Below are positions 1-47,452 of a DNA stretch of 47,452 nucleotides, piece by piece. This DNA comes from Patescibacteria group bacterium (GTDB taxonomy: Bacteria > Patescibacteriota > Patescibacteriia > SG8-24). The stretch is from the NCBI GenBank assembly GCA_028714475.1, contig JAQTNC010000006.1, positions 1-47,452 on the forward strand. The letters are read 5' to 3'. The notes under the pieces were generated by a model. The model was not told the origin of the DNA. It saw only the letters and a program-made list of their open reading frames with translations, and searched no databases. The stretch's first letter is position 1; every line of letters begins with the position of its first letter. The translations under genes were made by a program, and so were the position numbers.

Positions 1-59
1 CGGTCGACGGACAGGTACCATCGGCCGCGGATGTCCTTGGGGTAGGTGGTGGGGTTCAT
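1..59 (-). CDS. N-terminus of an unidentified CDS running off the left edge (MNPTTYPKDIRGRWYLSVD...)
   Basis: Open frame from ATG at 59 on minus strand, GAGGG SD-like motif just upstream; too short to identify. Confidence 0.35.
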   Translation of the reverse strand, partial: MNPTTYPKDIRGRWYLSVD

Positions 60-130
60 ATTCCCTCAGTTAACACCTGTCAGCCATGTCCCCGGCAACT
101 GTCAGCGCATGGTGTTAACTCTACGGAGCC

Positions 131-159
131 TTGACAAAACCCCGATTTTGTGCTATATT
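131..159 (+). promoter_or_regulatory. sigma70-like promoter TTGACA-N17-TATATT
   Basis: TTGACA 131-136, 17 bp spacer, TATATT 154-159, upstream of the lipoprotein pair. Confidence 0.7.
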
Positions 160-344
160 GAAACGTCCGGTACTTTTGCCGGCAATAAATTTACTCGCGC
201 CCTTTACAACTGAATCGCCTACAAATAGGAATACCCCTCGACAAGCCCTGAACCGTAATGGTTCAGGGCAAGCTCGGGGAATATTTCTGGAAGAGGTGTC
301 GGTTAGGGGTGCGCCATGACGCAAACGAAGAAGGAGCCATCATC

Positions 345-839
345 ATGACGAAGTACACCGCAATTCTGCTGTCTGGCATGTTGTGTGCCTGTGGGCACGC
401 GACGGTTTCCGGGAAGCCCGGCGCGCAGACAGTCGATTCGTTCACCTACAACCCGGAAGCGGCCCTGATCATCACCAACCAAGGCCAGGTGCAGAACACC
501 TTGGCCAACGGTCAGGCTGACATGATGCACGCCTGTGCGGACGCGATCCGCGCGGGCCAACCGTGCAACACCTGGGGCAACGGCTGGAACAGCTACGGCC
601 GCGGAAGCTTCTGGGGCAACGGTCGGCAGACGACCAACGGAATGCCCAGCAACCAACCCGGCGCCGGAGCACCCGCAACCAAGGTCGTGGACCCCGAGGC
701 TCGACGACTCGCGGCCGAGGCTGATGCACGGTCGCGCGTGGCCCTCCACATCGACTGGGTCGGTTGCGAGAACAAACTCGGTCGCGGCAAATGCGGCCCC
801 GACCCCCTACCCCGCTCGAAGAAAGGAGAACGCCAATGA
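345..839 (+). CDS. small secreted/lipoprotein-like hypothetical protein
   Basis: Internal ATG at 345 gives MTKYTAILLSGMLCACGHA signal/lipobox; AAGGAG upstream. Confidence 0.6.
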   Translation: MTKYTAILLSGMLCACGHATVSGKPGAQTVDSFTYNPEAALIITNQGQVQNTLANGQADMMHACADAIRAGQPCNTWGNGWNSYGRGSFWGNGRQTTNGMPSNQPGAGAPATKVVDPEARRLAAEADARSRVALHIDWVGCENKLGRGKCGPDPLPRSKKGERQ

Positions 840-1414
840 AACCTGTTGCCAAGTCACTAGTGGTACTGATTCTCGCGGCGCTCTGCTCCATGGGGTGCGC
901 CTCCCAGCTGGCCAACGAGAACGCCATGCTGCGCGCCCAACTGGCGGCCCAACAGGGGCAGGCCGGCCTGAACGCCGGCGGCCCGATGGGCATGGGCCCG
1001 ATGATGCCGCTGGGCAACTCCGTGCTCGGCGACAGCCTGCCTCCCCTGCCCTCGGCGGCGTGGGAGTTCCGCTCCGACCGCCCATGGGCTGGCTGCGACA
1101 AGAGCTCGAGATTCTACCTCGAGATCAGCAACCAGACCGGCGGCATGGAACGGATGCGCCTGTGGGTGAACGACCAGCCGGTCGCCATCCTCAACGCGGG
1201 CGGTGTCGAGCCGATGTTGCCCAAGAACGGGCGGCTCTACGGCTGCATCCCGGCCGGCGCGGAAAGCCTGACCGTTTCCGGCGAGCTGTACGAGCTGGCT
1301 GGCCCGACCCGCGCCTTCTCGTACCAAGCGGATGTCTCGGCGTCACGCGGCCTCAACCACGTGTACATCGGCGAGCGCGAAGTCGCGCTCAACCCCGCCC
1401 CCATCCGCCGGTAG
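836..1414 (+). CDS. lipoprotein, hypothetical
   Basis: MKPVAKSLVVLILAALCSMGCASQ lipobox; ATGA-type overlap with preceding CDS. Confidence 0.65.
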   Translation: MKPVAKSLVVLILAALCSMGCASQLANENAMLRAQLAAQQGQAGLNAGGPMGMGPMMPLGNSVLGDSLPPLPSAAWEFRSDRPWAGCDKSSRFYLEISNQTGGMERMRLWVNDQPVAILNAGGVEPMLPKNGRLYGCIPAGAESLTVSGELYELAGPTRAFSYQADVSASRGLNHVYIGEREVALNPAPIRR

Positions 1415-1436
1415 TAGGCGACCAGTCACGAACGCG

Positions 1437-1468
1437 AAAGCCCGAGGGAGACCGCTCCCCCGGGCTTT
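1437..1468 (+). terminator. intrinsic terminator-like hairpin
   Basis: AAAGCCCGAGGGAG-accg-CTCCCCCGGGCTTT. Confidence 0.65.
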
Positions 1469-1490
1469 GCAATTTATAACGGTTTACTGA

Positions 1491-1898
1491 CTACGCGCCA
1501 GTCGTCCCCGTGCCCGTCAGGATGGCGTTAATCACGAAGTTGGTGATGGCGTAGGCCGTGAGGAGAAGCACCAAGCCGATAACGGCGTTCTTGATGATGT
1601 CCTTGGCCTCGTTGACATCTTCCTCATTGCCGCGCGCCAACATCCACTTGAAACCGGCCCAGATGATGAGCACCACGAGCACGATGCCCAAGAGGGTGAT
1701 GATCTGGTTGATGAACTTGCCGATCACGACCGGCAATTCGGTCGTGACCAAACCCGAGCTGGTACCAACCTTTTCGAGCTGAGTGCGCGGGTCGGCGTAG
1801 GTACTGGCCATGACCGGGCTCACGAAGGAGAGCGTGGCCAAGGAGCCGACGGCGACAGCGGTCTTCCGCCGGGCGGCCTTGAGGATGGAATTAGTCAT
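1491..1898 (-). CDS. T4SS pilin-like (VirB2/TrbC-like) two-TM protein, paralog 1
   Basis: Signal peptide, TM, WAGFKWMLARGNEEDVNEAKDIIKNAVIGL motif, second TM. Confidence 0.8.
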   Translation of the reverse strand: MTNSILKAARRKTAVAVGSLATLSFVSPVMASTYADPRTQLEKVGTSSGLVTTELPVVIGKFINQIITLLGIVLVVLIIWAGFKWMLARGNEEDVNEAKDIIKNAVIGLVLLLTAYAITNFVINAILTGTGTTGA

Positions 1899-1925
1899 AG
1901 GATGCGTAAATTAACGATTTTATAG

Positions 1926-2387
1926 TCAACTATTAATTGGGACTTCAACGTCGGTTTCTCCGGGTTCGCCTGCAGCCGGGACGCTTGGCTGAACCGTACC
2001 CGTGCCCAGCAGGACCGTATCAATAACATAGGACGTTATCGAGTAAGCCGCAAGGACGATGGCGAGGCCGATGACGGCGTTCCGGATGAGCCCCTTGGCC
2101 TCGTTGATGTTTTCTTCGCTGTCGCCAGCGGTCATCCAGCGGAAGCCGCTGTAAACCATGATGGCAACGAAGATGACGCCAATGATGGCGATGAGCTGCT
2201 GAATGAGCTTGGCAACGATCAGGCCGAGGCCGCCGGAAACGGCGGTACCCTTGAGCCCAGCCACGCCGGCTGTCGTGTCCAAGCCGGTTTCAACCGCCAG
2301 CACAGGGGCAACGAAGAAAGCCGCGGACATGAGGAGCGTCACCGCGAAGGCAACCAGGAGCGTTTTGTTTTTTGACTGTTTCTCCAT
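1926..2387 (-). CDS. T4SS pilin-like protein, paralog 2
   Basis: YSGFRWMTAGDSEENINEAKGLIRNAVIGLAIVLAAYSI shared with neighbours. Confidence 0.8.
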   Translation of the reverse strand: MEKQSKNKTLLVAFAVTLLMSAAFFVAPVLAVETGLDTTAGVAGLKGTAVSGGLGLIVAKLIQQLIAIIGVIFVAIMVYSGFRWMTAGDSEENINEAKGLIRNAVIGLAIVLAAYSITSYVIDTVLLGTGTVQPSVPAAGEPGETDVEVPINS

Positions 2388-2485
2388 AATTTCGGGTGTC
2401 TCCCGTCCCGAGGACCGACCGTCTCCTCTCGGTCGATCCCCGATCCGGGAAGAATCGGGGCAAAGCTTTGAGCTAAACGACGCGA

Positions 2486-2872
2486 CTAATTCGTGCCGTT
2501 AATGATCGAGTTGATGACGAATTCGGCGATGGCGTAAGCCGTCAAAATGATGACGAGGCCGATGACGCCGGCGACGATGAGCTTCTTGGCTTCGTTCACG
2601 CCTTCTTCGTTGCCCATGGCGGTCATCCACTTGAAGCCGCCGAACAGGATGATACAGACGGCGACAATGCCGAGGAGGCCCATGAAGGCCCGGATGATGC
2701 CGGAAACGGTCGTGCGCACGTCCTGCGTGCCGAGGCCGATCGCGGTCGCGTAATTGAGGCCGAGATCCGGACCGGTGTCGCCGGACACGGCGGCCAGGGC
2801 GACTAACGGCAGAACCGTTGCTCCTGCGGTAAGAGCGCTCGCGGCAATCAATTTAAGGGTTTTCTTAGTCAT
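2486..2872 (-). CDS. T4SS pilin-like protein, paralog 3
   Basis: FGGFKWMTAMGNEEGVNEAKKLIVAGVIGLVIILTAYAI. Confidence 0.8.
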   Translation of the reverse strand: MTKKTLKLIAASALTAGATVLPLVALAAVSGDTGPDLGLNYATAIGLGTQDVRTTVSGIIRAFMGLLGIVAVCIILFGGFKWMTAMGNEEGVNEAKKLIVAGVIGLVIILTAYAIAEFVINSIINGTN

Positions 2873-3020
2873 GTTGGTTCACCTCCTTTCGCTAATTTTA
2901 GCCAGATATCCACACAATGAACGGTTAACCTTAATTTTACCTGATTTTTGAGGAAAAAGGAACGGCCTCGTTGCCTTTTTATTCTGTGCGGTCAACTCCT
3001 GTAAGAATAATTCGGAACCC

Positions 3021-3099
3021 CTTCGCCCCGGCTCCCGGGCCGGGGCGGCGGCACAATAATACATTATTGTGCGCCGACTGTATCCGCTCAGGGGATATT
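3021..3099. repeat. 79 bp two-hairpin intergenic repeat, copy A
   Basis: Near-identical in inverted orientation to 14782-14860; contains GCCCCGGC-N6-GCCGGGGC and GCACAATAAT-AC-ATTATTGTGC. Confidence 0.85.
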
Positions 3100-3105
3100 G
3101 TTTTT

Positions 3106-3516
3106 TCAAGTCAGGATTTTTATCAGGGCGCTGACGGCGGCATAGGAAACGAAGATGGCAATCAATCCGATGACCGCCCAGATTAAGGTCTTTTTGGCGT
3201 CATCAACCTGTTTGACGTTGCCGCCGGCGAGCATCAACTTGGCGCCAGCATAGACAAACATGACGAGGGCGACGATCCCGGCCAGGCCGATGGCCGTCCG
3301 GATGATGTTGCCGATGACCGCCTCCGGCGTGGTGGCGCCGAGCGGCAAGGGGAGGCTGGGAAAGGGATCCTTGGTCACGCCGGGCGAGGTGGAAGAGGCG
3401 GCGGCCAAGGCGGTTGGCGCACTCACGGTCGTGACCAGCGCTACCAAGGTCAGGGCCATGAGCGCAACCGAAGCGATGGCCAAGCCGCTCGTCATCCGTC
3501 GTTTTATGTTTCGCAT
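3106..3516 (-). CDS. T4SS pilin-like protein, paralog 4
   Basis: YAGAKLMLAGGNVKQVDDAKKTLIWAVIGLIAIFVSYAA. Confidence 0.75.
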   Translation of the reverse strand: MRNIKRRMTSGLAIASVALMALTLVALVTTVSAPTALAAASSTSPGVTKDPFPSLPLPLGATTPEAVIGNIIRTAIGLAGIVALVMFVYAGAKLMLAGGNVKQVDDAKKTLIWAVIGLIAIFVSYAAVSALIKILT

Positions 3517-3528
3517 ATTCAGGAAACG

Positions 3529-4107
3529 TTAACTGGCTCCCAGCGCGCTGAAAACCAGCTTGACCAGGGCGTACGAGACGAAGACGATGACGAGGCCGAT
3601 GGACGACCAGACGAAGATGTTCTTCCCCTGGGTGACGCGCTGTTCGTTGCCGCCGGAGGTCAGCAGGATGAAGCCGCCGATGACGAACATGAGCAGGGCG
3701 ATCGATCCGGTCAGCCCGACGAAAATGTTGATGACGCGGCCGACCAGCTGCTGGATGTTCTGCACGCCGGTCAGAGGATTGGGAACCTTGAGGTCCTGGC
3801 GGTTGGGCGTGACGGTTCCGGAAGTCGCTGGCGTGCTGGCCTTGCTCGGATTGTATGGTGAGAGCGGCGGACAGACCTTGGCTGTATCTCCGCACACGCC
3901 ATCAATCGTTCCCCCCGATTCCTGACAATCGTTCTTGCACATGCATGTTCTCGCCCCGCTGCTGTCCTTGCAGATGATTTTCGCGGTGTTTTCCGCCTGT
4001 TCCTGCGCCGCCGCCGGGGTCACGATGGTCAAGACCGGCAGGAAGCCGACGGCCAGGACGACGAGGCCGATTTTCGCGTAACGACAGACGGAGATTTGGC
4101 ATTTCAT
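3529..4107 (-). CDS. T4SS pilin-like protein, paralog 5, with N-terminal Cys-rich insert
   Basis: ICKDSSGARTCMCKNDCQESGGTIDGVCGDTAKVCPP followed by two-TM pilin-like core; start chosen at MKCQ (4116 also possible). Confidence 0.7.
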   Translation of the reverse strand: MKCQISVCRYAKIGLVVLAVGFLPVLTIVTPAAAQEQAENTAKIICKDSSGARTCMCKNDCQESGGTIDGVCGDTAKVCPPLSPYNPSKASTPATSGTVTPNRQDLKVPNPLTGVQNIQQLVGRVINIFVGLTGSIALLMFVIGGFILLTSGGNEQRVTQGKNIFVWSSIGLVIVFVSYALVKLVFSALGAS

Positions 4108-4121
4108 AGGTGTCATAGTGG

Positions 4122-4787
4122 TTACCGCGCCGGGCGGCAACAGCTCATGCCTTCTTCGTTGCCATGGCACAGGCCGCCGAGACATTCGTCAGTTCCCTGG
4201 TCGCTCGTGCACCGGTAACCGGAGGTGGCCAATTCGGAACAAAGGCCGACGCACTGCATCTGACCGGTCGTCGGGTTCTGGACGACCGTACCGGCGTATT
4301 TCTGCGGCACGCCGTTGACCATCGGGGCATCGGGGTTGACCTGCGACGATTCGCATGGCGCTCCGACGATCATGCTGGCCCCTTGGCCGCCGGTCAGTTT
4401 CCGCATGCCGTACTGCAACAGGACGCTGGCGGTGAAGATAATGACGATGCCGATGACGGCGTTCTTGAGGATGGTCTTGCCGGCCTCAACCTTGCTCGAG
4501 TTGCCGGCCGCGACGACGATGGTGAATCCGCCGTAGACGAACATGAGCAGGGCGAACGAGCCGGTGACGCCGAGGATGAACTGGGCGATGTTGGCGAAGG
4601 CCTGCAGGAGGCAGTTGAGCGACGGCACCGGCGGCGCTGTGCCGGCAGGAAGTTTCGGATTGGCGCATTCCGGCACCAAGGCCAAGGCGGACGCCGCGTG
4701 CGGCATCGCGAAAGCGATCAGGCCGACGGCCAGGATGGCGAGGGCGGCAATAGCGGCGGCTTCCTTTGGTTTGACGTTTAATTTCAT
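4122..4787 (-). CDS. T4SS pilin-like protein, paralog 6, with C-terminal Cys-rich extension
   Basis: YGGFTIVVAAGNSSKVEAGKTILKNAVIGIVIIFTA core plus ~110 aa Cys-rich tail. Confidence 0.7.
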   Translation of the reverse strand: MKLNVKPKEAAAIAALAILAVGLIAFAMPHAASALALVPECANPKLPAGTAPPVPSLNCLLQAFANIAQFILGVTGSFALLMFVYGGFTIVVAAGNSSKVEAGKTILKNAVIGIVIIFTASVLLQYGMRKLTGGQGASMIVGAPCESSQVNPDAPMVNGVPQKYAGTVVQNPTTGQMQCVGLCSELATSGYRCTSDQGTDECLGGLCHGNEEGMSCCRPAR

Positions 4788-4790
4788 ATT

Positions 4791-4850
4791 CGGTGGTGTC
4801 GGGGCAAGCCCGGTCTCTACGCGTTAGGCGGTGGTGTCGGGGCAAGCCCG
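4791..4850. repeat. two 22-bp direct repeats CGGTGGTGTCGGGGCAAGCCCG, period 38 bp
   Basis: 4791-4812 and 4829-4850 identical. Confidence 0.85.
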
Positions 4851-4854
4851 ACCG

Positions 4855-6273
4855 CTACTTTACGGTCTGGTTGACCTTGGCGGCCGTGAGTTCCAGCAGG
4901 CGCTTGAAGTCAGCTCCCCCTTCGAGCGACTGGCTGATTAGTTCCTTGAAGGCCGTTTCCGCGGCGTTGGCGTCAACCCCGCGATACCAGCTGCGGGCGG
5001 TCGGCACTTCGGCCGCGAACACGGACAGGTCGAGGTCCTCGAGTTGGCTGCTCAAGAGCGAACGCAGGGCGGCCGGGCGCTTCGCCGTCTGAAGGTATTT
5101 CTTGGTCTCCTCGGCCTTGGTGATGAACTGAACCAGATCCCAAGCCTCGTTCGGATACTTGGTGTTCTTGGACACGGTCTCCACCCAGTAATTCGCGTAG
5201 TTGACCGGCTGGTTGTTCTCGATCTGCGGGAACGGCGCGAGGCCGAAATTCAATTGCGGGTTCAGCGAGCGAATCATCGGCAGGTGGTAGGAATAGCCGA
5301 AGAAATACGCCACCTTGCCCTCGACAAAGGCCTGCAACGAGCCCGGCATCTTGGCGTTCCAGGTATAGACTTCCTTCTCGGGGTTGGCGAAATCGTTGTA
5401 GAAGGTCAAGGCCACGGCACCGGGCGGAAGCGGCTGGCCTTCGGTGCCGGACGTGTAGCGGTCAAAGGTCGCCGTGCCGTCCTCGGCGGTCATCGGCGTG
5501 CCGTTCTGCATCATGAGCAGGGCGAGGATGTCGGTCGAGCGCTCGATGTTGTCGGCCGTGCCGAGGGCGGCGGCGGACTGGATGATGTTGCCGACCTGAT
5601 CGAGCTTGGTCAGGCGCTTGACCTGCTCCTGGAACTCGCGCCAACCGGCGGCCGGCTGGGCGACGCCGGCGGCGTTAAGCAAATCGCGGTTGTAGTACAC
5701 GACCAAGGTGTCCACCGAGAGCGGCAGGCCATAGACGCGCGGCACGAGCGGCGCGGTGGGGGTGTCTTGCTCGGTCGGCAGGATGACGTCGCTCGCGACC
5801 ACGTCCACGAAATCGTTGGTTACGGACTTCACGGTCGGGCCCGGCAGGGTCCTCAAGACCGTGACGATCTCCTTCTTGATGGTGCCTTGCTGTTCGCGGA
5901 ACGGCATGGTCACGGTCGCCGGCGCAGGCAGGAGACGCGGCTCCCACTCGCGCAGCCAGGTGTTGTGGAGACTGATGATGTCCGGTCCCTCGTCCTGTGC
6001 CATCGCGTCGAGGATGGCTTTCTCGTACTCGTCGTAACGGAGCTTGCGGTAGTCGATGCTGACATTGGGGTGGAGCTTCTGGTAATCATCCAGGAGCGGC
6101 CCGATGGCATCGGTGTCGTCGAAAACGCGCCAATACTTGAGTGTCAGCGGTTGGGCGCGCTTCAGCGCCTCCGCGTCAACCGTCCTGCAGCCGAAACCGG
6201 CGAGCGGCAAAACGACTAAAACACCAGTGAGCAGAGCGCTTGTAAGCAAGGTTTTTGCCCTCATCTTCGTCAT
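4855..6273 (-). CDS. ABC-type extracellular solute-binding lipoprotein (MalE-like)
   Basis: Lipobox LAGFGC, LKYWRVFDDTD, GLPLSVDTLVVYYNRDLL, NEAWDLVQFI; start at MTKMRAK. Confidence 0.85.
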   Translation of the reverse strand: MTKMRAKTLLTSALLTGVLVVLPLAGFGCRTVDAEALKRAQPLTLKYWRVFDDTDAIGPLLDDYQKLHPNVSIDYRKLRYDEYEKAILDAMAQDEGPDIISLHNTWLREWEPRLLPAPATVTMPFREQQGTIKKEIVTVLRTLPGPTVKSVTNDFVDVVASDVILPTEQDTPTAPLVPRVYGLPLSVDTLVVYYNRDLLNAAGVAQPAAGWREFQEQVKRLTKLDQVGNIIQSAAALGTADNIERSTDILALLMMQNGTPMTAEDGTATFDRYTSGTEGQPLPPGAVALTFYNDFANPEKEVYTWNAKMPGSLQAFVEGKVAYFFGYSYHLPMIRSLNPQLNFGLAPFPQIENNQPVNYANYWVETVSKNTKYPNEAWDLVQFITKAEETKKYLQTAKRPAALRSLLSSQLEDLDLSVFAAEVPTARSWYRGVDANAAETAFKELISQSLEGGADFKRLLELTAAKVNQTVK

Positions 6274-6277
6274 AAGG

Positions 6278-7171
6278 CTAGGCGTTCTTTGCGGTCTTAT
6301 CACAGAAGCCGCGCAGTAGCTTTTCGAATTCGCCGTTCTTGTTGACCTCTTGATGCTTCAACCCGTAGTGGATGCCTGCGGCCATGAAACCCAGTTTGTT
6401 GCCACAATCGTAACGCTCGCCGTCAACCACGCGGCCATACATCTTGTTCCCCTGCGCGCAGTAGGCCTGGAAAGCATCGGCCAGCCGAATCTCACCGTCT
6501 TTTGCCGGTTCAATGGTTTTGAGGATTTTCAAAATGTCCGGCGTCACCAAGTAACGGCCGACGCCAACCAAGGTTGACGGTGCCTCCTCTGCTTTTGGCT
6601 TCTCGACATAACCGCTGATTTCCATCACCTTTTCGGAAATCATCTTGCCGGAGGCAACGCCATACTTCTCGGTCTCCTCACGAGGAACGTTAAGCAACGC
6701 CGCGACGGCACCGCCGGTCTGCTCGTGAACCTCCATAAGCTGGGCCGCGGCTGGCACTTCTGAATCAATGATGTCGTCGCCGTAAAGCACCAACACAGCC
6801 TCATCCTCATCGATGAAAGGCAGGGCGGAGAGAATGGCATGGCCGTCGCCAAGCGGAACCTGTTGGCGGACGAAGGCGAACTTCGCCATGTTGTTGATGT
6901 GGTGCATCATTTCCAGCTCCTTGGTCTTACCCTTGCTCACCAAGCGCTGTTCCAGTTCGGCATTGCGGTCGAAATGATCCTCGACGGCACGCTTCATCTG
7001 ATCGGTCACGAAAATAATCTCTTCGATGCCGCTGGCGACGACTTCCTCGACGATGTACTGAACGATTGGCTTGTCCACGATGGTCAACATCGCCTTGGGC
7101 TGGGCTTTTACTGCTGGCAAGAAACGAGTGCCGAGGCCGGCGATGGGGATGATGGCTTTGCGGATTTTCAT
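6278..7171 (-). CDS. galU: UTP-glucose-1-phosphate uridylyltransferase
   Basis: KAIIPIAGLGTRFLPAVKAQPKAMLTIVDKPIVQYIVEE and following GalU motifs. Confidence 0.95.
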   Translation of the reverse strand: MKIRKAIIPIAGLGTRFLPAVKAQPKAMLTIVDKPIVQYIVEEVVASGIEEIIFVTDQMKRAVEDHFDRNAELEQRLVSKGKTKELEMMHHINNMAKFAFVRQQVPLGDGHAILSALPFIDEDEAVLVLYGDDIIDSEVPAAAQLMEVHEQTGGAVAALLNVPREETEKYGVASGKMISEKVMEISGYVEKPKAEEAPSTLVGVGRYLVTPDILKILKTIEPAKDGEIRLADAFQAYCAQGNKMYGRVVDGERYDCGNKLGFMAAGIHYGLKHQEVNKNGEFEKLLRGFCDKTAKNA

Positions 7172-7344
7172 AGGCTTAAGGCGGCCTTTCTAAGGAGGGG
7201 CCGCTACGCCTATAGATTATACCAAAGAACGGCCAATTTGAACTGGCCGCTCTTCGCTTCAAGCTGGTTTTTATCGCTTATGGGACTTATCCCCATTTTT
7301 TCCGGGGACTGTCACCGAAAAAACTGTGGATAACTGGGCAATTA

Positions 7345-8745
7345 TCAGTAATCTCCGGGGACGGTCGCGGAAATCATGCTGTTGGCGGAGCTGACGATTC
7401 GCTGGTATTCCGGCTGTTCCGGGGTCGGTTTGGTGTCAATCATGTAGGCGAACGCCTCCTCGACCGTGGCGTAATCGGTGCCGCGATACCAGGTTTTGGC
7501 CGTCAGCACCTGATTCACGAAGGGGGCAACACCTGGGTCGCCGGTCTGGCTCTTGATGAGGGTGCGCAGGGCGGTCGGGCGTTTGGTCGCTTGGAGGAAA
7601 AGCGTGGCCTGCTCCGGCTGGGCGGCGAACTGAAGGAAATCCCAAGCTTCGTTCACGTGGGTCGTCTTCTTGGAAACGACCTCGACCGGGTAGTGGGCCA
7701 GGCTGGCCGGCTTATTCGGCTCCACCTGCGGCATGGGCGCGGCAGCAAAGTCGAGGCGCGGCGCGCGTTCGGCAATCTGGCGGGCGTCAGCGGGGAAGCC
7801 GAAGTAGAAGGCCGTCTGGCCGGCGACGAAGGCGTCGAGGGAATTCGGCCGATCGGCGTTCCAGGTGTAGCTTTGCGAAGCGGGGTCGGCAAAGCTCTCG
7901 TAGAACAGGAGCGCCTCGACGCCGGGCGGGAACTGCACGACATCCTTGCTTTTGGTGCCGTACTGGTCCAGGCCGGGATAACCGTTGGCGTCCTCGAGCG
8001 GTGCGCCGTTCTGCAGCATGATGAGCGCGAGCAGGTCGGTATAATTGCGGACGTTAGCCGAGGTGCCGAGGGCGGCGCCGGACTGGCGAATCGCGCCGTC
8101 CGCGCCCTTCAGGGTGAGTGCCTGAACCTGATTCACGAACTCGTTCCAGTTGGCCGGCGGCTTCTCCAGGTTGGCTTTCTTCAGGAGCTCGCGGTTGTAA
8201 TATAGGCCAAGGGTGTCGAGCGAAAACGGCAGGCCGTAGATGCGCTGTTCGGGCAGGCCGTCCGCCTTCTCCGGCGGCGCCCACATGACCACGTCGCGGG
8301 CGGCGGCTTCGACGAAGCTGTTGCGCAATTCCAGCATGGACATCGTCGGCTTTTTCTTGTTTTCGGTGACGATCTGCTTTTGGTCGTTGACCGTGACGGT
8401 CGCCACCTGGATTTCCTTGGGCAACGGCAGGAGGCGGGCTTTCCAGCCGCGCAGGTCAACGTTCGGCAGGCTGAACATGTCCGGGCCGCGATTTTCGGCG
8501 AGGGCCGTCACGAGTTCGCGCTCATAGGTCTCGGTCGGAAAGACGCGGTAGTTTATCGTGACGTGCGGGTGGATTTTCTGGTAAGCATCGATGACGCCTT
8601 TCAGCGTCTCGGTCTGATCCTCCGTGCGCCAATATTCCAGCGTCACCGGCTTGGGAGCGGGAGTGGACGGCGTCCAAGGGCAGCCAGCGCCGGTCAGGGC
8701 GAGGGCGGCGAGGGCAAATCCGAAAAGATAGCGGTTTTTTTGCAT
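7345..8745 (-). CDS. ABC-type extracellular solute-binding lipoprotein, second copy
   Basis: Lipobox LTGAGC, LEYWRTEDQTE, GLPFSLDTLGLYYNRELL, NEAWDFLQFA; paralogous to 4855-6273. Confidence 0.85.
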   Translation of the reverse strand: MQKNRYLFGFALAALALTGAGCPWTPSTPAPKPVTLEYWRTEDQTETLKGVIDAYQKIHPHVTINYRVFPTETYERELVTALAENRGPDMFSLPNVDLRGWKARLLPLPKEIQVATVTVNDQKQIVTENKKKPTMSMLELRNSFVEAAARDVVMWAPPEKADGLPEQRIYGLPFSLDTLGLYYNRELLKKANLEKPPANWNEFVNQVQALTLKGADGAIRQSGAALGTSANVRNYTDLLALIMLQNGAPLEDANGYPGLDQYGTKSKDVVQFPPGVEALLFYESFADPASQSYTWNADRPNSLDAFVAGQTAFYFGFPADARQIAERAPRLDFAAAPMPQVEPNKPASLAHYPVEVVSKKTTHVNEAWDFLQFAAQPEQATLFLQATKRPTALRTLIKSQTGDPGVAPFVNQVLTAKTWYRGTDYATVEEAFAYMIDTKPTPEQPEYQRIVSSANSMISATVPGDY

Positions 8746-8847
8746 AATTCGTAATGGTTCATGTTTATGATATCAAACGCCGACCGTGGCGGCTATGGGA
8801 CGAAAAATCCATGAAGGAATTCGGCGGTTGCGTCGATAAAACACGAA

Positions 8848-8868
8848 GACCCGCCGTAAGGGCGGGTC
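8848..8868 (-). terminator. intrinsic terminator-like hairpin
   Basis: GACCCGCC-gtaag-GGCGGGTC just 3' of the minus-strand CDS. Confidence 0.6.
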
Positions 8869-8877
8869 GGGATGTCG

Positions 8878-9807
8878 TTACTCTATCTCGATGACGAGGG
8901 TCGGGATGTCGTCATGAAGATCGGCGTGGGCCTCGACAAAAGTCGCGAGCGAAAGATCGTCCGAATCGAGCACGGCCAGATCCTCCAGCAACCCGTGCTT
9001 TTCGAGCAACTGGATGAAATCCAGTCCGCCGTTCAGCATCTGGCGAGTCAGGCCGCAACAGATCCTGGGTGCCCCGCGCATTTCCTTGCCGCCGAACAGG
9101 CGACAAAGCGTGTGGATGAGCATGCCGTAGCCGCACCCGTCGAACCAGTAGTTGTCCAGTCGTGCCGCGTCACGCCCCCGGAACAGGCCGTCCTTGATCA
9201 GCCGACGGCGCAAACAATGGGCGGCCATTTCCGTCACGGCCTCGTTAAAGGCGAGGAAATGCCGGCCGGGATTCATGAATTCGATCATGCCGACCTGCAG
9301 CCCATACAGGACGCCTGCTAGAGGCCAGTTGTCGTCTTGTGGCCGAGGCGTGATGATCAGGATGCAAAAGAACCCGACGTGACACAACTCGTGCGACAAA
9401 CCTCCAGCCAACCGGTAACTCTTCCGATGCCATTCGGCGTTCAGATAAACATGGCCGAGTGAGCAGAAAGCCTTGCAGGTTTCCTTGTCCTTTTTCAGCT
9501 GCTGAAAGACGGCATCGCTCACCAGGTGGACGCGATTGGGACTCATCCTGGCCGGGGGTCGGCCGAGGTCAACCAGGTACCGGTCGAGTTGCTCAAGACA
9601 GGCTTGAATCACCTGCGCTTGCCGACGCGTCGGTTGGATTTCCGGAACGTCGTATGGCGGCGGCTGCGGCTCGAACTCGCGACCGCGATAGGAATCGATT
9701 TCGGCCTGGTCGAGCGGATTGAGGACGGCGACCCGATCGAACCATTTCTCTGAACCACGCGGGCGCCTTGAGGCGGCCGCGACTGCCAATTGAAAAGAAC
9801 CAGTCAT
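8878..9807 (-). CDS. hypothetical protein with HExxH (HELCH) zinc metallopeptidase-like motif
   Basis: GGLSHELCHVGFF and downstream FNEAVTEMAAH; start at MTGSF with GAGGTG SD. Confidence 0.55.
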   Translation of the reverse strand: MTGSFQLAVAAASRRPRGSEKWFDRVAVLNPLDQAEIDSYRGREFEPQPPPYDVPEIQPTRRQAQVIQACLEQLDRYLVDLGRPPARMSPNRVHLVSDAVFQQLKKDKETCKAFCSLGHVYLNAEWHRKSYRLAGGLSHELCHVGFFCILIITPRPQDDNWPLAGVLYGLQVGMIEFMNPGRHFLAFNEAVTEMAAHCLRRRLIKDGLFRGRDAARLDNYWFDGCGYGMLIHTLCRLFGGKEMRGAPRICCGLTRQMLNGGLDFIQLLEKHGLLEDLAVLDSDDLSLATFVEAHADLHDDIPTLVIEIE

Positions 9808-9920
9808 GACACACCTCGCTGGTGGATGAGAATCATGGACGGCACCGATGCCATTCATAATTGACCGTATCAGTCAGCCAGTACGTCGGCAACGCATTGT
9901 CAAGGCGGCTACCCGAAATG

Positions 9921-9947
9921 AAAAAGCCGCTGATTAGCGGCGTTTTT
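9921..9947. terminator. bidirectional terminator-like hairpin
   Basis: AAAAAGCCGCT-gatt-AGCGGCGTTTTT. Confidence 0.8.
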
Positions 9948-9984
9948 CGCAATGTCTGGCGGGGGCCGGAAGCTAATGACTCGG

Positions 9985-10920
9985 TCATTCGGATATAACA
10001 TGCTTGGCCACCAGCTCGCGGCGCGACAGCCAGAAGAACAGGCCGACGACGGCGAAAGTGATGGCGGTCGGCAGCCAGATGGGCGCCTCGACGTTCATGG
10101 ACTCGGCGACCATGATGAGGCCGAGCAATCCGATGGAATACATGGCACCGTTCTTGAGGTAGCGATATTTCTTGACGGTCTCGACGCCGTGGATGGTGAA
10201 CCAGCGCACGACGTAAGCGCCGATGCCGTTGCCGACGAGGATGAGCGGTACGGAAATGGTGAAGGCGAAAGCGCCGAGCACGCCGTCAATCGAGAAGGTG
10301 GCATCGAGAATTTCCAGGTAGATGATCTTACTCACGTCCGACATGTGCTTGTTGCCGACGAGCTGTTTTTCCTGCTCCTCGGCGTTGTGCTTGAAGCCGT
10401 TCGTGATGAAGAAGGCGGTGGAGCCGACGACCGCGCCGAAGGCGGCGGCCTGGCTCACCCTCAGGGCGAGTCCGACGACCACGAGCAGGGCGATGGAAGC
10501 GACGGCGTAGAACCAGAATGACATCTTGCGGTGGATGTGCGATTCCCAGAAGAAGGCGTACTCCTTCTTTTCCATGAACAGCCAGTAGATGAAGAGGTAG
10601 ATGAGGTAGAGGCCGCCGCCAACGAGAAGGATGGGTTTCTGTGCCTCGATGATTTCGCGGACATGCGGGTCGGAGCTGAAGGTCGCGGTGATGGCGTTCA
10701 GAATGCCGAGGTCGGGATTGGAAAGATAGACGATGAGCAGCGGCAGGAGGCCGCGGACGACGAAAACGGCGATGAGGATGCCGTAAACGAGGAACCATCG
10801 GCGAGCCTTCTCCGACATGGTGCCGATGACTTCGGCATTGACGACGGCGTTGTCCACGCTCGAGACGATCTCGAAAAGCACGAGGCCGAGGACGATGACG
10901 ACGGCTTGAGTGAAATCCAT
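9985..10920 (-). CDS. DUF475 / TerC-like integral membrane protein
   Basis: VLFEIVSSVDNAVVNAEVIG, LEILDATFSIDGVLGAFAFT, multiple TMs. Confidence 0.85.
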   Translation of the reverse strand: MDFTQAVVIVLGLVLFEIVSSVDNAVVNAEVIGTMSEKARRWFLVYGILIAVFVVRGLLPLLIVYLSNPDLGILNAITATFSSDPHVREIIEAQKPILLVGGGLYLIYLFIYWLFMEKKEYAFFWESHIHRKMSFWFYAVASIALLVVVGLALRVSQAAAFGAVVGSTAFFITNGFKHNAEEQEKQLVGNKHMSDVSKIIYLEILDATFSIDGVLGAFAFTISVPLILVGNGIGAYVVRWFTIHGVETVKKYRYLKNGAMYSIGLLGLIMVAESMNVEAPIWLPTAITFAVVGLFFWLSRRELVAKHVISE

Positions 10921-10977
10921 ATGGGTTGATTGTAGCGGAACACGGTCGTTATTAAAAGATGCGCGGCCAAAAAAAAA

Positions 10978-11034
10978 CAGCCTGACCCGGGTTTGGGGCG
11001 TTCAAGGATGAACGCCCGACCTTGGTCAAGGCTG
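10978..11034 (-). terminator. nested terminator hairpin 3' of minus-strand CDS
   Basis: GGGCGTTCA-agga-TGAACGCCC inside CAGCC...GGCTG, T-tract on minus strand. Confidence 0.6.
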
Positions 11035-11490
11035 ATGGCGCAACCAGACTTCCATGAGGGTGCCGCAGGACATCTCACGCTTGGCACACAAGGCGTCCTC
11101 ATTAACCTGTAGCACGAACCATTCTCGGCAATCACCCGTGTGGACATAGACGCTGGCCGTGAATTCGTCCGGTCCGGTCCGTCGAACGACAAGGTGGTCG
11201 CCGGCGCGGTTCACGCCGACTATCTCCACGGTGTCGCCGACCGAACGGGATCCGAAACTCATCATGATCGACGCCCCGCCGCAAACTTTGGTGTCCCGTC
11301 CATAGATGCGAACGAAACTCCTCTCGTTCTCGTCGTACTGCAGCCGAACATAGATGTAGCAGGCGGGCGCCGCCGGACAATCCTCCTCTTCGAGGGCCGG
11401 AACGACTCCTGATCGGCAACTCCCCGGCCTCGACGCCGGCGATTCGGACGAGCCGCGCAAAAAACGAACAATTTCATCTCCATGAGCCAC
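11026..11490 (-). CDS. hypothetical Cys-containing protein
   Basis: GTG start with AGGAGGT SD; no recognised family. Confidence 0.5.
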   Translation of the reverse strand: MAHGDEIVRFLRGSSESPASRPGSCRSGVVPALEEEDCPAAPACYIYVRLQYDENERSFVRIYGRDTKVCGGASIMMSFGSRSVGDTVEIVGVNRAGDHLVVRRTGPDEFTASVYVHTGDCREWFVLQVNEDALCAKREMSCGTLMEVWLRHQP

Positions 11491-11686
11491 GCTGACCTCC
11501 TTGCTTTCCCGTGGCAGCGAATTGGCTATGGGAAGAATTTAACAATAACGAAATCAGGAAAAATGTCAATTCTTGAATACGGGCGGATTCTCAGAAAACC
11601 AAAGGTAACGACAGGGGTCGAAATTACTTACCTGCCGACCCCAGGAAACGAGGATGGCGGGTTGCCTCGTCCGGCCTCATGCCGCC

Positions 11687-11715
11687 TTGATAGATCATCC
11701 GTAAATGGTTTAACA
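11687..11715 (+). promoter_or_regulatory. promoter-like TTGATA-N17-TTAACA
   Basis: Upstream of CDS 11748. Confidence 0.45.
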
Positions 11716-11747
11716 TGGGCACCAGGCCTTTCCATTGGGAGGAAGTG

Positions 11748-12596
11748 ATGAAAAAATTCGCCATCGTTTGTGTTGCTTGGCTTGCTCTCGCCGATGGGGT
11801 TTTCGCGTCGCCGCCGAACACCGAACCGGGGCGGCCCACGACTGACGCTCGCTTGAATCAACCCGCCGACAAAGCCTCGACGCCTGCCGCCTGTCCCGAT
11901 GACATGGTGCTGGTGGAAGGCGAATACTGCGCGGCCGTCCGCCACGTCTGCCTGAAAAAGCGTGACAAGATCTGCCAGAAATGGCGGGTGGGCATGGCCG
12001 AGTGCGTCGGGAAAAAAACGCCGATGCGTTTCTGCATTGACCGCTACGAGTGGCCGAACAGAGCCGGTGCCGTCCCCCAAGTGCTTGTTACCTGGGACGA
12101 AGCTCGCGAGGCGTGCGAATCGGTCGGGAAGCGCCTCTGCGACAACCACGAATGGACGACCGCCTGTGAGGGACCGGAGCGCCTGCCCGTACCCTACGGA
12201 TGGGAGCGCGATAAGAAGGCGTGCAACATTGACCAGCCTTGGCGCAACCCAAACTGGAAAAAACTGGTGCGACGCGGCACGCCCGAATCAGCGGCCGAAA
12301 TGGCCAGACTCGACGGTCGCGTGCCGTCCGGGGCGATGGCCGGCTGTGTTTCGGCTTTCGGCGTGCACGACCTGACCGGCAACGCTGACGAGTGGGTGGT
12401 GAACTCATCCAATCCGCGGGACGTTCCCGGTCAAAGAATCGGCCCGCGCTTTTTCAAGGGCGGCCATTGGGCCATCGGCGCACGCACCAACTGCCGTGCC
12501 GAAACCGATGGGCACAGCACACAGAAATATTTCCTCGGATACGCCGAGGGTTTCCGCTGCTGTGCCGCCGGGAAACCTGCAGCCACCCCGGACTAG
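11748..12596 (+). CDS. secreted SUMF1/formylglycine-generating-enzyme-sulfatase domain protein
   Basis: Signal peptide; CIDRYEWPN, VTWDEAREACESVGKRLCDNHEWTTACEG, DLTGNADEWV, KGGHWAIGARTNCRA, GFRCC. Confidence 0.85.
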   Translation: MKKFAIVCVAWLALADGVFASPPNTEPGRPTTDARLNQPADKASTPAACPDDMVLVEGEYCAAVRHVCLKKRDKICQKWRVGMAECVGKKTPMRFCIDRYEWPNRAGAVPQVLVTWDEAREACESVGKRLCDNHEWTTACEGPERLPVPYGWERDKKACNIDQPWRNPNWKKLVRRGTPESAAEMARLDGRVPSGAMAGCVSAFGVHDLTGNADEWVVNSSNPRDVPGQRIGPRFFKGGHWAIGARTNCRAETDGHSTQKYFLGYAEGFRCCAAGKPAATPD

Positions 12597-12734
12597 AAAC
12601 GCCAGCTTGACGCTGGATTCTGGCTCCAACGAACTTCGCTTAGACAGCCTCGCTAAACAAGCGGGGCTTTCTGTTATTTTTTCGCGATGATTAACAAAAC
12701 GGCTTCCCCAGAAAAGAGAAGCCGTCACGACGCA

Positions 12735-13526
12735 TTACGGGTAACACCGCTTGACGATCTTGATGAGGCCCGGCAACGAATCTCCAACGCCCACGGACGC
12801 TACCATGAAGGCATTTTCCTGCCGACCGAATTCCGTCCTGTTCGTGCCGCGAGCCGAGAGGTACCCGGCCTTGCGAACCGCCTCGATGACGCGTTTGTTG
12901 GCGTCGCCGAACGGATAGGCGAAGAACTCTGTCGGCTTGCCGAGATGACTTTCGATGATCCGCTTGCTTTCCTCGATTTCACGGATCAACACCGTCTCGT
13001 ACACCCCGGTCAGGTAGCAGTGCGACCTCGAATGAGAGCCGATGGTCATGCCTTTGGCGTCCAGATCCTTCACCTGTTCCCACGTGAGTTCGGTGCCGGA
13101 GTCAACCACGCTCGTCGCCACGAAAAAGGTGGCGGTCATGCCGTACTTCATGAGCACTGGCAGGGCGTGACGGTAAGAACCGCGGTACCCGTCATCAAAC
13201 GTGATGACGATGGCGTATTTCGGCAAAGGCACTCCGTCTGCCAGACAACTAACCACTTGTCCGTATGACACAATCGGGTAGCCTTGGTCGTGCAGATACT
13301 GCATCTGAGCCGCAAACGCGCGCGGGGAAACCGTGTTGGAGCGCAGGGCCGCAGGTTCATCGGGCGTGGAAATGGCGATGCGATGATACAGGAGCACCAA
13401 GGCGTGACACCGGCCGTTACCTCTGACGTCATCGGCCGTGCCGGGAACTTCGCCTGCGGTCACGGCTGACAGCAGCAAGATGAAAACCGTGACGGCAACA
13501 GACAGGAGCGACCTGGGCCGCCTCAT
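12735..13526 (-). CDS. polysaccharide deacetylase (CE4) family secreted protein
   Basis: LVLLYHRI, VITFDDGYRGSYRHALPVL, TIGSHSRSH. Confidence 0.9.
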   Translation of the reverse strand: MRRPRSLLSVAVTVFILLLSAVTAGEVPGTADDVRGNGRCHALVLLYHRIAISTPDEPAALRSNTVSPRAFAAQMQYLHDQGYPIVSYGQVVSCLADGVPLPKYAIVITFDDGYRGSYRHALPVLMKYGMTATFFVATSVVDSGTELTWEQVKDLDAKGMTIGSHSRSHCYLTGVYETVLIREIEESKRIIESHLGKPTEFFAYPFGDANKRVIEAVRKAGYLSARGTNRTEFGRQENAFMVASVGVGDSLPGLIKIVKRCYP

Positions 13527-13594
13527 GACGGCCTCCGACAGGGCAGACCAAAGAAGCCGATGCCGACCGATAGGGTCTTGATAATCTTGTTCAC
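13523..13594 (-). CDS. possible 23-aa leader ORF MNKIIKTLSVGIGFFGLPCRRPS overlapping the deacetylase start
   Basis: GTG start preceded by AAGGAGG; stop overlaps the next start as ATGA. Confidence 0.4.
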   Translation of the reverse strand: MNKIIKTLSVGIGFFGLPCRRPS

Positions 13595-13753
13595 GCTTTG
13601 CCTCCTTGTGTTGGCAAAGAACAGTCCGCCCAAATGATAGTTTAGGCGGAAAAGACATGCAAGGAGGGGGCTCACGCCGACCTCTTCCATTTTTCGGGGC
13701 AAAATCGTACCCTAATGCCAAAATCCCAGACCTGATTATCACCGAAAAAGAAT

Positions 13754-14299
13754 GTGACAAAGCCCGTCAACAAAGCCAAGCCCATCGCCGTCACGGACGT
13801 CGAGACCACCGGTCTTGCCGCCGGTTTTCACGAGATCATTGAGATTGGGTTGGTTCTGCTCGCGCCGGATGACTTGCGGACGATTTCGGAACTCTCACTC
13901 AAAGTGAAGCCGCGCTATCCGTTTCGAATGGACTGGGGCGCGGCGCGCGTGAACGGGTATTGCGAACGAGATTGGTGTGAGGCCGTTGATTTGGAAACCG
14001 CGTTATGGCGGTACGTGGACCTGACTGACGGTGCCGTCTTCGCCGCGCACAACGTAAACTTCGACTGGTCGTTCATGAGCCACGCTTTCGAGACGACTGG
14101 CATTCGACATTCGCTCGCGCCGCATATGCTCTGTACCATGGCCATGGCCGGCGACCGGCTTCGGCCGCACGGGCTCCAAAGCCGCAGCCTGAAATCCGTC
14201 GCGACCTTCCTCGGCCTGCCGCCTGAAGCCGAAATCCACCGCGCCATCAATGGCGCGCGGTTGGCGGCGGAGATATATAGGAAGCTGGCGGAAAAATAG
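13754..14299 (+). CDS. DnaQ/RNase T-like 3'-5' exonuclease
   Basis: VTDVETTGL, AAHNVNFDWSFM, LKSVATFLGLP, HRAINGARLAAEIY. Confidence 0.9.
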   Translation: MTKPVNKAKPIAVTDVETTGLAAGFHEIIEIGLVLLAPDDLRTISELSLKVKPRYPFRMDWGAARVNGYCERDWCEAVDLETALWRYVDLTDGAVFAAHNVNFDWSFMSHAFETTGIRHSLAPHMLCTMAMAGDRLRPHGLQSRSLKSVATFLGLPPEAEIHRAINGARLAAEIYRKLAEK

Positions 14300-14318
14300 A
14301 CTATTTTTGGTTTCAAGG

Positions 14319-14696
14319 CTACGCCGTGAATCCGAGACAGGCGAGCACGAGGCCGAATAGCAGCAGTGTCACCAAAAGCATCGACCATTTCTGGTTTCCT
14401 GTTTTTGCCCACCTTTTTTTCATTTTGTCTGGCAGAAGCAAAACGTCTAGCCCCTTTGCCAAAGTGAGCCATCCCAAGATGGTGACGACGACCCGCCAAT
14501 CCCACGCCCACACATTATGCGCGAGCACCATGGCGATGCCTATCACTAAACTAACCACTCCCCAAAAAAACATCGTTGCCTCGTTTTCCATTTCGGCGAT
14601 TAATTTCCCTAGGCGTTTTGGTTTCATCATTAGAGCGAGCGAGACCGCAACAAACGTCATCCCCCAAACCTCGGCTAAGTATTTTGATAAGTTCAT
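14319..14696 (-). CDS. small multi-TM integral membrane protein
   Basis: MNLSKYLAEVWGMTFVAVSLALMMKPKRLGKLIAEMENEATMFFWGVVSLVIGIAMVLAHN, four TM-like segments. Confidence 0.6.
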   Translation of the reverse strand: MNLSKYLAEVWGMTFVAVSLALMMKPKRLGKLIAEMENEATMFFWGVVSLVIGIAMVLAHNVWAWDWRVVVTILGWLTLAKGLDVLLLPDKMKKRWAKTGNQKWSMLLVTLLLFGLVLACLGFTA

Positions 14697-14781
14697 GTTG
14701 AAATGCTTTAAGAATATGTGTTGACTTGCGTCTATTTTATCACAAAACGAATCCCGCCGCGCCTCGGCCACCGTCCCGAAA

Positions 14782-14860
14782 ATATTCCCTGAGCGGAATG
14801 CAGTCGGCGCACCATAATGTATTATTGCGCCGCCGCCCCGGCCCGGGAGCCGGGGCGAAG
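14782..14860. repeat. 79 bp two-hairpin intergenic repeat, copy B (inverted relative to copy A)
   Basis: Reverse complement matches 3021-3099 with only a few differences. Confidence 0.85.
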
Positions 14861-15268
14861 GGCGGCACATAAACAACGTCCGGCCGGGCGGGGTGCCCTT
14901 CTCGGCGCGCTCGCCGCTCCAGTCACGCCGCCATTCCGGCGAAAGCCGAGAACCAGACAGAAACCCGTGCTCCCGCCGGTCGGGCCCGCTTCCGTCGACA
15001 GCGCTCGCGCTGGATGCGTAATTGCGCGAGCGATTGTCTCCGGAACCGGGTCCGCCCGTCGGTCGCCCCGCTCCGCGTCACCCGCGGCTTCTACTTACAA
15101 CCATTTATTAGTAAGCGCTCGGCCTGCGGGAGCCGCCAAGCATGGCGGCTTGGCCTCGCGAAATGAAGTCATCTATTCCGCAATGTGTGCTTCGCACATC
15201 TTATATCCCCAAGATGTAGGGCTTTGATATTGTCGGCGCCATTGACATCGAAGCCGTTTTGCGGGAGT

Positions 15269-15288
15269 GTGTGTACATTCCTACACAC
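15269..15288. promoter_or_regulatory. operator-like inverted repeat GTGTGTA-N6-TACACAC
   Basis: Perfect 7-bp arms, 8 bp upstream of ATG 15297. Confidence 0.5.
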
Positions 15289-15296
15289 CCACCACA

Positions 15297-16538
15297 ATGA
15301 TTGACCGACAAGAAATCGATGCAAAGGCGTCCGAATTCAACATCCAGCCGTCTGATGTCCAGAAGGACTATGTTTACGGATGGATGCTTAAAGGTATCTT
15401 CGAGAACCACGCCCTCGGGCAGCGACTCTCCCTCAAGGGCGGGGCCGCCTTGAGGAAGGCTTACTTTGCGGAGTCACGGTTCTCGAAAGACCTCGACTTT
15501 TCGGTGGCGGAGGAAGTAGACGAGGCGTTCCTTCACGACGCACTGAACGAAGTGTGCGGCTTCGTGACCGAAAACACGGGGGTCAAATTCCGGCTCGACC
15601 GAACGCTCGTCGAAGACAAGGGGGTACCGATTGCCGGACGCCAGGTGCTCGAGGCTCGCGCATACTTCGACAGTTTCTACGGCGAAAAGGAGATGATCCT
15701 AAAGACGCAACTCGACGTGACCCAGTTCGACAAGCACTATCTGCCACTCCAAAGGCCGGCTCTACTTCACCCCTACTCGGACAAGGATACTTGCGCCACC
15801 ACGCTCGTCTGCCAGAAGGCAGAGGAGATTTTCGCGTCGAAGCTGGTGGCCCTCCTGCACCGCAGAAGGGCGAAGGATCTCTTCGACCTCTTCTGTGGAC
15901 TGATCATCAACCGCGTGCCGCCGGTGAACAGGACGGAGGTCATCACAACGTTCTTGAAGAGGTCGATATACGAGCCAATACCAAGCCAAGGCAAGCAGCA
16001 CCTGCTAGACATCCCTATCGAGGAGTCACGGAGTTTCTGGGGAGGTCTTGTTGTTCCCGCCGCCGCACTTTACAGCTTCGACCATGTCGCGACGAACTTC
16101 CACCAGCTCATCGAAGAACTCTTCGCCCTCGTGCCCGCTCCGGCTCTTGCTGCCCCTGCACCACGCGGCTTCACGCACAGCGGAATACGGAGGCCGACAC
16201 ATTCGTCCATTTACCCCAGGGCAACCTCTCATTCCCCCTCGCCGAGTTACGACTTCGGTGGACTCTCCTCGTCCGACAGGAATACAATCATTGATGCCGG
16301 ACGATCTCAGACGCTCATCGAGCTCGGTTACAAGGGATACCGACGTCTCGTCGAGCCATACAAGTTTGAATACCGAATTCGACAGAGCGACAACCGTGGC
16401 ATCGAATATTTTTGGGGCTATGACCGGAGCGGCGGCGAGTCAGGTAAGACAAGCATCAAACAATTTTTCGTGGACGAGATCGAATACGTTAGGCCTACGA
16501 CCAGCCAATTCATACCTCAGTGGACAGTTGAGCTATAG
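15297..16538 (+). CDS. AbiEii/AbiGii-type nucleotidyltransferase with C-terminal WYL-like domain
   Basis: KGGAALRKAYFAESRFSKDLDFSV; RRRAKDLFDLFCGL; C-term LIELGYKGYRRLVEPYKFEYR...EYFWGYD...IKQFFVDEIEYV. Confidence 0.8.
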   Translation: MIDRQEIDAKASEFNIQPSDVQKDYVYGWMLKGIFENHALGQRLSLKGGAALRKAYFAESRFSKDLDFSVAEEVDEAFLHDALNEVCGFVTENTGVKFRLDRTLVEDKGVPIAGRQVLEARAYFDSFYGEKEMILKTQLDVTQFDKHYLPLQRPALLHPYSDKDTCATTLVCQKAEEIFASKLVALLHRRRAKDLFDLFCGLIINRVPPVNRTEVITTFLKRSIYEPIPSQGKQHLLDIPIEESRSFWGGLVVPAAALYSFDHVATNFHQLIEELFALVPAPALAAPAPRGFTHSGIRRPTHSSIYPRATSHSPSPSYDFGGLSSSDRNTIIDAGRSQTLIELGYKGYRRLVEPYKFEYRIRQSDNRGIEYFWGYDRSGGESGKTSIKQFFVDEIEYVRPTTSQFIPQWTVEL

Positions 16539-16550
16539 TATCGCCTAACA

Positions 16551-16578
16551 ACAAAACCGCCCTTGCAGGCGGTTTTGT
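16551..16578 (+). terminator. terminator hairpin after AbiEii gene
   Basis: ACAAAACCGCC-cttgca-GGCGGTTTTGT. Confidence 0.75.
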
Positions 16579-16964
16579 CTTGGCGACAAGGACCTACCGG
16601 TCGCCCTGATAATATAACTTCCTTGCGGAAAACTCGTCGTCCTTACGCGAGGCCAGGCCGCCATGCCTGGCGGCCCCCGCAGGCCGAGCGCATATTTTCT
16701 AATAGTTTGGGTTGGGTGGCGCGGAGGCCGCCGGAACCAGCGGCACCTTGGGGATTCCGTAGAAGCCGCCCGCGCGAAGCGACAGCCGGATCGCGCGAGC
16801 CCGCAGGCGCAGCGGGGCCGGCGGAGCGGGAGCGCGAAGGCGGCGACACAGGAATCCCCTGGTGACGCGGTCCGGCGGCCGGAGCGTCAAGATGGAATGC
16901 CCTTCGACTCCCCCGCACCACTCGCTTCGCTCGGGTGCAGGGTCGCTCAGGGAATATATTATAA

Positions 16965-16997
16965 CGACAAAACCGCAGATTCACTGCGGTTTTGTCG
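16965..16997 (-). terminator. terminator hairpin 3' of tRNA-Ser
   Basis: CGACAAAACCGCAG-attca-CTGCGGTTTTGTCG, perfect 14-bp stem. Confidence 0.75.
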
Positions 16998-17087
16998 TGG
17001 CGGAGAGGGTGAGATTCGAACTCACGGTACCTTTGCAGGTACAACGGTTTTCGAGACCGTCTCTTTAGACCACTCAGACACCTCTCC
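16998..17087 (-). tRNA. tRNA-Ser(CGA), CCA encoded
   Basis: GGAGAGG acceptor, loop CTCGAAA (anticodon CGA), long variable arm, GTTCGAATC T-arm, CCTCTCCGCCA 3' end. Confidence 0.95.
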
Positions 17088-17130
17088 ATAATTTTCTCTA
17101 ACTGCCAAACCAACCTACCACGCCGACACC

Positions 17131-18501
17131 TTATTGTCCACCCACCGATGGGGATGAGCGACGGCGGAATAAGCGCTTAATCCGCTCCCCCATCGCCTTT
17201 AACGGATTTGCGCCCATTTCCGCGTCAATGAGTGCGCTCTCGAACAAAGCCAACAACAACCAGAATGCCATCGCCAGGTCGTTCTTGAAATACGGCACGT
17301 CCACGAGGCCGTGAACGACGATGACCGTCATGGTCGCGACGATGGCGGTCGGCCACCAACCGCCGCGCTTCGAACGCGCCGCGCGCCAAGCCATCCAGCC
17401 AGCCGCCCCAAGCAACCAGAAGAACCCGACCAGTCCGATGAGGCCGGTCTCGGTCCAAAAATTCAGCACGATGTTGTGCGGATACATGAAGATCTCGATG
17501 TAATCCGCCCGATGATACGGCACAAAAACCTGCTGATAACCGGACAGACCGGCGCCGAAAACCGGATGGTCGGCGAGCATAGCCGACGTTTCCGACCAAA
17601 TGCTCGCGCGCACGGAACCGGATGGATCACGCAGACCGACAAGCGACGAGGCGCGTTCGAGCGCTGGCGACCAGAACAGAATGACGGCGCATCCGGCGAT
17701 GATGGCAATAAGGGTCGCGGCGCGGGTTGGCCGCCGCATCAGGCCAAGGACAATCAAGCCGACCGTGATGGCCATGAGCCCGCCCTTGGAAACGGCGAAG
17801 GCGGTGGCCGCGATGCCAAGCAGGACGGCCATCGCCAGCAGAAGAGACGCGCCCTTTTCCAGAGTCGATCCTTTCCTGATCATCTCGTACGCCCCGGCCG
17901 CGAGCAGGACAACGGTCGGCGCGACGGTGAGCGCGATGGCGTTCGGATAGCCGTAGAAGGCGGTGACGCGCCGCGTGAGCGCATCGGCCCAGTATGGGTT
18001 CGGGATGCCCCAGCCGGTGAATTTCTGATAGAAGGCGATGAGGCCGACGACGATGACGGTCGCGGTCAGGCCGAAGAGGACAAGCCGGCGATCGTTTTCG
18101 GTGTGAAGCGCATCGGCCGCGATGACGAAGAACAGCATCGGCTCGATGAAGTAGGCGCGCCAAACGCCGAGCGCGGCGCGCAAGTCCGGCGAAACCAATG
18201 TGCCGATCGTAGCCCCGACGAGCAACAAAGTCATCGGCAAGGCCCAGCGCTTGAGCGGGCGCCAGGCCACCGGACGCCAACCGCCGTTCACGAACCAGGC
18301 GGCCAACAAGCCGAAGAACAGCATTTCCAGCAGGGTGGTCGGGATGGTCGGCAGACCAAGCGGCAATTCAACGGAAAAACGCACGAGATACGCCGGGAGA
18401 AGCGCCGCAAAAAGCGCGACCGCCATCGGCGGACGGTAAAGCGCCAGGACAAACATCCAGACGGCCGCGATGAAGATGAGGATGATGGCGTACAGAGGCA
18501 T
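17131..18501 (-). CDS. O-antigen ligase/polymerase family membrane protein
   Basis: ~10+ TMs, VFGAGLSGYQQVF...PHNIVLNFWTETGLIGLVGF. Confidence 0.85.
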   Translation of the reverse strand: MPLYAIILIFIAAVWMFVLALYRPPMAVALFAALLPAYLVRFSVELPLGLPTIPTTLLEMLFFGLLAAWFVNGGWRPVAWRPLKRWALPMTLLLVGATIGTLVSPDLRAALGVWRAYFIEPMLFFVIAADALHTENDRRLVLFGLTATVIVVGLIAFYQKFTGWGIPNPYWADALTRRVTAFYGYPNAIALTVAPTVVLLAAGAYEMIRKGSTLEKGASLLLAMAVLLGIAATAFAVSKGGLMAITVGLIVLGLMRRPTRAATLIAIIAGCAVILFWSPALERASSLVGLRDPSGSVRASIWSETSAMLADHPVFGAGLSGYQQVFVPYHRADYIEIFMYPHNIVLNFWTETGLIGLVGFFWLLGAAGWMAWRAARSKRGGWWPTAIVATMTVIVVHGLVDVPYFKNDLAMAFWLLLALFESALIDAEMGANPLKAMGERIKRLFRRRSSPSVGGQ

Positions 18502-18502
18502 A

Positions 18503-19942
18503 TCAAGCGGCAGGAGGAGTCGGTCTTCGTTCAGGCAGGAAAGAGAAAATCATCTCACGTGTCACGCCGCGCATGGCGGCAAGAGCGGCGAAATAGACGG
18601 CGGCACCCAACGCGATGCGCAACAAGACCGGCCACGACGGCACGGCAATCAGACAAACATACATCAAGGCGGCGGCCGGCAAAGTCTTGACGGCCAACCG
18701 CAACGAGACGCGGACATGAGCGTGTTTCCGCAGGACCCAAACGTTGACGACCGCGATGAAGGCCTCGGAAAACAGCGTTACGGCGGCCGCCCCCATGATG
18801 CCGAAGCGCGGGATGAGCCAGACATACAGGGCGAGCGACAGCACGGCATCAGTGGCGAAACCCCAAATCATCCGGCGTTGGAGCCCGACCGCGAGGACGG
18901 TGTAACCGAAGAGCGCGCTCATGAACACGGCCGCGCCCGCTCCCATAAGAATGACCAGGGACGGCCCGGCGGCGGCGAAATCGCGGCCCGCAACCAGAGT
19001 CATCAAATCGGTGGCGACCGGCACGGTGCCGACCAAGAGCGGCACGGCGAGCATGATCATAAAATCGAACGCGCGGCCGAGACGGCGGTCGAACGCGGCC
19101 CGATCGCCAGCCAGCCAAGCGGCCGCCAGCACCGGCATGACGATGCCCATGAAGACCGACGGCACGACGGTGATAACATCGAGCACCTTATAGGCGGCGC
19201 CGTACAGGCCAACCTCGGCCTGCGAACGCGTCAGCGACAGAATGATGACGTCACTTTTCAGATAGACCAAATTGAGGGCGACGGTGACGCCGACCGGCCA
19301 CGACTCCCGCAGGACATGAAGCCAATAGGCGCGGTCATAGACCAGGCGCACCGGCACCAGCCGCCGCACGAAAATCCAGTTGAGCGTGAGCTGCGCGGCG
19401 TTGCCCGCGATCAACAGGGAGATGATGGGCAACAAGCCGCCGCCCAGCTTGGCCACGGCTACGACGCCGAGGAACAGCACGAGGCGTCCGGCGACTTCGG
19501 CGATGGTGGCACGAGCGACCGCGAGCTTCTTCTGGAACACGCCGACGAGCGTCTGCGAAAGCGTCATCCCGAAATACGAGAAGGAAGCCAGCGTGATGCC
19601 GAGCTTGATCTGCATCGAATAAGGAAACAGCCACCCGACCGCTACCGCCAAGCCGTAGAAGGCCGCGGCGGAAGCGAGCCGCAAGGTGAAGACATTCGAG
19701 ACGACCCGCTGTTCGTCCGCGCCCGGTTCGGCCAGCAGGCGAATCAGCGTGAGCGTCAAGCCGAAATCCACCAAAATGCCGAAGAACTGCAGGAACGTGG
19801 TGGCGGTCGTAAATTCGCCGTAAGCCGTCAGGCCGAGGTGGCGCGTCATCACCGCAACGGTCAGGATACCCAAAATCGTTCCGATGACTTTGCCGGAAAT
19901 CTGAATGGCGGTGTTGCTGGCGACGGCGCGGGCGAGGGACAT
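18503..19942 (-). CDS. polysaccharide flippase (Wzx/MOP superfamily)
   Basis: IQISGKVIGTILGILTVAVMTRHLGLTAYGEFTTATTFLQFFGIL, ~14 TM. Confidence 0.9.
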   Translation of the reverse strand: MSLARAVASNTAIQISGKVIGTILGILTVAVMTRHLGLTAYGEFTTATTFLQFFGILVDFGLTLTLIRLLAEPGADEQRVVSNVFTLRLASAAAFYGLAVAVGWLFPYSMQIKLGITLASFSYFGMTLSQTLVGVFQKKLAVARATIAEVAGRLVLFLGVVAVAKLGGGLLPIISLLIAGNAAQLTLNWIFVRRLVPVRLVYDRAYWLHVLRESWPVGVTVALNLVYLKSDVIILSLTRSQAEVGLYGAAYKVLDVITVVPSVFMGIVMPVLAAAWLAGDRAAFDRRLGRAFDFMIMLAVPLLVGTVPVATDLMTLVAGRDFAAAGPSLVILMGAGAAVFMSALFGYTVLAVGLQRRMIWGFATDAVLSLALYVWLIPRFGIMGAAAVTLFSEAFIAVVNVWVLRKHAHVRVSLRLAVKTLPAAALMYVCLIAVPSWPVLLRIALGAAVYFAALAAMRGVTREMIFSFLPERRPTPPAA

Positions 19943-20137
19943 ATATAGGAAAGCCCCCGAATTATAACATGGCTTGACAAAAGTCGGTGGGCGTGAAGCG
20001 ACTCCGGTTTTTCATGGTCATACTGAAAATAAATACCTCTCCGGCGTTTTCTTGCTTAATTTGACGGTTGGAATTAGGATTTTCTGATGATAAAATATAG
20101 ATACGGGTGAAGGAGGAGCACCCGCTAAAATACCAAC

Positions 20138-22210
20138 ATGAGCCATAAACGGCAACACCACCCAAGTCCTCCGGGGTCGACCTTAAATGTGGTCGATGTT
20201 CGACTGCACCCCGATCGAGAGCCCATCCCGACAGGACTTCCCTGCCCGAAATCGGCCATTTCGCGTCATTCGGACGCGAAAAACCTCGTCGAAATATCAC
20301 GGATATTCCTCCTCGGTTTTCGCGCCGACTGGCGCGAAATCATCCGATTTCGGCTCGGAAATCCCTATCGGTATGGGCTCATAGGACCGTCGCTCACGCG
20401 AGCGGCGCGTCTTTTGCTGTTTGCCGCGCTTTCCATGACGGTTGTTTTGGCGCCTGCGGCCACCCACGCCGCCACGCCCACCTACGCCGCCAAGGAACTG
20501 ATTCGTTCCGAACAACGCGTTGTCATGGCGCCGGGCGAGTCGCGGGCCTTCTCCATCGGCTACAAGAACGTCGGCACCGCGACCTGGAAGGCCGGCAGCA
20601 AGAACTTCATCTCTGTCTACACCTACTCGCCGTACTCGCGCAAAAGCGTTTTTCAGGACAGCACCTGGCTCAACGACGCCCAACCCGCGCGCCTCACCGA
20701 AGCGGAGGTCCGACCCGGCGCCCTCGGCCGCTTCAGCTTCACGCTTTATGCGCCGCTCCAGCCAGGCGACTACAAGGAAACCTTCCGCGTGGCGGCCGAA
20801 GACCTGACTTGGGTAAAGGACGCGCTCTTCACCGTCAACATCACGGTCAAGGAATCCGAAACCGTTTCCGCGTCGCCGTCCGGAAACATTTCCTTCGTGG
20901 ACAACAATAATGCCGTCGGATACAAGGCGATGAAGCTCATCTCAAGCGCCGAAAAGCTCTCGCTTGAGGGCGGCGAGAAGGCCACCTACCGCGTTGCCTT
21001 CAAGAACGTGGGCCGCACGAACTGGCAGCAAAACGGCAGCACGCCGCTCGTCTTGCGTGCGGCGCCGGGCAATGCCTATTCGTTCCGCGATTCCACATGG
21101 AGCGGCATGGACAAGGTCAGCCAACTGACGTCCACCGTGCTGAAGCCAGGCGAACTCGGTTTCTTCAACGTCACCTTGACCGCGCCCACCGTGCCTGGAG
21201 TTTACCTGGCCAAATTTGTCCTAGCCGCCGGCGATTTCCCGATTGACGGCGGCGGCGTCGAACTGCCCATCGAGGTCCGCCAAGGCAAGATTCCGGCCTC
21301 CGTTGACATGGCCTACGACGAGGACCTGTCCAATTCCGGCCAGCGCGGACCGAACATCCGCGTCGGGCTGTTCACCACGACCCAACCGGTGATTATCGCC
21401 GCTCCCGGCGCCTATACGCTCGTGAACAGCAATGACCAGCTGGTCGCCCATTTCTCCGGCGTCACGACAATCACGTTCGACTTTTCGCAGATGATCTACC
21501 GCGTCCAAAACGGAACCGCCATCTACACGTTCGACAAGCACCCCAGACTGCAACCAGACGATCCGGCCTCGACCATCTTCGAGATTCAAAGCTACGAAAG
21601 TCGCCCGACCTGGGACACGAGCGTGAACTTCAACAAGTTCCGCGGCGCGCTCGAGGTGCTGTATGCCCCCGCCACCGCTAAGCTCTGGGTCATCGAGGAA
21701 CTGCCGGTCGAGGATTACATGCGCGGTCTCGCGGAAACCTCCAACGGCTCGCCGTTCGAATACCAAAAGGCGCTGGTCACGGCGGCGCGCACTTATGCGC
21801 TCTATGTCGTGGCGATAGGCGGGAAACACCAATCTGAATATCACGACGTGAACACCACCGGCAACGACCAGGTGTACAAGGGCTACGCCTCCGAACTGGT
21901 TCGGCCGAACGTCGTCCGCGCCGCCGAAGAGACGCGCGGCTCGGTCGTCATCTACAACGGCGAAATCGTCGTGACGCCGTACTTCTCCCGTTCTGACGGC
22001 CGCACCCGCTCCTGGACCGAGGTCTGGTCGAGCACGCCGCATCCGTGGCTCATCTCGAAGCCGTGTCCGCATGATGCAGGGCTGGATCTTTGGGGCCACG
22101 GCGTCGGCCTTTCGGCGAACGACGCGGTCGGCCGCGCCAACGACGGCGAATCCTGGACGGACATCCTCAAATACTATTACACGGGCGTGGAGATAAAGCG
22201 CCTCTACTGA
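20138..22210 (+). CDS. SpoIID/LytB domain protein with two N-terminal Ig/NBR1-like repeats; true start uncertain
   Basis: LWVIEELPVEDYMRGLAETSNGSPFEYQKALVTAARTYA, GHGVGLSANDAVGRA; two GYKNVGTATW / AFKNVGRTNW modules; signal segment begins only ~20400. Confidence 0.85.
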   Translation: MSHKRQHHPSPPGSTLNVVDVRLHPDREPIPTGLPCPKSAISRHSDAKNLVEISRIFLLGFRADWREIIRFRLGNPYRYGLIGPSLTRAARLLLFAALSMTVVLAPAATHAATPTYAAKELIRSEQRVVMAPGESRAFSIGYKNVGTATWKAGSKNFISVYTYSPYSRKSVFQDSTWLNDAQPARLTEAEVRPGALGRFSFTLYAPLQPGDYKETFRVAAEDLTWVKDALFTVNITVKESETVSASPSGNISFVDNNNAVGYKAMKLISSAEKLSLEGGEKATYRVAFKNVGRTNWQQNGSTPLVLRAAPGNAYSFRDSTWSGMDKVSQLTSTVLKPGELGFFNVTLTAPTVPGVYLAKFVLAAGDFPIDGGGVELPIEVRQGKIPASVDMAYDEDLSNSGQRGPNIRVGLFTTTQPVIIAAPGAYTLVNSNDQLVAHFSGVTTITFDFSQMIYRVQNGTAIYTFDKHPRLQPDDPASTIFEIQSYESRPTWDTSVNFNKFRGALEVLYAPATAKLWVIEELPVEDYMRGLAETSNGSPFEYQKALVTAARTYALYVVAIGGKHQSEYHDVNTTGNDQVYKGYASELVRPNVVRAAEETRGSVVIYNGEIVVTPYFSRSDGRTRSWTEVWSSTPHPWLISKPCPHDAGLDLWGHGVGLSANDAVGRANDGESWTDILKYYYTGVEIKRLY
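20246..20353 (+). ncRNA. candidate structured leader RNA, multi-branched (4-way junction-like)
   Basis: Closing stem CCGAAATCGG/CCGATTTCGG around three perfect hairpins. Confidence 0.35.
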
Positions 22211-22214
22211 CGCC

Positions 22215-23300
22215 ATGCGTTGTCGATTCACCATCGCCGTCGCCTGCTTCGCCGTCGCGTCCGTCTTGGCCGCGAACCCTGTTTGGGCGGCCGATGACGC
22301 CTTGCGCGGAGTCTATGAACGACGAGCTGATTTGCGCTCCCTGTTCCGCGCCGCCGACTGGTCCGCCGTTTCGTCGCCGAAAACGGCGGGGATGAGCAAC
22401 CTATTCGACTGGGCGCGGCAATACGGCTGGCAGGAATACCCCGACCAACTTAAGGAATACTCGCCGACCTACGGTTCAGCCGTGGCCGTGGCAACAAAAA
22501 AGCCCGGCCCGACGCTCGTGCCCGGGGCACGTTTCAATTTTGCGGCCCTGACCGCCGATGCCGTGCTGGTCATCGATGACGCGTCCGGGGAAGTGTTGCT
22601 CTCGCACAATTCGCAGAAGACGCACCCTATCGCTTCCCTCACGAAGCTGATGACGGCGATGGTGGCGCTCGATCACGGCCTTAACTTCAACGCCAGTTCG
22701 GCACTGAACCAGGACGATACGGTGGGCGGAGCCATGCTCCGCATCAACCGCGGCGTGCCACTCACGGTGCGTGACCTGTTCAACGCCATGCTTGTCGGAT
22801 CGGCCAACGACGCGGCGCACGCGATTGCGCGCCAATGTGGACTGAATGAATCGTCTTTCATCGCGGCCATGAACGACAAGGCGCGCCTGCTCGGCCTCGC
22901 GAGCGCCAAGTTCGCGGATCCCACCGGACTGGACGTGGGCAACGTCGCCACGGCCACCGATGCCGCTGCCCTGTTGCGGTTCGCCCTCGGCGACTACGGG
23001 GAAATCCGCCGTTCGGCCAGCAGCGCGTCCTACGACATCGTCTTGAGCGACACGGAACGCCATCACCTGACGAACACCAACGCCCTTCTGACTGACAACA
23101 CCAACGGCCTCTATGTTTTCGGTGGCAAGACCGGCTATCTCATCGAGGCCGGCTGGAACCTGGCGGTCAGGATGCAGGACTGGCGCCAGCGGCCGGTGAC
23201 GGTCGTCATCTTCGGTGCGCACAACAAGACGCTGGTTTTCAACGAGGCGGCCAAGGCCGCGCGGTGGGTCTGGACGAACTACCGCTGGCCGAAAAGCTGA
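22215..23300 (+). CDS. D-alanyl-D-alanine carboxypeptidase (peptidase S11)
   Basis: ASLTKLMTAMVAL (SxxK), VGSANDAAHA (SxN), FGGKTGYL (KTG). Confidence 0.92.
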   Translation: MRCRFTIAVACFAVASVLAANPVWAADDALRGVYERRADLRSLFRAADWSAVSSPKTAGMSNLFDWARQYGWQEYPDQLKEYSPTYGSAVAVATKKPGPTLVPGARFNFAALTADAVLVIDDASGEVLLSHNSQKTHPIASLTKLMTAMVALDHGLNFNASSALNQDDTVGGAMLRINRGVPLTVRDLFNAMLVGSANDAAHAIARQCGLNESSFIAAMNDKARLLGLASAKFADPTGLDVGNVATATDAAALLRFALGDYGEIRRSASSASYDIVLSDTERHHLTNTNALLTDNTNGLYVFGGKTGYLIEAGWNLAVRMQDWRQRPVTVVIFGAHNKTLVFNEAAKAARWVWTNYRWPKS

Positions 23301-23352
23301 CTCGAGCGGAAGAGCCGTGTTCTCGGCAGGAACCGCTCTGCCGATGAAGACT

Positions 23353-23513
23353 CCCCGGGCTCACGCCCGGGGTATCTAAGACCCCCATCATATTTCATTC
23401 ACCGAAGCCCGATGCCCCCTTCGTCACCCTTCGGGCGACTTCGGGGGATTCACGCGTCTGGAACCCCGGGCTGACCCCACTACGCAATGCTTCGTGGGGC
23501 ACCGCGCCCGGGG
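23353..23513. repeat. pair of related palindromes CCCCGGGC...GCCCGGGGTAT
   Basis: Perfect hairpin 23353-23372; nested hairpin 23464-23513 with the same outer arms. Confidence 0.7.
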
Positions 23514-23573
23514 TATTCGGCGGAGGTGAACAAGACCGCCTGAAGGCGGCATTTTTGTAATCGAGGAAGCTCG

Positions 23574-23602
23574 TTGACAGACGCAATGGGCGGCGTTAAG
23601 GT
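23574..23602 (+). promoter_or_regulatory. promoter-like TTGACA-N17-TAAGGT
   Basis: Upstream of CDS 23631. Confidence 0.55.
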
Positions 23603-23630
23603 GCCATCAATCAGGAATTCTGGAGGAAAA

Positions 23631-24284
23631 ATGACTCACCGAAAACTTGCGCTCTTTTCACTTGTCGCTACGCTGTTCTTCTGCGGCATCCCTGTCGCCC
23701 AAGCGGCTGACAGCGAAAAGCCATCGGCCTCACACGGTTTTGCCGTGGCTCAATTATCCGGCAACCCAACCTACCAGGATGTGGGCATTTGGGCGGGTTG
23801 GCACAAGCCGCTGGAAGGACGTGTCGGCCTGTACGCCTTCACGGCGATTTCCGCCAAGGACAGCTGGGCCGAAGGCTACGTCGGACCCGTCTGGTACGCC
23901 GGACGGGGTTGGATGCTTTCACCGACCTTCGGCATCGAGACGATGGGCGGTGACGTGCTGACGCGCTACGCCTTCACCGTCGCCAAGGCCTGGCCGACCG
24001 GCGATTTTTCCGCCGCCATCGAGGCCAACCCGCGGGTGCTCACGGGCGACAAGACTGCCGCCTTCATCAACATCTCGTTCTTTCAGGGATTGGCGCGGAA
24101 AGGCATCTTCGCCTTTTCCGCCGGTGCGCGCCTCACCAGCTTCCCTGGCCTCGGTCCGCAAGTCGCGGTGACGCACATGCCGAGCAAGACGACAGCCTTC
24201 GTCACCTGGACGCCGGTGAACCTGCTTTCGCTGGGAGATAGTTACCTCAAGAGCGGCATCGTCGGCGTCACGGCTAGCTTCTAG
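23631..24284 (+). CDS. secreted beta-strand-rich hypothetical protein (OMP-like)
   Basis: Signal peptide, GGAGG SD, alternating polar/apolar strands, C-terminal ...GIVGVTASF. Confidence 0.6.
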   Translation: MTHRKLALFSLVATLFFCGIPVAQAADSEKPSASHGFAVAQLSGNPTYQDVGIWAGWHKPLEGRVGLYAFTAISAKDSWAEGYVGPVWYAGRGWMLSPTFGIETMGGDVLTRYAFTVAKAWPTGDFSAAIEANPRVLTGDKTAAFINISFFQGLARKGIFAFSAGARLTSFPGLGPQVAVTHMPSKTTAFVTWTPVNLLSLGDSYLKSGIVGVTASF

Positions 24285-24435
24285 CTCGCGCGCCGCCAAC
24301 CGCCGCGTCGCGCCGAAAACTCGGCTGACGCTCACCCCGAACTGCTTGCGGCAGGGCGGGGTTTAATGTTTATGAACGAAACACCCGACACGTCGGTGCC
24401 GGGCGTTAATTTCATTATTGATTGGCTGCCGTACC

Positions 24436-24984
24436 TCACGAATTCGCCTTCACATTATCCCGATGCCTGTCCTCCTCGACCAGATCGAGAATCCGTTCGC
24501 GCACCTTTTCCGCGTGCGGTATCTGCTCGAAGATGAACTTCTCCTGCTCACCGGCCGTCTGGACGAGCACCGTTCCGTAACCGAAGACGAAAGCGACGAT
24601 GCCATGCGAGTCAGAGGTCACGTCCTGGACGCGCGAGATGTCGAGTTCGGAAACCATGCGCGAGAATAGACCGCGCTGTTCGACGTGCACGATGCGTTCC
24701 GTCGTGATGAGGACGTAATCAAGATAGTAATCCGTGAACGTAAGCATCAGGAACAGCCAGTAGCAGAGGTAATAGCCGCTCGCGACAATGGTCAGGACGG
24801 GCTGGATGACCGGATCGGTGAGCCAGACGGGGGCAAAACGGCCGATGGCCACGTAAACGCCGACGGGCATCACCCCAAGGATGAATTGGAAAGTCAGGTC
24901 GCCAACCAAGGAGACGGGGTGCCGACGCATGACGAAAACCACTTTCTCCTCCGGCAGGAATCTCGTGACGTGTTCAAAATTCAT
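24436..24984 (-). CDS. PH-domain (bPH/DUF304-like) membrane protein
   Basis: TFTDYYLDYVLITTERIVHVEQRGLFSRMVSELDISRVQDVT. Confidence 0.85.
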   Translation of the reverse strand: MNFEHVTRFLPEEKVVFVMRRHPVSLVGDLTFQFILGVMPVGVYVAIGRFAPVWLTDPVIQPVLTIVASGYYLCYWLFLMLTFTDYYLDYVLITTERIVHVEQRGLFSRMVSELDISRVQDVTSDSHGIVAFVFGYGTVLVQTAGEQEKFIFEQIPHAEKVRERILDLVEEDRHRDNVKANS

Positions 24985-25250
24985 GGTGATGGGGGGCTAA
25001 AACTGATTGAGCCGGCAGACAGGCCTATGTTCAGCGGGTGTTTCCAGTCCGTGTCAACGACCGCGAAATAGGTCGCCCCGAGGATGAAGGCCGTGCCGGC
25101 AAGCCAGAGGGTGACGGCGATGAAGCTGGCCCGCGTCGTCGCGCCGTAACGCACGAAATGCATCATGGCGAAGATACCGACGCCGAAAACGCCAACGATG
25201 AGGGCGAAGTACGGTAGGAGAATGAGACCGATGGGAAAGGCTATGTTCAT
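24981..25250 (-). CDS. small membrane protein
   Basis: Two TMs, start/stop overlap with PH-domain gene. Confidence 0.6.
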   Translation of the reverse strand: MNIAFPIGLILLPYFALIVGVFGVGIFAMMHFVRYGATTRASFIAVTLWLAGTAFILGATYFAVVDTDWKHPLNIGLSAGSISFSPPSP

Positions 25251-25261
25251 GGTTGGTTGAA

Positions 25262-26314
25262 TTAGTCGGCTTCTTCTTGTCCGTCCGCCGGGCGCGACGG
25301 AGGCTGTAAGTCAAGGTGACGGTATGCATGCTCGGTCACGACGCGGCCGCGCGGGGTGCGGGCGATAAAACCGAGCTGAATGAGGAACGGCTCATGGACG
25401 AGCTCGATGGTCTCGACTTCCTCGGAGGTCGCGGCGGCGATGGTCTGCAGGCCGACCGGCCCGCCGCTGAACTTGCCGATGATGGTGGTAAGGATGTGGC
25501 GGTCGGTGCGGTCGAGGCCGTGCATGTCGATCTCGAGCATTTTCAAGGCCGCTTCGGCGGACGCGGCATCAATCACGCCGTCCGCGCGCACGTCAGCGTA
25601 GTCGCGGACGCGCTTGAGCAAGCGGTTGGCGATGCGCGGCGTGCCGCGGGCACGGCTGGCGATGATGGCGGCCGCGTCATCCGGCAAATCCACTTTGAGA
25701 AGGCGCGCACTGCGGCGCAGGACGGCCGCCAACTCATCCGGCGCGTAGTATTCGAAATGATAGGTCGCGCCGAAGCGGTCGCGGAGCGGCGCGGAAATGA
25801 GTGAGAGCCGCGTCGTCGCGCCGATGAGGGTGAAACGCGGCAGGTCAAGGCGCACGGTGCGCGCCGATGGCCCCTTGCCGATGACGATGTCGAGGGCAAA
25901 CTCCTCCATCGCCGGGTAGAGTACCTCCTCGACAATCTTGTTGAGGCGGTGAATTTCGTCCACGAACAGAATGTCGCCCGGTTCCAAATTGGTGAGAATG
26001 GAGGCGATGTCGCCGACGCGCTCGAGCGCTGGACCGGAGGTGGTGCGGATGCGCACGCCCATCTCCTCGGCGATGATGTGCGCGAGGGTAGTCTTGCCGA
26101 GGCCGGGCGAGCCGTAGAGCATGACGTGCTCGATGGGCTCATTGCGGCGACGCGCGGCCTCGAGAAGGATGCCGAGGTTCTCCCGCAGTTTCGCCTGGCC
26201 GACGAACTCATGAAGGCGCTTCGGCCGCAGCGAAACGTCAAAGGCCTGCTCGTCATGTTCGACGTGCGGTTCCAGCAGATTTTCGGCTTCGTTAAGCGGT
26301 TCGTTGGGAGCCAT
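25262..26314 (-). CDS. ruvB: Holliday junction DNA helicase RuvB
   Basis: [59 protein letters not shown]. Confidence 0.97.
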
Positions 26315-26382
26315 AGGTACACCTCCATCTTAGCCTAAACTGGCGGAATTGGACAGGTATGGGCGATGACGCAAAACAAAAA

Positions 26383-26409
26383 AGGCCGCCCAAGTAAGCA
26401 GGGTGGCCT
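26383..26409 (-). terminator. terminator-like hairpin for CxC protein 1
   Basis: AGGCCGCCC-N9-GGGTGGCCT (one G-T) with T-tract on minus strand. Confidence 0.55.
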
Positions 26410-26463
26410 CGCCGGAATTGAGCCGGGGCAGGACGAGCGACCGAAAGTTTGGTGTCGCTGGCG

Positions 26464-26850
26464 TCACGGACTCGGACGGCGCGAACAGCTCGCGCGGGGC
26501 CGATCTCTCTGCCAGCAGTCGCAGTTCCTGATTTCGTCGTCAGCACGTCTGGAGGAGCGCTTCTCAGACGAACAGTCACAGAACGCGATCCTGTCGCCGG
26601 CTTCCTCCACGATGACGCGATACACGTCTTCCCCGGAGAAAACGCCGATCGTCCTCACGACCTTGACGTCACTTGGGTTGCCATCAGCGGAGACGTTCAG
26701 GTGCTTCATGGCCACGACCCGCGCAGCTGACTCCAGGCGACTCTGGATTTGAGACCGTTCGTCTCCCAGATACCACGTCATGGCCACAAATGCCGCCAAA
26801 GACAGCACGCCCACCAACAACCGGAAGGGGCGAGAATTTACTATACGCAT
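26464..26850 (-). CDS. CxC...CxCW small membrane-anchored protein, paralog 1
   Basis: N-term TM; ...IAFCDCSSEKRSSRRADDEIRNCDCWQRD; GGAGG SD. Confidence 0.65.
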   Translation of the reverse strand: MRIVNSRPFRLLVGVLSLAAFVAMTWYLGDERSQIQSRLESAARVVAMKHLNVSADGNPSDVKVVRTIGVFSGEDVYRVIVEEAGDRIAFCDCSSEKRSSRRADDEIRNCDCWQRDRPRASCSRRPSP

Positions 26851-26895
26851 GCGCTCCTCCTTTCGTTCCTGAATCTCTTGTTGAGCGCTAAGGAC

Positions 26896-26923
26896 AGCTT
26901 AGCCATCTTGAGAACAATGTCAA
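26896..26923 (-). promoter_or_regulatory. promoter TTGACA-N16-TAAGCT
   Basis: Upstream of CxC protein 1. Confidence 0.55.
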
Positions 26924-26965
26924 GCCCGACCAACCGGATGGGCTCTAATCCCATGAAAACACAAA

Positions 26966-26988
26966 GCCACCGTCCGGAGAACGGTGGC
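26966..26988 (-). terminator. terminator-like hairpin for CxC protein 2
   Basis: GCCACCGT-N7-ACGGTGGC then TTTGTGTTTT on minus strand. Confidence 0.65.
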
Positions 26989-27022
26989 GCGGGCCGCGAT
27001 GACGGTCCGGCAAGAATGCCGA

Positions 27023-27349
27023 TCACTCGTCTCCGCAGGCGCAGATTTCGTCGGGCTGGGCCAAGACCTTGGCGTCGCAAAGGCAAACGACGTGAACGCG
27101 ACGGCCGCGCCCCTCGGCGGACGGCTGGTTGGCGGCGAAGTCGACACGAACGACGGCCGGCTTGCCTTCGGGAAGAAACGTCTTGACGCCTTGAGCGACG
27201 AGATCGGTATAGCCGACGAACAGCAACTCCGCTTGGGCGCGGTCGAGTGCCGCGAGCTCATTCGAGTTGCCGCTGGACCTGTGTTTGAGGGCGTAGAAGA
27301 GCAAGGCAGCGGCAATGAGGGAAAGGACAGTGAGTGCTCGGTATTTCAT
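27023..27349 (-). CDS. CxC...CxC small membrane-anchored protein, paralog 2
   Basis: TM; VGYTDLVAQGVKTF; VVCLCDAKVLAQPDEICACGDE; AGGAGG SD. Confidence 0.65.
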   Translation of the reverse strand: MKYRALTVLSLIAAALLFYALKHRSSGNSNELAALDRAQAELLFVGYTDLVAQGVKTFLPEGKPAVVRVDFAANQPSAEGRGRRVHVVCLCDAKVLAQPDEICACGDE

Positions 27350-27379
27350 GTAGAATCCTCCTAGACAAACCGACAGCCA

Positions 27380-27408
27380 AGCTAATCATTGTTTCCGGCG
27401 GCTGTCAA
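27380..27408 (-). promoter_or_regulatory. promoter TTGACA-N17-TTAGCT
   Basis: Upstream of CxC protein 2. Confidence 0.55.
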
Positions 27409-27522
27409 GGGCCATCAACGTGAATGAGGATTCTTCGGCCTGGCGCCTCGGGGGTGCTTGATGGAAACAAACAAAAAGCCGGTCGGAAGCCCGACGCGGC
27501 ATGATTTGCCAGCGGGATCGAA

Positions 27523-27951
27523 TCACTCGACCCGTTCCCAACAGGCACAGTTGGCCAGAGGATTGTCCACGTCCGGCTCACAACAGTCGCAAACCAAGGT
27601 GACTCGGCTTGAGCCGGGAATTGGCTGTCGCACGCTCGCGAAAACGCGGTAATCGGTGGCGCCACAGAGGTGGTTAGGAATGACCTCGCTGCCGATGTTC
27701 ACCAGATCGGTGTAACCGGCCTCCTGCATCTGTCGCGCGGCCTTGTTCCTGGCGAAAAGCTCCAGCCGCTCATCCTTGGCTTCTTGGTCGGCGACGCCGG
27801 AAATGTTGCGCAGGAACATGGCGACGCCAGCTAAACCGATGAGGGCCAACGCGGCCCAGAACAGCCATCGAACCAACGTCATCCCGCCTTTCGGCTGCTT
27901 GTCCTTGCCCTGTTGGCCCGGTACCGCTTCCCGACCCGTATGAAGTGCCAT
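27523..27951 (-). CDS. CxC...CxCW small membrane-anchored protein, paralog 3
   Basis: TM; ARQMQEAGYTDLVNIGSEV; LVCDCCEPDVDNPLANCACWERVE. Confidence 0.7.
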   Translation of the reverse strand: MALHTGREAVPGQQGKDKQPKGGMTLVRWLFWAALALIGLAGVAMFLRNISGVADQEAKDERLELFARNKAARQMQEAGYTDLVNIGSEVIPNHLCGATDYRVFASVRQPIPGSSRVTLVCDCCEPDVDNPLANCACWERVE

Positions 27952-27985
27952 GACTCATGCTCCTTGCTGGATGTTTGGCGGTTTT

Positions 27986-28013
27986 AGGTTAACAGAACCC
28001 CTAACCAAGTCAA
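27986..28013 (-). promoter_or_regulatory. promoter TTGACT-N16-TAACCT
   Basis: Upstream of CxC protein 3. Confidence 0.45.
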
Positions 28014-28111
28014 GACAACCGAAGCTACAATTATGCGACGAGATTCCAGGATGATAAACAAAAGCCGGCCGGAGAACCCGACGCGGCAGAGCCGTGGCGA
28101 AACCACGGGAA

Positions 28112-28504
28112 CTATTTGATCACTCTTTCCCAACAAGCACACGGCTTGGTGTCGTCGGACAACTCGGCCGTGAGGCAGTCGCACTCTGTCACCGCGCCTT
28201 CGCTGACCACACGATAGCTTTGCGGGTGACTCTGACACGGCGGATAAACAAACACCCTGCCCGAAGCGAACTCGTAGCCCGCCTGCTGCATCTGCCGCCT
28301 TGCCTTGGTTACAGCGGCCTTCGACTGAAGGTCGCTGGAGACAGACGACCAAATACCGCTGACGATGACGAAAATCATGACGGCCACCGTAGCTACGAAA
28401 AGAATTCCGATGATTTTCGCAGCCCCCATCAGCCAAGATAGCGGCCTGATGTTGCTTTCGCTTGGCCAAGGTTCAACCGACCGATTACGAAGACTAGTGA
28501 ACAT
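28112..28504 (-). CDS. CxC...CxCW small membrane-anchored protein, paralog 4
   Basis: TM; ARRQMQQAGYEFASGRV; TECDCLTAELSDDTKPCACWERVIK. Confidence 0.7.
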   Translation of the reverse strand: MFTSLRNRSVEPWPSESNIRPLSWLMGAAKIIGILFVATVAVMIFVIVSGIWSSVSSDLQSKAAVTKARRQMQQAGYEFASGRVFVYPPCQSHPQSYRVVSEGAVTECDCLTAELSDDTKPCACWERVIK

Positions 28505-28543
28505 GGCGACTCCTCTCCCCCGCCGACTGCGGAAGACGGGGTA

Positions 28544-28573
28544 TTCTTAGCAACATCGGGAAGAACAATCAAG
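28544..28573 (-). promoter_or_regulatory. promoter-like TTGATT-N18-TAAGAA
   Basis: Upstream of CxC protein 4; palindrome TTATCGA-caa-TCGATAA at 28581-28597. Confidence 0.4.
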
Positions 28574-28715
28574 GCCTCATTATCGACAATCGATAATCCC
28601 TGGCAAAACGCCCAAAAACAAAACGCCGGCCGGAAGGGTCCGGGACGCGGCGTCAGGCTGGTCTCGCGCCGGCAGGGGTCACATGATGCGGGGAGAAAGG
28701 GGATCACCCCTGTAT

Positions 28716-29081
28716 TCACCACACATGCAACTGGCGGCGGTGGTAATGCTGCATTTGCAGTTCATTGCACGTGCAACTGGCGGCGGTGGTAATGCTGCAT
28801 TTGCAGTTCATTTTGGCCGTGCGGGTATAGCCGCCCTCGCCCAAGGACCGCACTGTCTTGGTCACCGGAACCAGGACGAAGACCGTTACCGAGTTGGTGT
28901 CTGGGTCGATGGAGCCAAAGGCCTTGGGCTCCTCATTGAGGGTGTAGCCTTTGCTTTGGAGCTGCTGCTTCACCTCGGTCGTGGCGGCAGCCTCCTCCCG
29001 GCTGAAGTCCGATTTGGGGTTGCGACAGCCGATGGCCAAGAAACCGGCGACCAATAAAAGAACGGACAATCTGAATTTCAT
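28716..29081 (-). CDS. CxC...CxC lipoprotein, paralog 5
   Basis: Lipobox FLAIGC; MNCKCSITTAASCTCNEL. Confidence 0.65.
   Translation of the reverse strand: MKFRLSVLLLVAGFLAIGCRNPKSDFSREEAAATTEVKQQLQSKGYTLNEEPKAFGSIDPDTNSVTVFVLVPVTKTVRSLGEGGYTRTAKMNCKCSITTAASCTCNELQMQHYHRRQLHVW
28726..28812. repeat. tandem duplication, 41 bp identical, period 46 bp
   Basis: TGCAACTGGCGGCGGTGGTAATGCTGCATTTGCAGTTCATT at 28726 and 28772. Confidence 0.95.
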
Positions 29082-29111
29082 CTGGATTCTCCTGAGTCGA
29101 ATGGCGCCTCG

Positions 29112-29140
29112 ACATTAGCAGGTTACCTCAAAAACGTCAA
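29112..29140 (-). promoter_or_regulatory. promoter TTGACG-N17-TAATGT
   Basis: Upstream of CxC protein 5. Confidence 0.5.
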
Positions 29141-29222
29141 GAGTCGATGTCGGGATGCATGAAACTTAAGAGGTTGCTTGACCGCAGGTGCCTCTAGCCG
29201 AAAAAACAGGTAAAATTCCGCC

Positions 29223-31202
29223 ATGGACTTGATACTGAACAAAACCAAGGCTTGGCTGGAACGACACGGCGCGCGGCTGACGCTGGCGGCGATGCTTTTG
29301 TATGTCGTCGTGCTATCCGCCGCTTGCCTCCGCAAGTACGCCCTGCTCGGCTACAACGGTATTGACCTTGCCTACTTCAACCAGGCCTTCTGGAACTTCC
29401 TGCACGGCCGGTGGTTCACCGTTTCCATCCACCCGCACCTCACGTTGGGCGACCACGCGGAACTGCTGATGCCGCTGCTTGTCCCGTTCTATGCGCTCTG
29501 GTCCGACCCGCGGATGTTGCTCGTGTTGCAGACGGTCGCCTTGGCTGCCGCCGCTTGGCCGCTTTACCACTTGGCGCGGCGTCGGCTCGGCCGCACGGCT
29601 GACGGCCAATACGCCTGGCTCGCCCCGCTCGTCGCGCTCGCCTACCTCGCCTGCCCGTTCACGCAGAGCGCCAACCTCTACGAGTTCCATATCCTGCCGT
29701 TCGCTCTGCCGTTCCTGTTCTGGATGCTGCTCGAATACAATCGTGGCCGACGAGGATGGTTTATTGTGGCCGCCGTCTTGGCACTCATGGCACGAGAGGA
29801 CGTCGCGCTCGTCGTGGCGGCCGTCGGACTGTTTGCCTGGATTGAACGTCGCGAGAAATTCTGGCGCTGGGCGCCGGCGCTCCTAGCCGCGTTCTGGTTC
29901 ATCGCGGACATGAAGCTCATCAGCCTGTTCGCCCCCGCCCACGACTACAAGTTCGCCGTCTATTATTCCTGGCTCGGCGCGACGCCGACGGAGGCGGTCG
30001 CAAATGCCGTCCTTCATCCGCTCCGCCTCATCGCCCATGTCTTCTCGCTCGGCAATCTGGAAATGTTGCTCGGCCTCGGCGTCGTCGTCGGCTTTTTGCC
30101 AATCTTCGCGCCAGCCGCGCTCGTGCTCGCGGTTGCGCCGCTCGCCGAATTCGTCCTTGGTGCTGCGGGCGGCGGCGAACTGGTCTTGCGCACGCATTAC
30201 GTGACGCTTTTCCTACCAGCGATTTTTCTGGCAGCCGCCGACGGTTTGCCGCGCTTCCTGAAATGGACCGAGGGGCGTTTCAAAAGCAAAACCGAACGCG
30301 ACGCGTCTCGATTGGCCTTAGTCGCAACCGTAATCGGAGCCGTTCTGATGCTGGAGCCACTGACAACTGGCGTCGTAAAACTCGTCAGCCCCGACGAGAC
30401 AACCCTCTCTCGCGCCAGCTCCGCACGCGCTTTGGCCAAACTCGTTCCGCCCGATGCCTCCATCGCCGCGAGTGACGCCCTCCTGCCGCTGTTCTCCTCG
30501 CGGGAGAACCTGTACGCCCTGCATTACCAGTTCCTCGGCGTGACGCAATTTGCGCTCTCGCCTTACGCCGTGCCAACGGACACGCGCTTCGTCGCCGCTG
30601 ACGGGGCTGATCTCATCAATTACGAAAACCGTTTCCTGACGACTGACTGGACGAAAGACCATTACGCCGGCGGGTATGCCAGGCTCCGTTCCGTCGCCGG
30701 CCAGCCAACCTATTGGCGCGACGGTTTCCTCCTTTTCGACCGCCTCGGCACAAAACCGACGGGCCTGTCGGTGCAGCCCACAGACACGATTTTTGCCGAC
30801 GGTTTGCTGCTCATCGGCGCCTCGGCCACGATTGAGGCGGATGAGAGCGGCCGTCAGAACCTGCGCCTCGATACGGTTTGGGCCGCGGAAAACAAAGTGA
30901 AGGAAGATTGGCTCATGCGCTTGATTGTCCGCGATGCCGATAACAAAACCGTCTTCGATCGCGCTTACCCGTTCGCGAACGGCCTCGTCGCCTCCTCCGA
31001 ACTGGCGCCGTCCTCCCCCGCCATCGCCGGCGAGATTATCCAACCACTCCCCCGCCTCGCCCCTGGTAAATACCTGCCCGTCATTTCCCTCGAACGCCAA
31101 ACGGCGCATCTGGAACTCGACGCTCTCGGCACGTCGCAACGCATCGTCACTGAATCAAAAAACGGCGGGGAGTTTGTCCTGCCGGCTTTCGATGCCCATT
31201 AG
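29223..31202 (+). CDS. DUF2079 family multi-TM membrane protein
   Basis: YNGIDLAYFNQAFWNFLHGRWFTVSIHPHLTLGDHAELLMPLLVPFYALW. Confidence 0.85.
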   Translation: MDLILNKTKAWLERHGARLTLAAMLLYVVVLSAACLRKYALLGYNGIDLAYFNQAFWNFLHGRWFTVSIHPHLTLGDHAELLMPLLVPFYALWSDPRMLLVLQTVALAAAAWPLYHLARRRLGRTADGQYAWLAPLVALAYLACPFTQSANLYEFHILPFALPFLFWMLLEYNRGRRGWFIVAAVLALMAREDVALVVAAVGLFAWIERREKFWRWAPALLAAFWFIADMKLISLFAPAHDYKFAVYYSWLGATPTEAVANAVLHPLRLIAHVFSLGNLEMLLGLGVVVGFLPIFAPAALVLAVAPLAEFVLGAAGGGELVLRTHYVTLFLPAIFLAAADGLPRFLKWTEGRFKSKTERDASRLALVATVIGAVLMLEPLTTGVVKLVSPDETTLSRASSARALAKLVPPDASIAASDALLPLFSSRENLYALHYQFLGVTQFALSPYAVPTDTRFVAADGADLINYENRFLTTDWTKDHYAGGYARLRSVAGQPTYWRDGFLLFDRLGTKPTGLSVQPTDTIFADGLLLIGASATIEADESGRQNLRLDTVWAAENKVKEDWLMRLIVRDADNKTVFDRAYPFANGLVASSELAPSSPAIAGEIIQPLPRLAPGKYLPVISLERQTAHLELDALGTSQRIVTESKNGGEFVLPAFDAH

Positions 31203-31265
31203 TGCTGATCTATCGCGCCGTTTCCCCAAAGTGCCCGACACCTTTCATTACATCTTTTTGCCAGC

Positions 31266-31294
31266 TTGTCATCTCGTCCGCTTGAGCCTAAAAT
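31266..31294 (+). promoter_or_regulatory. promoter TTGTCA-N17-TAAAAT
   Basis: Upstream of CDS 31322. Confidence 0.5.
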
Positions 31295-31321
31295 AGACGG
31301 GTTCTCTTTGAGGAGGCACAA

Positions 31322-31552
31322 ATGGACCAAAAAACAGGCGATGAAAGACTTCGGTCTGACACGACAGCCACAACCAGCGAGGTCAAAACTGAAACTCCGG
31401 CGTGCCGGAATGACCCAAGTAGGGTTCCGCCACATCCGCAAAAACATGAGGAACCCCACTGGAAGGAAGTCGTCTACGAAGGAGAGACCGACAGTCTGAC
31501 CGCTGAAGCCAGGCGCCGCCGACTGGAAGAAGAATACGGCTTCGACGACTGA
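31322..31552 (+). CDS. small hydrophilic hypothetical protein
   Basis: GGAGG SD, own promoter and terminator; EEPHWKEVVYEGETDSLTAEARRRRLEEEYGFDD. Confidence 0.55.
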   Translation: MDQKTGDERLRSDTTATTSEVKTETPACRNDPSRVPPHPQKHEEPHWKEVVYEGETDSLTAEARRRRLEEEYGFDD

Positions 31553-31600
31553 TCGGCGGTCTCTACCAGGGCGAGCCATTCGCTCCTGCTCCCTCATGTC

Positions 31601-31628
31601 AAGCGGCTCCCGCTGCCGGGAGCCGCTT
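31601..31628 (+). terminator. intrinsic terminator
   Basis: AAGCGGCTCCCG-ctgc-CGGGAGCCGCTT, perfect 12-bp stem. Confidence 0.75.
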
Positions 31629-31653
31629 TATATTACCTGTTTCCATCCAAGAC

Positions 31654-32376
31654 TCACTTCCCCCTAAACACCCATCTCCACCACAAACCAACGATAGTGG
31701 TGAAGAAACGCGCCACCTCGCCCGGCGTGAGTTTTGACGTGCCAAAACGGCGAGCACGGAAGGTAATGGGCACTTCGACGACGCGCAAGCCGAGACGCTC
31801 GCAGTAAAAAGTCGCTTCCTCCTGAAAGGCGTAGCCGGTGCTGACCAAAGGCTGTTCGAGAAGCCGCGCGACGGCGGAAGACCGATAACAACGGAATCCG
31901 GCAGTGACGTCGTGGGTCTTGAGGCCGAGCGCGAACCGCGTCAGCGTCATCGCCGCCTGACTCATCAGGTTGCGGTGCGCCCCCCAGCCTTCCGTACCGC
32001 CGCCCGCGATGCGACGCGAGCCGATGGCCAAGTCCGCGCCAGCTTCGACCGCCCCGATGAGCGAACGCAGAACGGCTGGCTCGTGCTGGCCATCAGCATC
32101 CATTTCGCAAAGCGCCTCGTAGCCGCGATCGAGACCCCAACGGAAACCCTCGCGATAGGCGCTGCCGAGCCCTTGCTTGCCGGCGCGGTGCAACGCGAAA
32201 ACGCGGCCGTCGTACAGGGCGGCCAAACGATCCGCCACGGCGCCGGTGCCGTCCGGAGAGTTGTCGTCCACGACCAGCACGGCCAGTTCCGGCAAACCCA
32301 AGCCAAGCACCTGTTCCACGATGTTCTCCAGGTTCTCTTTCTCGTTATAGGTCGGGATGACAACCAGGGTTTTCAT
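31654..32376 (-). CDS. GT2 polyprenol-phosphate mannosyltransferase (DPM1-like)
   Basis: VVIPTYNEKENLENIVEQV, VLVVDDNSPDGTG, CEMDADGQH, VTAGFRCYRSSAV. Confidence 0.92.
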   Translation of the reverse strand: MKTLVVIPTYNEKENLENIVEQVLGLGLPELAVLVVDDNSPDGTGAVADRLAALYDGRVFALHRAGKQGLGSAYREGFRWGLDRGYEALCEMDADGQHEPAVLRSLIGAVEAGADLAIGSRRIAGGGTEGWGAHRNLMSQAAMTLTRFALGLKTHDVTAGFRCYRSSAVARLLEQPLVSTGYAFQEEATFYCERLGLRVVEVPITFRARRFGTSKLTPGEVARFFTTIVGLWWRWVFRGK

Positions 32377-32378
32377 AT

Positions 32379-34097
32379 TCAATTAGTTTGTGTACCGAAT
32401 GTCGGTTCAACGACGAATACAGCATAGCTTCCTTTATTATATATCACCCGGAAGCCCATTTCATTTTCCGGACATTCTCCGCCGTTGGCATGCTCATTAG
32501 GCCCGCACCAGACATGCGTGATGCCCAATTCGCGCGCCCATCGCCACCGCCGCCCACGAAATGTCTCCGCGAAAAAGCCCTCTGCCTGCCGCGCCTTCCG
32601 GCCGAAATCAATCGTGTCTGCCCAATGACCGACAAAGACGCGGCGGTCGGCCCACCCGACGAGGCTGTTCCCGGAATTCGCCTTGGCCATGAAAACCGCG
32701 TCGCGGGGCGCGTTCTCGCTGACCCACCGCAGGGTATCGGCCTCCGCCCGACTCATGTAGAAGATCGGCGGCTGGTTGTCGCGGTAAGCGATGAGGTTCC
32801 GCGCGACGGCAAATGACGAAGACGGCAGGAACAGCAGGGCGAAGGCGGTCGCCAAAACCGAAAACGAAACCCATATTCCGGAGCGCGTGAACCAGCGCCG
32901 CCTGCACCAAGACAGCGCCGCGACGATGGCCGGCACCGCCAACGCCGTGAGCGGGAACTGTAGCCCCTCAACCAGCCGACGTTGAAAGGTGAAGGGGAAA
33001 TACAGCAGCAGAAACTGCACCACGACCCAAACGGCCAGAAAATCCCATTCTGACCGGGTCGCCGATTCACTGTGGCCTCCCGGCTGTCGCCGCGCCAATC
33101 GCCAGCCGAACGGCGCAAGAATAACGATGGCGCCCAGACCAATCGCATAATGCCACGGGGCGGGCGACAAACAGAGGTTCCCGGAAGTCATCTGCCAGCC
33201 GTTCGGCGCAAAGAGCGTCAAGTAGGACCGATAAGCGAACGCCGGCAAGGAAACCGCCACGAAAATCACGTACGCCACCGCCTGTCTCCAGCGCAACCGG
33301 CGAAACGCGGCCTGAAACGCGAGCCAAACCGCCGGCACGAAATACAGGGTCGGCGCGTGAAACGGGTGGAAGCTGACGAGGACGAGCGAACTCAAGCCGC
33401 CGCCTATGGCCCATCGCCAATCGTCCCGGCGCCAGGCATTAAGCAAACAAAGGAAGGCCAACAGCAAAAGGGCCAACGAGGCCACGAAATGCGGGCTGTA
33501 CAGCATCGAAAGGAAAGCGTTGCTCTCCGCCACCCACAAATCCACCGGCATCTCCATCCGGCTGCCGTATGAAGGTGCCGTCGGCAAGGGCAACAACGCG
33601 GCGTAGTACGTCCCGAAGCCGGAGCCGAACAGGAACAGCGCCAAGGCGCCAAGTCGCTCCCGGCTTGACGCGAAAAAGCGGCGGATGAACCGCCAAGCCA
33701 CGACCGCCAGCAAAACGATGAGCAAGGTGCGGGCAACATGAAACGCCAAAAGCGGCGAACCAATCAGTCGCGCCAACTGGCCGACCAGCCACCAAAGGAC
33801 GTTGAATGACGGCGTGATCGGCTCCATGGTGAACAGATTCTTGGTGAGCCATTCGCCAAACCGCGCCTGATCGATAAAGGAAAGGTAGGCGCTGAGGTCG
33901 CCGGGCGAGAAGACAGAGAGCCCTTTCCAGACCATCCCGCGGCGCACGCCGAGCCACCAACCGAAAACCGGCGACAAGGACGTAGTCACTATCGCCACCA
34001 CGGTCAAAACAGCGACGCCCACGGACTCAACGAATGAACGCCGCCGCTCACGCTTTCTTGACAGGATGTCCGACAGCTTCTGCCACATATGATTCAT
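32379..34097 (-). CDS. multi-TM GT-C-like membrane protein
   Basis: ~10 TMs; collinear homology to C-terminal part of 34129-36528. Confidence 0.7.
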   Translation of the reverse strand: MNHMWQKLSDILSRKRERRRSFVESVGVAVLTVVAIVTTSLSPVFGWWLGVRRGMVWKGLSVFSPGDLSAYLSFIDQARFGEWLTKNLFTMEPITPSFNVLWWLVGQLARLIGSPLLAFHVARTLLIVLLAVVAWRFIRRFFASSRERLGALALFLFGSGFGTYYAALLPLPTAPSYGSRMEMPVDLWVAESNAFLSMLYSPHFVASLALLLLAFLCLLNAWRRDDWRWAIGGGLSSLVLVSFHPFHAPTLYFVPAVWLAFQAAFRRLRWRQAVAYVIFVAVSLPAFAYRSYLTLFAPNGWQMTSGNLCLSPAPWHYAIGLGAIVILAPFGWRLARRQPGGHSESATRSEWDFLAVWVVVQFLLLYFPFTFQRRLVEGLQFPLTALAVPAIVAALSWCRRRWFTRSGIWVSFSVLATAFALLFLPSSSFAVARNLIAYRDNQPPIFYMSRAEADTLRWVSENAPRDAVFMAKANSGNSLVGWADRRVFVGHWADTIDFGRKARQAEGFFAETFRGRRWRWARELGITHVWCGPNEHANGGECPENEMGFRVIYNKGSYAVFVVEPTFGTQTN

Positions 34098-34128
34098 GGC
34101 GTCACCGCTTGACGACGATTGGCCGCGT

Positions 34129-36528
34129 TCAAGGTGCGGCCGCCGACGAACAGCCGCTCACGCGATAAATGCTGATGCCGCCCGCGTCAAAAACCCTCTC
34201 GAAACCGGTGTCCTCCGGGCACTCGCCGACGGCGCGCTCCTCGTCGCCGCACCAGACGTAATCAATCCCCTGGCGGCAGGAGAAATCGTGCCGCCGCCCG
34301 GCGCTGATCGGCGCGTAAAAGGCCAGGGTCGCGTCCCATTTTTCGAAGAAATTGACCGTCTCGTTGCGCTGACCGCCGAAAACGCGGCGATTACCCCAGC
34401 CCACCAAATCGAGGCTGGATTCCGGACCGGCCATGAAGCGAGCGTTTTCCGGAGTGTTGATCCTGACCCAAGCGAGAGCGTAGATCGTGGCCGGTGCCTG
34501 ATAATATGTCTGAGTACGGTTGAAGACGTAGACTCCGATGTTGCGCGTAAGCGCGACGAAAGAGGCGGGCAAGAACACGAACACTGCGAGCAGCAGAAGC
34601 GCTTTCCGCCCCCACTTGTTCCAACGTTCGACATGCCAGCGCTTGAGCAAGGCGACGATGGCCGGCACGGAAAGGACCACCAACGGGAACTGGATGCCCT
34701 CAATCAGCCGCCGCTGGAACTGGAGCGGGAAATAGATGATGACCAGTTGGACGATGACCCAGACAAACAAGAAATCCCACTCGTCGCGACGGGCGGCTTT
34801 TTTCCGCGCGAGCCACCAGCCGAAGGGCGCGAAAAAGACCGTGAAACCGAGGCCGGCGAGCACGTGCCAGAAAGCCGGCGTGAGACAAAGGTTGCCGCTG
34901 GCCCACGCCCGCGCCAGGTCATTGCCGTGGGTCAAGTAATACTGGTAGGCCACGGCGGGCACTGACAGCAAGCCGAAAATGACGATGTTCACGAAAGCGT
35001 CGCGGGTGAGCCGACGCCGCGCGAGCTGGAGCACTACCCAAACGGCCAAGACGGCGTAGACGAGCGGCGCATTGAATGGGTGAAAGGAGAAAAGCAGGAG
35101 GCCGATGAGGCCCGCCCCCACTGCAGGTCGGCGTCGACCAGACTCCAATGCCCGCAACAACAGCCAGAAGATGATCAGCAGGAGCGCGAGCGACGCGACG
35201 AAGTGGGCGGAAAAAAGCATTGAGGCGAAAGCGTTCGACTCTGAGGCCCAAAGGTCAATCGGCACCTCGTACCGTCCGACGTTGGACTGATAATTTTCGA
35301 AAACAAACGGCAATAAGTACGGGCCAATGCCGGACCCGAACATGAACAAGGCCAAGGCAGGCAAGCGCAATTTTCGCTCCAGGAAACGCGCCATCAGGAC
35401 GTAAGCGGCGACCGCCAGCAGCGGAATCGTGAGCACCCGCGCCAAGTGATACGTCACGATGGGCGCGAGGCGCAAGAGCCCGCCGCACCAACCGACGACC
35501 AGCCAAAAAACGTGAAGGCGGTGGGCTAGCGGCTCAGCCGTGAAATAATCTTCATACAACCAGTGACCAGTGCCGGCCTGATGGATGTACGACAGGTAAA
35601 CGGCCATGTCCTGAGGAGAGAAGAATTGCGCCCCCTTCCAGACGAGGCCATTCGCATGTGCGAGCCAGGCGCCGGCGAGCGGCGGAATCGAGGTCACGAC
35701 CATGGCGGCCAAGGCCAGCCAAGCCACAGCGCGCCATTCGGCTGGGACGATGTCGTCATTTTCCGATGCGCCCACCGCAGGCACTGGCGATGCGCCATGC
35801 GTCGCCTTTTCCGAATGGCGCAACTCCCGACGCAAGGCCATCACTCGGCGACAGTATTCCGGAACCAAGCGCCAGACCGACACCTTGGATCGTCGCCCGG
35901 CTGTAGGCGCCTCGCGCCAAACCACCGGCACCTCGCGCACCGCGAAACCGGCCCGCTCGGCTCGAACCACGAACTCGCTGTCGAAAAACCAGCCGTTATC
36001 GCACGTCTGGGGCAGGACGGACGCCACGACTGGCGCGGCCGCCGCCTTGAATCCGCACGGCAAATCAACGACCTTGGTTCCCAAAGCCAGACGATGGAAA
36101 ACGCTGTAGCCCCATGACAGGCAACTGCGCCAAAACGACCTCTCCACTTTGGAGTCGCGATGAAAACGCGAACCGATCGCCACGCCGCCGCTTTGAAGCG
36201 CAGTCTGCACGATCTCCGGAAAGGAAGCGAGATCGGTCGCCAAATCCGTGTCCATGAAGGCGTAAACGTCGGCGGGATATGCCTGCCAGCCGGCACGGAT
36301 GGCCAGCCCCTTACCCTGTTTCTCAAGCCGCAAATAGCGGATGTTGCCGCGCTCCTTCGCCAAGACCCGGCCAATCTCGCCGGTCCGATCGATCGAGTCA
36401 TTATCCACGATGACGACGACCGTTTCCCAATCCGGCAAGGCGCTGGCGCAAAAATCCGCCACGCGTTCCGCGTTGGGCCGCAGGACTATCTCCTCATTGA
36501 GGGCGGGCAGGACGACGGTCAGTCGCAT
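34129..36528 (-). CDS. fusion: N-terminal GT2 glycosyltransferase + C-terminal GT-C-like membrane domain
   Basis: MRLTVVLPALNEE, IVDNDSIDRTGEIG, MDTDLATDLASF, then TM domain with IDLWASESNAFASMLFSAHFVASLALL. Confidence 0.8.
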   Translation of the reverse strand: MRLTVVLPALNEEIVLRPNAERVADFCASALPDWETVVVIVDNDSIDRTGEIGRVLAKERGNIRYLRLEKQGKGLAIRAGWQAYPADVYAFMDTDLATDLASFPEIVQTALQSGGVAIGSRFHRDSKVERSFWRSCLSWGYSVFHRLALGTKVVDLPCGFKAAAAPVVASVLPQTCDNGWFFDSEFVVRAERAGFAVREVPVVWREAPTAGRRSKVSVWRLVPEYCRRVMALRRELRHSEKATHGASPVPAVGASENDDIVPAEWRAVAWLALAAMVVTSIPPLAGAWLAHANGLVWKGAQFFSPQDMAVYLSYIHQAGTGHWLYEDYFTAEPLAHRLHVFWLVVGWCGGLLRLAPIVTYHLARVLTIPLLAVAAYVLMARFLERKLRLPALALFMFGSGIGPYLLPFVFENYQSNVGRYEVPIDLWASESNAFASMLFSAHFVASLALLLIIFWLLLRALESGRRRPAVGAGLIGLLLFSFHPFNAPLVYAVLAVWVVLQLARRRLTRDAFVNIVIFGLLSVPAVAYQYYLTHGNDLARAWASGNLCLTPAFWHVLAGLGFTVFFAPFGWWLARKKAARRDEWDFLFVWVIVQLVIIYFPLQFQRRLIEGIQFPLVVLSVPAIVALLKRWHVERWNKWGRKALLLLAVFVFLPASFVALTRNIGVYVFNRTQTYYQAPATIYALAWVRINTPENARFMAGPESSLDLVGWGNRRVFGGQRNETVNFFEKWDATLAFYAPISAGRRHDFSCRQGIDYVWCGDEERAVGECPEDTGFERVFDAGGISIYRVSGCSSAAAP

Positions 36529-36535
36529 AGGGGCA

Positions 36536-38197
36536 TCAGGGCACAATCTGGAAGATGCTCGCCTCATCGTCGGCGTACATCAAACGGAAAGCCGGATCGG
36601 CCTCGACGTTGGCCAGCATTGCCGCGTGCGCGTCATCCTTCTCAATGACGACGAACCGCGAATCGAAGGAGTCGCGAATCACCTTGGCCAAACCGCTCCT
36701 AAGCCGTCCGGAGGTGATGTCGGCATACTGCTGCTGTTTCTGCCGATCGCGCCGATAAAGGAAAGTCGGATCCAAACCGCTCACGTAGCGGTGGCTGTCG
36801 TCCTGCAGGAACAGCACCGGAAAATCGTCCCATTCGCTGTGGAAGACAACCTCGCCCGCTGGCACGTTGGCGCGCAACCAATCGGCGACGCGCCCGTAAC
36901 TGGTCCACGCCATGCTTTTGTTCATGAAAAGCGAGCGGATGCCAAAGCCATCGCGAACGGCGAAAATCGGCGCCAGGATGAGCACGTAGACGAAAAGGAA
37001 CTTGGCCACGAAACGGCGCTTGTCGGAGTTGTCGTCGTCCGGCTCGTTGGTCGGACGGAAGAATGGCCAAACCAAGGTGATGAACAAGGCGTCGAACCAA
37101 AGCGCGAGCGGCGTGAAATACTCGATGTGGCGCCGGCTACGAAGCGAGAGCAAGAGAAATACCAGGGCCAGGAAAAATGCGGCCGCCAGCCGAACGAAAC
37201 GCTTGGGCTCGACGGCGACATCGGATCGCGGACGCCCCCAAAAAATGGCGGCGAGCAACATCACCGTGCCCACCGAAAAGCCGAGGAAAGCGACGCTCGT
37301 CTTCCCGAACAGCTCCGTCATCGTATACGGATACCATTCGGAACCGACGACCAAAACGCCTTGGTAACCGATGACGGCAATCTGCACGATCTGTTCCCAA
37401 TAGAAGGAAAGGTTGCGCGGGAAATACGGGTTGACGACGAGCCCGGCCGCGAGCCCGGCCGCGATGGCCAAGGCGTGGCGCGTTTCCGTCCAGCCACGCC
37501 AGCCAAGGCGACGGTCGCGCCAGAAGTCGCGCCAAGCGCTAGCCCATTTTCCTGCGACACCCGGCATCGACATCCGCTCCATGATGAACACCGCCAGCCT
37601 CGCCAACCAGAACGCGCCGGCAACAATGATCATGATGGGCCAACCGCCATAGGACCAGACGAACAGCCAAGCGAGAAGGAAGAGCCGCCGTGGGCGGTCG
37701 CGGCGAATGGCGAGCAGAGAGAGGAAGACCAGACAGACGGACAGGGCGGTGGCTTTGGCCAGGTTAAGACGGAAGATGAAACCGCCGGACGTGGCGAGCA
37801 GGAACGTGAACAGGGCCGGATAACGCACGCCCTCGGCCCGCATGAGCAGGTAGAAGCAGACGATGGCGGCGGCGGCCAACACGACCGTCGCAATCTTGGT
37901 GCCGAGCATGGTGCCGGCTGCGGCGATGAACGGCACCAACAGGAGGTGATAAAGATAATGATGGTCAGCGAACGACTGGGCGAGCGTCGTGAACGGCAGC
38001 CATGGGAAATGTCGAACGAGACCGAACCGCATCGTCAGCTCCCCCATCTTGGCGTGATAGAAGGAATCCGGATCAATGAAAGCCGGCTGCCACTGCAGAA
38101 TCGCGAAATACGCCACCGCCAGGGCGAAGACGGCGAGATACGGCAACAGCCGACATGACTTAATCCACTCGACCGAGCGGAAAACGTTCTTGAACAT
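36536..38197 (-). CDS. STT3/PglB-like GT-C oligosaccharyltransferase-like membrane protein
   Basis: PAFIDPDSFYHAKMGELTMRFGLV...FADHHYLYHLLLVPF, ~11 TM plus soluble C-terminus. Confidence 0.6.
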   Translation of the reverse strand: MFKNVFRSVEWIKSCRLLPYLAVFALAVAYFAILQWQPAFIDPDSFYHAKMGELTMRFGLVRHFPWLPFTTLAQSFADHHYLYHLLLVPFIAAAGTMLGTKIATVVLAAAAIVCFYLLMRAEGVRYPALFTFLLATSGGFIFRLNLAKATALSVCLVFLSLLAIRRDRPRRLFLLAWLFVWSYGGWPIMIIVAGAFWLARLAVFIMERMSMPGVAGKWASAWRDFWRDRRLGWRGWTETRHALAIAAGLAAGLVVNPYFPRNLSFYWEQIVQIAVIGYQGVLVVGSEWYPYTMTELFGKTSVAFLGFSVGTVMLLAAIFWGRPRSDVAVEPKRFVRLAAAFFLALVFLLLSLRSRRHIEYFTPLALWFDALFITLVWPFFRPTNEPDDDNSDKRRFVAKFLFVYVLILAPIFAVRDGFGIRSLFMNKSMAWTSYGRVADWLRANVPAGEVVFHSEWDDFPVLFLQDDSHRYVSGLDPTFLYRRDRQKQQQYADITSGRLRSGLAKVIRDSFDSRFVVIEKDDAHAAMLANVEADPAFRLMYADDEASIFQIVP

Positions 38198-38313
38198 GGG
38201 AAAAGTATAGCAATAATTCGGCGATATTTGGCAGTTGTTTCTGCCGTGGGACAAATGCGGTCGCCGACGCCATCGACAAAATGCCGTAAATCAGCTATAA
38301 TCAAAGAAATCTT

Positions 38314-39228
38314 ATGACCTCGAAAAAACAATTCCGAGCGGCAGCCTTGGCCGTCATTCTGCTGGTAGCCATGATTTTCAGCGCGGCTTGGCTGAACCGC
38401 CAGACCCTGCGTGATTTGGCTTATCGCTGGCAACAGCCCGCCCTGCCGGCGGCCATCGGCATTGAGGAGGCACAAAAATTATCCGCCACGGAGGCCGTGA
38501 AACAGACGACAACAGTAGCGACGGCCATATCGAAACCGGTGCCGGAAGAAAACATGGCTTCGGCCGGGAATGATAGTCCGGCTAATACCGTCGCCACTCC
38601 ACCCGCGACACCGTCGGCCGCGACCCAAACGCCACCCGCCGCCAACCAAATCGCGCCGACGCTCCCGAAGGAAATCAACATCAAGGTGCCGATGGTCTAT
38701 CAGGCGCCGTTCAGCGTCTGGGATGCCCTGCACGAGGATGCCTGCGAGGAGGCGGCGTTCCTCATGCTCAAGTGGTTCCGCGACGGCCGCACGAGCGTGA
38801 CGCGCGACGAGATGGAAACGGGCATCCAGCAGCTCGTGGCCTACGAGAACGGCATTGACTACGGCTTGAGCATCGACGCTGACCAGGCCGTGACCGTGAT
38901 GAAGAACGATCTGGGGCTCACGACCGCCCGCATCCTGCCGGTTTCTAACATTGAGGACGTCAAGCGCGAACTTGCCGCCGGTCGGCCGGTCATTTTGCCC
39001 GCCGCCGGTAAGGAACTCCACAACCCAAATTTCCGCAACGGCGGCCCGCTCTACCACATGCTCGTCGCCAAGGGCTACACCGCCAACGGAAAAATCATCA
39101 CCAACGATCCCGGCACACGGCTCGGCAAGGATTATCTCTACGCGGACAACGTGCTTTTCGACGCCATCCACGACTGGAACGGCGGCGACGTCGCCAACGG
39201 CCGGAAGGTGATGATCGTGGTGGATTAG
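38314..39228 (+). CDS. secreted C39-like (papain-fold) peptidase
   Basis: INIKVPMVYQAPFSVWDALHEDACEEAAFLMLKW; GPLYHMLVAKGY; IITNDPGTRLGKDYLY. Confidence 0.85.
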   Translation: MTSKKQFRAAALAVILLVAMIFSAAWLNRQTLRDLAYRWQQPALPAAIGIEEAQKLSATEAVKQTTTVATAISKPVPEENMASAGNDSPANTVATPPATPSAATQTPPAANQIAPTLPKEINIKVPMVYQAPFSVWDALHEDACEEAAFLMLKWFRDGRTSVTRDEMETGIQQLVAYENGIDYGLSIDADQAVTVMKNDLGLTTARILPVSNIEDVKRELAAGRPVILPAAGKELHNPNFRNGGPLYHMLVAKGYTANGKIITNDPGTRLGKDYLYADNVLFDAIHDWNGGDVANGRKVMIVVD

Positions 39229-39320
39229 GTTCTTGGTGCTAGGTTATAGTTTAATAATAAGGCCGCCCAAAAGGCGGCTTAACTATTAAATATAAACTAG
39301 AAACTAGTAGCTAGAACCTA
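39226..39320. repeat. imperfect long inverted repeat spanning convergent gene ends, with central terminator
   Basis: TAGGTTCT (39226-39233) / AGAACCTA (39313-39320); GGCCGCC-caaaa-GGCGGCTT core. Confidence 0.6.
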
Positions 39321-40754
39321 CTCCGCCACCGGCAAGCTGAAACTGAATGTGCTGCCCTTGCCCGGCTCAGACTTGAAGGCCACGTCGCCGCCCATGCGCT
39401 GAATCAGTTCCTTGACGATGAAGAGCCCCAAGCCGGTGCCCGCTTGCGCGCGGACGGCAAAGTCCTCGGAACGCCAGAATTTCTCAAAGAGGCGTTTCTG
39501 GTCCTCAACGCTGATGCCGATGCCGGTGTCCTTGACGCTGGTCCAAAGGAGGCCGTCCTTCAGTTCGTGAGTGACGGTGATGGTGCCGCCAGTCAGGTTA
39601 TACTTCACGGCATTGCTCACCAGGTTCGAGAGGACCTCCTTCAGCTTGTCGGCGTCCGCCATCACGCGCGGCATGCCCGGCAACGGCTCGTAGCGCAAGG
39701 TCACGCCCTTCGTCACGGCGGCCGGACGCATCTCGTTCAAGAGCAGGACCGTCAGGTTGCCGATGTCCTGTGGGGCGACCTCGATTTTCAGCCGACCGGC
39801 TTCGGTGCGCGATACCTCAAGCAGGTCATCAACAAGGTGGAGCAGGCGGTCATTGGCTTCCTGCATCTTGGCGAGGTAACCGCGCAAAACCGGCTCGATG
39901 ACCAAACGTTTGTCCTCGAAGATGATGTCGAGCAGCAGGCGGATGGCCGTGACCGGGTTGCGCAGCTCATGGGCGGCCACGAAGACGAATTCGTTCTTGA
40001 GCTGGTCAACCCGCAAGCGATCGGATTGGTCGCTATACGACTCCATGATGACGCCGTCCCCGCCGTCCATCGCTTCGACGAGCCCATAGGTCACCTTGAC
40101 CGGCACCTCGCTGCCGTTCGGCCGGCGGAATCGGAACTGCCGCACGATTCGCTTGCTGCGCCGGAGAGCCGCCATGTCCAGCCGCGTGCCTTCCGCATCA
40201 GGCGGATAAAAAGCCGAGACTGGCTTGCCGACAATCTCGTCGGCGCGATAACCGGTGATGTCCTCGGCGGCGCGGTTGATCATCATGACCCGCCGCTCCA
40301 GGTCGGTGACGCACAGGCCATACGGCGAGTTGTTGACGATGGAACGGAAATAATCGCGGGCCTTGCGGACTTCCGTTTCGATGAGCTTGCGCACGCGCAC
40401 GTCCCGACCCAGGTAGAAGAGGCCGGTGACGGCGCCGCGACGCACGATGGCCGAAGCGACGAATTCATAATCCGCCAATCGGGCGCTACGCAGGCGAACC
40501 TTGGTCTGGAACTCGATGGAATGAGCCTGGCCAGCCAAAACGCGCCGCAGTCCGGCTGGCGGCTGCGGAAAAATCTTTTCCAAGGACCAACCGACCAGCT
40601 CGCGTCGCGCATAACCCAGCTCCTCGAGAGCGGCGCGATTGACGGCCAAAATGCGATGGGCGGCGTCGGTCACGAAGACCGCCTCCGGCATCTCGTCAAT
40701 CGGCTGGACGAAGTGTCGGTTGTTTTTGGGCGTTGTTTTCCTGATCGTGGCCAT
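39318..40754 (-). CDS. cytosolic PAS-PAS sensor histidine kinase
   Basis: Two PAS segments; FVAAHELRNPVTAIR H-box; VSNAVKYN; DTGIGIS; GTGLGLFIV. Confidence 0.92.
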   Translation of the reverse strand: MATIRKTTPKNNRHFVQPIDEMPEAVFVTDAAHRILAVNRAALEELGYARRELVGWSLEKIFPQPPAGLRRVLAGQAHSIEFQTKVRLRSARLADYEFVASAIVRRGAVTGLFYLGRDVRVRKLIETEVRKARDYFRSIVNNSPYGLCVTDLERRVMMINRAAEDITGYRADEIVGKPVSAFYPPDAEGTRLDMAALRRSKRIVRQFRFRRPNGSEVPVKVTYGLVEAMDGGDGVIMESYSDQSDRLRVDQLKNEFVFVAAHELRNPVTAIRLLLDIIFEDKRLVIEPVLRGYLAKMQEANDRLLHLVDDLLEVSRTEAGRLKIEVAPQDIGNLTVLLLNEMRPAAVTKGVTLRYEPLPGMPRVMADADKLKEVLSNLVSNAVKYNLTGGTITVTHELKDGLLWTSVKDTGIGISVEDQKRLFEKFWRSEDFAVRAQAGTGLGLFIVKELIQRMGGDVAFKSEPGKGSTFSFSLPVAE

Positions 40755-40764
40755 AGTAGAATCG

Positions 40765-41025
40765 CTATCTCTTGCCTAACCCTTCCAGGCAGGAACGCAG
40801 GAAATCGGTGCCGGGCACGCCAACAAAACGCCGCTCGCCAATCACGACCGTCGGCAGGGCCTCGATGTTGAGTTTCTCGGCCAAATCCGGACGATCGCTG
40901 ATTTCCACGATATCCAAGTCCCCGCCGGCCGAAACGCAGGCCGACTCCACCTGTCGGCGCACGTAGTGGTACGTGGCCGATTCCCGGGAGACGAAGAGGA
41001 TGATGCGGTGTCGCACCGTCGCCAT
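40765..41025 (-). CDS. KaiB-like / thioredoxin-fold small protein lacking CxxC
   Basis: RIILFVSRESATYHYVRRQVESA...LDIVEISDRPDLAEKLNIEALPTVVIGERRFVGVP; between kaiC-like and kinase genes. Confidence 0.6.
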   Translation of the reverse strand: MATVRHRIILFVSRESATYHYVRRQVESACVSAGGDLDIVEISDRPDLAEKLNIEALPTVVIGERRFVGVPGTDFLRSCLEGLGKR

Positions 41026-41031
41026 ATGTTT

Positions 41032-42513
41032 TTATCGCCGACGCCGTCGCGCCGGGCGTTTCGGGGCGACTGGCACTGCCCCGCAGACCCGGTCACTGGC
41101 AATCGGCACGCAGAAACCACGGTCAGTAATCTCGTAACGGCGTACTTCCTTGTCGTGAGACGAGGCACGCGACTTGGCGACGAGCAAGGTCCGCTCCATC
41201 TTGCCGTCACGCTCGGAGAAGCTCATGACGAGGATGTTATCGGTCAGCACGGCCAGGTCGGATTCGGCGGCCAAGGAGGATTCAAGGCCATCGCCGGTCG
41301 TGTAGTTGACAACGGTCGTGGCCTGACGCGAACGCAGGAAAGACAGCAGGGAAACAACGAACCGTCGGAACCGCTGCTCATCCACCGCGTTGGCGAGCGG
41401 CATGAGGCTGTCGATGACGACGCGCTTCGGGCGGTACTCATCCGCGACTTCCTTCAGGCGCTTCAGGCAGGACTCGATTGGCCGGCCATCGGGCTGCCAA
41501 GTGACCACGCGGAGCAGGCCATGCCGTTCGGCCTCGCCAAAAGACATGCCCAGCGAATCGGCGTCCGCAACCAGCTGATTCCTACTTTCCTCAAAGGAAA
41601 TCAGCAGGCATTTTTCGCGACGACGGACGCCAGCCGCGAGGAAATGCAGGCCGAGCACGGTGCGACCGGTGCCGGAAGGCCCGAGCAGAAGCGTCACGGA
41701 ATTACGGAAGACTCCTCCGTCCATCATGCTATCGATGCCCACCACTCCCAAAGACACGCGTCCGGACGAAATCGCATCGCCCGACAACCGCCGTTCCCGC
41801 GGAAAAACCGTCAAACCGGCGTCGTCGATAAGCAGGGGGTGCTTGCCCGTCTGATGGCTGCCTCCACGCAGCTTGATGACCTCGATCTGCCTTTCCCGCT
41901 GCCGTCCGGATTCGGTATTGAAGAGGCCGACGACACTGTCCGCGACGAAATCCTCGACGCCGAAACGGGAAACGGCGTCCTCGTCGCGCACCCGTTCGGC
42001 AGTGATGACGGTCGTGACATCCAGATCGCGCAAGGCGCCGATGATGCGCGACAGTTCGCGGCGCACCAAAGACGTATCGCGATAACGCAGAAACAGCGAA
42101 CCGATGCCGTCAATGACGCAACGCTTGGCCTTCACCTTGCCGATGGCATAGCGGAGACGGGCCACCAAGCCGCCGAAATCGTATTCGCCCACTTCCACCT
42201 GGCTCGCGGCGATGCGGCTCGCGTCCACGAAAGCGAGCAGACCGCGCTTTTCCAAGCCGGCCAAGTCCCAGCCGAAACCGGCCATCTCGCTCATGATGTC
42301 CACCCGACGCTCCTCAAAAGTCACGAAAACTCCCGGTTCGCGCAGGCGCGTCGCCCCATAATTGAGGAAAGCCGCGCCAAAAACCGTCTTGCCGGAGCCG
42401 GCACTGCCGGAAATGACCGTGGCGCGGCCGCGCGGCAAGCCCCCTTCGGCTAACTCGTCAAAACCGGGGATGCCGGTTGGCGTTTTCGCAAGCATTCGAT
42501 GGGCTTTTGGCAT
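41032..42513 (-). CDS. KaiC-family double-domain RecA-like ATPase
   Basis: GIPGFDELAEGGLPRGRATVISGSAGSGKT; FVTFEER; RFGVEDFVADSVVGLFNTESGRQRERQIEVIKLRGGSHQTGKHPLLI; second domain GPSGTGRT, LLISFEES. Confidence 0.9.
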   Translation of the reverse strand: MPKAHRMLAKTPTGIPGFDELAEGGLPRGRATVISGSAGSGKTVFGAAFLNYGATRLREPGVFVTFEERRVDIMSEMAGFGWDLAGLEKRGLLAFVDASRIAASQVEVGEYDFGGLVARLRYAIGKVKAKRCVIDGIGSLFLRYRDTSLVRRELSRIIGALRDLDVTTVITAERVRDEDAVSRFGVEDFVADSVVGLFNTESGRQRERQIEVIKLRGGSHQTGKHPLLIDDAGLTVFPRERRLSGDAISSGRVSLGVVGIDSMMDGGVFRNSVTLLLGPSGTGRTVLGLHFLAAGVRRREKCLLISFEESRNQLVADADSLGMSFGEAERHGLLRVVTWQPDGRPIESCLKRLKEVADEYRPKRVVIDSLMPLANAVDEQRFRRFVVSLLSFLRSRQATTVVNYTTGDGLESSLAAESDLAVLTDNILVMSFSERDGKMERTLLVAKSRASSHDKEVRRYEITDRGFCVPIASDRVCGAVPVAPKRPARRRRR

Positions 42514-42580
42514 ATATGATTATTTTACCAAAAAATCAAGGGTTGAGCCAGCCGCCAAAACGCCGCCTGTGCTATAATTA

Positions 42581-44134
42581 ATGTTGAATATGCCCGCCTC
42601 CAAAGCCCCAGCCAAAACCGGCGCCAGTTCCTTCTTCCTCAAGAAGAACTGGCAGATCATTTACGCGATCATCCTCATCGTCCTCATTCCGATTACCGTC
42701 GTCCTGAACACGTTTTTCGTCGTCAACCGCTTCCGGAAAACCGTGGATGTCGAACTGCAGCGCACGGCACTCATCATCGGCAAGATGGTGAACGTCACGA
42801 GCGTCGATCTTTTCGGCGACCAGGCCGCGCTGCAAAAACGCCTGGATGATGTCGCATCCGTCCTGCCTGAAGTCAAGATGCTCGACGTGCTCGCCAAGGA
42901 AGGCGAGGACTTCAAGGTGGTCGCGAGCCTTTACCGCGAAGGCATCGGCCAACCGGCTCACGGCAACCACAACATCCTGGCCTGGTACAACCAACAGGCC
43001 ATCGCCTACCTGACCAAATCCGGACGCTCCGCCGCCGTGGACGACACGCTAACGGCCGAGGAAGTCCGCCTCGGCGACCGTTATTGGGGTGTCGTCATGC
43101 CGCTCACCGACCGCGACGGCAAGGAGACATACCTGCTCTCCGCGAAAATATCGCTGTCAGTCATCGACAACCTGGTGAGCGACAACCTCTTCTGGTCCTA
43201 CCTTTGGCTCGGCATCACCATCTTCATCGTCGTGCTGGTGCTCTCGTCGAACACACGGCTATTCGAGTACGCGGTCCTTTTCCGCAAGCTGAAGGAAGTT
43301 GATCAGATGAAGGACGACTTCATCTCGATGGCCTCGCACGAACTGCGCGCGCCGATCACCGCCATCCGCGGCTACCTTTCGCTCTTCCTCGAGGACGCCT
43401 ACGGGAAACTTGATGACAAACCGAAGGGCGTGCTCAAGACGACGTTCGCCATCGCCACACACTTGGCCGGATTGGTGGAGGACCTTCTTGACGTGTCCCG
43501 CATCGAACAGGGTCGCATGTCCCTGTCGTTGGAGAAGGTCTCCCCCGAGGAGCTCATTGCCGAAATCGTCGAGCAGCTGCATTTCGAGGCGGAAAGGAAA
43601 GGCCTGACCTTCGAGTTCCGCAAGCCGGAAAAACCGCTGCCGCTCATCGAGGTCGACAAGTCGCGCTTGAGGCAGGTGCTCATCAACCTCTGTTCCAACG
43701 CCATCAAATACACGCCGCAGGGTTCGGTGACCGTCACGGCTGAACTCAAGGAAAACGCGATGGTGGAGATAAAGATCACCGACACCGGCCTCGGCATGTC
43801 GGCGGAAGCGCGCGAGAAGCTCTTCCAGAAGTTCTACCGCGTCAAGACCGACCTGACGCGCGACATCCCCGGCACTGGCCTGGGCCTCTGGATCACCAAG
43901 CAAATCGTGGAAATCATGAAGGGCAAGATATTCGTCGATTCCATCGAGAAAGTCGGCACGCAAGCCAGCGTGGTGTTTCCGGCATTGAAGACTGCCCCGG
44001 CCAAGGAGCCGGGGGGCGCTCCGACACAGCCGCTAGGAGCCGCGCCGGAAAAACCGGGCACCGTGCCACCCGTTAGCCCACCCTCCAAGCCCCCGACTCC
44101 GCCGCCCTCAACGCTAGGCGAGAAAACCGTATGA
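42581..44134 (+). CDS. membrane sensor histidine kinase with extracytoplasmic sensor
   Basis: TM-~150 aa-TM, FISMASHELRAPITAIRGYLSLFLED, NLCSNAIKYTPQG, GTGLGLWI. Confidence 0.92.
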   Translation: MLNMPASKAPAKTGASSFFLKKNWQIIYAIILIVLIPITVVLNTFFVVNRFRKTVDVELQRTALIIGKMVNVTSVDLFGDQAALQKRLDDVASVLPEVKMLDVLAKEGEDFKVVASLYREGIGQPAHGNHNILAWYNQQAIAYLTKSGRSAAVDDTLTAEEVRLGDRYWGVVMPLTDRDGKETYLLSAKISLSVIDNLVSDNLFWSYLWLGITIFIVVLVLSSNTRLFEYAVLFRKLKEVDQMKDDFISMASHELRAPITAIRGYLSLFLEDAYGKLDDKPKGVLKTTFAIATHLAGLVEDLLDVSRIEQGRMSLSLEKVSPEELIAEIVEQLHFEAERKGLTFEFRKPEKPLPLIEVDKSRLRQVLINLCSNAIKYTPQGSVTVTAELKENAMVEIKITDTGLGMSAEAREKLFQKFYRVKTDLTRDIPGTGLGLWITKQIVEIMKGKIFVDSIEKVGTQASVVFPALKTAPAKEPGGAPTQPLGAAPEKPGTVPPVSPPSKPPTPPPSTLGEKTV

Positions 44135-45411
44135 TGGAAATATTCCTCGTTGTCCTGTTGCTTTCGGTCTCCGCCGTGCTGACCGGCGTTGAGGCCGCCT
44201 TCCTGGTCGTGAGCGACATTCGCGTGAAGACGCTCATGCACCGCGGCGACCGGCGTGCCCTGCTCCTGCACGAGTTGCGCAGCAACATGCACCGACTGCT
44301 GGGCGTCATCCTGCTCGTCCAGGTCATCTGCGACGTGGCGGCCTCCGCGCTCGCCACCGTCGCCGCCACAAAGGCGTTCGGTCACGCGGGCATCGGCGTC
44401 GCCACTGGCGTCATGACCGTGTTGGTGCTCATTTTCGGCCAGCTCGTGCCCAAGACGCTGGCCGCCCGCCAGCCGGAACGCTGGTCGCTTTACATGGCCA
44501 AACCGATGACCTGGCTCGTCTGGCTACTCGGTCCGCCGCTCGTAGTCGTGGAAAAAATCGTCAAGCTGGTTCTGCATCGAGAGGTCCGTTTCGACACCGA
44601 ACACGTCATCAGCGAGGAGGAAATCAAGACCATGGCCTCGCTTGGCGCGGAGGCAGGGACGGTCGAGACAGAAGAAGCCGAGATGATCAAGCGGGTCTTC
44701 CTCTTCAATGACATCAACGCGAGCGACGTGATGACCCCGAAGGAGAATGTCGTCTTCCTCGACGGCGCCCACACGTTGGCCGAGGCCATGCCCATCATCG
44801 ACAGCAACGGCTATTCCCGCTACCCGGTCTTTGGCCGCGACAAGAACGACATCATCGGCATCGTCCACATCAAGGATGTCTTCCGCCGCCATGCCGAAAA
44901 CCTCTGTCAGTCGCTTGGTCATCTGCGCCTGCGAGACCTCGCGGAACCGGCGTCTTTCGTGCCGCACAAGAAACACCTCGATGATCTCCTGCGCGACATG
45001 CAAAAACAGCACGTCCACATGGCCATTGTCGTCAATGAGTTCGGCTCCATGGACGGCGTCGTCACTTTCGAGGACCTGATGGAGGAGCTGGTCGGAGAAA
45101 TCGCCGACGAGTCGGACGTGGACGAGACGACCGTCAAGCGGGTGGATCGCCTGAACATCGTCGTGCATGGCGACGCGGAAATCAAGGACATCAACCGGTT
45201 CTTCAACTCGCGCCTGGAAGGTCCGCCATTCAAGTCCATCGCCTGGCTCGTGCTCAAGGAACTCGGCACTCTGCCGGAAAAAGGCCAGCGGGTACAGCTG
45301 GGCAGCCAGATGACCGCAACAGTGGAGGAAATCATCAACCACCGCATCAACCGCATTCGCCTCACCAAAACTGAAGCAGAACCTAACCCGACCGACGATG
45401 CCGCTCGCTGA
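44131..45411 (+). CDS. CNNM/CorC-HlyC family transporter with CBS domains
   Basis: LTGVEAAFLVVSDIRVKTL; VMTPKENVVFLDGAHTLAEAMPIIDSNGYSRYPVFGRDKNDIIGIVHIKDV. Confidence 0.9.
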   Translation: MMEIFLVVLLLSVSAVLTGVEAAFLVVSDIRVKTLMHRGDRRALLLHELRSNMHRLLGVILLVQVICDVAASALATVAATKAFGHAGIGVATGVMTVLVLIFGQLVPKTLAARQPERWSLYMAKPMTWLVWLLGPPLVVVEKIVKLVLHREVRFDTEHVISEEEIKTMASLGAEAGTVETEEAEMIKRVFLFNDINASDVMTPKENVVFLDGAHTLAEAMPIIDSNGYSRYPVFGRDKNDIIGIVHIKDVFRRHAENLCQSLGHLRLRDLAEPASFVPHKKHLDDLLRDMQKQHVHMAIVVNEFGSMDGVVTFEDLMEELVGEIADESDVDETTVKRVDRLNIVVHGDAEIKDINRFFNSRLEGPPFKSIAWLVLKELGTLPEKGQRVQLGSQMTATVEEIINHRINRIRLTKTEAEPNPTDDAAR

Positions 45412-46420
45412 ACGCCTGGCAGCCTGGCTGACCGGCCGCCGCGAACCGGACTTGGGCCATTTGCCGATCGAAGGCCACCTGCCCGAATTCGATGGGCTCA
45501 CCGGTTGGTTCAATTCGGAGCCGCTCACCCGCGACACCCTGAAGGGCCGTGTCGTGCTGGTGGATTTCTGGACGCACTCCTGCGTGAACTGCCAGCGCAC
45601 TTTGGCCTACCTCAACGCTTGGCACGAGGCTTATTCCCCGTTGGGGCTCGTCATCATCGGCGTGCATACGCCGGAATTCGATTTCGAAAAGGATGCCGAA
45701 AGTCTCCGTCGCGCCATCGAGGTCGCCGGCATCCGCTATCCCGTGGCGGCCGACAACGACTACGCCCTCTGGAACGCCTACGGCAACCGCTATTGGCCGG
45801 CTCATTATTTCGCCGATCACGCCGGCAACCTGCGCCATCACCAATTCGGCGAAAGCGGACACGAGCAGGGCGAGGCGGTGATTCGCTCCCTGCTTGCCGA
45901 AGCTGGCGCAAAGCCGACTTTCCCGTCGGTCAGCGGCCAAATCACCGAAAACACGGATTTCCGTCGCATCAAGTCGCCGGAAACCTACTTGGGCTTCAAC
46001 CGCATGGAGTACCTCGGCTCGCCGGAAACGGTCCGGCCGGGCGTGACGCGACACTTCAGCGGCGTGCCTCATCCGGCGAAAAACGTTTTCTACCTCGAGG
46101 GGCTGTGGGAGATGGACGACGAATGGGCGGCACCCGCCGAACCGGGCGCGACGCTCGCCATGCGCTTTGATGCCGCCCGCGTCTTTATTGTCGCCGTAGG
46201 CCCGAATGACGGCGCCACGGCGGAGTTGACGATTGACGGCGAACCGCCGCTCCGCCAGCTCGGCGCGGATGCCGTGAACGAAAACGGCCGCGCCATCATC
46301 ACCTTCCGCGACGGACGGCTTTATCGCCTGTTCGACGCGGGTTCCGACTACGGCGAACGCACCCTGTGCCTCACCTTCCGCGAACCCGGCACGCGACTGT
46401 ACGCGCTGACGTTCGGCTAA
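45398..46420 (+). CDS. thioredoxin-fold DipZ/TlpA-like protein (CVNC active site)
   Basis: GRVVLVDFWTHSCVNCQRTLAYLNAWHEAY; overlaps CNNM gene end. Confidence 0.88.
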   Translation: MPLAERLAAWLTGRREPDLGHLPIEGHLPEFDGLTGWFNSEPLTRDTLKGRVVLVDFWTHSCVNCQRTLAYLNAWHEAYSPLGLVIIGVHTPEFDFEKDAESLRRAIEVAGIRYPVAADNDYALWNAYGNRYWPAHYFADHAGNLRHHQFGESGHEQGEAVIRSLLAEAGAKPTFPSVSGQITENTDFRRIKSPETYLGFNRMEYLGSPETVRPGVTRHFSGVPHPAKNVFYLEGLWEMDDEWAAPAEPGATLAMRFDAARVFIVAVGPNDGATAELTIDGEPPLRQLGADAVNENGRAIITFRDGRLYRLFDAGSDYGERTLCLTFREPGTRLYALTFG

Positions 46421-46501
46421 CATCAACCGATAAAGAAACAACCGCGGCCCAGAGCCGCGGTTTTTGATGACATTTTCGTCGTGATGAACGAAATACGGAC
46501 A

Positions 46502-47452
46502 CTACAACGGCTCCCGCTCGTTCGCGGCGTCAGAAGCCGACTGCTGATACAGTGTCTTCGCCATCTCCCACATCTCCGGGTGACCTTGTTTCTTCAGCCA
46601 ATACCACCACTCCACACCCCACAGGTATGCTTCCGACAAGCCGACTCGCCGCGCGAAAACCACGTTGGCCTTCAGGCGATCCGGACTCATCACCTTCAAC
46701 TGTTGGTCAATCGGCATCTGGACGATCGGTCCCGGCGACCACGGTTCCGCCTGGAGTTCCGAGATGATGACTCGACGGACAATCGTGCTGACGGCCAAGG
46801 CGCGGGTGCTGTAGGTGCGAGGCGTGATCGGCCAGTAGAAATAACCGATGATGCGACTCCACACGACGCGGTACGTGCTGATGCCAAGGATGTCGGCCAC
46901 TTGGGCGGCCCGCAGCCACGACGACAATTCTCCGCTGTCGGTGACCATGACCGGCCGGCTGTCAAGCGAATGCACGAGGGTGATTTCGCGCTTGAGAAAG
47001 GCCTCGTCCGGCGGTGGACAGACGCCGAAATCGAAGAACGGCTCGTTCTCGACCTGCCAGACGACGACCGCCGAATGCCTTGAATACCTGCGTACCGTCT
47101 CGCCAATCATGCGCAGGATGCGGGCGTCGGCAACATCCTTATCGAGCCCGCTGGCCCAACGCGGCACGTGACACTCCGGCCAGCGCGGCAATTTGCGCCC
47201 GACCGCCAGGATGACCTTGGCCTCTCGCTTGGCCGCCTCGTCAAGCAGCCAGTCCACCGACGAGAAATCGTATTCGCCGGACTGCGGCTCGATGTCGTCC
47301 CAATACGCGGGTATGCGCCACAGCCGAATGCCCAAATCGTCCATCGCCGCGACGTAAGTCTCGCGCCAGTCAAGACCCAGCTCGGCGGCATAATGCTTGG
47401 AAAAAGTCGCGCCGAGCTCAATCGGCCGCTCGGCCAGGCCGAGGTTGCTGAC
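46502..47452 (-). CDS. glycoside hydrolase (TIM-barrel, GH-A clan-like), truncated at right edge
   Basis: IRLWRIPAYWDDIEPQSGEYDFSSVDWLLDEAAK; VVVWQVENEPFFDFG; frame open to 47452. Confidence 0.75.
   Translation of the reverse strand, partial: VSNLGLAERPIELGATFSKHYAAELGLDWRETYVAAMDDLGIRLWRIPAYWDDIEPQSGEYDFSSVDWLLDEAAKREAKVILAVGRKLPRWPECHVPRWASGLDKDVADARILRMIGETVRRYSRHSAVVVWQVENEPFFDFGVCPPPDEAFLKREITLVHSLDSRPVMVTDSGELSSWLRAAQVADILGISTYRVVWSRIIGYFYWPITPRTYSTRALAVSTIVRRVIISELQAEPWSPGPIVQMPIDQQLKVMSPDRLKANVVFARRVGLSEAYLWGVEWWYWLKKQGHPEMWEMAKTLYQQSASDAANEREPL

Follow-up and report, generated by a model that had tools for sequence, protein, structure and literature searches.

Type IV pilins and the pseudopilins of type II secretion systems (T2SS; XcpV/XcpW and EpsI/EpsJ) have a long N-terminal membrane helix that leads into an antiparallel sheet, and the class III prepilin signal consists of G followed by F or M with E at +5. 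Cystatin-like/PepSY proteins of the YpmB (TseB) type are held by one anchor at the N-terminus, from which a helix and a beta-meander domain face outward. Small membrane-associated paralogs in tandem are also known for the T4SS_pilin family (PF18895), five genes of which lie on the minus strand at 1494-4787 of the window (the whole 47,452-nt stretch of DNA analyzed here, contig C6 of a 1.41-Mb patescibacterial genome that comprises 43 contigs). Here, we describe a second array of five small genes (p1 to p5) in the same window, which shares observed or predicted features with each of these systems. Unlike type IV pilins and pseudopilins, the gene products are without a class III prepilin signal, p1 is a putative lipoprotein, and the structural matches are non-significant. 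In contrast to YpmB, they have no Pfam match, and the paired CxC motifs that they carry are no defining feature of YpmB-type proteins, to which the matches are likewise non-significant. PF18895, on the other hand, is a recognized family, and a relation between it and the CxC proteins was not detected.

The array consists of five consecutive minus-strand genes of 108-142 codons each at 26464-29081, placed between the run that ruvB opens on the minus strand and a DUF2079 gene on the plus strand (Table 1). All five ORFs of the original prediction were present, with the CxC tails described for them. Codon usage gave positive support to p1, p3, and p4 and slightly negative values for p2 and p5; most of the competing overlapping ORFs scored below the array genes, and one antisense ORF was level with p5. 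Synteny with several relatives extends from ruvB into the genes that follow, which indicates that the contig is native. Upstream of ruvB, different genes were found in all seven relatives read, so the array occupies a variable site. Many sister genomes are approximately 1 Mb in size, which, like the small genome itself and its T4SS_pilin genes, is compatible with a member of Patescibacteria. Elsewhere in the window, a 65-nt inverted repeat (3019-3083 and 14798-14862, 95% complementary, 11.7 kb apart) has both copies in frames containing MYYCAAAPAREPGRR and is possibly a dispersed repeat, and an 85-nt inverted repeat (15099-15183 and 16623-16707, 79% complementary) lies near a tRNA-Ser gene (16998-17087).

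Table 1 Features of the array and its flanks, in window positions.
Feature	Position	Strand	Description
p1	28716..29081	-	121 aa; hydrophobic N-terminal stretch that ends in relaxed lipobox LAIGC; NCKC-x7-CTC
p2	28112..28504	-	130 aa; TM 31-49; ECDC-x11-CACWERVIK
p3	27523..27951	-	142 aa; TM about 29-47; VCDC-x11-CACWERVE; fold modelled, mean pLDDT 75, with higher values over most of outer domain
p4	27023..27349	-	108 aa; TM 3-21; VCLC-x11-CACGDE
p5	26464..26850	-	128 aa; TM 11-29; FCDC-x16-CDCWQRD and further tail; fold modelled, mean pLDDT 66
46-nt tandem duplication	28715..28806	-	copies 91% identical; 3' end of p1
Promoter-like site of p1	29112..29140	-	TTGACG-N17-TAATGT
Promoter-like site of p2	28543..28572	-	TTGATT...GCTAAGAAT; poorer fit, read from sequence
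Promoter-like site of p3	27986..28013	-	TTGACT-N16-TAACCT
Promoter-like site of p4	27380..27408	-	TTGACA-N17-TTAGCT
Promoter-like site of p5	26896..26923	-	TTGACA-N16-TAAGCT
Terminator-like hairpin of p1	28616..28650	-	sequence resembles p2 and p3 hairpins
Terminator-like hairpin of p2	28056..28088	-	33 nt, 73% identity to p3 hairpin
Terminator-like hairpin of p3	27469..27501	-	downstream of p3
Terminator-like hairpin of p4	26956..26988	-	10 bp stem, T-rich tail
Terminator-like hairpin of p5	26377..26408	-	downstream of p5
ruvB	25262..26314	-	flanks array, outside it; opens conserved run of ruvB, small membrane protein and bPH
DUF2079 membrane protein gene	29223..31202	+	flanks array, outside it

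An AGGAG-type Shine-Dalgarno sequence precedes each of the five starts, and a hairpin with a T-rich tail lies 3' of every array gene. Sites of the form TTGAC-N(16-18)-TAnnnT occur seven times in the window against a Markov expectation of 0.8, and four of the seven precede array genes. Since a promoter-like site, a Shine-Dalgarno sequence, and a terminator accompany every gene, the array appears to comprise five single-gene units, and a polycistronic operon was rejected in view of the separate promoter-like sites and terminator-like hairpins. The likeness among the terminators of p1, p2, and p3, together with the presence of signals at each gene, points to duplication of whole units; judged from the DNA, the array thus looks like five monocistronic units that were apparently copied together with their signals. 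The hairpins between genes were also considered as marks of integron-like cassettes, an explanation that was set aside because they precede T runs and look like terminators. One further change inside the array is the 46-nt duplication at the 3' end of p1; no other strong tandem repeat of at least 40 nt was found in the window. As 46 cannot be divided by three, what follows the second CxC of p1 is encoded out of frame by the second repeat copy, and the CxC pair is intact despite the duplication. We count this change in favor of a family that duplicates and diverges.

The feature common to the five products is a C-x-C-x(7-16)-C-x-C signature near the C-terminus, in which none of the four cysteines varies across the alignment of the five. 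No conservation is seen in the residues that separate or surround the motifs, and p1, p2, p4, and p5 are only 22-32% identical to p3. When each protein was shuffled, the probability of a CxC-x(5-18)-CxC pattern in the last 50 residues was 6e-5 to 3.4e-4 per protein, and among the 352 stop-to-stop frames of at least 70 codons in the window, a C-terminal CxC pair is nearly confined to these five. The middle segment QMQxAGY, said to be present in most of them, is clearly recognizable in p2 and p3; p1 (QLQSKGY) and p4 (LLFVGY) have part of it, and p5 lacks it. Whether an HMM unites the five, the test that the original prediction had set for itself, was assessed by leaving out one protein at a time and searching for it with the profile of the other four against 576 decoys. 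This joined p2 to p5, which outscored all 576 decoys (E 1.2e-11 for p2, 4e-12 for p3, 9.7e-8 for p4, and 3.2e-7 for p5), but p1 fell short of significance (E 0.0048) and ranked under two decoys. The failure of p1 would fit a family made up of p2 to p5 alone, with p1 an unrelated protein that resembles them by chance. Against this, p1 shares the CxC pair, the array position, and a similar terminator and promoter-like site, and its alignment to p4 outscored 300 of 300 shuffles (z 7.1); the value for p1 and p2 was z 4.9. We therefore regard a chance resemblance as unlikely and the membership of p1 in the family as probable, not proven, on the strength of these comparisons.

A single N-terminal TM, with greater positive charge before it than after it, was recognized in p2 to p5. 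p1 (MKFRLSVLLLVAGFLAIGC) instead has a signal-peptide-like hydrophobic stretch that ends at a relaxed lipobox, AIGC, judged by eye and from hydropathy. The TM with its positive N-terminal flank, or the lipobox, predicts that the C-terminal domain faces outward, and the proteins, earlier described as secreted, are better called membrane-anchored with a predicted outward domain. The fold was modelled by AlphaFold for p3 and p5, from one five-row alignment, so that the two models are not independent. They share the order of elements, namely a helix, three strands, a short helix, and a strand, with p5 the less confident. In the p3 model, the helix spans residues 26-77 and the strands residues 81-92, 99-108, 116-124, and 136-140, with block-mean pLDDT of 73-91 over residues 61-140. 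Both models place one CxC on strand 3 and the second where strand 4 begins. This architecture is fairly well supported, and the fold and its outward orientation are predictions. Neither model obtained a significant Foldseek match.

No family match for the five was obtained in Pfam, NCBIfam, PHROGs, or PADLOC; the best Pfam and NCBIfam scores were far under the cut-offs, and the best PHROG match (E 0.0016) was to an unnamed family and covered the TM and helix of p2 (residues 21-74). A PDB sequence search yielded no match, p3 had none among phage and plasmid records, and a literature search found nothing relevant. Credible relatives were likewise lacking in the 11 further genomes from this order, which include none from the host's own genus, and in samples of the class and phylum. 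Pattern-seeded scans of 85,488 GTDB genomes and IMG/VR returned chance matches only, and the DNA signature was present in one of 384 genomes of the class, namely the host genome, where it occurs twice; such scans detect relatives with short conserved stretches, and very diverged ones can escape them. Weak hits to single proteins in relatives (L004-L008) or to the profile in the order, class, and phylum (L019, L020, L079, and L080) were read and showed no short ORF with both an anchor and a tail of paired CxC motifs; five further profile hits (L014-L018; E 0.04-0.3) were taken as chance. The match to L021, in IMG/VR, was limited to the surroundings of KAARQMQ, and its frame encodes no cysteine. 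The DNA signature was hit 24 times in GTDB and three times in IMG/VR, in frames that were very short, implausible, or lacking an anchor. As far as these searches reach, the proteins appear to form an undescribed family, and the statement that they belong to no named family stands within the four family libraries, PDB, and the pattern-seeded scans.

What the four cysteines do bears on how these proteins are read. CxC pairs commonly serve as metal ligands, too, and the tip of the outer domain may hold a Cys4 site for Zn or Cu(I), in which case the proteins would be membrane-held metal scavengers or metal-stabilized domains. The invariance of the four cysteines agrees with such a site, and so does their position, as two pairs, on strands 3 and 4 of the p3 and p5 models, as does a search of the host genome for VKOR alone, which found none, though 8 of 12 genomes of the order have matches. 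However, the domain is predicted to be extracytoplasmic in a cell that encodes DsbA-like proteins, no metal transporter or metal-responsive gene was recognized adjoining the array, and conservation is lacking in the residues that lie between the motifs or flank them. We consider metal binding possible but doubtful. The alternative to which we lean, at somewhat less than an even chance, is that these are lineage-restricted, tandem-duplicated surface proteins with a disulfide-stapled tip. Three exported Thioredoxin_4/DsbA-like proteins are encoded in the genome, two of which carry CPYC or CGPC, with CPFS in the place of CxxC in the third (L078). The VKOR result counts against disulfides, since the oxidant lacks a candidate from that search.

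Two further explanations take the fold rather than the cysteines as their guide. One takes the five as divergent type IV pilins or as pseudopilin-like subunits, for which a helix that is long and partly embedded in the membrane and an antiparallel sheet with a cysteine-closed C-terminal region would be expected, and the AlphaFold models have elements in this order. Moreover, two weak hits of the five-protein profile outside the array are pilins (L019, E 5e-4; L079, E 0.0013), although only the helix part matches, the weak Foldseek matches obtained with the p5 model (E 0.098 at best) include pseudopilins, and the genome has a prepilin peptidase gene (PF01478 match, G000:C7). Nevertheless, the N-termini, read directly, are without the cleavage motif in p1, p2, p4, and p5, and p3 has KGG-MTLVR without E5; p1 has a lipobox instead, the Foldseek matches are all non-significant, and type IV pilus genes were not recognized beside the array, all of which makes a pilin identity very unlikely. 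Cystatin or PepSY-like extracytoplasmic domains that modulate proteases or cell-wall enzymes, as in YpmB/TseB, are suggested by the weak Foldseek list of the p3 model, which is dominated by cystatin folds (affimers, potato multicystatin, and a designed cystatin fold; E 0.4-2.2), and by a YpmB-MreC model that ranks fourth for p5 (E 0.48). Genes for a SpoIID-domain protein and a D,D-carboxypeptidase lie approximately 3-6 kb from the array, but the same wall genes adjoin ruvB in relatives without it. Given also that no match was significant and that neither PepSY nor TseB gave a Pfam match up to E 1, we regard this explanation as improbable.

Under the disulfide-stapled reading, a whole unit of promoter, gene, and terminator would have been duplicated in tandem beside the ruvB run, after which the copies diverged, apparently fast, as we infer from their low identity. 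An N-terminal TM helix would anchor p2 to p5 in the cytoplasmic membrane, and lipid would anchor p1. The helix is predicted to extend outward and pack against a four-stranded antiparallel sheet, the outer end of which would be locked by the CxC motifs of strands 3 and 4, most likely through two cross-strand disulfides formed by the exported DsbA-like oxidoreductases of the genome. The loop that joins the motifs would vary freely, as would most of the domain surface, and this is what one expects of a module for contact or binding whose partners change, possibly a neighboring cell, a phage, or a substrate; separate promoters would allow the copies to be expressed singly. We infer the disulfides and the contact function, the latter from location, variability, and copy number. 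A bolder version, in which a Cys4 extracellular module without known relative, its tip switched by redox or metal, exists in five independently expressed, fast-diverging copies that mediate host-cell or phage contact in a streamlined, probably symbiotic bacterium, seems quite improbable to us.

Orphan surface families are common, and on present evidence the array appears to encode a further such family, specific to its lineage and unusual in its cysteine signature, not a new kind of system. If it is merely another orphan membrane family, its value lies mainly in annotation. The Cys4 signature offers a means to search for relatives that are missed by ordinary annotation. If the proteins are a family of variable surface modules, the array would offer a compact, testable case of promoter-gene-terminator units duplicated in tandem, and it would mark a site of lineage-specific change of the cell surface in a bacterium with a small genome.

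Follow-up and report, generated by a model that had tools for sequence, protein, structure and literature searches.

A conserved kaiC, kaiB-like, and histidine kinase operon in Parcubacteria and its possible role as a signaling switch

Kai proteins tend to be taken as clocks, and a KaiC homolog that adjoins a KaiB homolog and a histidine kinase in a bacterium with a reduced genome raises the question of whether such a gene set keeps time or does something else. We address this for three minus-strand genes in a window of 47,452 nucleotides, by which we mean the whole stretch of DNA that was analyzed. This window is part of an 80-kb contig in a 100%-complete, 1.41-Mb genome of the Parcubacteria (CPR), as fits the small-genome host that a first-pass annotation had surmised.

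The operon and its neighborhood

The kaiC homolog (41032–42513, 493 aa) is followed by the kaiB homolog (40765–41025, 86 aa) and the kinase gene (39318–40754, 478 aa), all on the minus strand and each beginning with ATG. Read from the DNA, the intergenic gaps are 6 bp (41026–41031) and 10 bp (40755–40764), the tight packing that the first-pass annotation had described, and as it had also said, no kaiA-like ORF is seen adjoining the triad. Base composition gives no signal of recent transfer, the G+C content being flat at 58–63% across the region. The kaiC and kaiB genes share a reading frame and are separated only by TAA AAA CAT (41026–41034), so that stop read-through would fuse them; in another genus of the family (genome G005), the two lie in different frames, with an overlap of 4 bases.

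The triad is found, in the same order and synteny, in three of the ten genomes of the family, each from a different genus (G000, to which the window belongs, G005, and G008). All three ORFs are intact in all three, and the proteins are 45 to 59% identical in the two other genera; recurrence at such identity, with gene order and synteny retained, argues that the arrangement is not due to chance, and the suspicion that it might not be conserved in relatives is thus contradicted. With KaiC or the 86-aa protein as the query, only G005 and G008, both of the same family, gave matches among 197 relatives besides the genome itself. An even draw of 389 genomes of the phylum added nothing except one single-domain KaiC-like match, and a class search around G266, covering eight genomes only, found nothing; in the searchable open literature, we found no Kai system described from reduced-genome Parcubacteria.

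In the three triad genomes, glycosyltransferase and membrane genes and a plus-strand C39 peptidase gene precede the minus-strand kinase, kaiB, and kaiC, which are followed by a divergent membrane kinase, a CNNM/CorC gene, and a thioredoxin gene. Three other genomes (G003, G004, and G006) lack the triad at this site, and the genes of the C39 peptidase and the membrane kinase are direct neighbors there. Of the triad, G007 and G009 have only the soluble kinase gene, placed after the C39 gene, and G001 likewise carries that kinase but no kaiBC. The membrane-type histidine kinase gene (42581–45411 in the window), whose end is overlapped by the gene for the CNNM/CorC-type transporter, is kept in seven of the ten family genomes, with or without the Kai triad. 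In G005, the C39-type peptidase gene is broken into two frames that overlap (L014:4373–5331), through a frameshift or an assembly error. Elsewhere in the window, 15267–16538 encodes an AbiEii-family nucleotidyltransferase (PF08843, 3.7e-22), possibly a component of a type IV toxin–antitoxin system. The genes of two extracellular solute-binding proteins (SBP_bac_1; 4855–6303 and 7345–8745) lie on either side of a nucleotidyltransferase gene that shares their strand.

The two ATPase domains of KaiC

The 493-aa protein was put down at first sight as a double-RecA ATPase of the KaiC family, and the searches bear this out: Pfam finds the KaiC ATPase (PF06745) in two stretches (4.9e-108), the two fused KaiC/RecA domains CI and CII, and the PDB match to KaiC stands at 1.2e-122. 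With 486 bits, it exceeds the cut-off of 408 for NCBIfam NF006799, and with 399.6, it stays under that of 546.25 for the stricter TIGR02655. For comparison of the motifs, we aligned 83 KaiCs, namely the window's own and that of G008, together with 81 that come from 79 loci in the genome collection (locus L016 being that of G005). The CI domain appears fully equipped: its Walker A motif GSAGSGKT (residues 36–43; 42385–42408, minus strand) and catalytic EE (residues 67–68) are intact, the GSGKT and FEE being invariant in the three genera and found in other KaiCs too, and the R-finger segment, the KLRG segment, and the equivalent of the KaiB-binding B-loop are all kept in the alignment.

The CII domain has kept its catalytic EE and the Walker B Asp. 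Its Walker A motif reads GPSGTGRT (residues 278–285; 41659–41682, minus strand), the P-loop Lys being replaced by Arg284 (codon 41662–41664); the Arg is found in all three Parcubacteria genera (as GPSGTGRT or GGSGTGRT), against a Lys in 80 of the 80 other KaiCs. The phospho-acceptor segment is AESDLAV (residues 416–422; 41248–41268, minus strand), with A416, A421, and V422 at the positions of T426, S431, and T432. Across the three genera, A/V, A/M, and A/V stand in place of S431/T432 and A in place of T426, against hydroxyl residues in nearly all other sequences, and the A-loop that follows CII in nine other KaiCs printed is missing in the three from Parcubacteria. None of the features of a clock-type autokinase (the CII Walker A Lys, T426/S431/T432, and the A-loop) is thus present in the window's KaiC, and judging from the sequence, a phosphorylation cycle should be impossible. 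The combined loss is notable given that, according to Schmelling et al., the KaiC motifs are highly conserved in cyanobacteria and autokinase activity is found even in archaeal relatives (PMC5520375). Loss of the CII Lys need not abolish the binding of KaiB, since in a clock KaiC with the K294H change (in a phosphomimic background), complexes of KaiB with the KaiC monomer still form (PMC3823767).

In two of the three genera, the A-loop is replaced by Arg/Lys-rich C-terminal tails (G000, window 41032–41100; G005, L014:7153–7250), which could bind nucleic acid or membrane. In a quick tree search, the KaiCs of Parcubacteria, Curtissbacteria, Elusimicrobia, and Sedimentisphaerales group together with an SH-aLRT of 100, a grouping made unsafe by long branches. 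The Elusimicrobia kaiC is preceded by genes (L017:2389–4425) whose translations resemble, by eye, CheW-, CheC/CheX-, and CheD-type chemotaxis proteins.

The small protein and the kinase

The 86-aa protein had been described as having a thioredoxin or KaiB fold, with a comparison against KaiB and the SasA N-domain as the way to decide. Taken singly, it matches Thioredoxin_3 (3.6e-5) and KaiB (6.3e-4) in Pfam, both under the curated cut-off, the single proteins of the family scoring 20 to 23 bits against 27 for KaiB; the homologs of Curtissbacteria, where the same variant stands directly after kaiC, score 30.8 and 32.6 and pass that gathering score. In hhalign, it matches the profile of 71 kaiC-linked KaiBs over residues 8–70 (probability 97, E 3.6e-11), against 25% for Thioredoxin_3 proteins with CxxC and 95% (E 4.3e-8, C-terminal half only) for classical thioredoxins and glutaredoxins, a comparison set that includes one wrong-frame row (L129); KaiB is the only family to align with its N-terminal two thirds. 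A profile search finds the glutaredoxin-like 1j08 at 3.3e-10, KaiB 8ubh at 2.7e-7, and the SasA N-domain 1t4y at 2e-4. Foldseek ranks the Legionella KaiB 4kun second, with thioredoxins making up most of the top matches, and does not by itself separate KaiB from thioredoxin. The CxxC pair is absent in five of the five homologs, with SRESATY or SKTSIYF seen at the active-site position, and the gene always adjoins kaiC, in two CPR lineages. With the profile match, the missing cysteines, and the adjacency to kaiC, the protein is, at the level of sequence, KaiB-like rather than glutaredoxin-like, the contrary outcome having been one of those that the first-pass annotation named as refuting.

From a five-row alignment, AF2 predicts for this protein the thioredoxin-like topology only, that is, the fold-switched state that binds KaiC (pLDDT 84); for a cyanobacterial KaiB with an equally shallow alignment, the control prediction has a C-terminal helix and then a terminal strand, as in the ground state (pLDDT 63). 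Apparently, then, the homolog is held in the binding fold, a prediction from five sequences being compatible with a minor ground state. An R-I-I-G-D type segment, found in the C-terminal half of 66 of the 71 canonical kaiC-linked KaiBs, gives way to a short GERRFVGVP-type hairpin in the CPR proteins, and where other KaiBs have the half that switches folds, the 86-aa protein has a hairpin and helix of the ordinary thioredoxin type. Several of the KaiB residues that touch KaiC (K43 and K58 in T. elongatus numbering) are not conserved. The B-loop, on which the homolog would bind, is kept in CI of KaiC.

The kinase consists, according to Pfam, of two PAS domains, HisKA, and HATPase_c, the double-PAS make-up first noticed, with no receiver. 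Orthologs are found in six of the ten family genomes at about 46–56% identity, and PAS1 is present in the three that stand with kaiBC and absent in the three that do not (G001, G007, and G009), a correlation behind which there may be one or two evolutionary events. In a small tree, the G001 kinase comes out beside that of G000, a placement that hints at independent co-losses but has a support of only 0.47. The G001 locus (L100; G001:C8:92611–93675) has one TGA within the kinase-match frame; its intact ORF encodes 376 aa and one PAS only, which may reflect the loss of a longer N-terminus. With kinases that adjoin kaiC in other phyla, the identity is about 22% only, and the gene was thus probably not inherited with those operons but recruited separately. 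No cognate response regulator adjoins the kinase; the genome has five receiver matches, and the two that were read are stand-alone receivers of about 142 aa.

A proposed switch, its alternatives, and known Kai systems

Overall, we favor, at a probability of roughly 55%, a three-gene KaiC signaling switch without a phosphorylation cycle, in which a CI-ATPase/KaiB switch is coupled to the kinase. We infer the interaction of the three proteins from the operon alone, and the evidence for the switch is drawn from the sequences of three triad genomes in one family. CII would at most bind ATP and form a static hexamer scaffold; P-loops of RecA and RAD51 with the same Lys-to-Arg change bind ATP and barely hydrolyze it. 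CI would hydrolyze ATP, and its nucleotide state would decide whether the KaiB homolog, which would always be in its binding fold, attaches to the B-loop. Between this docking and the kinase, the extra PAS1 would probably be the link, the signal running either from KaiBC to the kinase or from the kinase PAS to KaiBC, and the output would probably go to one of the stand-alone receivers elsewhere in the genome. The overall role would be that of a relay of the energy or stress state, not of a timer. More tentatively, and at somewhat less than an even chance, we propose that each part has the specific form drawn here, with CII as a nucleotide-locked scaffold, KaiB fixed in the binding fold, and the CI state read by the kinase through a dedicated PAS.

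Of the other explanations, the one that survives best, though we consider it unlikely, is that the 86-aa protein takes the role of the N-terminal domain of SasA in trans, staying in the thioredoxin fold, reading the CI state of KaiC and presenting it to the PAS kinase. Its predicted thioredoxin-like fold is like that of the SasA N-domain, which the profile search found besides KaiB, and in each of the three genera, the kinase gene comes directly downstream of it; against this, locus L021 of Curtissbacteria carries kaiC and the same variant of the small protein, and where the contig continues, no kinase follows; besides, the functions of KaiB and the SasA N-domain are inseparable by sequence. 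Less probable still is a decaying remnant, with CII losing its function and the operon being lost: the presence of the triad is patchy, several relatives lacking it or retaining the kinase only, but three intact ORFs persist in three genera at 45–59% identity, and the Lys-to-Arg change and the losses of phospho-sites are common to all three while the CI motifs, the CII catalytic EE, and the Walker B Asp are kept.

We give slightly less credence to a true KaiBC timer, whether hourglass or oscillator, with the kinase as a SasA-like output. The homologs of KaiC and KaiB, the intact CI motifs, and the adjoining kinase would fit, as would the KaiBC hourglass of R. sphaeroides, which works without KaiA (PMC10076222) and whose kaiBC operon includes a PAS/histidine kinase gene (PMC5520375, PMC6627678). 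The known KaiBC timers, however, depend on the phosphorylation of CII (PMC10076222), as does the KaiABC oscillator, and for it the lysine, the acceptor residues, and the A-loop are gone in all three genera, and a KaiB apparently confined to one fold would remove the slow fold switch. Of the timing or stress signaling once suggested for this locus, it is thus the timing that lacks support, a signaling module being plausible. Least credible of all is an ordinary thioredoxin or glutaredoxin sitting in the operon by chance, which the Thioredoxin_3, Foldseek, and 1j08 matches would favor and which is largely refuted by the missing active-site cysteines, besides the KaiB-only alignment of the N-terminal two thirds and the constant place next to kaiC.

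If the switch without a phosphorylation cycle is the right reading, reduced-genome bacteria possess a stripped-down KaiC output system, and KaiC–KaiB signaling is possible without timekeeping. While the gene set has been kept, the chemistry of phosphorylation is gone, and so, apparently, is the fold switch of KaiB; the triad thus makes the role of a KaiBC that is unable to keep time testable and offers for structural work a minimal, probably always-binding KaiB.

Compared with known systems, the triad is of a familiar kind. Like R. sphaeroides, it has KaiB and KaiC, no KaiA, and an operon that includes a PAS/histidine kinase gene; in 21 of 80 kaiC loci (the Parcubacteria locus included), a same-strand kinase lies within 1.5 kb downstream; and in Oligoflexales (L038), kaiC is likewise followed by a PAS-PAS-HisKA-HATPase kinase, with kaiB adjacent. 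In R. sphaeroides, however, CII is an active kinase with an A-loop and a coiled coil, KaiB interconverts between folds, and the gene order differs from the kaiC-kaiB-kinase found here, whereas the Oligoflexales locus has kaiB upstream of kaiC, intact CII motifs, and a kinase of about 22% identity to the Parcubacteria one. The KaiB of Legionella pneumophila (Lpp1115, PDB 4kun; about 26% identity to the 86-aa protein in the structural alignment) and KaiB-4 of T. vestitus (PDB 8UBH, PMC10808063), which are among the best structural or profile matches, are found in the thioredoxin-like, fold-switched state that is predicted here. With KaiABC-SasA of Synechococcus, the triad shares a KaiC CI with a B-loop, a partner of KaiB fold, and a histidine kinase; unlike there, we see no KaiA, no phospho-sites, and no A-loop. 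The parallel first drawn with KaiC, KaiB, and SasA holds as far as a KaiC, a KaiB homolog, and a kinase in one conserved operon are concerned but not for the kinase itself, which begins with two PAS domains, has no fused KaiB-like N-terminal domain, and is thus not of the SasA type in architecture. Going by sequence and predicted structure, the novelty relative to a known kaiBC–PAS kinase operon appears to lie in a CII that is disabled, a thioredoxin-type KaiB that is apparently locked, the kaiC-kaiB order, and the Parcubacteria host.
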